Source: Deltaproteobacteria bacterium (GTDB lineage: Bacteria; Desulfobacterota; Desulfovibrionia; Desulfovibrionales; Desulfovibrionaceae). Taken from it: DNA of 55,249 nt. Position 1 is the first letter of the stretch; each line of letters begins with the position of its first letter. The DNA is taken from contig SAAX01000009.1 in assembly GCA_009929215.1 (NCBI GenBank), positions 1-55,249 on the forward strand. The letters run 5' to 3'. This document shows positions 1 through 55,249 of the stretch, in pieces. The translations under genes were made by a program, and so were the position numbers. The notes beneath the pieces are model-generated. The model saw only the letters and a program-made list of their open reading frames with translations, ran no database searches and was not told the DNA's origin.

Positions 1-47
1 AGCCGCAGCCTGCTCCTGCTTTTCGGCGCACTGCTTACGCAGCACGC

Positions 48-77
48 AAAAAAGGCCGCGATTGCTCGCGGCCTTTT
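48..77 (-). terminator. Intrinsic terminator of the RRM-protein gene
   Basis: A GC-rich hairpin (stem AAAGGCCGCG / CGCGGCCTTT, loop 61-66) is flanked by an A-run on the left and a T-run on the right, so it can stop transcription on either strand. It lies about 20 bp past the stop codon of the minus-strand RRM gene. Confidence 0.8.
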
Positions 78-97
78 GAATAAGCGAATTTGGTCGA

Positions 98-364
98 CTA
101 CCAGCGACGGGGGGCGGGCTTTTTGGGCTCAGCCTTGTTGATGCGAAGAGCGCGGCCTTCAAATTCCTTGCCGTCAAGAGCAGCAATGGCGTTGATGGCG
201 TCAGCATCTTCCATTTCCACAAAGCCAAAGCCACGGGCGCGGCCGGTTTCGCGGTCGGAAACGAGCTTCACGGAAAGAACTTCGCCGTAGGGGCTGAACA
301 GGGATTCAACGCCTTCCTGAGTGGCGGACCAGGGCAGATTACCGACGTAGATAGAAGTAGCCAT
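98..364 (-). CDS. RNA-binding protein with a single RRM domain
   Basis: This 88-residue protein is essentially one RNA recognition motif. RNP2 is seen as IYVGNL (residues 5-10) and RNP1 as RGFGFVEM (about residues 44-51), followed by a short basic, proline-rich tail. Small bacterial RRM proteins of this type bind single-stranded RNA and are often induced by cold or stress; that role is family knowledge, not shown here. A GGAG ribosome-binding site lies 7 bp before the ATG. The gene appears monocistronic, with a terminator just downstream and a long gene-free stretch upstream. Confidence 0.93.
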   Translation of the reverse strand: MATSIYVGNLPWSATQEGVESLFSPYGEVLSVKLVSDRETGRARGFGFVEMEDADAINAIAALDGKEFEGRALRINKAEPKKPAPRRW

Positions 365-685
365 AAAGACTCCAGAGATAACGGGAGGTAGACTTTCCGC
401 ATTGGAGCCTTACCCATGTAAAGCCTCTGCAAAAAAATTTACTATACCCAATCAGTGATTGCCCAAAGATAATTTGGGGCATTTTTAATGTCAACACATA
501 TTATTTATTTCAAGCAAAAAACCACAATTGGTCGCCCTCTCCAGCGCATTACCCCCACGGGTCACAGTGGTTTTGATAAAACGGGCAATTTTGCAATTCA
601 GTGCAACACAGAAATTGATAATACTGTATTCCTTAGATATGAATTACTCGCAATACGGCACGGTCACTGAACGCATTGAGCTGCA

Positions 686-703
686 CGGTTTTGATCAAAA
701 CCG
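686..703. repeat. Perfect 18-bp palindrome (possible operator or hairpin)
   Basis: The half-site CGGTTTTGA is followed directly by its reverse complement. A related imperfect copy (GGTTTTGATAAAAC) occurs at about 568-581. An A/T tract follows at about 708-719. It could be an operator or an RNA hairpin; no adjacent gene decides this. Confidence 0.4.
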
Positions 704-934
704 GCCATAAAAATTTTTTGCAGTAAAGTCAGAACGCAGCCCCCCACACATCAACCCCACATGTCCATACCGCCGATAATCCTTAACGCAATACTAACGC
801 GCCACACTGTATGTTTTTACATAAGCAATGGCAGCGGCCTGCCGCTATAAGGCCGCGCCTTGTCCCATGCAGCCACAGCTGCACACGCGTCGGTGCTGCC
901 ACATCGGCGTTCCCCCTTCCCCTCCTCCTGCGCG

Positions 935-960
935 AAGCGCCCTGGCCAGCCAGGGCGCTT
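935..960. repeat. Perfect 11-bp inverted repeat
   Basis: The arms AAGCGCCCTGG and CCAGGGCGCTT are separated by 4 nt. There is no T-run on either side, so it is not a clear intrinsic terminator. Function is unknown. Confidence 0.4.
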
Positions 961-1002
961 CCTCGCTATTGCCAAAACAAACCACTTATTCACAACAGAC
1001 GC

Positions 1003-1037
1003 AAAAAAGGCCAGTGCTTTTAAAGCAACCGGCCTTT
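1003..1037 (-). terminator. Terminator of the minus-strand operon 4615-1097
   Basis: A hairpin with outer arms AAAGGCC and GGCCTTT and an inner GCTTT/AAAGC pairing gives a six-T run on the minus strand. It lies about 60 bp past the stop of the 112-residue protein gene, the last gene of this operon. Confidence 0.65.
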
Positions 1038-1096
1038 ATCAAAAACGCAGTCCACCATCGAGCTGATACAGCCCTGCTGTGGATGTTGGTGGATGT

Positions 1097-1435
1097 CTAG
1101 TTGATCCAGGAACTCAGCGCGTCAACAATCTTTCGGGCCTGATCAGCGCTGGAAATATTAAATTTTGACTGCTGGCGGTATTCGCCCCCTGCCTTTTTAT
1201 AGCGGCGGATCACATACATGTCTGGCCCAAAGCTGTCTTTCTCAGGCTGCCACTGCTGGTAGCGAAAAAGAATCGTGGTCCACGCGCCCTTGCTCAGCAC
1301 AACCTTGTCCAGCTCATTAACAATAACCTGGCCGTTTTCTTCAAATTGTACTGTGAGATCATCAATAGTTTCGTTCAAAAAAGCCCCCCAAATAGGCAAA
1401 ATTAGCGCGCAAACAAGCCCCCACAGCCAAAACAC
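1097..1435 (-). CDS. Hypothetical protein with an N-terminal membrane segment
   Basis: This 112-residue protein is not recognised. Residues 1-20 form one hydrophobic segment, either a signal anchor or an uncleaved signal peptide. The rest is soluble and basic to neutral, with a predicted beta-rich middle and a C-terminal amphipathic helix (about residues 92-112). The start is a GTG, the first in-frame start after an upstream stop, and has only a weak ribosome-binding site. It sits 61 bp after the 76-residue gene as the last gene of a minus-strand operon. The beta-helix tail loosely resembles PC4-type coactivator folds, but this is a weak impression only. Confidence 0.6.
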   Translation of the reverse strand: MFWLWGLVCALILPIWGAFLNETIDDLTVQFEENGQVIVNELDKVVLSKGAWTTILFRYQQWQPEKDSFGPDMYVIRRYKKAGGEYRQQSKFNISSADQARKIVDALSSWIN

Positions 1436-1496
1436 TGCAACCCACTGTCAATGTATCTGCCAGAACAGGCCGCAATATTCAGCCCGACAAGCAGGC

Positions 1497-1727
1497 TTAG
1501 CTAGCGTATTCGACCAGCATGCCCTTAACGCTTTCCGGCAGTTCCAGCGTTTTTACCACCATGGTGTCTGGCCCTGGGCCATAATAGTCGGATGTCACCG
1601 ACGCAGATGCAGAGAGAGCCATAAGATTTTCTGACAGGGACAACTTGCTGCCGCCCAACATTTTGCGGCCCAAGGCTCCCAACACCGCCCTGTTGGCATC
1701 AATAGGTGTAACACCGATTTGTCCCAT
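1497..1727 (-). CDS. Hypothetical small protein
   Basis: This 76-residue protein is not recognised. It has no signal peptide or membrane segment and no cysteines. A strong ribosome-binding site (GAGGAGG) stands before the ATG, which supports it as a real gene. It lies between the spermidine-synthase-like gene (75 bp upstream) and the 112-residue gene on the same strand. The middle is rich in serine and alanine, and the C-terminus is mixed helix and strand. No function is proposed. Confidence 0.65.
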   Translation of the reverse strand: MGQIGVTPIDANRAVLGALGRKMLGGSKLSLSENLMALSASASVTSDYYGPGPDTMVVKTLELPESVKGMLVEYAS

Positions 1728-1802
1728 ATGCTGCCTCCTCTTATGTCTTGCCGCAAATACTAGCCTTTTCCGTTGCGGGCCGCAAGAGCCCGCCCGTGCG
1801 GC

Positions 1803-3362
1803 CTACTGCCGCAACAAAACCAGGGTGTACCGCTCCACGGGGGCAAAGTCGTCTGTGAGGGCCGGGGTTGCAAAGGTGCACGGCCCTGTGTAACGGCTTG
1901 CCAGCATGGTTGAAATATCCACTGCACCCGGCGCTTTTTCTGCCGCACCGCTTCCAGCCGTTACAACAGCCTCTGGTCGCGCCTCCGGCTTGGCTTCCAC
2001 CATGTCGCGCCTCTCGGGAAAAGCCACCACCATCAGGTTTTGCAGCCTGTCCACAGCCTCGCCCCCGGCGCAGTACACCCGCACCTCGGCAAAAGACTGC
2101 TCAAGCGCCTTGAAAATGCTCTGAAAAAGCTGGCCGTCCGGCCCCTCCACCGCAGAAATAACATTCATGAGCATAACCCCGCCGGGGGCCACGGCCCTGC
2201 GCAGGGCCGCCGCAGCTTCGCGCGTGCCCATCTGAAAGGGCACAGCATAGTGCGAGTTAAACACATCTACAAAAACCAGGTCATACTGCTCGCGCTGCCG
2301 ATTCAAAAAAGCCCTGGCGTCTTCGTGGCGCACGGTCAGGCGCGGGTCGTCGCGCAGGGCAAACCAGCGCCGCGCGGTATCGGTCATGGCCGGGTCAAGC
2401 TCCACCACGGTCACGCGTGCGTCTGCGGGCTTTGCCAGCGGTGTTTTATCAGAAAGCAGCCACTTGGGCACAGAATACCCGCCCCCGCCCAGCATGAGCA
2501 CCCGGCTTGCACCCGGCGCAAAGTGTGGCCCCAGAGCATAAAACTGGGTGTAACGAAAATACAGCTCATTCGGTGCTTCAAGGTACATACCCGACTGGCT
2601 GTAACCGGGGTCTGTGGCCATAAGGCGCACCGCCCTGCCGTTCTGCGCCCAGTCTACGCCTTCGTAGACGCGGATACTGTTGTACGGGCTTTCGACCAGA
2701 TGGCTCAGGGCGCGGCCATCGTGCCAGCGTCCATAGGTAGCGGCCAGCACGGCCATAAGGCCGCACAGGGCCAGCAAGGCGGCACGCAGCCGCAGCTTGC
2801 CCCCGCCGTGGCACAACGAAAGCCCCAGCATGCAGGCCGCAACACCCCACAGAATGGTGGTGCTGCCCCAGTATGAAATCAGGATAAAGCCGCCCAGAAA
2901 CGTGCCCACAATACTGCCCGCCGTAGAAAGGGCATAAAGTCTGCCCACGGTGGCCCCCGAGGAATCCACGCTCTCAATACGCAAACGGATGGTGTAGGGC
3001 GTGATCATGCCGAAAAAAAAGGCGGGCAGAGCAAAAATACACACCGCCGCAAGCACGGCAGCAGCATACAGGTTGCCCACGGCAGCCGTTACCCACTGGC
3101 CGATAACCTCGTGGCAAAAGGCCGTAAGACCGCTGCCAATTCCCGCGCCAGCAAGGGCAAAGGCCAGGCCCCGGCGCGAAAGGTTTTTGTCTGCCAGCCG
3201 CCCCCCGGCCCAGGCACCCACAGCCAGACAGGCCAGCACCACGCCGATGAGGCTTGTCCACACCACGGCAGAGGTTCCCACATGCGGGGCAAGCACCCGT
3301 GCGCCGACCATTTCAAGCACCATAACCAGCGCGCCGCTCAGAAATACCGTTAGTTCAAGCAT
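1803..3362 (-). CDS. Membrane-bound spermidine-synthase-like protein
   Basis: This 519-residue fusion has about seven hydrophobic segments in its first 215 residues, resembling the fused MFS/spermidine synthase family. A soluble spermidine-synthase-like Rossmann domain follows (about 225-450). Visible motifs are VLMLGGGGYSVPKWLL (the nucleotide-binding loop), VTVVELDPAMT (the acidic residue that binds the ribose in this fold) and LVFVDVFNSHYAVPF. The C-terminal 60 residues carry a linker rich in alanine and proline. The family transfers aminopropyl groups in true members, but many fused members have no proven substrate. It lies 54 bp downstream of tadA and is probably co-transcribed with it. 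Confidence 0.85.
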   Translation of the reverse strand: MLELTVFLSGALVMVLEMVGARVLAPHVGTSAVVWTSLIGVVLACLAVGAWAGGRLADKNLSRRGLAFALAGAGIGSGLTAFCHEVIGQWVTAAVGNLYAAAVLAAVCIFALPAFFFGMITPYTIRLRIESVDSSGATVGRLYALSTAGSIVGTFLGGFILISYWGSTTILWGVAACMLGLSLCHGGGKLRLRAALLALCGLMAVLAATYGRWHDGRALSHLVESPYNSIRVYEGVDWAQNGRAVRLMATDPGYSQSGMYLEAPNELYFRYTQFYALGPHFAPGASRVLMLGGGGYSVPKWLLSDKTPLAKPADARVTVVELDPAMTDTARRWFALRDDPRLTVRHEDARAFLNRQREQYDLVFVDVFNSHYAVPFQMGTREAAAALRRAVAPGGVMLMNVISAVEGPDGQLFQSIFKALEQSFAEVRVYCAGGEAVDRLQNLMVVAFPERRDMVEAKPEARPEAVVTAGSGAAEKAPGAVDISTMLASRYTGPCTFATPALTDDFAPVERYTLVLLRQ

Positions 3363-3416
3363 GTCTGTCCTGTGGCTGTATGTGATCGATCGTTGGCAAT
3401 TATTGTCGCGGGCCTG

Positions 3417-3938
3417 CTAATCCCGCCTTTGCGCAAAAAAATCGTGCAGCAGGGCCGCGCATTGGTCGGCCAGCACGCCGCCCATGTGCCATACTCGGTG
3501 ATTGGCGCACTGGGCGTCGAAATATTCAGCGCGCGAAACCACGGCTCCAGCCAAGGCATCTGCCGCGCCGTACACAAGCCCTGCCACCCGCGCATGGATA
3601 AGGGCTGCGGCGCACATGGCGCAGGGCTCCAGCGTCACCACCAGCACACACTGGTTGAGCCGATAGTTGCCAAGGGCCGCACCGGCGGCTCGCAGGGCCA
3701 GTACTTCGGCGTGGGCGGTGGGGTCGCTACTGCGCACTGGGGCGTTGCCACAGCACGAAAGCACGCGACCATCGGGGGCCACCACCACCGCGCCCACAGG
3801 AACCTCCCCCGCCGCGCCGCTGGCGCGGGCCTCTTCCAGAGCCATACGCATCAGCCCCTGCCAGGTGTGCCCCGGCGGGGGAGGCGTAAGTGGCCCTGCG
3901 GGAGAAAAGGCCCGCGCGGCAACGCTTTCCGCGCTCAT
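3417..3938 (-). CDS. tadA: tRNA-specific adenosine deaminase TadA
   Basis: This enzyme deaminates adenosine 34 of tRNA-Arg(ACG) to inosine. The zinc site is visible as HAEV (His and the catalytic Glu) and EPCAMCAAAL (two zinc cysteines), with the usual spacing for a 173-residue CDA-fold protein. The frame stays open upstream to 4070, but that part overlaps the preceding gene. The ATG at 3938 gives the normal length plus a short N-terminal extension, and it lies 8 bp after the LOG-family stop. It belongs to the minus-strand operon with the LOG-family gene and the spermidine-synthase-like gene. Confidence 0.92.
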   Translation of the reverse strand: MSAESVAARAFSPAGPLTPPPPGHTWQGLMRMALEEARASGAAGEVPVGAVVVAPDGRVLSCCGNAPVRSSDPTAHAEVLALRAAGAALGNYRLNQCVLVVTLEPCAMCAAALIHARVAGLVYGAADALAGAVVSRAEYFDAQCANHRVWHMGGVLADQCAALLHDFFAQRRD

Positions 3939-3946
3939 AGGGGCGG

Positions 3947-4615
3947 CTAGGCTACGATTACCCTGCACAGATAGTTCACCACTTCTTCGGGTGTGTCGCA
4001 CACCGTAATGAGCTTGTCGATTTCGGCTTCTTTGATAAAGCCTCTGGCGGCCATGGTTTTGCGCAGCCATTCGAGCAGTCCGCTCCAGTAGCTGGAATCG
4101 TACAAAATAATGGGGAAGGGCCGCGTGCGGCCAGTCTGCGCCAGCACAAATGCCTCGGAAAGTTCGTCAATGGTTCCCATGCCGCCGGGCATGACCACAT
4201 AGGCCATGGCGTATTTGACAAACATAAACTTGCGGATGAAAAAGTAGCGGAAATTGCAGCGTGTTTTCACATACTTGTTGCAACCCTGCTCGTGCGGCAG
4301 CTGAATGTGCAGCCCAACGGAAACGCCGCCCGCCTCGTACGCACCCTTGTTGGCGGCTTCCATAATACCGGGACCGCCGCCGCTGATAACGCCAAAACCC
4401 GCTTCTACCAGCAGATGCGCAATTTTTTCTGCGTCTTTATATTCGACAGAATCCGGCTTGCACCGGGCAGTACCAAAAAGGGATATGCACTTGACCTTAA
4501 GTGCATTGAGCGAATCGAGGGCTTCGACCATTTCGGCCATGATACGGAAGGTGCGCCAGGATTCTGTAGTGACGGAAGCGAGATCGTCAATCATGTTCTG
4601 TTGCATTTCAGGCAT
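3947..4615 (-). CDS. LOG-family (TIGR00730) nucleotide phosphoribohydrolase
   Basis: This 222-residue protein carries the two signature motifs of the Lonely-Guy/lysine-decarboxylase-like family: SGGGPGIMEAANKGAYEAGG and PGGMGTIDELSEA. Members release ribose-5-phosphate from nucleoside monophosphates such as AMP, and from cytokinin ribotides in some organisms. The frame is open to 4681, but the ATG at 4615 has an AAGGAG ribosome-binding site 7 bp upstream and is preferred. It is the first gene of the minus-strand operon and is divergent from the beta-CASP hydrolase gene. The physiological substrate cannot be read from the sequence. Confidence 0.9.
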   Translation of the reverse strand: MPEMQQNMIDDLASVTTESWRTFRIMAEMVEALDSLNALKVKCISLFGTARCKPDSVEYKDAEKIAHLLVEAGFGVISGGGPGIMEAANKGAYEAGGVSVGLHIQLPHEQGCNKYVKTRCNFRYFFIRKFMFVKYAMAYVVMPGGMGTIDELSEAFVLAQTGRTRPFPIILYDSSYWSGLLEWLRKTMAARGFIKEAEIDKLITVCDTPEEVVNYLCRVIVA

Positions 4616-4862
4616 GAATGCTCCTTGTTCCTGAAGTATGGGGGAAGGCCCCGCTACGCAACATGCGCGGCGTGGCCCCAAGTTTCAGTATATGTGGCCC
4701 TTGGAGCAAAGGCAATCGCAGGCTTGCCGCCGGGCCATTGCTTGACGCTGGGCCGCGCTTGCGGCTATGAAAAAAAGTCTTCTTGCGTCTTCTCCTTGCT
4801 GAACAGCAGCATGGAAGGATGCCTGCGGCCGCACAGGCCGCCAACCCTCACCGGAGGAACTG

Positions 4863-6473
4863 ATGAAAGTACAATTTCTGGGCGCGGCGCAAACCGTGAC
4901 TGGTTCATGCTATATGGTTGAAGCGGCGGGCAAGCGTTTTTGCATAGATTGCGGCATGCATCAGGGCAACAAGGCCATTGAGGCCCGCAACCGCGAAACC
5001 GAGCTCTACCGAGCTCCCGCCATTGATTTTATTCTTGTTACGCACGCCCACATCGATCACTCCGGCCTGCTGCCCAAGATTGTCAAAGAGGGCTTTGCCG
5101 GCCCCATTTTCTGCACCAAGGCCACCAGCGAACTGCTTGACCTCATGTTGCAGGACAGCGCTCACATTCAGGAAATGGAAGCCCAGTGGGAGGCGCGTAA
5201 GTACCAACGCCGGGGCATAAAAAATCCCCCCACGGCCCTGTACAGTGTTGAAGACGCGCAAAAAACCGTAACGCTCTTTCAGACCGTTGATTACCACAAA
5301 ACATTCGAGCCCGCGCCCGGCATCCGCGTTACCTACTTTGACGCGGGGCACATCCTTGGTTCCGGCTCGCTGCGCCTTGAAGCCGACGAAGACGGCAAAA
5401 CCACCAGCCTGATTTTTTCGGGTGATATTGGCCGCCCGCAGTCGCTCATTGTGCGCAGCCCCGAAACGCCGCCAAAGGCCGACTATGTGTTCATGGAATC
5501 CACATACGGCGACCGCGACCACAAGAACGAAAACCTCAGCGTGGAGGAACTGGGCGAGGCCATTGCCTACAGCTATGGCAAGGGCGAAAAGGTCATCATT
5601 CCCGCTTTTGCCGTTGAGCGCACGCAAGAGGTGCTCTACTGCCTGCACATGCTTGCCAAGCTGGGCAAACTGCCCGAAGACATGCCCGTATTTGTGGACA
5701 GCCCGCTGGCCATCCGCGCCACCGAGGTTTTTGAACGCAACCGCGAACTTTTTGACGACGAAGCGCTCAAGCTGCTCAACGGCGGCGACGATCCCTTTTC
5801 GCTGCCCAACCTGCGCTACACGCTTTCTGCCGCCGAATCACAGGCCATCAACGACTACAAGGGCCCTGCCATTGTCATTTCGGCCAGCGGCATGTGCAAT
5901 GCGGGCCGTGTGCGCCACCACATGCGCCACAATATCTGGAAGCCCGGCGCAAGCATTGTTTTTGTGGGCTATCAGGGCGTGGGAACTCCGGGTCGCAAAC
6001 TGGTGGAAAAAGCTAAAAAAATCACCCTGTTTGGCGAAGATATCGAAGTTTCGGCCCGTATATTCACCATCAACGGTTTTTCTGGCCATGCGGGCCAAAG
6101 CCAGCTGATTGAATGGCTCAAGCCTCTCATGGGCAATGGCGCACAGGTGGTGCTGACCCACGGCGAAACAACAGCCCAAACCACACTTGCGGGCCTTATC
6201 GAGCAAAAGTTTGCCAAGCGCCCGCTCATCGCCGCCTATCTTGAAGAAATGGTGCTTGAAGGGCCGCAGCTCACCGAAACCGTGCACCACGAAATCGAGG
6301 CACATCCCCGGGTCAACTGGGCGTTTCTTACCAGCGAGGTGGAACGCAAGTGGGGTATGTTCAAGGACAAGATGGGCGATGTTGAAAACCGCCCCTGGGT
6401 GGAACAAACCGAATTGCAGGAGGCGATGGAAAAGATGGACTACGCCCTCACCCGCCTGCTTTCTCGCATGTAG
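4863..6473 (+). CDS. Beta-CASP metallo-beta-lactamase-fold ribonuclease-like protein
   Basis: This 536-residue protein belongs to the CPSF/YSH1-like MBL group. The zinc motif HAHIDHSG (about residues 60-67), a later GHILGSGS and FSGDIGRP make the MBL core. The beta-CASP insert follows with FMESTYGDRDH and VFVDSPLA. The RMMBL tail shows SASGMCNAGR and FSGHAGQSQL. Family members cut or trim RNA. The start has a GGAGGA ribosome-binding site. The next gene, rsmD, starts 6 bp after the stop, so the two are probably co-transcribed with coaD and miaA. The RNA target is unknown. Confidence 0.9.
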   Translation: MKVQFLGAAQTVTGSCYMVEAAGKRFCIDCGMHQGNKAIEARNRETELYRAPAIDFILVTHAHIDHSGLLPKIVKEGFAGPIFCTKATSELLDLMLQDSAHIQEMEAQWEARKYQRRGIKNPPTALYSVEDAQKTVTLFQTVDYHKTFEPAPGIRVTYFDAGHILGSGSLRLEADEDGKTTSLIFSGDIGRPQSLIVRSPETPPKADYVFMESTYGDRDHKNENLSVEELGEAIAYSYGKGEKVIIPAFAVERTQEVLYCLHMLAKLGKLPEDMPVFVDSPLAIRATEVFERNRELFDDEALKLLNGGDDPFSLPNLRYTLSAAESQAINDYKGPAIVISASGMCNAGRVRHHMRHNIWKPGASIVFVGYQGVGTPGRKLVEKAKKITLFGEDIEVSARIFTINGFSGHAGQSQLIEWLKPLMGNGAQVVLTHGETTAQTTLAGLIEQKFAKRPLIAAYLEEMVLEGPQLTETVHHEIEAHPRVNWAFLTSEVERKWGMFKDKMGDVENRPWVEQTELQEAMEKMDYALTRLLSRM

Positions 6474-6479
6474 GGAAAT

Positions 6480-7031
6480 ATGCGCATCATTTCCGGGCGT
6501 CTTGGCGGACGCAACCTGAAAACCGTTGAGGGCGAGGGCTACCGCCCCGCCATGGGCAAAACGCGCGAGGCGCTTTTTTCCATGCTCACCGCTCGCGGTA
6601 TCGACTGGCACAGCACGCGGGTTCTCGACCTGTTTGCGGGCAGCGGCAGCCTTGCCTTTGAGGCCATCAGCCGGGGAGCACCGCACGCTCTGCTGGTAGA
6701 AATGGCCCCCCCCGCAGTGCGCTGCCTCAAGGCCAACATTGCGTCACTTGAAGTGCAGGACGAAGCACGCATTGCCAGCGAAGACGTGCTGCGTGTGCTT
6801 AAAACGCCTCCGGCGGAACCGTACTCGCTCGTTTTTATGGATCCGCCCTACCGCAAAAATCTGGCCAACCCGGCCTTCAGGCTGCTGGCTACGCGCCACT
6901 GGCTTGCACCGGGGGCCTTTGTGACGGCAGAAATTGAAAAAGACGCGCGGCTCACCCTGCCCCCCGAATGGACACTTGAGGCCGAACGCCTGTTCGGTCA
7001 GACACGCATATGCATCTGGACACTGCCATGA
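6480..7031 (+). CDS. rsmD: 16S rRNA (guanine(966)-N2)-methyltransferase RsmD
   Basis: RsmD uses S-adenosylmethionine to methylate G966 of 16S rRNA in the small subunit. This 183-residue protein has the family N-terminus (MRIISGRLGGRNL), the SAM loop VLDLFAGSGSLAFEA (about residues 47-61) and the N-methyltransferase catalytic motif DPPY (about 121-124). Its stop overlaps the coaD start as ATGA, so translation of the two is coupled; this rsmD-coaD pairing is common in bacteria. Confidence 0.95.
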   Translation: MRIISGRLGGRNLKTVEGEGYRPAMGKTREALFSMLTARGIDWHSTRVLDLFAGSGSLAFEAISRGAPHALLVEMAPPAVRCLKANIASLEVQDEARIASEDVLRVLKTPPAEPYSLVFMDPPYRKNLANPAFRLLATRHWLAPGAFVTAEIEKDARLTLPPEWTLEAERLFGQTRICIWTLP

Positions 7032-7567
7032 AAATAGCACTCTACCCCGGCACTTTCGATCCGCTGACCAACGGGCACTTGAGCCTTATACGGCGAGGTT
7101 GCGAAGTATTTGACCAAATTGTTGTGGCCGTGGCCGACAGCACGCCCAAGTTTCCCCTTTTCAGCCATGAGGAAAGGGTGGAAATGGCCCGCGTGGCTCT
7201 GCAAGATGAACCCCGCGCCATAGTTGAACCTTTTTCAGGCCTCACTGTAGAATATGCCGCCCAGCGCGGGGCATGCGCCCTGCTGCGCGGACTGCGCGCC
7301 GCCTCGGACTTTGAATACGAGTTCCAGCTGGCACTCATGAACCGCAGGTTGCAACGTCATATCCAAACGGTCTTTTTGATGACCGATTACCAGTGGTTGT
7401 TCATCAGCTCCACCATCGTCAAGGCTGCCGCCAGCCACGGCGCGGACATCAAGGGCCTTGTGCCCGAAAATGTGCGAGCGGCCCTTACAGAAAAGTACCT
7501 CAAGGGCGAGGTGCGCAAGGGCACCCCTTGCCTTGCTCCGCCCTTTGGCGGCTTTCGCGTCAAGTGA
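7028..7567 (+). CDS. coaD: Phosphopantetheine adenylyltransferase CoaD
   Basis: CoaD converts 4'-phosphopantetheine and ATP to dephospho-CoA, the penultimate step of CoA synthesis. The 179-residue protein begins MKIALYPGTFDPLTNGH, containing the T/HxGH nucleotidyltransferase motif. The second signature, ISSTIVK, is present at about 126-132. The open frame extends 6 codons upstream, but the ATG at 7028 matches the family start and overlaps the rsmD stop. miaA follows after 2 bp. Confidence 0.96.
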   Translation: MKIALYPGTFDPLTNGHLSLIRRGCEVFDQIVVAVADSTPKFPLFSHEERVEMARVALQDEPRAIVEPFSGLTVEYAAQRGACALLRGLRAASDFEYEFQLALMNRRLQRHIQTVFLMTDYQWLFISSTIVKAAASHGADIKGLVPENVRAALTEKYLKGEVRKGTPCLAPPFGGFRVK

Positions 7568-7569
7568 TC

Positions 7570-8514
7570 ATGCCTGAAACGTCTTGTGCGCCGCTGCCGG
7601 TCATTTGCCTTGCCGGGCCTACGGGCTCGGGCAAAACGGCAGCGGCGCTTGCAGTGGCCGAGGCCCTGAACGGCGAGGTGGTCAACGCCGACTCGCGGCA
7701 GGTCTACGCCGATTTTCCGCTGATCACGGCCCAGCCCTCGCCCGAAGAACGCGCCTGCTGCCCGCACCATCTGTACGGATTTTTGCCCACTGAAAACAAG
7801 ATCAGCGCGGGGCGCTGGGCAGACGCCGCCGTAACACAGGTGCGCGACATTCTGGCGCGGGGCAAAACGCCCCTGCTTGTGGGCGGCACGGGCCTGTATT
7901 TTCAGGCTTTACTGCGGGGAATGGCCCAGATTCCGCCGGTTGACCAGCAGCTTACGGCCCTGCTCACTGCACGTGTCGAGGCCGAGGGTGCGCCCCGTCT
8001 GCACGCCGAGCTGCTGGCCTGTGACCCTTCCTATGCCGCCAAAATCCACCCCAACGACCGCCAGCGCATTATCCGCGCGCTTGAGGTGTGCCAGAGCACG
8101 GGGCGGCCATTTACCTGGTGGCACAACAACGCCATGAGCACCCCACTGTGCGCTGGCCCGCTGCTTACACTCAACGCCACGCTGGAATGGCTGGAACCGC
8201 GCCTTGCCCGCCGCCTTGATCTCATGCTTGAACACGGTGCTCTGGACGAGGCCCGCGCCGCCATGAGCACATGCGCAGACCCCGCCGCCCCCGGCTGGTC
8301 GGGCATTGGCTGCGCCGAAGCCCTCGCCCATTTGCAGGGCCGCCTTTCGGCGCAGGACTGCCGCCAGCAGTGGCTGCACAACACGCGGGCCTACGCCAAG
8401 CGGCAGCTCACATGGTTTCGCGCACGGCCAGAGGCCGTGTGGCTGCCCCCAGACAAACCCGCTGCGGTAGTGGAAGCCGCGCAACGCTTCTGGCAAAGCG
8501 TGCGCCAGCCATAG
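7570..8514 (+). CDS. miaA: tRNA dimethylallyltransferase MiaA
   Basis: MiaA adds a dimethylallyl group to N6 of A37 in tRNAs that read codons starting with U. The 314-residue protein has the P-loop GPTGSGKT (about residues 16-23), the following NADSRQVYAD motif and the VGGTGLYFQAL motif, all diagnostic. The frame is open far upstream into coaD; the ATG at 7570 gives the normal length. It lies 2 bp after coaD in the same operon. Confidence 0.95.
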   Translation: MPETSCAPLPVICLAGPTGSGKTAAALAVAEALNGEVVNADSRQVYADFPLITAQPSPEERACCPHHLYGFLPTENKISAGRWADAAVTQVRDILARGKTPLLVGGTGLYFQALLRGMAQIPPVDQQLTALLTARVEAEGAPRLHAELLACDPSYAAKIHPNDRQRIIRALEVCQSTGRPFTWWHNNAMSTPLCAGPLLTLNATLEWLEPRLARRLDLMLEHGALDEARAAMSTCADPAAPGWSGIGCAEALAHLQGRLSAQDCRQQWLHNTRAYAKRQLTWFRARPEAVWLPPDKPAAVVEAAQRFWQSVRQP

Positions 8515-8554
8515 CCGCCTGCGGCCCATTTTGAGGGCCGCGCATGGAGCCCCC

Positions 8555-9253
8555 GTGAAAGCACCCGCCCCCACAATCAGCATTGACCCGGCACTTGCCG
8601 CCATCTGGCCCGATACAGCCCTTGGCTGCGTTTACTGGTCTGCGCCTGTTTTGCCGCAAGAGCCACAGCTGTGGCAGCATTTTGCAAGCCACACCCAGCC
8701 CAGGCTTGCGCAGATGCTGGAAAGCACCGAGCTGGCAGCCATGCCGCAGATCGGCACCTCGCGGCGGGCCTTCAAGGCATTTGGGCGCGATCCGGGGCGC
8801 GTGCGCATCTCGTCCGAGGCGCTCTACCGCCGCCTGCGGCAGGGCAAGGAGCTCTACCACATCAATACCGCCGTGGACGCCAACAACCTTGTGTCACTCG
8901 AAACGGGCTTTTCGCTTGGCACGTATGATCTGGCCTGTCTGCAAGGCAACCTTGTGCTGCGACTGGGGCACGAGGGCGAGGGCTACGCGGGCATTGGCAA
9001 GGACACCCTCGACCTCCACCGCATGCCCCTGCTGGCCGACGCGCTAGGGCCAGTAGGCTGCCCGTGCAGCGATTCGCAACGCGCTATGATTGTTGAAAAT
9101 ATGACTGAAAATACTGCCCCGCGCCAGATGCTTACGGTTATCTACGGTTTTTCAGGGCCACAAGCAGTCGAGGCGGCTATCTCCTTGACAAAAGAGCATT
9201 TTACAGCCTTTGCGGCCGCGCAGATCAGTGCCGCAGGCGTGGTCTGCCCCTAG
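8555..9253 (+). CDS. B3/B4 tRNA-binding-domain protein
   Basis: This 232-residue protein resembles the B3/B4 domain of phenylalanyl-tRNA synthetase beta subunit (PF03483 type), found in free-standing form in many bacteria. Matching stretches are IGTSRRAFKAFGRDPGR, LYHINTAVDANNLVSLETG and PVGCPCSDSQRAMI. In the synthetase this domain contributes to editing of mischarged tRNA; the stand-alone protein may act on tRNA or amino acids, which is inferred. GTG at 8555 is chosen because GGAG stands 5 nt upstream; a TTG at 8531 is the alternative. It lies 40 bp after miaA. Confidence 0.8.
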   Translation: MKAPAPTISIDPALAAIWPDTALGCVYWSAPVLPQEPQLWQHFASHTQPRLAQMLESTELAAMPQIGTSRRAFKAFGRDPGRVRISSEALYRRLRQGKELYHINTAVDANNLVSLETGFSLGTYDLACLQGNLVLRLGHEGEGYAGIGKDTLDLHRMPLLADALGPVGCPCSDSQRAMIVENMTENTAPRQMLTVIYGFSGPQAVEAAISLTKEHFTAFAAAQISAAGVVCP

Positions 9254-9413
9254 CCTCCATTTACCCATAAACGCCCAAAAAGCCATTTTTCGGCAAAAAC
9301 CCTGTGTTTTCCGCTAACTGCGCACACAACCAGCGACCATCCGTTTTTAGCGAAAAAAATCCCAAGCTCACTGTTCCCAAGGCATAAGAAGCAATTACAA
9401 CGGCCACCCCTCC

Positions 9414-9442
9414 TTGACGTGTCTTGCAGCCTGGGATACCGT
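9414..9442 (+). promoter_or_regulatory. Candidate sigma-70 promoter of nhcABCD
   Basis: TTGACG (9414-9419) and TACCGT (9437-9442) are separated by 17 bp, about 110 bp before the nhcA start. The -35 box is good and the -10 box is weak. A GC-rich inverted repeat (CCCCC/GGGGG arms, about 9461-9480) lies between it and the gene. There is no other coding sequence in this 296-bp gap. Confidence 0.4.
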
Positions 9443-9549
9443 TTCGATATCTGCGTGTTCGCCCCCGCAGGGATCGGGGGTACGGAGGAACCCGCTGCAA
9501 TGTTTGCGGCGGGCGTTGGGGTAATGTCTGATTGCAAAAGGACAAGCAC

Positions 9550-10521
9550 ATGAGGAACGGCACATCACTGCTTTTGCTGGCGGCTCTGGCCCTGGCGGGC
9601 GCGGCGTGTCTGACGGCGCTCGGAGCTGGATCGGTCACGGCCGCAGCTTTGGAGCCGACAGACAGCGGCGCGCCGTCGGCCATTGTCATGTTTCCGGTAA
9701 GCGCCAAGCCCAATCCCAAGGGCGCGGCGATGAAACCAGCTGTTTTCAATCATCTCATTCATGAGAAAAAGATTGCTAACTGCGAAACATGTCACCACAC
9801 CGGCGACCCTGTGGCCTGTAGCACTTGCCACACAACTGAAGGCAAGGCGGAAGGAAACTTTGTGACGCTTGACCGCGCCATGCACGCCACCAATATTGCC
9901 AAGCGCGCCAAGGGTAACACCCCTGTGAGCTGCGTGAGCTGTCACGAACAGCAAACCAAGGAACGGCGCGAATGCGCGGGCTGTCACGCCATTGTGACTC
10001 CCAAGCGCGACCAGGCATGGTGCGCCACCTGCCACAATGTTACGTCTTCTATGACGCCGGAACAGATGCAGCTCGGCATCAAGGGCAAGCTGCCCGCCGA
10101 CCAGAACGAAGCTCTGGCTGCTGAAACCGTGCAGTCGCAGAAGCCTGTTCAGCCCCTTACCGCCATGCAGGGCCCCCTTAAGGTGACTATCGATGCACTG
10201 GCAGACAAGTACGAGCCGAACAACTTCACGCACCGTCGCCACGTTGCCTCGTTGATGGAACGCATCAAGGGTGACAAGCTGGCTGCGGCTTTCCACAACA
10301 AGCCCGAAACTCTGTGCGCTACCTGCCATCACAGAAGCCCGCTTTCGGCCACGCCTCCCAAGTGCGGCAGCTGTCACACCAAGGATATCGACCCCAAGAA
10401 TCCCAGCCGTCCCAACCTCAAGGCTGCATACCACTTGCAGTGCATGGGTTGTCACCAGGGGATGAATGTGGGTCGTCCTAAGAACACAGACTGCACCACT
10501 TGTCATAAGGCACGCCCCTAG
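9550..10521 (+). CDS. nhcA: Nine-heme cytochrome c (NhcA)
   Basis: NhcA is a periplasmic multiheme cytochrome that takes electrons from hydrogenase or cytochrome c3 and passes them to its membrane partner proteins; this role is known from D. desulfuricans. The 323-residue precursor has a signal peptide ending near residue 31 (SVTAA before LEP). Exactly nine CXXCH motifs are present: five in the N-terminal half, then four after a roughly 80-residue link that includes a DKYEPNNFTHRRH segment. This two-block arrangement matches the 9Hc structure. The ATG at 9550 has AAAGGA upstream. nhcB follows after 27 bp. Confidence 0.95.
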   Translation: MRNGTSLLLLAALALAGAACLTALGAGSVTAAALEPTDSGAPSAIVMFPVSAKPNPKGAAMKPAVFNHLIHEKKIANCETCHHTGDPVACSTCHTTEGKAEGNFVTLDRAMHATNIAKRAKGNTPVSCVSCHEQQTKERRECAGCHAIVTPKRDQAWCATCHNVTSSMTPEQMQLGIKGKLPADQNEALAAETVQSQKPVQPLTAMQGPLKVTIDALADKYEPNNFTHRRHVASLMERIKGDKLAAAFHNKPETLCATCHHRSPLSATPPKCGSCHTKDIDPKNPSRPNLKAAYHLQCMGCHQGMNVGRPKNTDCTTCHKARP

Positions 10522-10548
10522 GGCGCCTAACTGCACGGAGAAACGCAT

Positions 10549-11661
10549 ATGAATCGCAGAAAATTCCTGGCCATTATGGGAAGCGCGGGCGTGATTTCGG
10601 CATTGGGCACTGCCAAGGTGGCCAATGCCGGGGTGCACACCTTCCCCTATTATGAAGACAGCTACGGTGTGCTGCACGACACCACGCGCTGCATCGGCTG
10701 CCGCCGTTGCGAAGAAGCCTGCAACGCGGTGAACCACCTGCCCAAGCCCAAGAAGCCCTTTACCGACCTTTCGGTTACCTCCACCCACCGCCGTACTTCG
10801 GCCTACGAGTGGACCGTGGTCAACAAGTATAACGTCAACGGCAAGGACGTATTCCGCAAGCTGCAGTGCTTTCACTGCAACGACCCGGCCTGCGCCTCTG
10901 CCTGTTTTGCCAAATGCTTCCAGAAGCAGCCCGACGGCAGTGTAACCTACGAAGGTTCGCAGTGCGTGGGTTGCCGGTACTGCATGGTTGCCTGTCCCTT
11001 CTACGTGCCTGGCTTCCAGTACGACGAAGCGTTCGATCCGTTGGTGCAAAAGTGCACCTTCTGCGAGCCCCGCCTCAAGGAAGGCAAGCTGCCCGGCTGC
11101 GTTGAAGCCTGCCCCATGGACGCTCTGACCTTTGGTCGCCGCAGCGACCTGATCAAGATCGCCCGTGCCCGCATCAACGAAACCCCCGGCAAGTACGTAA
11201 ACTACGTTTACGGCGAAAAAGACGCGGGCGGTACGGCCTGGATGGTGCTGGCTCCTGCTGTTGAAGCCCCTGCCGCTGCCAAGGACGCCAAGGGCCACGA
11301 CGCCCACGGCGACACCAGCGAACTCAAGCAGCTTGGTCTCGACAAGCACCTGGGCACGCAGCCCATGGGCGAGCTGACCTACGGGGCCTTGGGTACTGTG
11401 CCCATGATCGTGGCCTTCTGGCCTGTGCTCTTTGGTGGCGCCTACGCCATGACCAAACGCCGCGAAGCTATGTACAAGGCGGAACAAGACGCACACATCA
11501 AGGAGACCAAGGACGATCTGGCCGCCGCTGTTGACGCAGCCGTGCGCAAGATTGAGGAAACCCAGGGTCCGGGCGCTGCCGACACAGCCCGCCGCGCGAT
11601 GACCGATGCCTTGAAGGCTCGGGAAGCGGAGTGCTGCAAAGGGCACGGGGAGGATAAGTAA
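10549..11661 (+). CDS. nhcB: NhcB, HybA/HmcB-like four-cluster iron-sulfur protein
   Basis: This 370-residue protein begins with a twin-arginine-like signal (RRKFL, residues 3-7), so it probably faces the periplasm. Four ferredoxin-type cysteine groups follow: C48-C58 (CIGCRRCEEAC), about C107-C123, C139-C149 (CVGCRYCMVAC) and about C169-C188. They would hold four [4Fe-4S] clusters. A C-terminal membrane segment (about 280-300) and a charged, probably helical tail anchor it in the complex, as in HmcB. It would pass electrons between NhcA and NhcC. Its stop directly abuts the nhcC start. Confidence 0.93.
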   Translation: MNRRKFLAIMGSAGVISALGTAKVANAGVHTFPYYEDSYGVLHDTTRCIGCRRCEEACNAVNHLPKPKKPFTDLSVTSTHRRTSAYEWTVVNKYNVNGKDVFRKLQCFHCNDPACASACFAKCFQKQPDGSVTYEGSQCVGCRYCMVACPFYVPGFQYDEAFDPLVQKCTFCEPRLKEGKLPGCVEACPMDALTFGRRSDLIKIARARINETPGKYVNYVYGEKDAGGTAWMVLAPAVEAPAAAKDAKGHDAHGDTSELKQLGLDKHLGTQPMGELTYGALGTVPMIVAFWPVLFGGAYAMTKRREAMYKAEQDAHIKETKDDLAAAVDAAVRKIEETQGPGAADTARRAMTDALKAREAECCKGHGEDK

Positions 11662-12879
11662 ATGGCACATCACAGCATCGTTATTCCCACCAGGGACAAG
11701 CTGTTCAATATCAGCGAATTCCTGACGCCCACCCCTGGCAATATCATTTCTGCCATCATTCTGGCCGTGGGCTTTGTTATTACCGTTATCCGCTTTACCG
11801 TGGGCATCGGTTCCGTCACCAACCTCAGCGATGTGCAGCCCTGGGGCATGTGGATTGGCTTTGACCTTCTGTGCGGCGTGTGCCTTGCAGCGGGCGGCTA
11901 CTTCACCACCGTGGCCTGCTACATCATGGGCATGAAGCACTTCCACTCTGCTGTGCGCCCGGCCGTTACCACGGCCTTCCTGGGCTACGGTTTCGTGGTT
12001 GTCGCCCTGCTGTATGACCTTGGTCATCCGCTGCGCCTGCCCTTCATGTTCTTCTTCCCCGGTACGACCTCGGTTCTCTTTGAAGTGGGTCTGTGCGTGG
12101 CTACCTACGTTACAGTGCTGCTCATCGAATTCTCGGTTGCACCGCTGGAATGGCTGTCGTGCCGTTACCCCTGGTTGCTCAAGATCCGCAAAATCGTGAT
12201 CAAGTGCACCATTCCGCTGACCATCTTCGGTGTGACCCTGTCCACCCTGCACCAGTCCTCGCTCGGCGCGCTCTACCTGATTGCTCCTGGCAAGCTCTTC
12301 CCCCTGTGGTACTCGCCCTTCATGCCCATGTTCTTCTTCGTGAGCTCCATGGCTGCTGGCGCGTCCATGGTTGTTTTTGAAGGCATGCTGGCCCACCGTG
12401 GCGTGCACCACTACATGGACAAGACCCACTTGGCTGAAGCCAACGATGTGACCTTCAGCTTCTCGCGTGCTGCCTCGTTCATCCTGTTTGCCTACTTCAT
12501 GCTCAAGCTCATCGACATGCTTGTGCAAGCCAACATTCCCTACCTGTTCACGGGCTACGGCGCGTGGTGGCTGGTGGAAATGCTGGGCTTTGTGCTCATG
12601 CCCGCCCTGATCTACGCCAAGGGCGCGCGCGACCGCAATCTGACCCTGTGCCGCATTGGCGCTACCAACACCGTGTTGGGCATCGTGCTGAACCGTTTCA
12701 ACGTTTCCATGGTGGCCTTCAACTACACGCTGCCTTCGGCAGAGCGCTACTTCCCCAGCATCTGGGAAATCTGCATCTCCATGTTTGTGGTGACCATGAT
12801 TGTCACGGTTTACCGCTTCATCGTTTACAACATGCCGGTGCTGTACGAACACCCAGACTTCAAGGGCGAAGAACACTAA
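11662..12879 (+). CDS. nhcC: NhcC, NrfD/HybB/HmcC-family membrane subunit
   Basis: This 405-residue integral membrane protein has about ten hydrophobic segments and no heme motif, typical of NrfD-like quinone-interacting subunits. It would connect the iron-sulfur subunit NhcB to the menaquinone pool. The start immediately follows the nhcB stop, indicating tight co-translation, and nhcD lies 23 bp downstream. NrfD family membership is clear from topology and position; direct quinone binding is inferred from relatives. Confidence 0.92.
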   Translation: MAHHSIVIPTRDKLFNISEFLTPTPGNIISAIILAVGFVITVIRFTVGIGSVTNLSDVQPWGMWIGFDLLCGVCLAAGGYFTTVACYIMGMKHFHSAVRPAVTTAFLGYGFVVVALLYDLGHPLRLPFMFFFPGTTSVLFEVGLCVATYVTVLLIEFSVAPLEWLSCRYPWLLKIRKIVIKCTIPLTIFGVTLSTLHQSSLGALYLIAPGKLFPLWYSPFMPMFFFVSSMAAGASMVVFEGMLAHRGVHHYMDKTHLAEANDVTFSFSRAASFILFAYFMLKLIDMLVQANIPYLFTGYGAWWLVEMLGFVLMPALIYAKGARDRNLTLCRIGATNTVLGIVLNRFNVSMVAFNYTLPSAERYFPSIWEICISMFVVTMIVTVYRFIVYNMPVLYEHPDFKGEEH

Positions 12880-12902
12880 GCCGCGCTTAGGAGGAGAATA
12901 TC

Positions 12903-13052
12903 ATGGAATTCAATACTTTTTATCAGTATTTTCTCTTCACCAAGAGCTGGGCCTATGTGATGATGTTTGTGGTACTGCCGGTTTACGTGCTGTACTGGAA
13001 CTTCGTCCTTTTCCCTGACAAAAAAGACCGCTCCAACGGCTCCAAGCACTAA
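12903..13052 (+). CDS. nhcD: NhcD, 49-residue HmcD-like membrane protein
   Basis: This short gene encodes 49 residues beginning MEFNTFYQYFLFTK, with one membrane segment (about residues 17-37) and a basic, hydrophilic tail (DKKDRSNGSKH). A strong AGGAGGAG ribosome-binding site lies just upstream. Position and size match the small HmcD-type subunit that ends Hmc/Nhc operons. A strong terminator follows 18 bp after the stop. The role within the complex is unknown. Confidence 0.88.
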   Translation: MEFNTFYQYFLFTKSWAYVMMFVVLPVYVLYWNFVLFPDKKDRSNGSKH

Positions 13053-13070
13053 GCCGTAAGAGCACAAATT

Positions 13071-13103
13071 AAAGGGCGAGGCCGCAAGGCCTCGCCCTTT
13101 TTT
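13071..13103 (+). terminator. Terminator of the nhcABCD operon
   Basis: A perfect 13-bp stem (AAAGGGCGAGGCC and its complement) with a GCAA tetraloop is followed by a T-run. It lies 18 bp past the nhcD stop. Confidence 0.92.
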
Positions 13104-13191
13104 ACTGGTCACTAAAAAATCTCTCATAAAGCATCCGTACACGCTTGATTAATTGATAATTTCAAACATGACACAAATTTTGCTTTTGTGC

Positions 13192-13220
13192 TTGCGCATA
13201 TATCAAATCACAGGTAGTAT
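13192..13220 (+). promoter_or_regulatory. Candidate promoter of an orphan short transcript
   Basis: TTGCGC (13192-13197) and TAGTAT (13215-13220) are spaced by 17 bp. A CACAAA-N7-TTTGTG inverted repeat (13172-13190) ends 1 bp before the -35 box, where an activator could bind. No start codon with a ribosome-binding site follows before the first terminator. Confidence 0.4.
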
Positions 13221-13227
13221 AAATTCA

Positions 13228-13284
13228 TACACACTTGGCAATTACGCCAGTTAGCTTTCTGCCATTAGGAAAGCTGTTTTTTTA
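13228..13284 (+). ncRNA. Candidate small RNA (about 55 nt)
   Basis: The stretch runs from the expected start point of the candidate promoter at 13192-13220 to the T-run of the hairpin at 13253-13283. It has no open frame. Existence is inferred only from promoter and terminator signals, so RNA evidence would be needed. Confidence 0.3.
13253..13283 (+). terminator. Orphan intrinsic terminator
   Basis: Arms AGCTTTC and GAAAGCT are followed by a seven-T run at 13277-13283. No gene ends here, since the nhc operon already has its own terminator at 13071-13103. Confidence 0.6.
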
Positions 13285-13319
13285 TGCGTCAAAATTATTT
13301 TTCGCATCAGGATATAACA

Positions 13320-13394
13320 ATGCATTTCAGCGTTCAGTTTGCAAAAAATATTTCTTGCGAAGTTGCAGAACTTCGCCGCTTTTTTGCAACCTAA
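13320..13394 (+). CDS. Possible 24-residue open frame or leader peptide
   Basis: ATG at 13320 follows AGGA by 8 nt and opens 24 codons ending in TAA. The second half overlaps a terminator-like hairpin (13357-13385), as in leader-peptide arrangements. The peptide is mixed hydrophobic and charged, with two arginine codons next to two phenylalanine codons near its end. It may be chance; there is no family resemblance. Confidence 0.2.
   Translation: MHFSVQFAKNISCEVAELRRFFAT
13357..13385 (+). terminator. Terminator-like hairpin
   Basis: Arms GCGAAGTT and AACTTCGC are separated by 4 nt, then CGC and a six-T run (13380-13385). It is the second of three in the spacer before the Rnk-like gene. Confidence 0.5.
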
Positions 13395-13420
13395 AAACGC
13401 CCACATAACAACAATTCAGG

Positions 13421-13454
13421 AAAAGAGGGCGTACCGAGTACGCCCTCTTTTTTT
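13421..13454 (+). terminator. Strong intrinsic terminator upstream of the Rnk-like gene
   Basis: A perfect 14-bp stem (13421-13434 with 13438-13451) with a 3-nt loop runs into a T-run. It lies only 35 bp before the start codon of the next gene, so it may be an attenuator of that gene or the end of a short upstream transcript. Confidence 0.75.
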
Positions 13455-13488
13455 ATACAATGGGTGCTCACAGCACCAGGAGATCATC

Positions 13489-13902
13489 ATGAACATACAT
13501 CCCAACATTACCATTACCAGCCGTGACGCTGCCCGCCTGGAAACCCTGCTGGAAGGTATGCCCGCTGGCAGTTTTCCCGGTCACAAGGCTCTGGAAGACG
13601 AAATCTACCGCGCAACCCTTGTGGCTCCCGAAGAGATACCGCCCACAGTGGTGACCATGAATTCCACCGTGCGTTTTGCGGTGTTGCCTTCAGGCGTTGA
13701 ACACCGCCTTAAGCTTGTGTACCCCGGCAAAACTGACGCCAGTGATGACACGGTTTCCATACTTGCACCTGTGGGCAGCGCCCTGCTGGGACTGGCCGAG
13801 GGTGATGAGATTCACTGGCCAAACCCCAACGGCGGAACCCTGCACATTGTTGTGCATAAAGTGGAAGACCAGCCAGAACGTGCAGGATGTTACGACCAGT
13901 AA
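13489..13902 (+). CDS. Rnk-like protein with a GreA/GreB C-terminal domain
   Basis: This 137-residue protein resembles regulator of nucleoside diphosphate kinase (Rnk). It has a short N-terminal helical region (residues 1-45) and a GreA/GreB C-terminal (FKBP-like) domain (about 55-130), seen as VTMNSTVRF, DTVSILAPVGSALLGLAEGDEIHWPNPNG. It lacks the long Gre coiled coil. Such proteins bind RNA polymerase in Proteobacteria and affect nucleotide pools. The ATG has an AGGAG site upstream. A strong terminator hairpin lies just before the gene. Confidence 0.85.
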   Translation: MNIHPNITITSRDAARLETLLEGMPAGSFPGHKALEDEIYRATLVAPEEIPPTVVTMNSTVRFAVLPSGVEHRLKLVYPGKTDASDDTVSILAPVGSALLGLAEGDEIHWPNPNGGTLHIVVHKVEDQPERAGCYDQ

Positions 13903-13969
13903 GCCCGGACCAGCAACCGTTGCCCAGTGCCCACAACATCCCTCTTTCCCACCGATGACAGGAGACTTT

Positions 13970-15034
13970 ATGGTGGACGTTATCGCCAAGGGTACAAACG
14001 AACTGTACCCCACAGACGTACTCTTTCAAACGCCCTACTGGGCGCAGGTAAAATCGCAAATGGGCATGGCCCCCATGGCCTTTGACATCCTTTCGTCTGA
14101 AACATGGGGCGATGTGCTGGTGCTGATAAAGAACCACTGTGGCCACAAACTTGCCCTTGTACCGCAGGGGCCGGAACACGCCCCAGCCGAAGATTTGTAT
14201 GGCCAGTATCTGGAAGATCTTTCACTCGCGCTGGCAGATCGGCTTGAGCCCGACGTAGCCTTTATCCGCTATGACCTGCCGTGGAAGTCGCTGTACGCTG
14301 AAGAAATGCACACACAAGCCTGGTCTGCCTTTCCCGAGGCGCGCATTCGCGAAATGCGCATGAATATGGGCACAAGATTGTGGAACCTGAAAAAGGCCTC
14401 CACAGACATGACGGTGGCGAGTTCACTTGTTGTAGATATTGCTGGCAGTGAAGACGACATTCTGGGCAGAATGAAGCCCAAAACCCGCTACAATATCGGT
14501 CTGGCCCAACGCAAGGGCGTGACAGTGCACATGGCAGACAGCGACAATCTTGCCGATTTTTACGGCCTGTATGTGCAGACTGCCAAACGCAACGGCTTTA
14601 TACCTTGCAGCATGGAGCAGTTTGCGGCCATATTCCGTTGCAAGTTTGGCTGCAAGGACGGCACAAATATAGTCTTTCTGCTGGCCAGACACGGGCGCGA
14701 CATCCTCTCTGGTGCCATCATAGGCATTTCCGGGCAACGGGCAAATTTCTTGTATGGAGCCTCTGGCAATATCAAGCGCAACTACATGGCCTCAAGCCTC
14801 ATGCACTGGACAGGCATGCGCATTGCGCGGCAGCGCGGCTGCCTCAGCTATGAAATGGGGGCTGTTTCGCCCACGCCAGATACTACGCACCCCTTTAACG
14901 GCCTGCACCGTTTCAAGGCTGGCTTTGGAGGGCGTATCGAGCTGCGCAGCGGCTCATGGGACTACCCCCTGAACGAAAGGGCGTACCGCTCAATACAAAA
15001 TGCCGAGGCCCTCTACAACGAGCTTGGCGTGTGA
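13970..15034 (+). CDS. FemAB/GNAT-fold aminoacyltransferase-like protein
   Basis: This 354-residue protein resembles the FemAB family, which attaches amino acids to peptidoglycan precursors using aminoacyl-tRNA, and related GNAT-fold proteins. Family-like parts are the N-terminal TPYWAQVKSQMG, the KPKTRYNIGLAQRKGV stretch and the C-terminal FLYGASGNIKRNYMASSLMHWTGMRIARQRGC. Substrate is not known in sulfate reducers. The ATG at 13970 has an AGGAGA site; the frame is open upstream into the Rnk-like gene, but that is overlap. It lies 67 bp after the Rnk-like gene. Confidence 0.75.
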   Translation: MVDVIAKGTNELYPTDVLFQTPYWAQVKSQMGMAPMAFDILSSETWGDVLVLIKNHCGHKLALVPQGPEHAPAEDLYGQYLEDLSLALADRLEPDVAFIRYDLPWKSLYAEEMHTQAWSAFPEARIREMRMNMGTRLWNLKKASTDMTVASSLVVDIAGSEDDILGRMKPKTRYNIGLAQRKGVTVHMADSDNLADFYGLYVQTAKRNGFIPCSMEQFAAIFRCKFGCKDGTNIVFLLARHGRDILSGAIIGISGQRANFLYGASGNIKRNYMASSLMHWTGMRIARQRGCLSYEMGAVSPTPDTTHPFNGLHRFKAGFGGRIELRSGSWDYPLNERAYRSIQNAEALYNELGV

Positions 15035-15159
15035 AGAGCCCACTGCGGCAAACGCTCTTGCGTCGGGCCAGCCACACTGATAAGCTGAAAATATGTGGAA
15101 GGGGCATGGCCTTGCCGTTGCCCTGTGAGTGATTATCTGCCTTTCAAGAGGAACTTATT

Positions 15160-15411
15160 ATGTGTCTTGCCATACCAGCCAGAATTGAAGAGCTTCACGG
15201 AGAGGGCATGGCCCGCGTGCGCGTGGGCGAAAGCCAGACCTTTCTAACGGCTTCTGTCATGCTGCTGCCAGAGGAACCCAACGTTGGCGACTATGTGATC
15301 GTGCATGCCGGCTTTGCCCTGCACGTCATGACGCCGCAAGAGGCCGAAGACAGCCTTTCGGCATTGCGCGAACTGGCCCAGGCACTGGAAGGCACTCCGG
15401 CAAATTTCTGA
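15160..15411 (+). CDS. hypC: Hydrogenase maturation chaperone HypC
   Basis: HypC is a small chaperone that carries the Fe(CN)2CO unit to the large subunit of [NiFe] hydrogenase together with HypD. This 83-residue protein begins MCLAIPARI; the N-terminal cysteine is the essential metal-unit ligand. GDYVIVHAGFALHVM is the second family signature. A ribosome-binding site (AGAGGAA) lies 6 bp upstream. No other hyp gene is in the window, so the rest of the maturation set must be elsewhere. Confidence 0.93.
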   Translation: MCLAIPARIEELHGEGMARVRVGESQTFLTASVMLLPEEPNVGDYVIVHAGFALHVMTPQEAEDSLSALRELAQALEGTPANF

Positions 15412-15719
15412 CCGCCAGCACCAAGGCCAACAAGCATGGCCATTAGACGCACGCAGCCAGCCCACGGCTAACCACAATGCTGGCTGTATGCGAACAGATG
15501 CGCGCCAAGCATGCGCCGCCCTTCAGCGTAACGGGTGGCGCACGTACATGTGCCGCAAGCTACCCATATTTGCATACTCCGAGCGCCGTCGGCCCACGCC
15601 AGCAGGAACCCTGCGTCCTGCTCTTCTTGACTTTACCCCGCTATTTGCCCACACTAGGTCGATTTTTTCACCTTGCCAATATAGCCAAGTCCTTGAGTTG
15701 AACTGCGCCGGGAGCCAGC
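15412..15719. other. Intergenic region upstream of ileS
   Basis: No gene is seen. A TTGACT at about 15628 could be a -35 box, but no good -10 box is paired with it. No T-box specifier or antiterminator is recognised. The rest shows no clear structure. Confidence 0.4.
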
Positions 15720-18536
15720 ATGAGCGATTATAAAAAAACATTGAACCTGCCTCAGACCGCCTTTCCCATGAAAGCAAACCTGGCCCAGCGTGAGCCGGAA
15801 ACCCTGAAAAAATGGGATACCATTAACAGCTACGAGGCCATGGTTGAGGCTTCTGGCAGCAAGGGAACCTATGTGCTGCACGATGGCCCGCCTTACGCCA
15901 ACGGGCACATCCACATGGGCACGGCGCTGAACAAGATTCTCAAGGATATTATTGTAAAATCGCGCAACATGGCGGGCTTTGCCTCGCGCTATGTTCCCGG
16001 CTGGGACTGCCACGGCCTGCCCATCGAGCACAAGGTCGAGCAGGAACTGAAAGAAAAGAAAAAGACCCTGCCCGCCCATGTGGTGCGCAAGCTCTGCCGC
16101 GAATACGCTTCCAAGTGGATCGACGTGCAGCGCAAGGAATTTCGCCGCCTTGGTGTGCTTGGCAACTGGGAAGATCCCTACATGAGCATGCGCCCCACCT
16201 ACGAGGCTGCCACCGCTCGTGAGCTTGCCAACTTTGTGGAAACCGGCGGCGTCATGCGCTCCAAAAAGCCCATCTACTGGTGCTGCTCGTGCCACACGGC
16301 CCTTGCCGAAGCCGAGGTTGAATACTACGACCACACCTCGCCCTCCATCTTTGTGCGCTTTCCGCTCAAGGACGAAGGCCTGAAAAACGTATTTTCCGCA
16401 GCCGACCCCGCCCGCGCCTTTGTGGTTATCTGGACCACCACGCCCTGGACCCTGCCGGACAACATGGCCGTCTGCCTGCACCCCGAATTTACCTATGTGC
16501 TTGTGCAGGCTGGCGACGCCCAGTATGTGCTGGCCGAAGAACTGCTGGCCTCGTGCGCCGAGCAGTTTGGCTGGAGCGACCCGCAGATTCTTGGCCGCGC
16601 CACCGGCGATCAGCTCGAGGGCCTCAAGGCCCAGCACCCCTTCTACAACCGCGTGTCGCCCATCATTCTGGGCCAGCACGTCACCCTTGAGGCTGGCACG
16701 GGCTGCGTGCACACCGCCCCCGGCCATGGCCGCGAAGACTACGAAGTGGGCCTCAAGTACGGCCTCGAAATCTATTCGCCCATGGACGATGCGGGCCGCT
16801 TTTTGCCCACGGTAGAGTTTTTTGCCGGGCTGAATGTTTTTGAAGCCAACCCCAAGGTTATCGAAAAGCTTGAAGAAGTCGGCGCTCTGCTGCGCCAGGC
16901 CAAGATCAAACACTCGTACCCGCACTGCTGGCGCTGCAAGCAGCCGGTCATTTTCCGCGCCACCACCCAGTGGTTTATCAGCATGGAAAAGAACGACCTG
17001 CGTGGCCGCGCCCTCAAGGCCATTGACGAGCAGGTGCGCTGGATCCCCGCCTGGGGCCGCGAGCGCATCCACAACATGATCGAATTCCGCCCCGACTGGT
17101 GCATCTCGCGTCAGCGGCAGTGGGGTGTGCCCATCATGGCCTTGCTGTGCGAAGACTGCGGCGAAGCCTGGAACGACCCCAAATGGATGCGCGACATCTG
17201 CGACAAATTTGCCCAGCACCCCACGGGCTGCGACTACTGGTACGAGGCCGATCTGGCCGAAATCGTGCCCCAGGGCCTTGCCTGCCCGCACTGCGGCGGT
17301 AACCACTGGAAACGCGAAACCGACATTCTGGATGTGTGGTTTGACTCTGGCACCAGCTTTGCTGCCGTGCTTGAGCAGCGCCCGGAACTGGCCTACCCCG
17401 CCGACCTGTACCTGGAAGGTTCTGACCAGCACCGTGGCTGGTTCCACAGCTCGCTCCTGGTCAGCGAGGGCACGCGCAAGCGGGCTCCCTACAAGGCGGT
17501 GCTCACCCACGGCTATGTGGTGGACGGCGAAGGCCGCAAGATGTCCAAATCCATTGGCAACGTCATTGCGCCGCAAGAGCTGATTGAAAAGTTCGGTGCA
17601 GAAATTGTGCGTCTGTGGGTTTCGTCTGTGGAATACCGCGAAGATATTCGCATTTCAGACGAAATTCTGGGCCGCCTGGTGGATGCCTACCGCCGTATTC
17701 GCAATACCTGCCGCTATCTTCTGGGCAACCTTGAAGGCATGGGCCAGAATGATCTGCTGCCCCTGGGCGACCTGCTGCCGCTCGACCGCTTTGCCCTTGA
17801 TGCTGCCGCCCGTGTGCACGACCGTGTGCAGCAGGCCTATATGGATTTTGACTTCCACAAGGTCTACCACACCCTGCACAACTACTGCGTGACCGATCTT
17901 TCGTCCATGTATCTGGATATTCTGAAAGACCGCCTCTACGCATCGGGCCCCACCAGCACCGAACGCCGCTCTGCGCAAACTGCCATGTGGCACATACTCA
18001 GCATGCTGCTGCGCGACATGGCCCCGGTGCTCTCGTTTACGGCAGAGGAAATTTACGCCCACCTGCCTGAAAGCCTGCGCGGCACGGCCCCCACGGTCTT
18101 TGCCCTACAACCGGTCGATTCCGCTCCCTTCCTGCTTGACGAAGGCAAGCGCGACGACTGGACAGTGCTCACCGCCGTGCGCGGTGCTGCCACCAAGGCC
18201 ATTGAGCCCATGCGCCGTGACGGCGTGATCGGCCATTCGCTCGACACGCGCGTGACCCTTTTTGTGGCCGACGAACTGCGCCAGCGCATAGAGGGGCTGA
18301 ATACCGACCTGCGTGCCTTCTGCATTGTTTCGCAGATTGCCTTGCAGCCTCTTGCAAACGCCCCGCAGGACGCCTACCGCGATGAAGAAATAGCCGGACT
18401 GGCCATTGGGATTGAAAAGGCCCACGGCGAAAAATGCGAACGCTGCTGGATTTACAGCACAGAGCTTGGCACGGATGCGGAACATCCCACGCTGTGCCCG
18501 CGCTGCGCCGCTGTCATCAAGGGCATGGAAGCGTAA
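15720..18536 (+). CDS. ileS: Isoleucyl-tRNA synthetase
   Basis: This 938-residue class I synthetase charges tRNA-Ile. The HIGH-type motif is GHIHMG (about residues 61-66) in [15 protein letters not shown], and KMSKS appears as [11 protein letters not shown] (around residue 605). The editing (CP1) domain lies between them, with [11 protein letters not shown] and [10 protein letters not shown]. The C-terminal zinc ribbon is [11 protein letters not shown] followed by CPRCAAV. Length fits the bacterial family. lspA follows after 5 bp, a common ileS-lspA order. Confidence 0.97.
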
Positions 18537-18541
18537 CACTC

Positions 18542-19069
18542 ATGCCAAGGCGCTACAGCATACTCGGCATTGCGGCCATTGTTGCCATGGTTCTTGACCA
18601 GGCCAGCAAGTGGGCCGTGATGCAATACATACCAGAGCACAGGCCCATCACGGTTATTACGGGTGTGTTTGATCTGGTGAATATCCGCAATCGGGGCGCG
18701 GCATTTGGCTTTTTGAACAGGTCTGACATTGAGTGGCAGTTTTGGCTGTTTCTCGTTGCCACGGTTGTGGCGGTGTGGGCCATCATTATGCTGGTGCGCA
18801 GTTCTGATGAAGACCCCTGGTTGTTTACGGCCCTGGGGCTTGTGATGGGCGGAGCCCTCGGCAATCTGGTTGACCGCGTGCGCTTTCGAGCTGTGGTGGA
18901 CTTTTTGGATGTTTATTGGGGCGACTGGCACTGGCCTGCCTTTAACGTGGCCGATTCGGCCATATTTGTGGGCGCGCTGCTAGCCTGCCTGATTCTCTGG
19001 CGCAAGCCCCAGGCTGCTGCCGGTGACAAAGGCGGCAAACCAACCCCCAGCAAGGGAGGAACCGCATGA
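18542..19069 (+). CDS. lspA: Lipoprotein signal peptidase LspA
   Basis: LspA cleaves the signal peptide of prolipoproteins after lipidation. The 175-residue protein has four membrane segments and the two catalytic aspartates, seen in [13 protein letters not shown] (D120) and FNVADSA (D138). The conserved NRGAAFGFL motif (about residues 50-58) is present. The frame is open upstream into ileS; the ATG at 18542 is chosen for length. Its stop overlaps the next gene as ATGA. A likely substrate, the YbgF-like lipoprotein, is two genes downstream. Confidence 0.95.
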
Positions 19070-19272
19070 TTTTTCATTGGTGGCATGTGCTTGTAGTAAT
19101 GTTCCCCATGATTCCTACCTTGTGGAGCATTCTGCATATTTGGGGACACGAGTTTGAAAACCCGCAGCAACGCGCCCTGTGGCTTGTGCTGGTAGTTTTT
19201 CTGCCGATCGTGGGTGGCATCATTTATATTTTCACCGGACGCAAAAAAGCTCTGGGAAAAGTGCAAAATTGA
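19066..19272 (+). CDS. PLDc_N-domain small membrane protein
   Basis: This 68-residue protein has two membrane segments (about residues 5-24 and 39-57) and a basic tail (RKKALGKV). It resembles the N-terminal domain found in cardiolipin synthases (PLDc_N), but no phospholipase domain follows, so it is a stand-alone version. Its start overlaps the lspA stop by ATGA, so it is translationally coupled to lspA. Function is unknown. Confidence 0.8.
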
Positions 19273-19283
19273 AAGAGGGTACT

Positions 19284-20312
19284 ATGCGCACACTCCGTTA
19301 TTTGTACATTCTGACACTGGCCTGTGCGGCTCTGCCCCTGAGCGGCTGCGTGGGCGGCAGCACCAGCAGCGGCGGCAGCAGCAGCAACTTGTCTGTTGAA
19401 CAGCAGGTGCAGCAGCACGACATGCAGCTGCGCCAGATGCAACCGGCTCAGGCCGATGCCTGGAACCAGCTTCAGACCTTGCGCCAGGAAGTAAACACGC
19501 TCAAGGGACAACTTGATGATATTCAGAATGCCGGTGGCGCACATGCCCTTGTGGCCCGCGTACGCGCGCACGACGAAGCCCTGCGGCAGGTCGAGCGAAG
19601 CATGGCGCTGAACCTGAATCTGGGTGAGCCCATGAGCAGCGGCAGCTCTGGCTCCACGGCCCAGTACACCCCCCAGGCAGCTCCTCAGGTGGCTCCCCAG
19701 GCCGCGCCAGCTTTCAGCCAACCCGGCTATGGTCAGCCCAGCTATGGTCAGCAGCCCTCTTACGGGCAGGCCGCTGCGGGTGGCATGGCAGCAGGTTCGG
19801 TCGGCTATGCGGCAGCATCTGCTGGTGGAGATCAAGGTGGGGTGTCAAACCCACCTCAGGGCGTCATCAATCCCAGCTCCAGCACCTGGGGCCAGCCCAG
19901 CCCCCAGCCCGAACCCCAGATTCAGGCCCCCAAAAAGGATATTTCGCTGGCGCTTTTTGACGCAGGCGTAAACTCGTACAATGCCAGAAAGTACGATGAA
20001 GCCCAGCGCTCGTTTTCTGACTTTCTGAAAAATTATAAAGACCACAGCCAGGCCCCCGAAGCCCAGTACTATCTGGCCGAGTGCTACTTCCAACGCAACC
20101 AGTTTGCCGATGCGGCGCTGGCTTATGACGCGGTCATCAAAAAGTACCCCTCCTCGTCCAGCGCGCCCGGTGCGTATCTCAAGCAGGGTATCAGCTTCAG
20201 CAAACTTAATCAGGGTGCAGCAGCCAAGGCCCGCCTTGAAGAACTGATCAAAAAGTATCCCAATTCGCCCGAAGCGGCCCGCGCCAAGACCTTTCTCAAA
20301 ACGAACAAGTAG
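19284..20312 (+). CDS. CpoB/YbgF-like lipoprotein with TPR repeats
   Basis: This 342-residue lipoprotein has an N-terminal signal with the lipobox LSGC (cysteine at about residue 20). A short coiled coil (about 35-75) is followed by a low-complexity stretch rich in Gln, Pro, Gly and Tyr, including PSYGQ repeats. The C-terminal 120 residues form TPR-like repeats (SLALFDAGVNSYNARKYDEAQ, AQYYLAECYFQRNQF). This order matches YbgF/CpoB, which coordinates peptidoglycan synthesis with outer-membrane constriction through Tol-Pal. No tol or pal gene is in the window. The ATG at 19284 has an AGAGGG site. Confidence 0.85.
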   Translation: MRTLRYLYILTLACAALPLSGCVGGSTSSGGSSSNLSVEQQVQQHDMQLRQMQPAQADAWNQLQTLRQEVNTLKGQLDDIQNAGGAHALVARVRAHDEALRQVERSMALNLNLGEPMSSGSSGSTAQYTPQAAPQVAPQAAPAFSQPGYGQPSYGQQPSYGQAAAGGMAAGSVGYAAASAGGDQGGVSNPPQGVINPSSSTWGQPSPQPEPQIQAPKKDISLALFDAGVNSYNARKYDEAQRSFSDFLKNYKDHSQAPEAQYYLAECYFQRNQFADAALAYDAVIKKYPSSSSAPGAYLKQGISFSKLNQGAAAKARLEELIKKYPNSPEAARAKTFLKTNK

Positions 20313-20317
20313 CGTAA

Positions 20318-20352
20318 AATGCTCTGTCGTGCGCTTGCACGGCAGAGCATTT
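20318..20352 (+). terminator. Probable terminator after the YbgF-like gene
   Basis: The hairpin has arms ATGCTCTG and CAGAGCAT extended by CGTGC/GCACG around a short loop. A TTT run follows, which is short, so it may also act as an mRNA-stabilising stem between this gene and cheZ. Confidence 0.55.
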
Positions 20353-20396
20353 ATAGACATACCAACTTAACCGCGCCGCGCGCAAAGGGGACGGGC

Positions 20397-21026
20397 ATGA
20401 GCGAACAAAAGCCCGAAGCCGCTATTTATAAGCAGATCAGCACAGAAATGCGTCAGGGTCTAAAAGACATCTATCAGCGCGTTTCTGCTGCTTCCAAAGG
20501 TCAGCCACTGCCCCCCCGCAATCCCGACGCCCTTTTTCTTGAGGCTTCAAGCCAGCTTGATGAAGTGCTGAAAGACACGGAAGCTGCCGCAATGACCATC
20601 ATGGAAATTGTGGAGCGACATATTGAGCTTCAGGAGAAAAACACAGAACTGCTCGGCGGGCTGGATGCTGGTGCGGCCAATGCAGCCCCGCTGGCGCAAC
20701 TTGCAGCCAACAACAGCCTCCTTGGCGATGATCTTTCGGCTCTGCTCACTGCCCTGAGCTTTCAGGACATCACGGGCCAGCGCATCAAGCGGGTTGTTTC
20801 TGCCCTGAGTCAGATAGAGTCCATGGTTGTGGAACTCTACGTTTCATCCGGTCTGCTTTTGGACGCTGCGGATAAAAACCCCTCCAAAAACGTGGATGAG
20901 TTGCACGACGAAGCGCGTCAGGCGGTGAAGGAATTCAACCAGGGACGCGGCGAGCTTAAAGGGCCTGACAAGGCTGGTGTATCGCAGGGAGCCATTGACG
21001 ATATGCTCTCGCAGCTTGGCCTGTAA
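20397..21026 (+). CDS. cheZ: CheZ-family CheY-P phosphatase
   Basis: CheZ dephosphorylates the chemotaxis response regulator CheY. The 209-residue protein is mostly helical with the family active-site segment LSFQDITGQRIKRV (glutamine at about residue 123) and a C-terminal CheY-binding helix SQGAIDDMLSQLGL, equivalent to the E. coli tail. The frame is open upstream; the ATG at 20397 follows AAGGGG. It sits apart from any other che gene, so it is probably an isolated cheZ. A terminator follows. Confidence 0.87.
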   Translation: MSEQKPEAAIYKQISTEMRQGLKDIYQRVSAASKGQPLPPRNPDALFLEASSQLDEVLKDTEAAAMTIMEIVERHIELQEKNTELLGGLDAGAANAAPLAQLAANNSLLGDDLSALLTALSFQDITGQRIKRVVSALSQIESMVVELYVSSGLLLDAADKNPSKNVDELHDEARQAVKEFNQGRGELKGPDKAGVSQGAIDDMLSQLGL

Positions 21027-21060
21027 TCGGCTGCTGGCTGCCCGACCCAAGGCATCTTTA

Positions 21061-21087
21061 AGGGCGTTGCAAAACGCCCTTTTTTTG
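21061..21087 (+). terminator. Terminator of cheZ
   Basis: A perfect 8-bp stem (AGGGCGTT/AACGCCCT) with a GCAA loop is followed by a seven-T run. It lies 34 bp past the stop codon. Confidence 0.9.
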
Positions 21088-21306
21088 CGCCCGCCGTCTG
21101 CCCCTCTGCCCGCCAAATGGCAACAGAAAGCAGCGTGTTGCCTGCGCCGATAGCCTGTTAGGAATGCCGTATGGCTGTGATTACAGGACAATAGCATAGT
21201 TCAGCTGCATCTCGGTCAGCCTTTTGGTGGTGACAATTGCCACCAGCCCTCACGCAAGACAGCAGCACGGCCCGTTCAGAAGCATTAACATGAGCACGGG
21301 CAGGGC

Positions 21307-21402
21307 CGAACAGCCGCAACCATGTATGACGTGACGGGACACGACTGTGGGCGCCGATGCGCCCATGACAAACCTTTGCACCCTACTCGCGGCGGCTGTT
21401 CG
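21307..21402. repeat. Nested inverted repeat, possible structured RNA
   Basis: Arms CGAACAGCCGC (21307-21317) and GCGGCTGTTCG (21392-21402) pair perfectly over 11 bp. Inside them GGGCGC-CGAT-GCGCCC (21349-21364) makes a second stem. The strand and function are not decided. Confidence 0.35.
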
Positions 21403-21453
21403 CTGCCACAGTGGCTCGAAACGAACATTGCGGCGCAGTTCACCACGCGGAGG

Positions 21454-21507
21454 CTGTGTAGCAAACAACAAAGGCCCCATGCGGGGCCTTTGTTGTTTGC
21501 TACACAG
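21454..21507 (-). terminator. Perfect 25-bp hairpin after the tetraheme cytochrome gene
   Basis: Positions 21454-21478 pair perfectly with 21483-21507 around a 4-nt loop. The core is AAAGGCCCC/GGGGCCTTT followed by a T-rich GTTGTTTG, so it can serve as a terminator on both strands. It lies 27 bp past the cytochrome stop codon. The stem is unusually long for an intrinsic terminator. Confidence 0.7.
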
Positions 21508-21533
21508 GGCATACACCCTGCGCGAATTTCAGC

Positions 21534-21965
21534 TTACTGCTTTTTGGCAGCTTCGCGGGCGCTGGCAGCCATGTGGCAGGGGCGGCAGCCCTTGAACTTG
21601 GCTCCGTACTTGGCGGGATTTTCCTGCGCCTTTTGCGAGTGACAGCCGTAGCACGAACGGTCGCCGTTCTTGGAGTGGAAGGCCATGAACATGCTCATGG
21701 AGTCACGTTCACGCGCGCCGGGGGTGGCGTGACATTCGGTACAGGCAACGTAACGATTGTCACCGCTCATTTCGTGGTGGCAGTGCATGCAGTTGATGCC
21801 TTTATGCGCCGTATGGGGAAACATAACACTCATGCGAGGGGATGTGCCACCAGGGATCTCAATGGGCTTTTTGATGACCTGCGACATTTCCTTGATATCA
21901 CGCGCCTGCGCCGCGCCAGCACACACCAGGCTCAACGCAAGCAGCAACAAGGTCACATATTTCAT
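21534..21965 (-). CDS. fdhC: Tetraheme cytochrome c of the formate dehydrogenase cluster (FdhABC3 type)
   Basis: This 143-residue periplasmic cytochrome has a signal peptide (about residues 1-21, ending AQA) and four CXXCH motifs at C59, C75, C105 and C127, all of the plain CXXCH type. Histidines upstream (H51, H54, H64 and H97) can serve as axial ligands. Its place after fdhE in the same strand matches the cytochrome subunit of the D. desulfuricans type formate dehydrogenase, which passes electrons from FdhAB to the cytochrome pool. A GGAGGA site stands before the ATG. A 249-bp gap separates it from fdhE. Other c3-like cytochromes could look similar, so the subunit role is inferred from position. 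Confidence 0.82.
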   Translation of the reverse strand: MKYVTLLLLALSLVCAGAAQARDIKEMSQVIKKPIEIPGGTSPRMSVMFPHTAHKGINCMHCHHEMSGDNRYVACTECHATPGARERDSMSMFMAFHSKNGDRSCYGCHSQKAQENPAKYGAKFKGCRPCHMAASAREAAKKQ

Positions 21966-22214
21966 CAGTAATTCCTCCTACTGGGTTCGTAAAGCTCAGG
22001 AGCCTGGCCCCCGACTCGCCATAGGCGTCAAAACACCACTATCACCAATCACCACGTCGGTTGTTTTACCCTAGAATGCCACGCATGTGCAATCTTTAAA
22101 GATATCCATACCGGGGACATTTAAACAGTTCAACACGCCGACCTAAATATTGTATTCACCCGTTGCCTGCCTGACAACAGCACCTGATATTTCTGCTGTT
22201 GCTGGCAAAATCTG

Positions 22215-23168
22215 CTAAAACATATTCCAAAACGAAGGTTTGACCGGTTTGAGCTTTCTGCGGGCCGCCACCATATCCAGATGCATCATGCCAAGGGCCA
22301 ACGCATCAAGATTTGGAACAAATTCGCGCTCTCGCAAATCTACAGCCGGGCAGTACGACTTGCACTTGGTGCACCAATCGAGCCGTTCACCGTGGGCAGC
22401 CATGCCGCTTTCGCGCAACAGCTCCATAACGCCGCTGCCTTCTTCGCCGCATGCGGGGCACGCGCCGCGCCGATACTTCCAGTCTGCGCCACATGTGCCG
22501 CAGTGCAGGTGTTTTTTACCACCACCGCCAGCAAGAAAGGCATTTTTTTCATCAATGGAGGGCTTGTCCATCCAGCCCATTGTGGGCAGCGCGCCGCACA
22601 TGGGGCAATAGCCCTGCCGCCACACATCGCCCACTTCCCACGGGGCTTCATCGCCCGCCGCCACCACAAGCGCAGTCAGCGCACGCAATACGGGTGCGAC
22701 AATAAATCCTGCCACAAAGTGCAGCACCAGTGGGTCGACATCAATTTTTTCGGCCAGCCCTTCAAGCGATTTTTTGTTGCCTGAGGCAACGGCGACCACA
22801 AGCTCTTCAGCCTGTTGCGCGTCAGCCTTGTCAGATTTCAAAAAAAAGCCTTCAAGAGCCTCCTTGTACGGAACCACGGCATCCATACGGCACAGCAGGG
22901 GCAACAGTTTTTCTGCGCTTGTGAGCACCGCCGGGGCAAATCCGGCAAAGGAGGCTCCCGCCAGCAGCGAAACACCCTGATCCATTCGTTCTGGCTGGCC
23001 CTGAGGCAATGCCATGCCCTGCTTTTTCAGGCTTTCAGTCAGCTCGTCAACAAGGTCTTCCTGCTTAGTGAGCAGCGGCTCAAAAGAGCGCAATACCGGC
23101 GCAAGCACAGGACGCCAGGTAATAACCTCTTCAAGGGTTTGGGCAACGGTTTGCCTTGTAGCAGCCAT
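22215..23168 (-). CDS. fdhE: Formate dehydrogenase accessory protein FdhE
   Basis: FdhE is a cytoplasmic rubredoxin-like assembly factor needed for active periplasmic formate dehydrogenase. This 317-residue protein has four CXXC pairs in its C-terminal half: CPMC, CGTC, CPAC and CTKC. These match the metal-binding knuckles of the family. The N-terminal half is helical. It stands between fdhB and the tetraheme cytochrome gene on the same strand. The 348-bp gap to fdhB holds a strong hairpin, which may separate or tune its expression. Confidence 0.93.
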   Translation of the reverse strand: MAATRQTVAQTLEEVITWRPVLAPVLRSFEPLLTKQEDLVDELTESLKKQGMALPQGQPERMDQGVSLLAGASFAGFAPAVLTSAEKLLPLLCRMDAVVPYKEALEGFFLKSDKADAQQAEELVVAVASGNKKSLEGLAEKIDVDPLVLHFVAGFIVAPVLRALTALVVAAGDEAPWEVGDVWRQGYCPMCGALPTMGWMDKPSIDEKNAFLAGGGGKKHLHCGTCGADWKYRRGACPACGEEGSGVMELLRESGMAAHGERLDWCTKCKSYCPAVDLREREFVPNLDALALGMMHLDMVAARRKLKPVKPSFWNMF

Positions 23169-23516
23169 TAATACTCCAATTGCCGGGGGTCTGCCCCGGC
23201 CGCTATCCAGAGCGGTTCTGCCTTGAAGAGCAAATTCAAGGTATTTTGCGGCTTATTAAGGCAACAGGCGCAAGCAATGCGCCATGCCTTCAAGGGGCTG
23301 CATACGCAGCCGCCCAAGCGGCCCCGGGGTGAACACGCTCTATCCAAGTGATGCAATAAACAGCGGGCCACACCAACAACGCAGAACCCACATACGGGGT
23401 ATGTGGCTTTGTCGATCTTGCCCAAATGGTGAACTAAAGCGAAAGATTTGCCAAGCCCCCGCTCTACATTTTCCGGCTCCCGCAGTGGTTAAACTGCGGG
23501 AGCCTTCAACACTCGC
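23169..23516. other. fdhB-fdhE intergenic region
   Basis: This stretch of 348 bp carries no clear gene; a short open frame running into fdhE is not supported by a ribosome-binding site. Its main feature is the hairpin at 23475-23504. The part next to fdhE has no evident promoter. Confidence 0.45.
23475..23504 (-). terminator. Strong hairpin just after fdhB
   Basis: A perfect 12-bp stem (GGCTCCCGCAGT and its complement) with a 6-nt loop starts 12 bp past the fdhB stop. There is no T-run on the minus strand, so it may stabilise the fdhAB mRNA or act as a weak terminator instead of a full stop. Confidence 0.5.
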
Positions 23517-24176
23517 CTACATAAAGGCGGCGTGTTCGTAGTAATGTTCTTTTTCTTCTGCCAGCAGGTAGATAACGCTCACATCCTGAACGTCTGCCAA
23601 AAATGCCTTGGGGAAGGTTTTTTTGACAACTTCAAGGCGCTTTTTGGCCATGGGCAGAATTTCTTCCCTTTCGCCAAAGGCCATGGTTCCCGTGGGGCAT
23701 GTTTTGACGCAGATGGGCAGCATGCCAGCATTCACGCGGTCAATACACATGTCGCACTTGGTCAGGCGCTTGGTCTTGGGATCAAGACGGGGAATGTTGT
23801 ATGGGCAGGCGTCAATGACAGCCTGTGCGTCTTGCGGGCTCAGCTTGGCGCTTTTTTCGGTGATGATAACCATACCGGTTTTGGCGTCCTTGATGATGGC
23901 CCCGGGCACTGCCATGTCGGCCACATCCTTGCAGATGGGCGTGAGGCAGTGGCGGCACTGGTCGGGAAAGAAGTTCCATACAACCGTGCCATCGGGCTTC
24001 ATGCGCTCGCGAAAACGAACAATTTTAAGATTGTTGGGGTTCAGATCCGGCGGATTCTGATGTGTGCCGCGCTGCTTGGTTTCATTGGCAGGCAGGTCAT
24101 GCCATTCCTTACAGGCCAACTGGCAGCCCCGGCATGCCGTGCACCGTGTGGTGTCGATCAAAAAAGTCTTCGGCAT
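23517..24176 (-). CDS. fdhB: Formate dehydrogenase iron-sulfur subunit FdhB
   Basis: FdhB carries electrons from the catalytic subunit to the cytochrome. The 219-residue protein has ferredoxin-type cysteine groups: C12-C22 (CTACRGCQLAC), CRHCLTPIC, CDMC with CVKTCP, and a separate CPYNIP, enough for three or four [4Fe-4S] clusters. It lacks a signal peptide and would be exported with FdhA, which has the twin-arginine signal. The ATG at 24176 has an AAGGAG site 8 bp upstream; a longer frame to 24200 is not preferred. fdhA ends 49 bp upstream. Confidence 0.95.
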   Translation of the reverse strand: MPKTFLIDTTRCTACRGCQLACKEWHDLPANETKQRGTHQNPPDLNPNNLKIVRFRERMKPDGTVVWNFFPDQCRHCLTPICKDVADMAVPGAIIKDAKTGMVIITEKSAKLSPQDAQAVIDACPYNIPRLDPKTKRLTKCDMCIDRVNAGMLPICVKTCPTGTMAFGEREEILPMAKKRLEVVKKTFPKAFLADVQDVSVIYLLAEEKEHYYEHAAFM

Positions 24177-24225
24177 AGCAATGCTCCTTGGCGGGCGCAC
24201 TCCCAGGTGGAGTGCGCCCGGCGTG

Positions 24226-27200
24226 TTAGCCTATTTCGGTCAGCTTATCAGCCTTGCGCAGATTGACGCAGCAGGCCTTGGATTCAGGAATGGTGGTGTT
24301 GGGATCATAGGCCCCAACGGTCAGCCTGTTGGTGGAGTCGCCGCACTTGGGCGTTGTCCAGCCAAAGGCAAAGGGCATACCCACAAGATGGATTGTTCTG
24401 CCCATAACCGTGAAGGGACGAATGCGCACCGTCACCATGGCGATGGCCTCGCATGTGCCGCGAATGCTCTCAAGAAGGACGCCGTCGCCGTTCTTGATGC
24501 CCTTTTCCTTGGCCAGTTCCGGGCTCATTTCTACATAGAGCTGCGGTTCGGTTTCAAGCAGGTTGGGCACATTGCGCGTTTCACCGCCGCCGCACCAGTG
24601 TTCGGTGAGGCTGTAGGTGGTCAGCACATAGGGGTAGTTGGGGTCAGCCGGTGCGGCAATCTTGTCCATATCAGAGGTATGGAATTTGTACACCGGGCTG
24701 CTCAGCTGTTTGGAGAAGGGGTGGCTTGCCAAAGGCGTTTCCGCAGGCTCGTAGTGCTCGGGGAAAGGCCCGTCGGCAGGGCCAGGGCCAAAGAACTGGG
24801 CATGACCGTCCTTTACCATGATAAAGGGCAGTTTGCCGCCTTCGTTGGCCAAGGGCGGCCAGGGGCCGTCGGGCACGTCGCCCACCCACTTGGTTCCGTC
24901 CCATTCAATAACGGCCTTCTTGGGGTTGAAGGGCTTGCCGTTCACGTCCACAGAGGCGCGGTTATACAGAATGCGGCGGTTCACCGGCCAGCACCACGAC
25001 CAGTTGGGGAACAGGCCAATGTTGGCCTGCATAGGCGTTTGGCTGGTGTTGCGGCGTTTGGACTTGTTGCCTTCTTCTTCTGTCCAGCTGCCAGCGTATA
25101 CCCAGTTGAGCGACGAGGTTGTGCCATCGTCCTTCAGCACGCCAAAGGTCGGCACAAGCTGGCCTCGCTTGTACTGCTTGTCGCCCACCTTGGCATCGGC
25201 CCAGAACAAACCGTTGATACGACGGCTCCATTCTGCGGCGTCAAACTTGTCCGTCCAGTTCATCTTGAGGATGGGATCGGGCAAAGCACCGCCTTCGGCC
25301 TTGTACATTTCGCGCAGCTTGTTGAACAGGGGCACAACGATATCGGCAAAGTGACGAGCTTCGCCGCCGGGCTTAACGCCCTGATCAAACCACTGCAACC
25401 AGCGCCCGCTGTTGCTGATCGTGCCTTCTTTTTCAATGCGGTGGGCCGAGGGCAGCAAGAACACTTCAGTCTTGCAGGCCTTGGGATCCACGCCAGGACG
25501 TTTCCAGTTGTCTGTGGTTTCCGAATTATGCAGTTCGGAACACACAAGCCAGTCCAGCTTGTCCAGCGCGGCGCGCATCTTGTTGGTGTTTGGGAAGCTG
25601 TTCAGCGGGTTTACGCCAAAGATGAAGCCGCCGCGCATCTTGCCCTGATAGACCTTGTCCATGGCAAACATGTACGAGCAGTCTTCGTTTGGTTCCAGCT
25701 TGGGCAGCAGGCTGTAGCAGAATTCATTTTCTGGGGTGGCCTCGTCACCAAACCAGCCCTTGAGCAGGCTTGCAACATACTTGGGCCGGTTGCTCCACCA
25801 GTTGGCGCTGTTGGCCAGTTTGGTCGCAGGCGTATTGGCCTTGTTGTACTCGGCCAGGGTCTGCCACGGAGCGCGCGGAATGGAATTGTAACCAGGAATG
25901 ATATGATACAGCAACGCATGATCTGTGGAACCCTGCACGTTGGGTTCGCCGCGCAGGGCGTTGATACCGCCGCCAGCCACGCCAATATTGCCCAGCAAAA
26001 GCTGGATCAGCGTAGATGTGCGGATGTTCTGCACGCCCACGGTGTGCTGTGTCCAGCCCAGAGCATACAGAATGGTACCGGCCTTGTCCGGCGTGCCGGT
26101 GGCGCAAAATGCCTTGTAGACCTTGAGCAGATTTTCCTGCGAAACGCCCGTAATGTCAGAAACATTCTTGAGCGTGTAGCGGGAATAATGCTGGCGCATC
26201 ATATTGATGACGCAGCGCTCGTTCTTAAAGGTGGGGTCGATGGCAGGCGCACCATCAGCCCCGGTTTCCAGCGCCCACGACTTTTTGTCGTAGGTGCGTG
26301 TGACCGGATCATAGCCGCTGAAAAGGCCATCGTTAAAAGAGTAATCCTTGCCCACCACAAAGGCGGCGTTAGTGTACTTTTCAACGTATTCCTTATGATA
26401 CAGCTTGTTTTCCAGAATGTAACTGACCATACCGCCCAGGAAGGGAATATCCGTACCCGAGCGCAAAGGCACATGGAAGTCGCACCGGGCAGACGTGCGC
26501 GAGAACTTGGGGTCAACGTGCATAAGCACGGCCCCGTTGTCCTTGGCCCGCATAATCCACTTAAAGGCGACAGGATGATGTTCAGCGGCATTACTGCCGA
26601 TAATAAGCACTGCATCGCTATTCTTGATATCGATCCAGTGGTTCGTCATAGCACCGCGTCCGAACGACTCTGCCAGAGCCGCAACAGTGGGGCTGTGTCA
26701 GACCCGTGCCTGGTGGTCCATATGGACAACACCCAGGCCGCGCATGGCTTGATGGATAACGGCGCATTCCTCGTTGGAGGCGTGCGAGGTTCCCATCCAG
26801 AAGATGGTATCAAGACGGTTGACCGTCTGCCCCTTGGCATTCTTGAGAATAAAATCTTTGTCGCGGGTGTCTTTTACCCGGCGGGCGATCTGGGCGAGGG
26901 TCCAATCCCAGTCTTTTTCTACCCAGTGATCGCTGTTGGGCGCGCGGTAAAGCGGCTTTTTCAGACGGTGATCATTGGTGTACATGCTGAAAAGAGCCGC
27001 GCCCTTGGCGCAGAGCGCGCCTTCGTTGACAGGAAAATCGGGGTCGCCTTCTGTCGAAACAAGCTTGCCGTCACGCACATAGGCGATGACCTGGCAGCAT
27101 ACCGAGCAGAACGGACAGACGCTGATAACTTCCTTGGCGCCTTCAATTTTGAGTTTTACGGCGTAAGCCTGGGCCTCGCCCAGGTCGAAGCCCAACTGCC

Positions 27201-27264
27201 CCAATGAGAGGCAGAGAACCCCTGCACCGACGCCCTTGAGGAAACTCCTCCGGGTGCTCTTCAT
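24226..27264 (-). CDS. fdhA: Selenocysteine formate dehydrogenase catalytic subunit FdhA
   Basis: FdhA oxidises formate to CO2 in the periplasm at a molybdenum or tungsten bis-MGD site. The gene spans an in-frame TGA (26698-26700) at codon 189, read as selenocysteine; the flanking HQARV-U-HSPTVAALAESFGRGAMTNHW is the classic active site, with the conserved His after Sec. Read through, the protein is 1012 residues, normal for the family. It has a twin-arginine signal (TRRSFLK, residues 4-10) and a [4Fe-4S] motif at C50, C53, C57 and C85. An AAGGAG site precedes the ATG. No selenocysteine machinery gene is in the window. Confidence 0.95.
26655..26700 (-). promoter_or_regulatory. Selenocysteine UGA codon with candidate bacterial SECIS
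   Basis: The UGA at 26700-26698 is followed in the mRNA by a short hairpin: UUGC (17-20 nt counted from the U of UGA) pairs with GCAG (28-31), leaving the loop GGCUCUG. Spacing and loop resemble the SECIS of E. coli fdnG and fdhF. The hairpin is short, so pairing should be checked by folding. Confidence 0.6.
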
Positions 27265-27370
27265 GATGGTACTCCTTTTTTTAGCCCGCCGTACCGGGAA
27301 AAAAGCCGAGATTCAGCTCTTACCGACACCTGTCAGGCTGCGTCATAAACAATGATGGAGATTTGTTATC

Positions 27371-27419
27371 ACCATACTCAAAAAAACGTGATGTCGCAAG
27401 ATAGTTACATTTTTTTGAG
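27371..27419 (-). promoter_or_regulatory. Candidate fdhA promoter overlapped by a dyad
   Basis: On the minus strand TTGCGA (27399-27394) and TATGGT (27376-27371) are 17 bp apart, about 107 bp before fdhA. A dyad with perfect 10-bp arms (CTCAAAAAAA at 27377-27386, TTTTTTTGAG at 27410-27419) covers the spacer and -35 box. It could bind a regulator or form a hairpin. Confidence 0.45.
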
Positions 27420-27620
27420 CGGAACTGGCCAGATTTGTGAGCTTTTTCCCAATCAACAAACTTTGCATGCCATTTCAAAGTGATGGAGAATATGATATAG
27501 AAAATTGCGCACACAAACAGCTCATATGAATGCATACTTTTATCATTATTATTGCTGAAATAATTATACTTTTTTCTTTAAAATTAACTTTGCCTGGGGC
27601 TATTTGTCTTTCTATTGCGC

Positions 27621-27651
27621 AAAAAAGACCAACTGCACAGGCAGCTGGTCT
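27621..27651 (-). terminator. Terminator of the tetR-nucleotidyltransferase pair
   Basis: The arms AGACCA-CTGC and GCAG-TGGTCT (one mismatch, 4-nt loop) give a six-T run on the minus strand. It lies about 150 bp past the nucleotidyltransferase stop. Confidence 0.65.
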
Positions 27652-27800
27652 AAAAATATTTGCCGCAAAAAATCCCTGTTGACTCTTTAACGGATGACTC
27701 CGGGGGTATTTGTGCCGATAGGGTATGGCTCTGCACCAAAGGAATCAGCTCCAATATCTTGTAAAAAATCAACAATAATTATTCATTATTGTGTAGTTTC

Positions 27801-28520
27801 CTATTCTTCACCATGATACGTGCTGACTGTTTGCAAAACAGTGCTGCACCAATGCAGCAACATATCAAATGCCTCGCTTTGCGAATGGCTAGCCAACCAC
27901 AACGGAATATCAATCCCGGCCGTAATAATCTCTTTATCTATGCCTTCAAGGCGGGACAACAGTTTTCTTTTGCTACAACAGTACTCGCCAGTTGCAATAC
28001 AATGCTGTACCTGCATAACAAAAAATGCTGCCTTGTATGCTTGTTGCAAAATCATTTGTCTGTCGTCTGCCGCAGCGTACAGATACGAGTGCGTGAGTAT
28101 ATGCAAAAGCCCAGATGCACCAATTCTGGCAGATTCTGCTGCATCGCTGACAGACAAGGCAGGAAGAAAATTCTCCAGCTTGCCAAAACAATCAACCGTA
28201 TCTTTTTGAAATGCAAAAAGTTCGTGTCTTGGCCAGTTACGCATATCTGCCACGCTGCCCAAAAAGCCACAGGCTTTATGCCCTTCTGGCATGGCGTGCG
28301 CAATGGCGCGATAGGTATCAAGATCATCGAGCGCAACACTCTCCAGCAGCACAACCACATCAATGTCACTGTTTTCTGTAGCCTCGCTCCGCCGGTAACT
28401 TCCCTGAATCCCAAGATAACACAGCCGTACACCAAAAGCCTGTTGTAGTAGTGGCAAAAGCTCGGCCATCCATGTGTCTGCATTAATCACAGCTTGCTCC
28501 AATTTTTTCATACCTTTCAT
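27801..28520 (-). CDS. Nucleotidyltransferase-domain protein
   Basis: This 239-residue protein has the polymerase-beta-type nucleotidyltransferase motif GSYRRSEATENSDIDVVVL (about residues 40-58), with the GS and the DxD pair that binds metal. The C-terminal half is helical and may be HEPN- or KNTase-like. It may modify a nucleotide, drug or RNA; the target is unknown. Its start overlaps the end of the tetR gene, so they are translationally coupled. ATG at 28520, ATG at 28511 and a GTG at 28490 with a GGAG before it are all possible starts. Its base composition is more AT-rich than that of its neighbours. Confidence 0.75.
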   Translation of the reverse strand: MKGMKKLEQAVINADTWMAELLPLLQQAFGVRLCYLGIQGSYRRSEATENSDIDVVVLLESVALDDLDTYRAIAHAMPEGHKACGFLGSVADMRNWPRHELFAFQKDTVDCFGKLENFLPALSVSDAAESARIGASGLLHILTHSYLYAAADDRQMILQQAYKAAFFVMQVQHCIATGEYCCSKRKLLSRLEGIDKEIITAGIDIPLWLASHSQSEAFDMLLHWCSTVLQTVSTYHGEE

Positions 28521-29127
28521 AAAGATAACTGAGCTGGCCTTCTGCAACACCCAGGGCCTTTTCTGCAACGTAGGCAAGAGCTCGGGCTTTTTGCAGCCGC
28601 TGTTGGCTGTTCCAGTCAAAGGCCGACCCCTGCAGCAAAAATTCTGACGCGGCAAGCAAAATTTCCATGCATTCCTGCGGATATTCTGTGTTGAACGTGC
28701 CTTCGCGTATCCCCTGGCGCACTATGTCTGCCAGAATGGGCGAAAGCCGCAAAACAATGGAGGCCATTATTCTTTGGTGCATATCGCCATTGCCCACGGC
28801 TTGGGTTTCCCTTTCCAGGCGGTCGCAAAATTCCCTGTCTCGACCTGCACCAGAAAGAATGCGAAACATTTTTTCGTGCGCAGTGAGGTGTTGCATTTCT
28901 GCAACACCCTGAACCGCAGTAATTTCTGCATCAATATACCTTGCAATTACAGCATCCATCAGGGCTTCCTTGGACGCAAAATAGTGATAGAATGTTCCCT
29001 TGGCGATGTTCAGCATTGCAAGAATATCATTGATAGTACTGCAGACGTAGCCTTTTGTCGTAAACAAACCTTCGGCAGCGGCAAGTATCTCGGCCTTGCG
29101 CTCGCCGTGTTCCTTGATGATGCGCAT
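28483..29127 (-). CDS. TetR-family transcriptional regulator
   Basis: This 214-residue repressor has the TetR helix-turn-helix at the N-terminus: RKAEILAAAEGLFTTKGYVCSTINDILAMLNIAKGTFYHYF (about residues 10-50), including the family TFYHYF signature. The rest is the ligand-binding helical domain. It lies next to a perfect palindromic operator and probably represses its own operon with the nucleotidyltransferase. The ligand is unknown. The start has a weak GGGGG-type ribosome-binding site. Confidence 0.9.
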   Translation of the reverse strand: MRIIKEHGERKAEILAAAEGLFTTKGYVCSTINDILAMLNIAKGTFYHYFASKEALMDAVIARYIDAEITAVQGVAEMQHLTAHEKMFRILSGAGRDREFCDRLERETQAVGNGDMHQRIMASIVLRLSPILADIVRQGIREGTFNTEYPQECMEILLAASEFLLQGSAFDWNSQQRLQKARALAYVAEKALGVAEGQLSYLYERYEKIGASCD

Positions 29128-29139
29128 GCGCGCCCCCTT

Positions 29140-29162
29140 TGTAGACCGACGGTCGGTCTACA
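29140..29162 (-). promoter_or_regulatory. Perfect 23-bp TetR-type operator
   Basis: The half-site TGTAGACCGAC is repeated in reverse around a single central base pair. It lies 13 bp before the tetR start and touches the -10 box. The GACCGAC/GTCGGTC core is common among operators of TetR-family regulators. Confidence 0.75.
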
Positions 29163-29189
29163 TCTAACGGGCAATGCTTTTCGCGTCAA
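29161..29189 (-). promoter_or_regulatory. Candidate promoter of the tetR operon
   Basis: On the minus strand TTGACG (29189-29184) and TAGATG (29166-29161) are 17 bp apart. The operator palindrome overlaps the end of the -10 box and the start site, consistent with self-repression. Confidence 0.5.
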
Positions 29190-29232
29190 CAGGCGCTCTC
29201 CAAACAGCAGCCGCTCCCTGGAGCTGTTGCAT

Positions 29233-29266
29233 AAAAAAAGAGGCCCAGAAATTTTCTGAGCCTCTC
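29233..29266 (-). terminator. Terminator of the FmdE-MoeA fusion gene
   Basis: The hairpin pairs AGAGGC with GCCTCT and CAGAAA with TTTCTG, and a seven-T run follows on the minus strand. It lies about 37 bp past the stop codon. Confidence 0.82.
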
Positions 29267-29302
29267 GATTTTGCATGTCCGCCTTTACACAAGGCGTAGT
29301 AA

Positions 29303-30991
29303 TTATTTGCCAAACCAGCACTTGGGATAGGTGCAGGTATGGCACGACAGGCAGTAACCGCCCTCGCCCATGCGGGCAGCCTCGGCGCGGGTGAGCCCAC
29401 GGCCTGCCAGCATGCGCGGCAGCACCAGATCGAGGAAGGTGGTTTTGTAATACAGGGCGCAGGCGGGCACGCCCAGCACCTGCATGTCGCCCTGCGGGCC
29501 GGGTATGCGGCCCATGAGGCTCATGGTTCCGGGCAGCACGGGCACGCCGTGCAGCACATCGGTAAGGCCCGCCTCAACCAGTGCCTGACGGGTCACGTCA
29601 TCTGGGTCAACCGAAAGACCGCCAGTGGTGATCAACAGGTCTGCCCCGGCCTCGCGCATGGCGGCCACAGAGGCGCGCATCATGGCCTTGTCATCGGGCA
29701 CGATGTCGGTACGCACCACCGTGCAGTCGAGCATGCTTACCTTGGCAGTGATGACGGAAATAAACTTGTCTTCAATAATACCCTGAAACACCTCGGTGCC
29801 GGTCACCAGAATGCCCACGCGGGCCTTGCGCAGGGGCAGCACGCGGAACAGCGGCCCGCCTTCCAGCGCTTCCAGAGCCTGTGCCATGCGCTCGCGGGTG
29901 ATGTACAGCGGAATGGCGCGCGTGCCGCACAGCGGAGCTCCTTCCTTAACCAGCGTGCCATCCTGACGCGAGGCAACCATGACCTCGGGCACAAGGTTGA
30001 AGCGCGTCATGCGCTCCACATCCACACAAAACAGACCGTTGCAAGCAGCCTTAAAATCTATCTTGCCCTCGTGGGGCGGCAATTCGTAGGTCACGCCCTC
30101 GCCAGCCATGCGGCGAGCAAAAGATTCTGCGGCTTCGTTTTCGTGAACCTGTGCCTGCGGGGCGCTGGACTGGGGCTGCCCGGCAGTATCGTCCACAATA
30201 GCCACGTTGAAGCGGCCCATCTGCTGCAAACGACAGATATCGCCTACCGAAATGCGCTGCCCGGCCTTGAATTCCGGCCCCTTGAACTGACCGGGGTCAA
30301 TGCGCGTCATATCGTGGGCCACGGCTTTGCCCACGGCTTCTTCCACCGGCACAACACGCACACCAGCGGCGGCCTTGTGATGCTCGGCGGCAAGAGCCTG
30401 ACAGTCTTCCTTGAGCTCTCGCCGCGCCAAAACATAGGGGGCCTCGCCCTGACAACCCCGGCATACGGGGCCGTCTTCCACAGGGTAGGCCTCGCCGCAC
30501 ACGGGGCAGCAGAGTATGCGCGTCATGGGCTTGTGCCCAATAAAACGGCGCTTCACCGTGATGGGTTCCACCTTGCAAATGGTATCGCCTGCGGCTTCAA
30601 TCTCTGATTCCAGCAGGTCAATATCCTGATCTTTCTTGGCCTTTTCTTTAAAGAACCAGGCCTTGAGCTCGGGATAGGCGGCCATTTTCACCGGGTCGAG
30701 GCTCACGCGCACGCCCTCGCCCGTGTACTTATCAAACAGCGAAACCGCGTAACGCCCCAGATTGTGAATCTTCATCCAGTTGTTGCCGATGCTGCACAGG
30801 GTCAGTAGCTGCACGGCATCGGGCAGGCACTTGCCAGATTCTACCACGGCTTCAAACAGCGTACCCTCGGGCAGATGCCGCTTGGCCAGCTCAACCATAT
30901 AGCCGCCCACAAGCAGACCGGGGGCGGCATACCCATGAAAATTTTCTGCCAGCTGATGAAATTCCTTAAACGTATAAGCCCCAATATCCAT
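29303..30991 (-). CDS. FmdE-MoeA-like fusion protein
   Basis: This 562-residue protein joins two parts. Residues about 10-165 resemble the FmdE domain (FHGYAAPGLLVGGYM, a helical and cysteine-containing module), with a zinc-knuckle stretch CPVCGEAYPVEDGPVCRGC near 161-179. Residues about 210-540 resemble MoeA/molybdopterin-binding proteins (VGILVTGTEVFQG, ITTGGLSVDPDD). The tail ends CLSCHTCTYPKCWFGK, a CX2CX2CX4C metal-type motif. MoeA inserts molybdenum into molybdopterin; a delivery role to formate dehydrogenase is inferred from position. It follows mobA on the same strand by 176 bp. Confidence 0.82.
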   Translation of the reverse strand: MDIGAYTFKEFHQLAENFHGYAAPGLLVGGYMVELAKRHLPEGTLFEAVVESGKCLPDAVQLLTLCSIGNNWMKIHNLGRYAVSLFDKYTGEGVRVSLDPVKMAAYPELKAWFFKEKAKKDQDIDLLESEIEAAGDTICKVEPITVKRRFIGHKPMTRILCCPVCGEAYPVEDGPVCRGCQGEAPYVLARRELKEDCQALAAEHHKAAAGVRVVPVEEAVGKAVAHDMTRIDPGQFKGPEFKAGQRISVGDICRLQQMGRFNVAIVDDTAGQPQSSAPQAQVHENEAAESFARRMAGEGVTYELPPHEGKIDFKAACNGLFCVDVERMTRFNLVPEVMVASRQDGTLVKEGAPLCGTRAIPLYITRERMAQALEALEGGPLFRVLPLRKARVGILVTGTEVFQGIIEDKFISVITAKVSMLDCTVVRTDIVPDDKAMMRASVAAMREAGADLLITTGGLSVDPDDVTRQALVEAGLTDVLHGVPVLPGTMSLMGRIPGPQGDMQVLGVPACALYYKTTFLDLVLPRMLAGRGLTRAEAARMGEGGYCLSCHTCTYPKCWFGK

Positions 30992-31167
30992 GTCTGCTCC
31001 AGAGCGCCGCTGGCCCCCAAGGGTGCGCCATTGGCAATGTTGTTCGCGCGCTGTTCGTTCCGCTTTCCGGGCAGACGCGCAACCGCGCCGGGCAGCAAAT
31101 ATTGCAGACGGCCAGTTTGAGGCCGCAGACTATCACGTTTGTATAAAATATCGTGAGCAGAAAAACA

Positions 31168-31791
31168 TTAAAGATATGCGCCAAGAATATCCAGCACCCT
31201 TTTTACGTCTTCCGGGCGGTTGAGATTCACAAAAGGGCGTGACTCTTCAGCGTTGTAGGGCAAACGCCACTGGTTTTGCTGCGGCACAACACAATTAAGA
31301 CGGCCGCCGGGCATGGCAAGCCAGCATTCAAACAGGGGCAGGGATGCGGTTTCGTACACGGCGGCAAGGGCCTCTGGCCTGCCGCTGGCCGCATCCTCAT
31401 AGAGCGTGGCCAGCGTGCCCGCCGGAGCCGCCGCGCGCGCTGCCAAAAGTCTGCGCAGGGTGGGGGCGTCCATAAGAGGCATGTCGCACGAGAGTGCCAG
31501 CACCGCCGCAAATCCTTGGGCCTGTGCCGCTCTTAAGGCCGCCAGTATGCCCGCAGCCGGGCCTTGGTCGGGCTTGGCATCAAACAGGCAGTCGTAGCCG
31601 CTGCGCGGGGCATCTGACCGGCACGAAACCCAGCACCGGGGCAGCAGGTCGGCCAGCAGAGCATGGGTGCGGGCCAAAAGGTCGGGCTTGTCGGCCCCGT
31701 ACACACGCAACAGGGCTTTGTCGTGCCCCATGCGGGTAGAAAGCCCCCCTGCCAGCACAACACCAGCCACCCTGCCCTGCAAATGATCCAT
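31168..31791 (-). CDS. mobA: Molybdenum cofactor guanylyltransferase MobA
   Basis: MobA joins GMP to molybdopterin to make the MGD form used by formate dehydrogenase. The 207-residue protein has the family signature GVVLAGGLSTRMGHDKALL near the N-terminus (about residues 9-27) and LSCDMPLMD with the catalytic aspartate. The frame runs upstream to 32370, but the ATG at 31791 with an AGGAGA site gives the normal length. It starts 66 bp from the divergent transglutaminase-like gene. It probably forms one unit with the FmdE-MoeA gene. Confidence 0.92.
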   Translation of the reverse strand: MDHLQGRVAGVVLAGGLSTRMGHDKALLRVYGADKPDLLARTHALLADLLPRCWVSCRSDAPRSGYDCLFDAKPDQGPAAGILAALRAAQAQGFAAVLALSCDMPLMDAPTLRRLLAARAAAPAGTLATLYEDAASGRPEALAAVYETASLPLFECWLAMPGGRLNCVVPQQNQWRLPYNAEESRPFVNLNRPEDVKRVLDILGAYL

Positions 31792-31822
31792 TCTGTCTCC
31801 TGCCTCGGGCGCGCCCCGGCTT

Positions 31823-31851
31823 TTGCGCATGACCTGTGACCATGATATAAT
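31823..31851 (+). promoter_or_regulatory. Near-consensus promoter placed for a leaderless mRNA
   Basis: TTGCGC (31823-31828) and a perfect TATAAT (31846-31851) are 17 bp apart. The expected start point, about 7 nt after the -10 box, falls on the ATG at 31858, so the transcript would have no leader or only a nucleotide or two. No ribosome-binding site is present. Confidence 0.6.
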
Positions 31852-31857
31852 TTTACA

Positions 31858-32487
31858 ATGATGCACCAAATCCACCCCGCACTGCAAGCCTGCCTGGGCA
31901 AGTCGGAAATCATTGATTTCCATTGTCCCGCCGTGCGCACCAAGGCCGCCAGCCTTGCCGCAGAATGCGTTTCGGAACTGGAGCTGATAGAAAAAACCTA
32001 TGCCTTTGTGCGCGACGGCATCGCCCACTCCATAGACTGTGGGGGGACGGCCGTTACCTGCCGCGCCTCGGATGTGCTGCGCGTGGGGCACGGCCTGTGC
32101 TACGCCAAGGCCCACCTTTTGGCGGCTCTGCTGCGCGCCAATGGCATTGCCACAGGCTTTTGCTACCAACTGCTGGGACTGGCCGACGAGCACGACCCGC
32201 AGCGGGTGTTGCACGGGCTCAACGCCGTATGGCTCGCAGACCGTCAGCGCTGGCATCGCGTGGATGCCAGGGGCAACAAGCCCGGTGTGGACGCGCAGTT
32301 TCTGCCCCACGGGCCAGAGCAGCTGGCCTTTGCCGTGCACCCGCAGTACGGCGAGGTGGATTATCCCCATATTTTTGCCGAGCCTGACCCCGGCGTGGTG
32401 GCGCTGCTGCTGTCACCCCTTATCCCGCAGGCCCAGCATACGCTGGATCGGGTACTGCCCATGTTGCCGCAGGGCCTCGCCCGATAG
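31858..32487 (+). CDS. Transglutaminase-like cysteine protease-fold protein
   Basis: This 209-residue protein has the transglutaminase-like catalytic order: cysteine in GHGLCYAKAHLLAALLRANG, histidine in HGLNAVWL, and aspartate in RWHRVDARGNKPGVD. It has no signal peptide, so it is cytoplasmic. Such proteins act as peptidases or amidotransferases; the substrate is unknown. The start is ATGATG at 31858; there is no ribosome-binding site, and the promoter at 31823-31851 ends just before it. Confidence 0.82.
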   Translation: MMHQIHPALQACLGKSEIIDFHCPAVRTKAASLAAECVSELELIEKTYAFVRDGIAHSIDCGGTAVTCRASDVLRVGHGLCYAKAHLLAALLRANGIATGFCYQLLGLADEHDPQRVLHGLNAVWLADRQRWHRVDARGNKPGVDAQFLPHGPEQLAFAVHPQYGEVDYPHIFAEPDPGVVALLLSPLIPQAQHTLDRVLPMLPQGLAR

Positions 32488-32705
32488 ACGGGGCAGCCAC
32501 GCCATTATCAGGTCTGCCTTTCGCCAGGTTGCACCGTTTGCACGGCACATTGTTGAGTAACTTGCGGCTGATCGGCCCGCAGAGCGCATTGTGCCGCGTG
32601 CGCGCATCTGCTATGATCTGCCCCGCCGCAGGTCTAGGGCCTCGGCGCAAAAGCCTTCACGCAGCGAACCGCACCAAGGATACCCACAGTCGCAACGGAG
32701 AACGC

Positions 32706-33194
32706 ATGGGTCAGGATATTTTCGACCTCATCATAGTGCTTATTCTGGTTTTTTTTGGCACACGAGGCTTCATTTCCGGCTTCGTGGGCGAGGTGGCCGG
32801 CCTTGTTTCACTGCTGGGCGGTTTTTGGGCCGCGCACCACTATCATGCCCTGCTTGCCCCTCGGCTGACCCTCATTGTTGATCCTTCGTGGCGGGTCATT
32901 GCCGCCTATGTGCTCATCTTTTTGGGCGTGATCATCTCTGTGGCCATACTTGCCCGCATTCTGCAAAAAATTCTCTCCTTTTCCTTTGTTTCGTGGGCCG
33001 ACAAACTGGCTGGCGGCATGCTTGGTCTGGCCAAGGGCATACTGCTGTGCTCGCTGGGCCTGCTGTTTTTGCAAAAATTTTTCGCGGGTGCTCCCTTTAT
33101 GCAGCACTCACGCGCACTGCCCTACTTTAACGCGCTCATGACCCAGGTACACGGCTGGCTGCCGCCCGACCTCACCGCCCGCCTGGGCATCTAA
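32706..33194 (+). CDS. CvpA-family membrane protein
   Basis: This 162-residue protein has four membrane segments (about residues 5-25, 30-47, 64-85 and 100-122) with the CvpA pattern FDLIIVLILVFFGTRGFISGFVGEV. In E. coli CvpA is linked to purine biosynthesis operons and colicin V export; in other bacteria it affects envelope integrity. Function here is unclear. The ATG at 32706 follows GGAGA. It precedes mazG by 28 bp. Confidence 0.88.
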   Translation: MGQDIFDLIIVLILVFFGTRGFISGFVGEVAGLVSLLGGFWAAHHYHALLAPRLTLIVDPSWRVIAAYVLIFLGVIISVAILARILQKILSFSFVSWADKLAGGMLGLAKGILLCSLGLLFLQKFFAGAPFMQHSRALPYFNALMTQVHGWLPPDLTARLGI

Positions 33195-33222
33195 CTGCCG
33201 CATTACCAAGGAAATCTGCACC

Positions 33223-34023
33223 ATGGAAAAGACCGCCCTTGAAGAACTTCAGCTGATCATCGACAAGCTTACCGCCCCCGACGGCTGCCCCTGGGACAAA
33301 GAACAAACGCCTGAAAGTCTTACGGAATATATCATCGAAGAAAGCCACGAGCTGGTGAGCGCCATTCGCTCTGGCGATGTGGCCGAAATTTGCGAAGAAC
33401 TGGGCGACGTGGCCTTTTTGCTGCTTTTTGTGGCGCGCATGTACGAAAAGCAGGGCAAGTTTACCCTCAATGACGCCCTCAACAACAACCGCGCCAAGAT
33501 GATTCGCCGCCACCCGCATGTGTTCAGCAACACGGTTTTTGACAGCCTGGACGAACAGCTCAAGGCCTGGGAAAAAATCAAGCGCGCCGAGCACACCGAT
33601 GAAGAAGGCAAGCCCAAGGGCATGTTTGACACCCTGCCCGAAAGCCTGCCCCCTTTGTCCAAGGCATACCGCATCAACTCCAAGGCGGCCCGCGTTGGCT
33701 TTACATGGCAGGAAGATGAAGAAGTTGAACAGCAGGTGGAAGCCGAATGGCTGGAATGGCTCGACGCCTCTGCCAGCGGCGATCAGGATGCCCAAAAGCA
33801 CGAACTGGGCGACCTGTTGTTCAGCATTGCCGAGCTGGGCCGCCGCAAAGGCATCAAGGCCAATGAGGCGCTGGACTACGCCAACCGCCGTTTTCTCAAA
33901 CGCTTTGCCCGCATGGAAGAACTGGCCCGCGAGCAGAACCTCGATTTTGCTGCTCTGAGCATTGATGAAAAAGACGAGCTGTGGAACACGGCCAAGGCCG
34001 AGGAACAAGCGGCCAAATCCTAG
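33223..34023 (+). CDS. mazG: Nucleoside triphosphate pyrophosphohydrolase MazG
   Basis: MazG hydrolyses nucleoside triphosphates to monophosphates and pyrophosphate, and can lower (p)ppGpp-related stress. The 266-residue protein carries two MazG domains, as in E. coli: the N-terminal CPWDKEQTPESLTEYIIEESHELV with EELGDVAFLLLFVARM and the C-terminal KHELGDLLFSIAELGRRKGI. The EExxE and ExxD metal motifs are seen. It lies between cvpA and the large lipoprotein gene. Confidence 0.95.
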   Translation: MEKTALEELQLIIDKLTAPDGCPWDKEQTPESLTEYIIEESHELVSAIRSGDVAEICEELGDVAFLLLFVARMYEKQGKFTLNDALNNNRAKMIRRHPHVFSNTVFDSLDEQLKAWEKIKRAEHTDEEGKPKGMFDTLPESLPPLSKAYRINSKAARVGFTWQEDEEVEQQVEAEWLEWLDASASGDQDAQKHELGDLLFSIAELGRRKGIKANEALDYANRRFLKRFARMEELAREQNLDFAALSIDEKDELWNTAKAEEQAAKS

Positions 34024-34034
34024 CGGTCATAGCT

Positions 34035-36269
34035 ATGCAGCGTCATTCTTGCCCACGGTGTGATCAGCGCTTGCGCGGTAGGCTGGCAGTCTTGCTGCCG
34101 CCTGTGGCGCGGTTTGCCCTGTGCTTGGCCCCGCGCATGGGCCAGTGCATGGCCCGGGCCATATCCCTGGGCTTTGCCCTGTGCATTACCCTGTGCTTGG
34201 TGCTGACCGCCTGTACCCCCCGCAGTGGCCGCGCCGGGCACGATGCAGCTCTGCGGCGCGAGCAGCAATCCGGCAGCACGGCCCTGCTGCCGCGTGCTGA
34301 TCCGGGCTACCTGCAATGGCTCGAACGGCAGTCCATGCTCGGCTCCACCCAGGAGCTCACAGGCCAGGTTTCCGGCACAGACCTTATCTGGCGCAACAGT
34401 GCCTCGGCACGGCGCGTGCCTCTGCTGCTCACCGCTGCCCCCAACTGGTTTGACGTCAACCCCCACAGCCTTGCTGGCGGACAGCCAGCCCTGCGGGCTC
34501 TGGCGCAGCCGGGGCTGGACACGCTGCTAACGCAAGCTGGCTTTGGCGGGCTGTTTTTAGCCCCCACCGGTGAGAAAGGCGACATCTGGAGTGCCCACGC
34601 GGCCTCGGCGCAACCCGACGCAGCCTCTGAAGCGGGCGACAACGTCACTTCGCTGCGGGCTGATCCCACACTGGGCGCTGGCGACAACTTCAACCGTCTT
34701 GCGGAAAAGCTGGATCAGGCGCACATGCAGATGGGCGGCGAGCTGCCCCCGGCTGCCACGGGCCTGGGGCCGGATTTCATCCTTCAGGCCCGGCGGGCCT
34801 CGCGCTTTGACGGTCTGTACGCCATGATGTCCGTGCCGCAAAAAGACTGGAGCATTTTGCCAACCACTGCGGGCGAGTGGGATTGTTTGCCCCTGCGCGA
34901 AACGGCCCTTGCCGAACTGCGCAAACGCGGCATTATTCCCGAAGCACTGCGGCGCGACAGTGTGGACTGGGCCACCCCCGGCGGCTGGGCCGTTACCGGC
35001 GAAATTCGCGGGTCAGATGGTCAGGTACGGCGCTGGGTGTACCGCTACAGCGGCAATACCCTGCGGCCCGTATTGCTGTGGCAGGATCCGTCTGGTCAGG
35101 CGCGGCGGGTATTTTCTGCTGCTGTTATCCAACACACAGGGCTGCAACAGCAAACCCTTGCGGGCATACGGCTTGAGCCCCTCATGGGGCTTGATGCACA
35201 GGCAGACGGTCAGCCAGGGGGCAGGGCCGATGCGGCGGCGCTTGTGCCCGGCATCGAGGCTTTGGAATCGCTGGCGGGCGAGGTACACCGCTATGGTGGC
35301 TGGGCCGTGCAGGACGACATACTGCCCCCCTCGCTGACACGCACCGTGCTTGCCACTGCTGTGGATTTCAGCCGCGACAGCATCACCCCGGCAGCGGCTG
35401 GCTACGCACTGCTGAGCGGCGATGCCGCCCCGCTGACCGCCCTGCTCAAGGCATCGCTGGCGGCGGGCGTTGACCACAGCCGCCTTGCGCGTGGCCTGCG
35501 CGACAGGCAGTATGTAGACTGGCGGCCCCTGCTTGATCTGCCCGATGGCAAGGCTCTGGTGAGCCGTGCGCAGCAACTCGCCAAGGGTTCGCCTGAGGCT
35601 TTTGGTCTGCCCGCCACTCAGGCGGAGCTGGCAGCGCGGGCTCTGGGCCTTGACCACACAAGAGCTACCCGGCCCGAGAATACCGCGGCCATGGAATCGG
35701 CCTGCATGCTGCTGCTCGGCTGGCGCATGGGGCTGCCGGGACTGACATTTTTAAGCCCGCAGGATATAACAGGGGCGCTTGGTCTGCCGCAAGGTTCGGG
35801 CAAGGGCGCTTCTGACGCTGGCGGCGTGGCGCTTTGGAGCGCTACGGGCCAAATAGGCGGGCTGGCAGGCATCCATGCACCAGCCCCGCTGGCCTTTGGC
35901 CCTCTGGACATGCAGTGGAGCCGCGAATCAAGCTTTGCCCGCCAGATTGCCCGCATCCTGCAAGGCAGAAAGGCAGCAGGGCTGGCGGGCGGGCGGCTGG
36001 TGCAGGTTACAGGCGGGGCCTCTGGCTGCGTGGCAACCTTGAGCGCCCTGCCAGGTGACGGATACTGGCTGCTTGCAGCAAATTTTTCTGATAAAAAGCA
36101 ACACATAGTCTGCCCCCTGCCTGCAGACGCCCAAGGCCCCGCACGCGATGTGCAAAGCGGCCAGAGCATCTCAAAGGCCGGACGCGCCGTGGAAATTGAC
36201 CTCGAAGCCCGCCAGGCAAGGCATGTGCTGCTTGGTGAGCCGAAAACGCATGAAGGAGCGATGCCATGA
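34035..36269 (+). CDS. Large lipoprotein, possibly a divergent GH13-like protein
   Basis: This 744-residue protein is not firmly recognised. A hydrophobic signal and lipobox (LTAC, about residue 59 from the chosen start) make it a likely lipoprotein; start choice is uncertain, and an ATG at 34137 would give a typical 25-residue lipoprotein signal. Several stretches recall the GH13 alpha-amylase or trehalose synthase fold, but without clear catalytic residues: WFDVNPHSL, LDTLLTQAGFGGLFLAPT, GLGPDFILQARR, and a C-terminal beta-domain-like DGYWLLAANFSDKKQHIVC. Its stop overlaps the next gene, a membrane protein, as ATGA. Together they may form an envelope-related pair. Confidence 0.7.
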   Translation: MQRHSCPRCDQRLRGRLAVLLPPVARFALCLAPRMGQCMARAISLGFALCITLCLVLTACTPRSGRAGHDAALRREQQSGSTALLPRADPGYLQWLERQSMLGSTQELTGQVSGTDLIWRNSASARRVPLLLTAAPNWFDVNPHSLAGGQPALRALAQPGLDTLLTQAGFGGLFLAPTGEKGDIWSAHAASAQPDAASEAGDNVTSLRADPTLGAGDNFNRLAEKLDQAHMQMGGELPPAATGLGPDFILQARRASRFDGLYAMMSVPQKDWSILPTTAGEWDCLPLRETALAELRKRGIIPEALRRDSVDWATPGGWAVTGEIRGSDGQVRRWVYRYSGNTLRPVLLWQDPSGQARRVFSAAVIQHTGLQQQTLAGIRLEPLMGLDAQADGQPGGRADAAALVPGIEALESLAGEVHRYGGWAVQDDILPPSLTRTVLATAVDFSRDSITPAAAGYALLSGDAAPLTALLKASLAAGVDHSRLARGLRDRQYVDWRPLLDLPDGKALVSRAQQLAKGSPEAFGLPATQAELAARALGLDHTRATRPENTAAMESACMLLLGWRMGLPGLTFLSPQDITGALGLPQGSGKGASDAGGVALWSATGQIGGLAGIHAPAPLAFGPLDMQWSRESSFARQIARILQGRKAAGLAGGRLVQVTGGASGCVATLSALPGDGYWLLAANFSDKKQHIVCPLPADAQGPARDVQSGQSISKAGRAVEIDLEARQARHVLLGEPKTHEGAMP

Positions 36270-38419
36270 CCCAGAACAGCGCCCAGAATTCCGAAGGCCA
36301 GACTGCCTGTCAGCCGGGGGGCCAGCAGCCCGGCGCGGAAGGGGAACACGCCGCCGCGCAAGCCGCTGCCGCCTCCCAACCCACGGGCCCAGCTGCCGAA
36401 CCAGCAGCACAGGCTGCCCCCAGCCCTGAAAGCTCTGGCTCGGAAAATTCCGGCCCAGAAAGCTCCTCAACAGCCGGATCCAGCACAGGCGCGTCCCGCC
36501 CGGTAACCATTTCGGCCAAGGGTTTCAGGGGTGTGTTTGGCAATATTGGCAAGTCAGGCAAAGTCGCTTCTTCTGCCAATTCCGCAGGCCAGACCGCTCA
36601 ATCCGCTGCAAAGCCAGCGGCCTCATCTAATCTCCAGCCCAGCGTTCCCGGCTTTGGCGACAAAATTTTTGATGCTGCAAGTCTTGCAGGCCCTCTGGCC
36701 CTGCTGCTCATCATGCTGGCCCAAGCATGGCCTGCCCTCATGGGACACAGCGTTTACTGCCCCCGCGAGGCAGCGGGCATCATGGCCTTTGTGCAAACCG
36801 CGCAAAGCGGCATGTGGCTTGCGCCTGCCGGTGATGGTCTTGCCCAGTGGCCCGTGTTTTTCTGGTTTTTGCGTGGCATGGATACCCTGCTTGCCAAACT
36901 TGCCCCGCAGTTTGCCCATCTGCTCTTTCCCCTTACAGCCATGGCGGGCTGCCTGCTGAGTCTTGTGGCCGTGTGGGTGCTGGGCCGGGTTGCCGGGCTT
37001 GACCGCAAGGCCGCACTGGCTGGCGGTATGCTGCTGCTCTGTGCGCCCATTTTTGCGCCGCTCTCTACCTTTGTGGGGCCAGAGGCCCTGGCAACAGCCC
37101 TCACACTGCTGTCGCTGGCCGGCCTGTGCCACGGCTGGCAAAAGCCCGGCACGACCTTTACGGTTCCCCTTGGTTTTGTGCTGGCGGCTCTGGCCGGACT
37201 CACGGGCGGGCTCTTTTATGTACTGCTGCCCGTACTGACCAGCCTTATCTTTTTGTTCTGGCGCTGCGGATTCCGCCGTGCGCAGAAGCCCGACGGTCTG
37301 CTGGGCTTTGCCCTGCTGCTGATCGTGGTGGGCTGCTGGCTTGCCGTGGTCATGCTGTGGCAACAGCCGCAGGGCTACCTTAAGAATCTTGGCGAGCAGC
37401 TTGTTACATGGCCCATCAGCAAGGCCACATGGTGGAAGCCTCTTGCCTTTGCGGGCCTTGGTCTGCTGCCCTGGCTGGCAGTGATTTGCGGCGTTTCGTG
37501 GGCGCGCGTGCTGCGTACCGCCCCGGCCGATCTGGCTGCCTCACGCAACGAAAAGGCTGGTATGGCCTTTTTGTGGATAGCCCTTGTCATTGCCTGCCTG
37601 CTCTGCATTCCTGCCGCCGACATGGTGGGCGCTGCCGTGTGCGCTGGCTGCCTGGCGGCTCTGCTGCTTGGCAAGGCCCTGCTGCGCCTCTCGCCCGCTG
37701 GAGCAAAACTGTTCTATATCATCGCGGCCCTGCTTCTGCTGCACGCCAGCATGGCTCTGGTGGCGGCTGGGTTTGGCTTCAGCCTCGACTGGCTTGGCAA
37801 GTTCCTCCGCATTACCCTCAGCGAAAGCCAGCGTGCAGCCGTGCTCGGCCTCAAGGCCCTGCCCGTGCTTGGCGGCATTGGTATTGTGGCGGCGGTACTG
37901 CTTGCCCGCCTTGTGCGCCGTGGCGCGCACGGTGGCACCAGCGGCTCGCTGGTGCTTTGCACGGCCATTGCCATTGTTCTGGCCCAGCCCGCATCACTCA
38001 TGCTTATGCCCCAGCTAGAGAAAACCCCCGAAGCACAAGTGAAAAGCCTGAGCGCCATTCTTGCCCCCGCGCCCACAGCCACACCGGCCACTCCTGCTGC
38101 CCCGATGGCTCCCGCCGAAGTTGCACCCGCCCCGGCCACGGCGCCCGAAGCGGCTCCGGCTGCCCCTGTTGAAAAACCCGCCGCCCCTGTGCAGGAACCC
38201 GTTGCGGCCCCTGCCGCTGCCCAGCCCGAAGCCGCAGCCCAGGGCACAGCTGCCGCGCCCGCCCCGGCTGAAGCGCCCGCAGCTGCCGCCCCCACTGCTG
38301 CAGACGCGGCCAGGGAACTGGCCAAGGAAGTGGTTAAGGAAGCTGCACCCGCTCCGGCAGAACAGGCCCCGGCGGCCCCCGCTCAGGCTCCTGCTGCGGC
38401 CCCGACTCCGGCCAACTGA
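36266..38419 (+). CDS. ArnT-like membrane protein with low-complexity ends
   Basis: This 717-residue protein has a disordered, Ala/Ser/Gln-rich N-terminus (about residues 1-135), about 11-12 membrane segments in the middle (about 136-590), and an Ala/Pro-rich, probably disordered tail (about 600-717). The first large loop (REAAGIMAFVQTAQSGMWLAPAGDGLAQWP) resembles that of ArnT/GT39 glycosyltransferases, but the usual catalytic Asp-Glu is not conserved (Arg-Glu instead). It is coupled to the lipoprotein gene by an ATGA overlap. It may be an inactive or divergent GT-C protein. Confidence 0.7.
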   Translation: MTQNSAQNSEGQTACQPGGQQPGAEGEHAAAQAAAASQPTGPAAEPAAQAAPSPESSGSENSGPESSSTAGSSTGASRPVTISAKGFRGVFGNIGKSGKVASSANSAGQTAQSAAKPAASSNLQPSVPGFGDKIFDAASLAGPLALLLIMLAQAWPALMGHSVYCPREAAGIMAFVQTAQSGMWLAPAGDGLAQWPVFFWFLRGMDTLLAKLAPQFAHLLFPLTAMAGCLLSLVAVWVLGRVAGLDRKAALAGGMLLLCAPIFAPLSTFVGPEALATALTLLSLAGLCHGWQKPGTTFTVPLGFVLAALAGLTGGLFYVLLPVLTSLIFLFWRCGFRRAQKPDGLLGFALLLIVVGCWLAVVMLWQQPQGYLKNLGEQLVTWPISKATWWKPLAFAGLGLLPWLAVICGVSWARVLRTAPADLAASRNEKAGMAFLWIALVIACLLCIPAADMVGAAVCAGCLAALLLGKALLRLSPAGAKLFYIIAALLLLHASMALVAAGFGFSLDWLGKFLRITLSESQRAAVLGLKALPVLGGIGIVAAVLLARLVRRGAHGGTSGSLVLCTAIAIVLAQPASLMLMPQLEKTPEAQVKSLSAILAPAPTATPATPAAPMAPAEVAPAPATAPEAAPAAPVEKPAAPVQEPVAAPAAAQPEAAAQGTAAAPAPAEAPAAAAPTAADAARELAKEVVKEAAPAPAEQAPAAPAQAPAAAPTPAN

Positions 38420-38782
38420 TCACGCACCTCACTGAATATACCAACCCGATGTCGGGTTGACCGCGCAAGGCCCCAGGTATGGGGCCTTGCTGCGTTGTGC
38501 GGCCTCATGCATCTTTCGCAGTCTGGATGCCAACGCTTGTTCTGCCTGTTTTTACCACGCCTTGCGCCATGTATGGCGGCCTGTTTGCGGCCTGTTGCGG
38601 CATATCCCGCTGTGTGTGCAACCACCTGCCGTCAAATACCCTGACATGCCCCAAGGTTCATCGGCCCTGGCCCCCCCCACACCCAAAACAAAAAGGCCCC
38701 GGAATATTCCGGAGCCCTTGAAGTCAGACATGGCATTCGCAAAACCGCGCCGACATAACATGAGGCGCAAGCTGCCAGATGC
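38420..38782. other. Convergent intergenic region with hairpins
   Basis: No gene is seen here. Hairpins occur at 38442-38459 (CAACCCGA/TCGGGTTG) and 38466-38489 (CAAGGCCCC/GGGGCCTTG) after the plus-strand gene, and a terminator for the minus-strand gene at 38690-38718. The hairpins near 38442-38489 have no T-run and may end or protect the plus-strand transcript. Confidence 0.5.
38690..38718 (-). terminator. Terminator of the glpX operon
   Basis: The palindrome CCGGAATATTCCGG, extended by GGC/GCC, is followed by a five-T run on the minus strand. It lies about 65 bp past the secreted-protein stop. Confidence 0.75.
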
Positions 38783-39316
38783 CTACTTGTTTATGGGCGG
38801 CGCATCGCCGCCAGCCTTGAGCATGGTTCCAAGGTGACGCCGCGCCAAGGCAAGTTCGCCTTCTGATACAGCGGGCATGTCTTTGGAACGTGCGCCTGTC
38901 ATGTCGTTACCTTCCTCAACAATGGAGAGGGCGGCGGCCATGCGGCCCATGACGCAAAAAAAACGCACCGGGTTCCATTTGTGCTCCTGCACCCAGGCAG
39001 CGGCTTTGGACGAATACAAAAAATCTGCCTTGCCGTTGCGCAGTATGGGATGAGCCTCTTCGTTGTTGTTCTTGGCCCAGGAACGGAACTGGGGCAACAG
39101 ATCGAGAAAATCCAACAGCTCCTTGTCCGTCACTGGCGGCTGCTTTTCGTACACATTTACAGTGCTGCTTGCAGTGCTTGCAGCAGCGGGTTGTTCCGCT
39201 TTTTTCTTGGCAGCGGTAGCCTGTGCGGCCTCAGCAATGCCAGGGCCAACGGCCACCAGCGGCAGGGCCAATAAAAGCGCCGCAATGACGCCAGCGTGAG
39301 ATAAAAAATTCTTCAT
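38783..39316 (-). CDS. Secreted hypothetical protein
   Basis: This 177-residue protein has a signal peptide (about residues 1-30, ending AEA or AQA) followed by a short Ala/Lys-rich linker, then an acidic and helical C-terminal domain from about residue 55. It is probably periplasmic. It is not recognised. Its start directly follows the glpX stop with no gap, so it is translationally coupled to glpX. A terminator ends the operon. Confidence 0.75.
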   Translation of the reverse strand: MKNFLSHAGVIAALLLALPLVAVGPGIAEAAQATAAKKKAEQPAAASTASSTVNVYEKQPPVTDKELLDFLDLLPQFRSWAKNNNEEAHPILRNGKADFLYSSKAAAWVQEHKWNPVRFFCVMGRMAAALSIVEEGNDMTGARSKDMPAVSEGELALARRHLGTMLKAGGDAPPINK

Positions 39317-40300
39317 TCAATACCGAACCGCGCTGATTTTAGCGAGTCTGTCCATATTATGGTAAGACTCAACATACCGCAGGGTGCCAGTTTTGCCGCG
39401 CAAAACCAGCGAATGGGTTACGGCGTGCTTGGCGCTGTAGCGCACCCCCCTCAGGAAGTCGCCGCCAGAGATACCCGTAGCCGCAAAGAAACAATCGTCG
39501 CTGCGCACGAGGTCGTGAACCGTGAGCACCTCACGGGCATCAATGCCCGCCTCGGTGATGGCCTCTTTTTCCACATACGACTGAGGATCAAGACGGGCCA
39601 GAATCTGCCCGCCCATGCCCTTGATGGCGCAAGCGGCCAGTACGCCTTCGGGCGTGCCGCCCGTGCCCATCATGATATCCACTTCAGAGCGGGGATCAAC
39701 AGCCATCAGCGAACCTGCAACGTCGCCGTCGGTTTGCAGCTGAATGCGTGCCCCGGCCTGCCGGATTTCTGAAATAAGCTTTTCGTGGCGGGGCTTGTCG
39801 AGCACAAAGACCACAAGATCCTGCACTTTTTTGCCCATGGCCTTGGCCACATTGAACAGATTGTCCTTTACCGGTGCGTCGAGGTCAATCACATTGCGGG
39901 CCTCGCGGGCCACAACGAGCTTTTGCATATAGTAGCTTGGGCCAGGATTGAACATGCTGCCGCGCGGGGCAACGCCCACCACCGATATGGCGTTGGGGCG
40001 GCCATAGGCCAGCAGGTTTGTGCCTTCCACGGGGTCAACGGCCACGTCCAGGCTGGGGCCACTGCCCTTGCCCACCTTTTCGCCGTTAAAGAGCATGGGG
40101 GCATTGTCTTTTTCGCCCTCGCCAATGATCACCAGGCCGTCAATGCTGAGGGTGGCGAAGCTGACGCGCATGGCGTCAACGGCAGCGCCGTCTCCGGCTT
40201 CCTTGTCTCCCCGTCCGAGCCAGCGGGCCGATGCAAGGGCCGCAGCCTCGGTAATGCGAACAATGTCCAGGGCCAGATTTTTCTCCGGTGCTTCCGCCAT
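39317..40300 (-). CDS. glpX: Fructose-1,6-bisphosphatase class II (GlpX)
   Basis: GlpX dephosphorylates fructose-1,6-bisphosphate in gluconeogenesis. The 327-residue protein has the metal and substrate motifs GEGEKDNAPML, DVAVDPVEGTNLLAYG and MGTGGTPEGVLAACA of class II enzymes. The ATG at 40300 follows GGAGGA; a longer frame starts at 40312. It is followed directly by the secreted hypothetical gene. Upstream lies the terminator of nadE. Confidence 0.95.
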   Translation of the reverse strand: MAEAPEKNLALDIVRITEAAALASARWLGRGDKEAGDGAAVDAMRVSFATLSIDGLVIIGEGEKDNAPMLFNGEKVGKGSGPSLDVAVDPVEGTNLLAYGRPNAISVVGVAPRGSMFNPGPSYYMQKLVVAREARNVIDLDAPVKDNLFNVAKAMGKKVQDLVVFVLDKPRHEKLISEIRQAGARIQLQTDGDVAGSLMAVDPRSEVDIMMGTGGTPEGVLAACAIKGMGGQILARLDPQSYVEKEAITEAGIDAREVLTVHDLVRSDDCFFAATGISGGDFLRGVRYSAKHAVTHSLVLRGKTGTLRYVESYHNMDRLAKISAVRY

Positions 40301-40368
40301 GATATCCTCCACTCAAATCAGCGTTGTGCAACACACTGCTCTTACCCCAGTGCGGTGCGGGCTTCAAG

Positions 40369-40395
40369 AAAAAACCCCGCCTCGTTTCGCGGGCG
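40369..40395 (-). terminator. Terminator of nadE
   Basis: On the minus strand a GC-rich stem (CCCGC/GCGGG) with an 8-nt loop is followed by a six-T run. It lies about 55 bp past the nadE stop. Confidence 0.7.
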
Positions 40396-40449
40396 GCTGG
40401 CAAACTTTGCGCCAAACCGCCCTGCGCCTCACTTTTACAGACAGTCAGC

Positions 40450-42132
40450 CTATTTTTCTGGCAGGCTGAAACGCCCCGCAACGGGAGTTTGCCAGCCACC
40501 GCCAAAGGGCGTGCGGCTCAGATAAATGGCCAAAGGCTCCTGACGGCGCTTGAATTCAGCCCGGAACAGCTTGTCCCGCACATCCTTGCGGGTGGGCGAA
40601 AGCGGGCCCGATTCAGCCTCTGCGGGCTGCAACAGGTCTTCGAGAATGGGGTCCAGATCCTCGTAGGGCAGCAGGCTGTCCGAATCCTTCTGGCCGGGAC
40701 GCAGCTCTGCCGAGGGAGCCTTGGTGAAAATTTCGTCGGGTATGATTTCTGCGCCACGGTGGGCATTGTACCAGCGGCCCACAGCGTAGACCTGCGTTTT
40801 GGTAAGGTCGCCAATAACAGCCAGCGCGCCCACAGAATCGCCGTACAGGGTGCAGTAACCCATTGCCCCCTCGCTCTTGTTGCCCGTATTGAGCACCAGC
40901 GCACCGGCCCTGTTGGCCAGCGAAGTTATGAGCGTGCCGCGAATGCGGGCCTGTACGTTTTCAAAGGTGACATCGCCGGGTTTTTCTTCAAACAGGTCAA
41001 GACCGGGTTTGAGCGCGGTGGCAAAGGCCTCCATGAGCGGGCCAATGGGCAGGGTCACGGTGGTGATGCCCAGATTTTTCGCCAGCTTGGTGGCGTCTGT
41101 CAGCGATCCTTCACTGCTGTGGGGCGAGGGCAAGAGCACGCCGGTGACGTTTTCCGCCCCCAGGGCCTCAACAGCCACGCTGCACACAAGGGCAGAATCC
41201 ATGCCGCCCGAAATGGCCACAATGCCCTTTTCTACCCCGCACTTGCGCACAAAGTCGCGCGTGCCGAGCACAAGGGCCCGCCAATAGTCTTCTTCCACGC
41301 ACGATGCCAGCGGCTCTGGCGTTTTGGCCCCATTCTGGCCACGTGCGGTGTCCACAACCAGCACGTCTTCCTCAAAGGCCTTGCCACGGGCAAGCAGCTG
41401 GCCCGTGGGATCAAATACAAGGCTCTGGCCGTTGTACACGCGGCTGTCGTTGCCGCCAACCATGTTGACAGAAAACATGTGCACATGATGCCGCGCCGCC
41501 ACATGCGAAAGCAGGTGCTCGTCCGTTTCCTGCGCGCCCACGCTAAAGGGAGCCGCAGCCATGTGCACAAGGGCGTCCACGCCGCGCTGCACCAGTTCCA
41601 TAAGCGGGTTATGGCCGCTGGCGTAACGGGTTTTCCAGAAGGAGCCGTCTTCGCTCTGCGCGTCTTCGCACAACACCACGCCAATGCGCCAGCCGCCCAT
41701 GGTTACGATGCCGCACGATATGCCACGGTCAAAATACCGGGCGTCCTCGTCGGCAGATTCGGCCACGCTGGGGTTCTGCCCCTGATTCTGGTAGACCTTG
41801 CGCGAAACAACCTGCCAGCCGCCCTTTTCCACCAGCACGGCCGCGTTGGAAAGCAGACCGGAGGCGTACACGCTGGGCACAGGCGCGCCCACCAGCAATG
41901 AGGGGCCGTCCTTGAGTTCAGCGGCCAGAATATCCAGAGCCTTGAGGCAGCCAGCGGCAAAGCCCTGGGCGCACAGATAGTGCCCCGGAGCCACACCGCA
42001 CAGCGCCAGCTCGGGCGTAACGCACAGGTCTGCCCCGGCGGTACCCGCCTGACGGGCGGTGCTGATGATACGTTCTACATTTCCGGCCACATCGCCGGTA
42101 ACGGTGTTGCACTGCAATAGGGCGATTTTCAT
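40450..42132 (-). CDS. nadE: Glutamine-dependent NAD+ synthetase
   Basis: This 560-residue enzyme amidates deamido-NAD to NAD, taking ammonia from glutamine. The N-terminal nitrilase-fold glutaminase domain shows the triad E41 (TPELALCG), K112 (SRKVYQNQG) and C155 (GVVLCEDA). The C-terminal synthetase domain has the ATP-pyrophosphatase loop SGGMDS (309-314) and SPHSSEGSLTDA. Length and order match the fused form. It lies 18 bp downstream of the UbiD-family gene and is likely in one operon with it and the Nudix gene. Confidence 0.95.
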   Translation of the reverse strand: MKIALLQCNTVTGDVAGNVERIISTARQAGTAGADLCVTPELALCGVAPGHYLCAQGFAAGCLKALDILAAELKDGPSLLVGAPVPSVYASGLLSNAAVLVEKGGWQVVSRKVYQNQGQNPSVAESADEDARYFDRGISCGIVTMGGWRIGVVLCEDAQSEDGSFWKTRYASGHNPLMELVQRGVDALVHMAAAPFSVGAQETDEHLLSHVAARHHVHMFSVNMVGGNDSRVYNGQSLVFDPTGQLLARGKAFEEDVLVVDTARGQNGAKTPEPLASCVEEDYWRALVLGTRDFVRKCGVEKGIVAISGGMDSALVCSVAVEALGAENVTGVLLPSPHSSEGSLTDATKLAKNLGITTVTLPIGPLMEAFATALKPGLDLFEEKPGDVTFENVQARIRGTLITSLANRAGALVLNTGNKSEGAMGYCTLYGDSVGALAVIGDLTKTQVYAVGRWYNAHRGAEIIPDEIFTKAPSAELRPGQKDSDSLLPYEDLDPILEDLLQPAEAESGPLSPTRKDVRDKLFRAEFKRRQEPLAIYLSRTPFGGGWQTPVAGRFSLPEK

Positions 42133-42150
42133 TCCGATGCCTCCCCCATG

Positions 42151-44025
42151 TTACAAGTAGTTGTGTAAGGGGCCGCCCGGCGCTGCCAGGGCTTCCACCT
42201 TGCGAATAACCGCCGCGTCCTCTTCCAGTGGGGGGGCATGGAAGGGCTTGAGGCGTGCGTCGATAACCAGCGGCGCTTCACACTCCCAGTGCCGGGCCTG
42301 CGTGGCGGCATTGGCGCCGTACACGTCTGTGGCCGGGTCTGAACGGGTAAAGGCCACCCATAAAAAATTGTCCAGCGCCTGAGCGCAAAATTCCGCATCG
42401 TCGGCCACAACCACCAGCGGAAAAGCCTCGCGGCCCGGCCACTGGGCCAGTGCCTGCGCAAGGGCCTCCATCTGCGGGTCGGGCTGATTGCGTTCGCCGT
42501 GGTGCTTTGGCCCGCCTATGGCCACAAGGCCGGGGCCGCACACACGCACAGGGCCAAAGCCTTCGGGCAGCGGCGGCACATCTGCCGCCGGGCCGGTAAG
42601 CTCGGTTCCCAGCACTCGCCGCTTTTTGCCGGCAGAGGCCCACACCAGCTTGGAGCCCTCGTTGAGAGCGCTGCCCGTGTAGTCCAGCGTATCATTGGTG
42701 CTGCGGGTGATGAAGTGCAGATCGCGCCCAAAGTCGGCCCTCTCCAGCAGGTGCTGCAAAAAGGCTGGCACATCGCGGGCCGAAAGCCCCGGTGCGTCTT
42801 CGTGCGCCACCAGAAAAACATACTTGGCAAGCGCTGTCTGGGTGGTTCCCAAAAGGTGCAGACCAGCGGTGATCAGCTCGCGCGGGCGGCGATCCTGCTC
42901 ATAGGGCGTGTAGCGTTCGCTGCCCACGGCCAGCAGCAGGGGGTGCACGCCTGCGGCGTCCACGGCGTGCACGTCGCACACGCCCTGAAAAACCTGCGGA
43001 ACCAGCGGCCCCGTAAGCTCGTGGATAAAGTCGCCAAAAACCGTGTCTTCCTGCGGGGGACGGCCTACAGCGGTAAAGGGCCAGATAGCCCCCTGCCGAT
43101 GGTAAACCGCATCGACCTTGAGCACAGGAAAGTCGTGCGCAAGGCTGTAATAACCCACATGGTCGCCAAAGGGGCCCTCTGGCTTGCACCCGGGCAAAAT
43201 ATGACCGCTGATGCAAAAATCGGCCTGCGCCAGCACGGGCAGGGGCAAGCCTTCCACACTGGCCATTTCTGTGCGTCTGCCGCCAAGCAGTCCTGCAAAG
43301 CGCAGCTCCGAAAGACCTTCGGGCAGCGGCATGACGGCGGCCACCGTGAGGCTTGGGGGCCCGCCCACATAGATATGCACGGGCAGGGGTTTGCCCATTT
43401 CAAGGGCGCGGGCGTGGTGCGCGCCAATGCCCCGATGAATCTGGTAGTGCAGCCCCACCTCGTCGGCCCCGTATTCGTTGCCGCCCAGCTGCACTCGGTA
43501 CATGCCAAGGTTTGAGGCATCTGCGCCGGGCTTGGCGGGGTCTTCGCTGTACACGAGGGGCAGGGTTATGAAGGGGCCGCCGTCCATGGACCAGCAGACC
43601 AGCTGGGGCAGGTCGGCCAGCTTGCAGCGGCATTGCAGCACAGGGGCCACGGCGGTTGCCTGCTCTGCGCGCACCCTGCTCACCTGGGGCAGCATGTTGA
43701 TCAGACCGGGCAGAGCCTTGAGCGACTGCAAGGGGCGCTTTATGGCGGCGGCAGGGTCGGCCTTGGCGGCCAGCACGGCCTCCACGGCGGGCAGGCTGCG
43801 CCGAAAAATGAAGTGCAGCCTTTCGCGCGTGCCAAAAAGATTGGAAAGCATGGGAAATGGCGTGCCCTTGACCCGCGTGAACAGCAGGGCCGGGGCCTTG
43901 GCGCGGAAGGCGCGGCGCTGGATGGCGGCCAGCTCAAGATGCGGATCGACCTCTGCATCAATGCGCACCAGATGGCCGTTGGCCTCCAGATCCTGCACGC
44001 ATTCCTGAAGATTGCGGTAGCTCAT
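42151..44025 (-). CDS. UbiD-family decarboxylase
   Basis: This 624-residue protein belongs to the UbiD family, whose members use prenylated flavin to decarboxylate aromatic acids. Family features are seen in GGPFITLPLVYSEDP, NLGMYRVQL, HRGIGAHHARA and EGPFGDHVGYYS (the last holds the catalytic Glu region). In anaerobes without ubiquinone such proteins may serve menaquinone synthesis through futalosine or degrade aromatic acids; this is inferred. Its start overlaps the Nudix stop as ATGA. No UbiX partner is in the window. Confidence 0.9.
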   Translation of the reverse strand: MSYRNLQECVQDLEANGHLVRIDAEVDPHLELAAIQRRAFRAKAPALLFTRVKGTPFPMLSNLFGTRERLHFIFRRSLPAVEAVLAAKADPAAAIKRPLQSLKALPGLINMLPQVSRVRAEQATAVAPVLQCRCKLADLPQLVCWSMDGGPFITLPLVYSEDPAKPGADASNLGMYRVQLGGNEYGADEVGLHYQIHRGIGAHHARALEMGKPLPVHIYVGGPPSLTVAAVMPLPEGLSELRFAGLLGGRRTEMASVEGLPLPVLAQADFCISGHILPGCKPEGPFGDHVGYYSLAHDFPVLKVDAVYHRQGAIWPFTAVGRPPQEDTVFGDFIHELTGPLVPQVFQGVCDVHAVDAAGVHPLLLAVGSERYTPYEQDRRPRELITAGLHLLGTTQTALAKYVFLVAHEDAPGLSARDVPAFLQHLLERADFGRDLHFITRSTNDTLDYTGSALNEGSKLVWASAGKKRRVLGTELTGPAADVPPLPEGFGPVRVCGPGLVAIGGPKHHGERNQPDPQMEALAQALAQWPGREAFPLVVVADDAEFCAQALDNFLWVAFTRSDPATDVYGANAATQARHWECEAPLVIDARLKPFHAPPLEEDAAVIRKVEALAAPGGPLHNYL

Positions 44026-44546
44026 TGGGCTCCTTCCCCGTGGGTTGCCGCAGGCACTGGCGAATCAAAACGGGGCTGCACGCCCGCCAGGCTGCGTTTG
44101 CCCTCAAGCACGGCCCTGAAATCGGCCAGAATCTGGGCATGGTCAAAAACAAGGGGTTGCGGCAGGGCGTCCAGCGGATAAAAGGCCGCGTGGGCCGCAT
44201 CGTCCCCGGCTTGCAGAGCATCGGGATTGAGGGGCTTGCCCGCAAAGGCCACGGTCAGCGTGTGCTGCCGGGGGTCGCGATCGGGGCGGGAATACACCCC
44301 CAAAAGCCCGGTCAGTTCCACATCCAGCCCGGTTTCTTCGCGCATTTCGCGCACGGCGGCGGTTTCTGCGCATTCGCCTTCATCAATAAATCCGCCGGGC
44401 AGTGCAAACCCCACAGGCTCGTTGACGCGGCGAATGATCACCACGCCCCGGTCGGGCGCATAAATGACCACATCCGCAGTGGGTGTGGGGTTTCTGTAGC
44501 TGGAATATGGCTTGCCGCAGTGCGGGCAGGTAACCTGGCGTTTCAT
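44022..44546 (-). CDS. Nudix hydrolase with an N-terminal zinc ribbon
   Basis: This 174-residue protein has the Nudix box GX5EX7REUXEEXGU, read as GGFIDEGECAETAAVREMREETGLDV. A CPHC pair near the N-terminus (residues 6-9) could be half of a zinc ribbon of the NUDT-NudC type. Such proteins hydrolyse nucleoside diphosphate derivatives; the substrate is unknown. The ATG at 44546 has GGAGA upstream. It is translationally coupled to the UbiD-family gene and lies head-to-head with the MarR gene. Confidence 0.88.
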   Translation of the reverse strand: MKRQVTCPHCGKPYSSYRNPTPTADVVIYAPDRGVVIIRRVNEPVGFALPGGFIDEGECAETAAVREMREETGLDVELTGLLGVYSRPDRDPRQHTLTVAFAGKPLNPDALQAGDDAAHAAFYPLDALPQPLVFDHAQILADFRAVLEGKRSLAGVQPRFDSPVPAATHGEGAQ

Positions 44547-44668
44547 GCGTTCTCCGTCTGGGGTTCGCGCAGGGGCGCGTAACAAATGCATACTAAGCCA
44601 GCATGCCCCGAGCCGCAAGCGCGGGAAACAATTCACCCCTTGCGGGCGCAGCAGCCCCAGAAGCAGGA

Positions 44669-44697
44669 TTGACAAAAAAGTATGGACGCCATACCAC
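44669..44697 (+). promoter_or_regulatory. Candidate marR promoter with a palindromic operator
   Basis: TTGACA (44669-44674) and TACCAC (44692-44697) are 17 bp apart. The inverted repeat GTATGG-ACG-CCATAC (44680-44694) fills the spacer and -10 box. The expected start point falls near 44704, the ATG itself, so a short or absent leader is possible. Confidence 0.5.
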
Positions 44698-44703
44698 CTG
44701 CCC

Positions 44704-45246
44704 ATGAAGAAAAACGGCACCAAAAACACGGTGGAACTGTGCATCCAGAAATCCATGCTCAAAACCCTGGGGCACGAGGCTGCCCACGGGCCGCGCAGCG
44801 CGCCCATCAGCCACGCCCTGCTGGGCATTGTGACGAGCTTTCAGGAAATAGAACGCCAGTGCAGCAAGTTTGGCACTGATGTGGACATCCACATGGCTGA
44901 AATCCACACCATCATGGCAATACAGAACAACGAGGGCATCCACGTGGGTGGCCTTGCCGAACGCCTGGGGGTCACCAAGGGCAGCGTTTCAGAACTGCTG
45001 CGCAGACTTGAACGCAAGGGGCTTGCTTACAAGGAAAAGGACCCCCTCAAAATGACCCGGCTCAATGTTTATCTGACAGAAAAGGGCAAGGCCGCAAACA
45101 GCCGCCACATGGGTTTTCATTCGCAGCTCGACAGGCTGGTGGACGAAGCTATGAGCACACGCTCGCCAAAAGAAATAACAAGCATTGTGGGATTTTTGAC
45201 TGAAATGCTCGACCGCCTCAACGCCGTGGAGCTCAAGGACGACTAG
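44704..45246 (+). CDS. MarR-family transcriptional regulator
   Basis: This 180-residue regulator has a MarR winged helix-turn-helix: IHMAEIHTIMAIQNNEGIHVGGLAERLGVTKGSVSELLRRLERKGLAYKEKDPLKMTRLNVYLTEKGKAA (about residues 58-130), with the recognition helix at GVTKGSVSELLRRL. The frame is open upstream to 44512; the ATG at 44704 is chosen because the operator and promoter lie just before it. No Shine-Dalgarno sequence is obvious. It probably autoregulates, and may control the divergent Nudix-ubiD-nadE operon. Confidence 0.85.
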   Translation: MKKNGTKNTVELCIQKSMLKTLGHEAAHGPRSAPISHALLGIVTSFQEIERQCSKFGTDVDIHMAEIHTIMAIQNNEGIHVGGLAERLGVTKGSVSELLRRLERKGLAYKEKDPLKMTRLNVYLTEKGKAANSRHMGFHSQLDRLVDEAMSTRSPKEITSIVGFLTEMLDRLNAVELKDD

Positions 45247-45296
45247 CCCAGCGCATATCCCGCCTGCAAGTATTTGCCTTGTGCTTGCCGCCTTGT

Positions 45297-46019
45297 TTAT
45301 TCAACGGTAAAGCCCGCCGCCACAAGCTCTGCCACGCTTACAGCACCAGCGCGCAGCACGCGCAGCCGACCAGCGCCCTCTTTTGCACAGCCCAGAGGCT
45401 CAACCACGGTTGAGGGCAGCCCCCCGGCGGGCAGTGGCCCACCCAAAAGTATGGGCTGCTGATTGTGCATAAAATCTTTGCCACTGGCAGGCATCGGTAT
45501 TTCCTGCGCCATTTGTTGCAGGGCGTCCAACAAGGCTGGATCAAGCTGCTGCGGGTTGCGCACGGCCTCGCCGCCGCTGAGGTTGGCGCTGCTGGCCGTA
45601 AGCGCCCCACCGGCCTCAACGGCCAGTTGCGCTGCCAGCGGGTGCGGGGTTACGCGCACGGCCACCTGCCCCTCGGCGTTCACAAGAGCCTGGGGCAAAC
45701 AGGCACGGGCGGGCAGCAGCACTGTGAGCGGGCCGGGCCAAAAGGCCGCAAGCCCCTTGGGCATGGCCGCAAGTTCTGCCACATCGGCCACCTGGGCCGC
45801 ATGCGCCGCCAGCAAAGGCAATGGCTTGTGGACGGGGCGACACTTGAGCTGGTACACCCTTGCCACGGCTTCGGCATGAGCGGCAAGGCAGCCCATGCCG
45901 TAGAATGTTTCGGTGGGGAAAATCAGCACGCCGCCAGCGCGTAAAAATCTGGCCGCCTGCGCCAGATCCATACCGGCAGAATCATTTGCGGCGCTATTTA
46001 ACACAAGACGAGAAGACAT
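45297..46019 (-). CDS. tsaC: Threonylcarbamoyl-AMP synthase TsaC/Sua5-YrdC family
   Basis: This enzyme makes threonylcarbamoyl-AMP for t6A37 modification of tRNAs that read ANN codons. The 240-residue protein has the YrdC pattern GGVLIFPTETFYGMGC (about residues 29-44), KCRPVHKPLPLL and SSANLSGG. A C-terminal extension beyond the YrdC domain (residues about 190-240) is present but is shorter than in full Sua5. The start at 46019 is inferred; an ATG at 45971 is less likely because it has no ribosome-binding site. Its start codon shares a CATG with that of rlmH. Confidence 0.9.
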   Translation of the reverse strand: MSSRLVLNSAANDSAGMDLAQAARFLRAGGVLIFPTETFYGMGCLAAHAEAVARVYQLKCRPVHKPLPLLAAHAAQVADVAELAAMPKGLAAFWPGPLTVLLPARACLPQALVNAEGQVAVRVTPHPLAAQLAVEAGGALTASSANLSGGEAVRNPQQLDPALLDALQQMAQEIPMPASGKDFMHNQQPILLGGPLPAGGLPSTVVEPLGCAKEGAGRLRVLRAGAVSVAELVAAGFTVE

Positions 46020-46491
46020 GACTGGCAAACCTTTGAAATACATAAGTGTGGGCAAGCTGAAAACGCCGTTCTGGAAGGATGCCGCTGCCCACTACACCAC
46101 GCGCATTACCCGCTGGCGCAAGCTGGACATAACCGAAGTGCGTGACGGCGATTCTGCCCTGCCCCAAGACCAGCGCAACGCCCTTGAAGGCCGCCGCATC
46201 ATTGAGGCCCTTGACCCGCAGGATATCGCCCTAGTGCTCGACGAGCGCGGCCAGCACCTTACCTCGCCCCAGCTGGCCGACCTGTTGTGCCAGATGGACC
46301 ACGACGCCAGGGGCAGAGCCTGTTTTGTCATAGGCGGCGCGTGGGGGCTGGACGAGTCCGTGCGCCAGCGGGCCAGCCGCTGCATCAGCCTTTCGCACAT
46401 GACCCTGCCGCACGAGCTTGCCCGCGTGGTATTGCTGGAGCAAATCTACCGGGCAGAATGCATCTTGCGCAAGGTTCCCTATCACCACTAG
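46018..46491 (+). CDS. rlmH: 23S rRNA pseudouridine-1915 N3-methyltransferase RlmH
   Basis: RlmH methylates pseudouridine 1915 of 23S rRNA in the assembled ribosome. The 157-residue SPOUT protein shows the family FVIGGAWGLDESV loop and the C-terminal SLSHMTLPHELARVVLLEQIYRAECI, both in the knotted SAM site. Length matches the family. The ATG at 46018 is preceded by a weak GAGAAG site. Its start codon overlaps that of the divergent tsaC. Confidence 0.95.
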   Translation: MTGKPLKYISVGKLKTPFWKDAAAHYTTRITRWRKLDITEVRDGDSALPQDQRNALEGRRIIEALDPQDIALVLDERGQHLTSPQLADLLCQMDHDARGRACFVIGGAWGLDESVRQRASRCISLSHMTLPHELARVVLLEQIYRAECILRKVPYHH

Positions 46492-46526
46492 TAGCGCGCG
46501 ACCTGAAGCATCTGCCGCCGCAGGCG

Positions 46527-48974
46527 CTACAGAACCTCGTAAATTCTGGCGAACACGTTGTCGTACACCAGCTTGAAATAGGGCGAAATGCGCGGATCCT
46601 GCGGATCGCCCACCAAAAGCTGCACCATCAGCGAGTTGTACAGGCCCGCATCAATGGCCAGTTTTTCGTCCGTTACCCGGTTGAAAAGAAAGTTGATGTT
46701 GCGGCGCTTTGACAAAAATTCGTGCTGCTCTTCGGGCGTGGCCTTGGGGTGCGCGTCAAACCAGTCTTCAATGTAGTTACGGCGCGTCACGCCCGTTTCT
46801 TCAAAAACACTGATGGATGAGGCGTAGATGGCGCTGCTGTTGCCCTCAAGGCGCACTTCGCCCGTATCGAGCTTGTAGGCAAGGGCCTGCGGCACGATGG
46901 AAAGCGCCCCGCCCTCGCCCGACCGCGTAACAAAATTCCAGTTGCCAAAGTTGCTTATCCAAAAGCCCAGCCGCAACATTTCAAAGCTTGCAATCACATA
47001 CAGCTTGCCCTTGGACTCAATGAGCGGCGTTTCGGGAGAGCGCAGCTTGTCCATCAGATCCTGCGCGCCCTGGCCGTCAAGCCCCTCAAAAACCTTGCCC
47101 GGCTCGTTGCCGCACTGCGCCGTGTAGCGGATAATCTGGCGGGCAAAGCGTGGGTTGTCGGTGGCAAAGACCGCCGCTGGCAAATACAGCGAGGGCCCCG
47201 CGTGCTGCGCGCCGTCGGCAATGGTTTGGCGCAGGGCAAAATGGTTGGCCGCGTAGCCCCAGTCCCACCACAGCCAAAGCATGGCATCGGGCGGGGTCAT
47301 GACCTTGGCGCGCGAAAGGGCCTCTGCATGGCGGCGGTTGATGATGGGCCCCTGCGACATGGCGGGAATCATGTCGGCAAAGGGCGCAACCAGCAGGGCC
47401 AGCAACAGGCCGCTGGTCAGTATGCCCGCCACCGCACCGCGCAGGTCAGCGCGCAGCAGGCGCTGCAACAGCCAGTAAAGCGGCAGGGTAAGTCCAATGG
47501 CCATGATGGGCGCGCCAAACATGACCATACGGCCGCCCATCTTGACGCTCAGCACGCCCAGAGCCGCCAACGGCAACAAAAAGAGTGCACCGGGACGGCG
47601 CAGGGCCACCAGGGCAAAGCCCAGCAAACCAAGCACCGCTGCTTCCATCCAGGGATGGAAGTAGGGAAAAATCTCGGCAAAGCCCAGATCCTGCACCTCG
47701 ATGATGGACTGCGCCACCGAGGGATATTCCAGCGAAAGCCCCGCGCCCGTGCTTTTCACGTCGCCAGTATGCTTCACATAGGCGTTCACATGGTTGACAA
47801 TGGACGTAAGAATTTCGCCTTGCAGCATCAGGTAGCCCACGCCCACCAGCAGCAGGGCCAGCAGCCAGGGTTTGCACAGCAGACGCCGCAGCTTGAAGCC
47901 GCTCTTGGTGCCCGCCGCCAGCAGCAACAGGCTAAAGCCAAAGCCCCACGGCCCGGCAAGTGTGGGCAGAGCGTAGGCCATGCTGCCCAACAGCAACAGC
48001 CCCCGCCGCCCGCGAGGAGCCATAACCATGCTCATAAAGGCCAGCAGGCCCACATTGTAGCGGATCAGGTAGGGAAAAACCGAGTGCCATTCCTGCGTCC
48101 ACCACGAGATGACGCCAGAACAGCCCAGCAGCACAACCCATTGCCAGCGCAGGGGATTACCCAGATGACCAGCCTGTTTGAAGATTGGCGTCCAGGGGCT
48201 TTGCGGCTGCTTGCGCGTGATAAAACGGCGCAGATTCATGACGCCGGAAGATGCCGAAAGACGGCGCAGCACCATGCCCGGCAAAAGCATGTAGCGCATG
48301 GCCCAGCTGGCCGGAGCCAGTGTCATGAGCAGGGGAAAGAACAGGGTTACGAGGTCAGTATCGTAAAAACCCAGCAGGGTGCGTGCCAGAAAGCCCGGCG
48401 CAATGGACGTGAGAATACCGGCGGCAACGCCCGCCTCAATGCTGCCCAGCGCCCATACCCAGGCAAAGGCAATAACAGCCACAAAGCTTGCCAACAGTGC
48501 GGGAAACCAAAAGGCCACCGCTGCCGGGGTGGTTCCGGCCATGTCGGCCATGCCCTTGAGCATCACGGCCATCGGGTGCCCCACCGCAAGGCCAAAATCT
48601 TCCGCCCCGGCCACCCAGGTATAGGCATCGTGGGTAGCCAACAGCCATTCGCTGCCAAGGCGGTATTCCGGATTTTGCCAGCAGGGCCATTCGAGCATGC
48701 GCAGGGCAAAGGCCAGGGCAAGAGTCAGCGCCCCCCAAAACAGGCCACGGGCCCAGTAGCGCGCCGAGGGCAGCGAACGGCCGCCCGGATGCAGGTTTTT
48801 GCCCCCAGTTGGCAACAGTTTGCCGCCAGCCGGGGCAACCTGCGTGTTTGGGGCAGGGTCGCCCGCTGCGGTGCTGGCTGCCGCCTGCTGCGCGGCATGG
48901 GCTTCTGCGCTGTCTACAGCATTGTCTACAGCATTGTCTGCGGCATGATTTGGGGCATGGCTTGCGGGGTGCAT
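46527..48974 (-). CDS. pglB: PglB/STT3-type oligosaccharyltransferase
   Basis: This 815-residue membrane enzyme transfers a lipid-linked glycan onto asparagine of exported proteins. The catalytic-site motif WWDWGY (residues 569-574) matches WWDYG of STT3 and PglB. The first loop (NPEYRLGSEWLLATHDAYTWV, about 97-117) and a FYDTD motif (about 205) carry the acidic metal ligands. About 11-13 membrane segments precede a periplasmic C-terminal domain. The N-terminus is an Ala-rich, His/Asp-containing extension of about 80 residues with a 12-bp tandem repeat. A D. desulfuricans homologue is reported to be active. No glycan gene cluster adjoins it. Confidence 0.92.
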   Translation of the reverse strand: MHPASHAPNHAADNAVDNAVDSAEAHAAQQAAASTAAGDPAPNTQVAPAGGKLLPTGGKNLHPGGRSLPSARYWARGLFWGALTLALAFALRMLEWPCWQNPEYRLGSEWLLATHDAYTWVAGAEDFGLAVGHPMAVMLKGMADMAGTTPAAVAFWFPALLASFVAVIAFAWVWALGSIEAGVAAGILTSIAPGFLARTLLGFYDTDLVTLFFPLLMTLAPASWAMRYMLLPGMVLRRLSASSGVMNLRRFITRKQPQSPWTPIFKQAGHLGNPLRWQWVVLLGCSGVISWWTQEWHSVFPYLIRYNVGLLAFMSMVMAPRGRRGLLLLGSMAYALPTLAGPWGFGFSLLLLAAGTKSGFKLRRLLCKPWLLALLLVGVGYLMLQGEILTSIVNHVNAYVKHTGDVKSTGAGLSLEYPSVAQSIIEVQDLGFAEIFPYFHPWMEAAVLGLLGFALVALRRPGALFLLPLAALGVLSVKMGGRMVMFGAPIMAIGLTLPLYWLLQRLLRADLRGAVAGILTSGLLLALLVAPFADMIPAMSQGPIINRRHAEALSRAKVMTPPDAMLWLWWDWGYAANHFALRQTIADGAQHAGPSLYLPAAVFATDNPRFARQIIRYTAQCGNEPGKVFEGLDGQGAQDLMDKLRSPETPLIESKGKLYVIASFEMLRLGFWISNFGNWNFVTRSGEGGALSIVPQALAYKLDTGEVRLEGNSSAIYASSISVFEETGVTRRNYIEDWFDAHPKATPEEQHEFLSKRRNINFLFNRVTDEKLAIDAGLYNSLMVQLLVGDPQDPRISPYFKLVYDNVFARIYEVL
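48914..48937. repeat. Two 12-bp tandem repeats in pglB
   Basis: GTCTACAGCATT is repeated twice in direct tandem, coding for a short NAVD-type repeat in the N-terminal extension. The unit is a multiple of three, so changes in copy number would keep the frame. Confidence 0.6.
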
Positions 48975-49025
48975 GGCTTTCTCCGTAGGGCTTTGCGCCT
49001 GTCACATCAGACGCGGCAGGCGGTG

Positions 49026-49718
49026 CTACCCGGCCTTGTGCGTTGCCGCATCATAGGTCAGGCGTTCGCCTTCCGCTCCGAGGGCAAGCGCCCAAAACCA
49101 GCGGCCATTGCCTGCCGCCACATAGCTGTGCTGCTCTATCAAGCGCCAGGGAGCGGGCAGGTCGCGCGGGGCGGGCTCAAGCGCCAGAATCACAAGCGCG
49201 CCGTTGGCGTGCAGGCGTAGCCCGGCAAGCTCAAGCAGCTGCCGCCACGGCATGAAGGCCCGGCTCAAAATACAGTCGGCCTTGTAATACTGCCCCTGAA
49301 AAAAATGCTCCACCGGGCCTCTGAAAATATGGGTCGATGGCAGCTGCAAACGTGAAAGCACGCTTGAAATGAACAGAGCGCGTTTTTCGCGCACTTCTAC
49401 CATATAGTATGCGCCGCGCGTCCACACCATGCGCAGGGGAATACCCGGCAGGCCAGCGCCCGCGCCCAGATCCCAGCACAGGGGGGCTTCGGGCAGGCCA
49501 AGCTTATCCAAAAAAGCGGCCAGATGAAAACTGTCCACCACAAGCCGGGCCAGCATGTCCTTCCAGGTGTGCGGGCCAACAAGGTTCATGGCCTTGTTCC
49601 ACTGGCAAAGCATTTCAAGATATTCCGCAAGGGGTTCCAGGGCCGTCTGTGGCACTTCCACGCCAGTGGCTTCCACCAGACGGGCCAGTTCCTTTCTGTC
49701 CACCGATTGTCGCTGCAT
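49026..49718 (-). CDS. rsmG: 16S rRNA (guanine(527)-N7)-methyltransferase RsmG
   Basis: RsmG (GidB) methylates N7 of G527 in 16S rRNA. The 230-residue protein has the SAM loop WDLGAGAGLPGIPLRM (about residues 82-97) and upstream NLVGPHTWKDMLARLVVDSF, both diagnostic. Loss of this enzyme gives low-level streptomycin resistance in many bacteria. It lies 51 bp upstream of pglB on the same strand and is divergent from fabD. Confidence 0.93.
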   Translation of the reverse strand: MQRQSVDRKELARLVEATGVEVPQTALEPLAEYLEMLCQWNKAMNLVGPHTWKDMLARLVVDSFHLAAFLDKLGLPEAPLCWDLGAGAGLPGIPLRMVWTRGAYYMVEVREKRALFISSVLSRLQLPSTHIFRGPVEHFFQGQYYKADCILSRAFMPWRQLLELAGLRLHANGALVILALEPAPRDLPAPWRLIEQHSYVAAGNGRWFWALALGAEGERLTYDAATHKAG

Positions 49719-49933
49719 GTTCCTTATCCTGAGCTTGTACGCCCTCTGCGGGCTTTTCCGGCGTATTTGCCGGGTTCACTGTCATATCCCCGCAGACCGG
49801 GACTTGCAAGCCCCGCGCCGATAACGTAAAAAAGAGGGCTTGCGCGTTTGCGCGCACTCATCCCAATATATACAAGGCCGGTTTCGGCCACGCCAATGCG
49901 CATTATGTGCGCCACTGGAGGATAATTTCCGTC

Positions 49934-50875
49934 ATGACACAAGCCGTTCTGCTCTTTCCCGGCCAGGGCTCGCAAGAGTCGGGCATGGGCCGCGATCTGG
50001 CCGAGGCCTCTTCTGATGCCATGAATCTGTGGAAGCAGGCCGAGCGCATCAGCGCCCTGCCCCTGCGCGAAATTTACTGGGAAGGCGACGATGCCGCCAT
50101 GAGCGACACCCGCGCCCTGCAACCCGCCCTTACCGTGGTGAACCTGAACCTCTGGAGCGCCGTTGCCGCGCGCGCCGCCGTATGCGGTGCTGCCGGGCAC
50201 AGCCTGGGCGAGTTCAGCGCCATGGCCGCCGCTGGCGTGATTTCGGCCGAATGCGCGCTTGAGCTCACCGCCCTGCGTGGTCGCCTCATGGCCGAGGCCG
50301 ACCCCGAAGGCAAGGGTGGCATGGCCGCCCTGCTCAAGCTCGACCAGCCAACCATTGAAGAAATTGTGGCCGAAACCATCGCCCAGTGCGGCGAGCTGTT
50401 GCTGGTGGCCAACTACAACACCCCCGGCCAGCTTGTTATCAGCGGCACCAAGGCCGCCGTGGCCCTGGCCTGCCAAAAGGCCAAGGAACGCAAGGGCCGT
50501 GGGCTTGAGCTCAAGGTCAGCGGCGCGTTTCACAGCCCCATGATGGCCGAAGCCAACAAGGAACTTGCCCCCCTGCTGCGCAAGGCAGTGTGGAGCAAAC
50601 CCAAGTTTCCCGTTTACTGCAACGCCCACGGCAAGGCCGTGACCGACGGCGAAAGCGCGCGTGAAAGCCTGCTTGTGCAGATGACCTCGTCTGTGCAGTG
50701 GATAGAAACCGTGCGCAACCAGTATGCCGACGGCGCGCGCCGCTGGCTCGAACTGGGTCCCAAGGCCGTGCTGGGCAAGATGGTAGCTCCGTGCCTTGCG
50801 GGCACGGCAACGGCAGATGACCTTGCCATCGAGCTGGTCAACAATGCCGAAACCGCTGCGGCCTTTGCCGGATAA
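49934..50875 (+). CDS. fabD: Malonyl-CoA:ACP transacylase FabD
   Basis: FabD moves malonyl from CoA to acyl carrier protein to start fatty acid elongation. The 313-residue protein starts MTQAVLLFPGQGSQESGMG and has the catalytic serine motif GHSLGEFSA (about residues 89-97), with GAFHSPMM giving the catalytic histidine. The ATG at 49934 follows GGAGG at an unusually long spacing of 13 nt. A GTG at 49907 also opens the frame but is not preferred. No other fab gene adjoins. Confidence 0.95.
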   Translation: MTQAVLLFPGQGSQESGMGRDLAEASSDAMNLWKQAERISALPLREIYWEGDDAAMSDTRALQPALTVVNLNLWSAVAARAAVCGAAGHSLGEFSAMAAAGVISAECALELTALRGRLMAEADPEGKGGMAALLKLDQPTIEEIVAETIAQCGELLLVANYNTPGQLVISGTKAAVALACQKAKERKGRGLELKVSGAFHSPMMAEANKELAPLLRKAVWSKPKFPVYCNAHGKAVTDGESARESLLVQMTSSVQWIETVRNQYADGARRWLELGPKAVLGKMVAPCLAGTATADDLAIELVNNAETAAAFAG

Positions 50876-51110
50876 TTTGGGTCAGACTCGTTTGGCCGCA
50901 ATTGTTTTTGGGGCAGGATAATTTTTGGGGTGGGGCCGCTGCTTGTTGCGGCTATCTCCCGCATTTTTCTGACAACATTTTTCTTCATGCGCTCCGGGCG
51001 GCACTGGCCGCAAGCTGGCGGCGCATGAACCCGAAACGGGGTTTCCGGCGGCTTTGCCCCGGCCACCACAGGCAGTTTGCCGCAACCGTTGCATATAAGG
51101 ACACAGCACT

Positions 51111-52766
51111 ATGCGCGCCATTGATACCCTGCGCACGGCCCTCAAGGGCATTATTGAAGAAGAAGGCCTTGCCTGGCCCGTCAAAACCGTCATTGAGCCG
51201 CCCCGCGACCCCAAGCACGGCGATCTTTCTGTGAACTCGGCCATGCTGCTTGCCAAGGAGGCCAAGGCCAACCCTCGCGAGCTGGCACAAAAGTTTGCCC
51301 AGAAGCTGGTTGAGCGTTGCCCCGATGTGGCCCATGCCGAGGCCGCTGGCCCCGGTTTTTGCAACGTGACCTTCACGCAGGATTTTTGGCGCAACACTGT
51401 GCTGGACATTGAATCTGCCGCTACCAGCTACGGCAAGAGCACGGGCGGCGCTGGCAAAAAGGTGCTGGTGGAATACGTTTCTGCCAACCCCACCGGCCCC
51501 CTGCATGTGGGCCACGGGCGCGGCGCTGCCGTGGGCGACAGCCTTGCCCGTCTGCTGCGCGTGGCTGGCTACGATGTAAACACCGAATACTACATCAACG
51601 ATGCCGGACGCCAGATGCGCCTGCTGGGCCTTTCTGTATGGCTACGCGCCAAGGAACTGGCTGGCATGCCCGTTACCTGGCCCGAAGATTACTATAAGGG
51701 CGACTACATCATCGACATCGCCCGCGAAATGCTTAATGCCAACCCCGCCCTTGTGCAGATGCCCGACGCCGAAGGTCAGGACGTGTGCTACGACAAGGCC
51801 ATGAACGACATCCTCAACGGCATCAAGGACGACCTCAACGAATTTCGCGTAGAGCACCAGCGCTGGTTTTCTGAAAAAACCCTGGTGGAAGGCGGGGCCG
51901 TGGCCTCTGCTTTCAAGGCGCTTGATGACGCTGGCCATACCTATGAAAAAGACAATGCCTACTGGTTTGCCACCGAAAATCTGGGCGACGACAAAAACCG
52001 CGTGCTACGCAAGTCGGACGGCAGCCTGACCTACTTTGCCTCTGACATCGCCTACCACCACGACAAATTCCAGCGTGGCTACGACTGGCTCATCGATATC
52101 TGGGGTGCAGACCACCACGGTTATATTCCGCGCATGCGTGCGGCCATTACGGCCATGGGCAAAACGCAGGACAGTTTTGACGTGGTGCTCATCCAGCTGG
52201 TCAATCTGCTGCGCGAGGGTCAGCCTGTGAGCATGTCCACCCGTGCGGGCACGTTTGAAACCCTGGCCGATGTTATCAAGGAAGTGGGCGTGGATGCGGC
52301 GCGTTTCATGTTTCTTTCGCGCAAGAGCGACAGCCCGCTGGACTTTGACCTTGAGCTTGCCAAGCAGCGCAGCCTCGACAACCCCGTGTACTATGTGCAG
52401 TACGCCCACGCGCGCATCTGCGCCGTGCTGCGCAGGGCCGAGGAACGCGGCTTTGTGCTGCCCGCCAAGGCCGATACCAATCTGCTGCACGGGCTCGACA
52501 CGCCCGAAGACATGGCACTGCTGCGCAAGGCCGCCACGTTTGAAGACATGCTGGCCTCTGCCGCCAAATCGCTTGGCGTGCACCATGTAAGCACCTATCT
52601 TACCGAATTGGCCGGGCAGCTGCACAGCTACTATGCCAAGCATCAGGTGCTGCTGGCCGACGACGCGCCCCGCACCTTGGCCCGACTGGCCCTGTTGCGC
52701 TCCATCGGTCAGGTGCTGCGCAACGGTCTGGATGTGCTTGGCGTCAGCGCCCCCGAAAGCATGTAG
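51111..52766 (+). CDS. argS: Arginyl-tRNA synthetase
   Basis: This 551-residue class I synthetase charges tRNA-Arg. The HIGH motif is HVGH in SANPTGPLHVGHGRGAAVGD (about residues 125-144), as is usual for ArgS. The N-terminal Add1 domain precedes it, and the C-terminal DALR anticodon domain is seen in VHHVSTYLTELAGQLHSYYAKHQVL. There is no strict KMSKS, as in many ArgS. A 235-bp gap separates it from fabD. The SPOR gene follows after about 205 bp. Confidence 0.96.
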   Translation: MRAIDTLRTALKGIIEEEGLAWPVKTVIEPPRDPKHGDLSVNSAMLLAKEAKANPRELAQKFAQKLVERCPDVAHAEAAGPGFCNVTFTQDFWRNTVLDIESAATSYGKSTGGAGKKVLVEYVSANPTGPLHVGHGRGAAVGDSLARLLRVAGYDVNTEYYINDAGRQMRLLGLSVWLRAKELAGMPVTWPEDYYKGDYIIDIAREMLNANPALVQMPDAEGQDVCYDKAMNDILNGIKDDLNEFRVEHQRWFSEKTLVEGGAVASAFKALDDAGHTYEKDNAYWFATENLGDDKNRVLRKSDGSLTYFASDIAYHHDKFQRGYDWLIDIWGADHHGYIPRMRAAITAMGKTQDSFDVVLIQLVNLLREGQPVSMSTRAGTFETLADVIKEVGVDAARFMFLSRKSDSPLDFDLELAKQRSLDNPVYYVQYAHARICAVLRRAEERGFVLPAKADTNLLHGLDTPEDMALLRKAATFEDMLASAAKSLGVHHVSTYLTELAGQLHSYYAKHQVLLADDAPRTLARLALLRSIGQVLRNGLDVLGVSAPESM

Positions 52767-52791
52767 GCAGCACGCTGCCCGCAACGTAGTT

Positions 52792-52811
52792 CAGCGGGGC
52801 ACGCCCCGCTG
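52792..52811 (+). terminator. Hairpin after argS
   Basis: CAGCGGGGC and GCCCCGCTG pair perfectly around 2 nt. A smaller stem (GGCAG/CTGCC, 52767-52778) lies just before it. There is no T-run, so termination is uncertain. Confidence 0.4.
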
Positions 52812-52863
52812 CCAGTATAAACGTCGAACACTCGGCGTGCAGCCATAAAGGCTTTTACCTGCT

Positions 52864-52926
52864 GCAAGGCGCATTTTGGCAAGGCCCGGCGCGGTTACCC
52901 CGCCACCTTTACAGAATGCGCCTTGC
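52864..52926. repeat. Inverted repeat upstream of the SPOR gene
   Basis: Arms GCAAGGCGCATT (52864-52875) and AATGCGCCTTGC (52915-52926) pair perfectly over 12 bp. A second stem of GGCG and CGCC type lies inside. It could be an RNA leader structure, as the next gene starts at 52972. Confidence 0.4.
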
Positions 52927-52971
52927 GCGGGCAGAATAGAATGGCCTTTGGCCCACGACGGAGGATAATGA

Positions 52972-53814
52972 ATGGCCGCCCCCTTACGCAAACCCCGCAA
53001 ATCAGTCGCTACACCGCCCACGGACGAGAAGCGCCGTTTTGTAATTCGCCTTTCGGGGCCAATGGCAGCCCTGCTGGGAACAATATTGGCGGTGGCCGTG
53101 GGTTGGTCGTTTTTCATGGGCTTTATGGTCGGGCGCGGGCAGAATCCTGAAACCCGCGTGGAACAGATGACCAGCATGATTTCCAGCGATGAGCCCGCTG
53201 CCAAGGGCAAGGCTGCACAGCAGGATGCGCCCACCCCCGATGCGGCGGCCACGGCAGAGGCCGATGGACAAAATGCCGCCCCGGTTGCCGAAGCTGCCGC
53301 AGGTGCAGCGCCGCAACAGACCGCAGCGGGCAAACCCGCCGATGCCAAGGGCCAAAAGGCCGCAGGACAAGCCGGGCAAGCGCAACAGCAGCAGGCTCCG
53401 GCCTATCCTTTTTCGCAGCCTTCACCCAACAGTATGGCGGCGTGGGGCATCAAACCGGGAGCCAATGCGCAGGGCGCACAGACCCAGGCCGGAACCCCAA
53501 ACGGCACGCCCAATGGCACGCAGGCTGCCAAGCCAGCCCCGGTCAAAACCGGCCCGCAGTTTGACTATGTGTATCAGGTGGCTGCCTTCAAATCAGACGA
53601 AGACGCAGACAAACTCCGCACCCGCCTTGAAGGCAAGGGCCTGCGCACACGCACGCAAAAAAGCGGCAAACTCGTGCTGGTGATGGTGACCCTGCGCGGT
53701 ACGGAAGACGATGCCTTCAACCTGCGTGAAGACCTGCGCCACATGAAGCTTGGCGTGCCCATCATGGTTTCGCAAAAGCCGGTTTCCAATAAACCGCAAA
53801 AAGCCCGGCGCTGA
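52972..53814 (+). CDS. SPOR-domain inner-membrane protein
   Basis: This 280-residue protein has a basic cytoplasmic N-terminus, one membrane segment (about residues 31-53), a long Ala/Gln/Pro-rich linker (about 60-200) and a C-terminal SPOR domain (about 202-270; FDYVYQVAAFKSDEDADKLRTRLEGKG). SPOR domains bind denuded peptidoglycan at division sites, so a cell-division role is likely. The start has a strong GGAGGATAATGA site. It lies 8 bp before mlaE. Confidence 0.88.
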   Translation: MAAPLRKPRKSVATPPTDEKRRFVIRLSGPMAALLGTILAVAVGWSFFMGFMVGRGQNPETRVEQMTSMISSDEPAAKGKAAQQDAPTPDAAATAEADGQNAAPVAEAAAGAAPQQTAAGKPADAKGQKAAGQAGQAQQQQAPAYPFSQPSPNSMAAWGIKPGANAQGAQTQAGTPNGTPNGTQAAKPAPVKTGPQFDYVYQVAAFKSDEDADKLRTRLEGKGLRTRTQKSGKLVLVMVTLRGTEDDAFNLREDLRHMKLGVPIMVSQKPVSNKPQKARR

Positions 53815-53822
53815 GGCACCAC

Positions 53823-54626
53823 ATGACCGCAACAGAATCTTTTGGCAATTTTTTGCGCAAGATAGGCGGCCCCTGCCTGCGCGGCATTGATGCTTTGGGC
53901 AACACGGCCCTGTTCATGTTTTCGGGTTTGGGCCAGATATTTGCCAGCCCCAAAATTTTTCGGCGTACAGTGCAGCAACTCTACGTTATCGGCTCCAAGT
54001 CGCTGTTTCTCATTATGCTGATCGGCGTATTTTGCGGCATGGTGCTGGGCCTTCAGGGCTATTACACCCTGGTGAAGTTCGGTTCTGTGGGCATGCTGGG
54101 CTCGGCGGTTTCGCTGACCCTGATCCGCGAGCTTGGGCCGGTGCTTACGGCCATCATGCTTACGGGCCGCGCAGGATCTTCCATGACGGCAGAGATCGGC
54201 GTCATGCGCATCACCGACCAGATCGACGCGCTGGACGTTATGGACATCAATTCCATGGGCTATCTGGTGAGCCCGCGCCTGCTTGCCTCGCTCATTGCCT
54301 TTCCGCTGCTGACGGCGGTATTTGACGTCATCGGCATTATCGGCGGCTACCTCACGGGCGTGCTCATGCTGGGCATCAACGAGGGCGCGTATTTTTACCG
54401 CATCACCAGCTCCGTAACCGCCACCGACGTGAACGGCGGCTTTATCAAGGCCATTCTATTTGGTCTGCTGGTCACCACCATCTGCTGCCGCCAGGGTTAC
54501 TATACCAACAAGCGGCGCGACAGCGTGGGGCCCGAAGCCGTGGGCAACGCCACCACCTCTGCCGTGGTTATCTCGTGCGTGCTGATTTTGGCGGCAGACT
54601 ACATTGTTACCTCGTTTCTGCTCTAG
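53823..54626 (+). CDS. mlaE: MlaE-family ABC transporter permease
   Basis: MlaE is the membrane permease of the MlaFEDB phospholipid transporter that keeps outer-membrane lipid asymmetry. This 267-residue protein has five to six membrane segments and the family stretch LTLIRELGPVLTAIMLTGRAGSSMTAEIGVMRITDQIDAL. The usual ATPase (mlaF) and MCE-domain (mlaD) genes do not adjoin: ruvC follows after 6 bp. They may be elsewhere in the genome. It lies 8 bp after the SPOR gene. Confidence 0.92.
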   Translation: MTATESFGNFLRKIGGPCLRGIDALGNTALFMFSGLGQIFASPKIFRRTVQQLYVIGSKSLFLIMLIGVFCGMVLGLQGYYTLVKFGSVGMLGSAVSLTLIRELGPVLTAIMLTGRAGSSMTAEIGVMRITDQIDALDVMDINSMGYLVSPRLLASLIAFPLLTAVFDVIGIIGGYLTGVLMLGINEGAYFYRITSSVTATDVNGGFIKAILFGLLVTTICCRQGYYTNKRRDSVGPEAVGNATTSAVVISCVLILAADYIVTSFLL

Positions 54627-54632
54627 CGCCGC

Positions 54633-55136
54633 ATGCAGGCAGTAACCGTCATCGGCATAGACCCCGGCTCGCAGCGCACAGGCTGGGGCGTGGTGCGCGA
54701 AGTTTCGGGCGTGCTGCAACTGGTGGATTGCGGCGTGGTACGCACGGCTTCGGCGGGCAAGGAATTTTCAGACCGTCTGGCCCGCATCTACCATGAACTT
54801 TCGGGGGTGCTGGCTCGCCTCAAGCCAGAAGAAGCCGCCATCGAGCAGGTCTTTACGGCCAAAAACGCGGCTTCAGCCCTCAAGCTGGGGCAGGCGCGGG
54901 GTGTGGCCGTGGCCGCCTGCGCGGCGCACGGCCTTTCCATCAGCGATTATGAACCCACATTGGTCAAAAAGTCCCTTGTGGGAACAGGCCGGGCAGAAAA
55001 AGAACAGGTGGCCTTTATGGTACAACGCCTGCTCAACGTCAAAAACGCCAACTGGGCGCTGGATACCTCGGACGCGCTGGCCGTGGCTGTGTGCCATCTG
55101 ACCGTGCGCCGCTTTGCAGCTCTGGCGGGCAAGTAG
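54633..55136 (+). CDS. ruvC: Holliday junction resolvase RuvC
   Basis: RuvC cuts Holliday junctions after branch migration by RuvAB. The 167-residue protein has the RNase-H-fold acidic residues: D in VIGIDPGSQRTGWG (near residue 10), E in EEAAIEQVF (near 70), and D in DTSDALAVAVCHL (near 145). Length matches the family. It is the last gene in the window; ruvA and ruvB may follow outside it. Confidence 0.95.
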   Translation: MQAVTVIGIDPGSQRTGWGVVREVSGVLQLVDCGVVRTASAGKEFSDRLARIYHELSGVLARLKPEEAAIEQVFTAKNAASALKLGQARGVAVAACAAHGLSISDYEPTLVKKSLVGTGRAEKEQVAFMVQRLLNVKNANWALDTSDALAVAVCHLTVRRFAALAGK

Positions 55137-55249
55137 GCCCGCTGACTCGTCTTCCGCTTCACTGCCGCCCCAGCCGGCGCAATCCCTGCCGATGTCATCC
55201 CATTGCTCCCGCCCCCGGCTGCGCTGTCTTTGCCCCTACACTGCGGGGT

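Follow-up and report, generated by a model that had tools for sequence, protein, structure and literature searches.

Among bacterial selenoproteins, no family is more widely distributed than formate dehydrogenase (PMC13188914). The enzymes from Desulfovibrio are studied as CO2 reducers, and one type among them, FdhABC3, consists of a selenocysteine (Sec)-containing alpha subunit, an iron-sulfur beta subunit and a tetraheme cytochrome c (PMC13397495). The motif listed for the Sec-containing alpha subunit is UHxP, and the published limits for the bacterial SECIS element (bSECIS) are a loop of 3-9 nt with a G in the first two loop positions, a stem of 4-16 bp, a spacing of 16-37 nt from the UGA and an MFE of -7.5 kcal/mol or lower (PMC13188914).

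The window analysed here, a stretch of 55,249 nucleotides on contig SAAX01000009.1 of a Deltaproteobacteria bacterium, carries an fdhA gene interrupted by a TGA codon. There is hardly any doubt that this TGA represents a canonical Sec-encoding UGA in the fdhA of a periplasmic FdhABC3-type Desulfovibrio formate dehydrogenase. The features of the locus are compiled in Table 1.

Table 1 Features of the fdhA locus, with positions in the window
Feature	Position	Strand	Evidence
Class III tetraheme cytochrome c, likely third subunit	21534..21965	-	PF02085, 68 bits; four CxxCH motifs
Divergent fdhE-like accessory gene	22215..23168	-	TIGR01562, E 1.8e-7, 31 bits against a cut-off of 187.65
fdhB, iron-sulfur electron-transfer subunit	23517..24179	-	PF13247, 126 bits; best NCBIfam match FDH-beta, below its cut-off
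fdhA, catalytic subunit of FdhABC3-type formate dehydrogenase, 1012 aa, predicted Sec189, twin-arginine leader	24226..27264	-	TIGR01553; D. vulgaris FdhA structures; read-through frame; conserved Fe-S Cys, His and Arg
bSECIS hairpin: 8-bp stem (26664-26671 with 26675-26682), GGC loop (26672-26674), short lower stem (26660-26662 with 26685-26687)	26660..26687	-	MFE fold; synonymous constraint; pair counts; recoding control; same shape in selD
In-frame TGA, predicted selenocysteine codon 189	26698..26700	-	TGA in 104/113 relatives, TGC/TGT in nine; alignment to the D. vulgaris active-site position

Reading frame and active site of FdhA

The gene fdhA opens with an ATG at 27264 and runs as a single frame on the minus strand to the stop at 24226. 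The TGA at codon 189 is its sole internal stop, and once it is read as Sec no further stop occurs before the terminal one. Standard ORF calling splits the gene into two pieces, 26698-27264 (188 aa) and 24226-26649 (807 aa), exactly as described in an earlier sequence-only reading of the window, which had also claimed a frame intact on both sides of the TGA and had given the active-site peptide of the read-through product as HQARV-U-HSPTVAALAESFGRG. Every checkable prediction of that reading held, and its interpretation as a selenocysteine gene is supported.

The read-through protein has the features of a Sec-containing formate dehydrogenase alpha subunit, namely a TIGR01553 score above the cut-off, the UHxP motif with a UGA codon, and the four Fe-S cysteines together with the conserved histidine and arginine. 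The alignment to TIGR01553 (formate dehydrogenase-N alpha) spans the entire protein (residues 4-1004) and scores 1289.2 bits against a cut-off of 814.2. The best solved relatives are the Sec-containing FdhA of D. vulgaris, followed by the enzyme of M. gigas (PDB 1H0H) and by FdnG of Escherichia coli (PDB 1KQF). Residues 189-192 read UHSP and align with the Sec site of D. vulgaris; the TGA occupies the position of the Sec/Cys metal ligand, the family active-site position to which it had been assigned from the sequence. The Fe-S cysteines C50, C53, C57 and C85, the histidine following Sec (H190), the active-site arginine R438 and the twin-arginine pair are kept in nearly all relatives.

Could the TGA act as a true stop, fdhA being a pseudogene or two genes? 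The split made by a plain ORF caller and an ATG at 26649, near the second piece, would fit such a case. However, conservation is equal in the two halves among the more than 100 relatives that share the TGA, this codon forms part of the active-site motif, and protein-level conservation extends through the 16 codons that separate it from the ATG at 26649, which leaves a genuine stop with a negligible probability. Reading the codon as Sec spares fdhA from annotation as two genes.

Antisense to nearly all of fdhA, the plus strand contains an open frame of 1047 aa (24064-27207). A Pfam search with this frame gave no match; it was not accepted as a gene and is probably a shadow of codon bias.

Codon usage at the selenocysteine position

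The relatives comprised a second assembly of the same genus, loci labelled Desulfovibrio, Nitratidesulfovibrio and Bilophila, members of other orders and one Spirochaetes MAG. Across the 113 that were aligned, the codon in the Sec column was TGA (104), TGC (7) or TGT (2), Cys codons being the only alternative. The second assembly of the genus carries TGA in an fdhA of 94% identity, and the locus labelled D. desulfuricans shows 93% identity.

These data bear on a sequencing or assembly error that turned a cysteine codon into TGA, one of the two cases that the sequence-only reading had named as its own refutation. A single base separates TGC or TGT from TGA, and there are homologues with Cys, including one encoded by the same genome. 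Yet independent assemblies of the genus and the family, and also of other orders, share the TGA, which already refutes an error; moreover, the SECIS-specific synonymous pattern described below is present here and missing from the Cys genes. An error is thus improbable in the extreme.

Since a quick tree required four changes of the Sec/Cys label, the Cys versions of fdhA probably arose more than once, in agreement with the Sec-to-Cys replacements reported for FdhA (PMC1794560). The genome itself encodes a second FdhA (L017, contig C5:2587-5613) that is 62% identical to the first, has TGC at the Sec position, is devoid of the SECIS-like codon pattern and adjoins a separate pair of fdhB and fdhE-like genes. 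A single genome thus harbours both a Sec and a Cys isoenzyme. In further loci (L072, L112, L119, and L092 with L113 on one contig), Sec and Cys fdhA genes lie adjacent to each other, an arrangement that suggests a selenium-dependent choice of isoenzyme.

Selenocysteine machinery

The sequence-only reading had expected selA, selB, selC and selD outside the window. The genome contains the bacterial Sec-decoding gene set: selA (586 bits), selB (657 aa, profile match over the cut-off), selD (317 bits) and a tRNA-Sec with the anticodon TCA (74.5 bits).

Low-level near-cognate read-through of UGA occurs in bacteria. This general phenomenon, and nothing specific to the locus, speaks for the UGA being read by suppression or by reassignment to an amino acid other than Sec. 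Against it stand the complete Sec machinery, the alignment of the site solely with Cys in other relatives and a SECIS-type hairpin under selection, so that we consider such a decoding very improbable.

Selenocysteine insertion is almost certainly what this codon serves, a textbook case that is ordinary for the enzyme family. By analogy with the family, SelB with GTP and Sec-tRNA-Sec would recognize the hairpin with the GGC triloop that follows the UGA, and selenocysteine would be delivered at codon 189 in place of termination. The selenium would then coordinate the metal of the Mo/W-bisMGD active site, and the electrons of formate would exit via FdhB and the tetraheme cytochrome, the three proteins presumably forming one formate-oxidizing enzyme.

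The hairpin downstream of the UGA

The SECIS-like hairpin that had been proposed after the UGA is present. It has a spacing of 23 nt from the UGA and an energy of -9.1 kcal/mol (-12.0 kcal/mol with the lower stem), and lies within the bSECIS limits for loop, stem, loop G, spacing and energy. The folding energy is ordinary: over 49 nt it differs little from that of dinucleotide shuffles (z 0.18), and under synonymous recoding of the whole 54-nt piece 72% of the variants were as stable. Fold energy by itself proves nothing for a SECIS element; the argument is based on conservation.

In 101 TGA genes, synonymous identity at codons +6 to +11 (GCG GCT CTG GCA GAG TCG), counted from the TGA, amounts to 0.96-1.00, compared with an average of 0.54 over the whole gene. 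The eleven top ten-codon windows (0.75-0.86) all overlap this stretch; the best ten-codon window elsewhere in fdhA reaches 0.75. The synonymous sites of the hairpin are hence nearly frozen in the TGA genes, whereas the nine Cys genes vary across the same codons (0.28 at the Leu codon) and have lost several stem pairs. Among the 70 distinct TGA sequences, the basal stem pair is intact in 54 and each of the other seven in 69 or more, with a loop of GGC, GGG or, once, GUC. When the same peptide was recoded synonymously, all eight pairs appeared in 2 of 5000 recodings, and an equally stable local hairpin in 1%. The stem is too invariant for a classical covariation analysis. The SECIS hairpin is real, and its sequence is under selection.

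We also considered a register like that of E. coli, with a loop of six bases, and discarded it, as the two pairs in its middle form in only 12 and 18 of the 70 distinct sequences. An Rfam scan of the window returned no family at gathering scores. The SECIS 21-mer, searched genome-wide with three mismatches allowed, occurred once; the sequence is therefore not common to other genes of this genome. In two Mailhella loci (L070 and L117), the common element after the fdhA TGA is swapped for a hairpin of E. coli-type appearance (UGCC-AGGUCU-GGCA).

The selD gene of the same genome (L010:1306-2454, minus strand, contig C178) has an in-frame TGA of its own at codon 12. The RNA following this UGA forms an 8-bp stem with a GGC triloop at a spacing of 20 nt, the stem sequence being unrelated to that of fdhA. 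A GGA, GGC or GGU triloop at spacing 20 was the best hairpin in 26 of the 28 selD UGA contexts of the family, a count that leaves out two further matches that were not selD. Hence it is the shape and not the sequence that recurs across the two genes. We tentatively raise the possibility, itself rather unlikely, that one SECIS architecture is common to the selenoprotein mRNAs of the whole Desulfovibrionaceae lineage: a stem of about 8 bp capped by a GGN triloop, at a spacing of 20-23 nt from the UGA, with a sequence that in fdhA is nearly frozen across several orders. The local SelB would then recognize this element in another way than the SelB of E. coli does. Any novelty would be confined to the uniformity and to a possible SelB specificity, the shape already being within the published bSECIS model. 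The conserved SECIS could guide the choice of host or SelB partner for producing Desulfovibrio formate dehydrogenases; existing knowledge of selenocysteine and formate metabolism is unchanged by the finding.

Gene neighbourhood

The genes for FdhA, FdhB and a tetraheme cytochrome c lie together, as in an FdhABC3 cluster. Of 80 related loci, 78 have fdhB next after fdhA and 71 contain an fdhE-like gene, the order fdhA-fdhB-fdhE being common to most of them. A related cytochrome was found in 27 of the 80, many of these loci ending before that point. Upstream of fdhA are located a TetR-type regulator and a nucleotidyltransferase-like gene, followed by molybdenum-cofactor genes (an FmdE/MoCF fusion and a MobA-like gene).

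Comparison with known formate dehydrogenases

The gene set corresponds to that of FdhABC3 from Desulfovibrio desulfuricans and Nitratidesulfovibrio vulgaris Hildenborough; FdhABC3 has no solved structure to compare with. The alpha subunit of FdhAB from N. vulgaris Hildenborough (PDB 6SDR and others) matches over the whole length, with Sec at the aligned site, but that enzyme is devoid of a cytochrome subunit, in contrast to our locus. Its Met405 and the redox-switch pair C845/C872 correspond to Leu402, Thr843 and Ala873 in the present FdhA, and nearly all relatives in the aligned set lack them as well. On account of these replacements, this type of FdhA probably lacks the redox switch of D. 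vulgaris.

In E. coli, fdhF and fdnG likewise have their UGA at the active site, followed directly by a hairpin within the coding region, and the FdnG protein (PDB 1KQF) is homologous to the present FdhA over the whole length. The six-base-loop register of the E. coli SECIS is, however, unsupported by the variants found here, which instead support a GGN triloop on an 8-bp stem.
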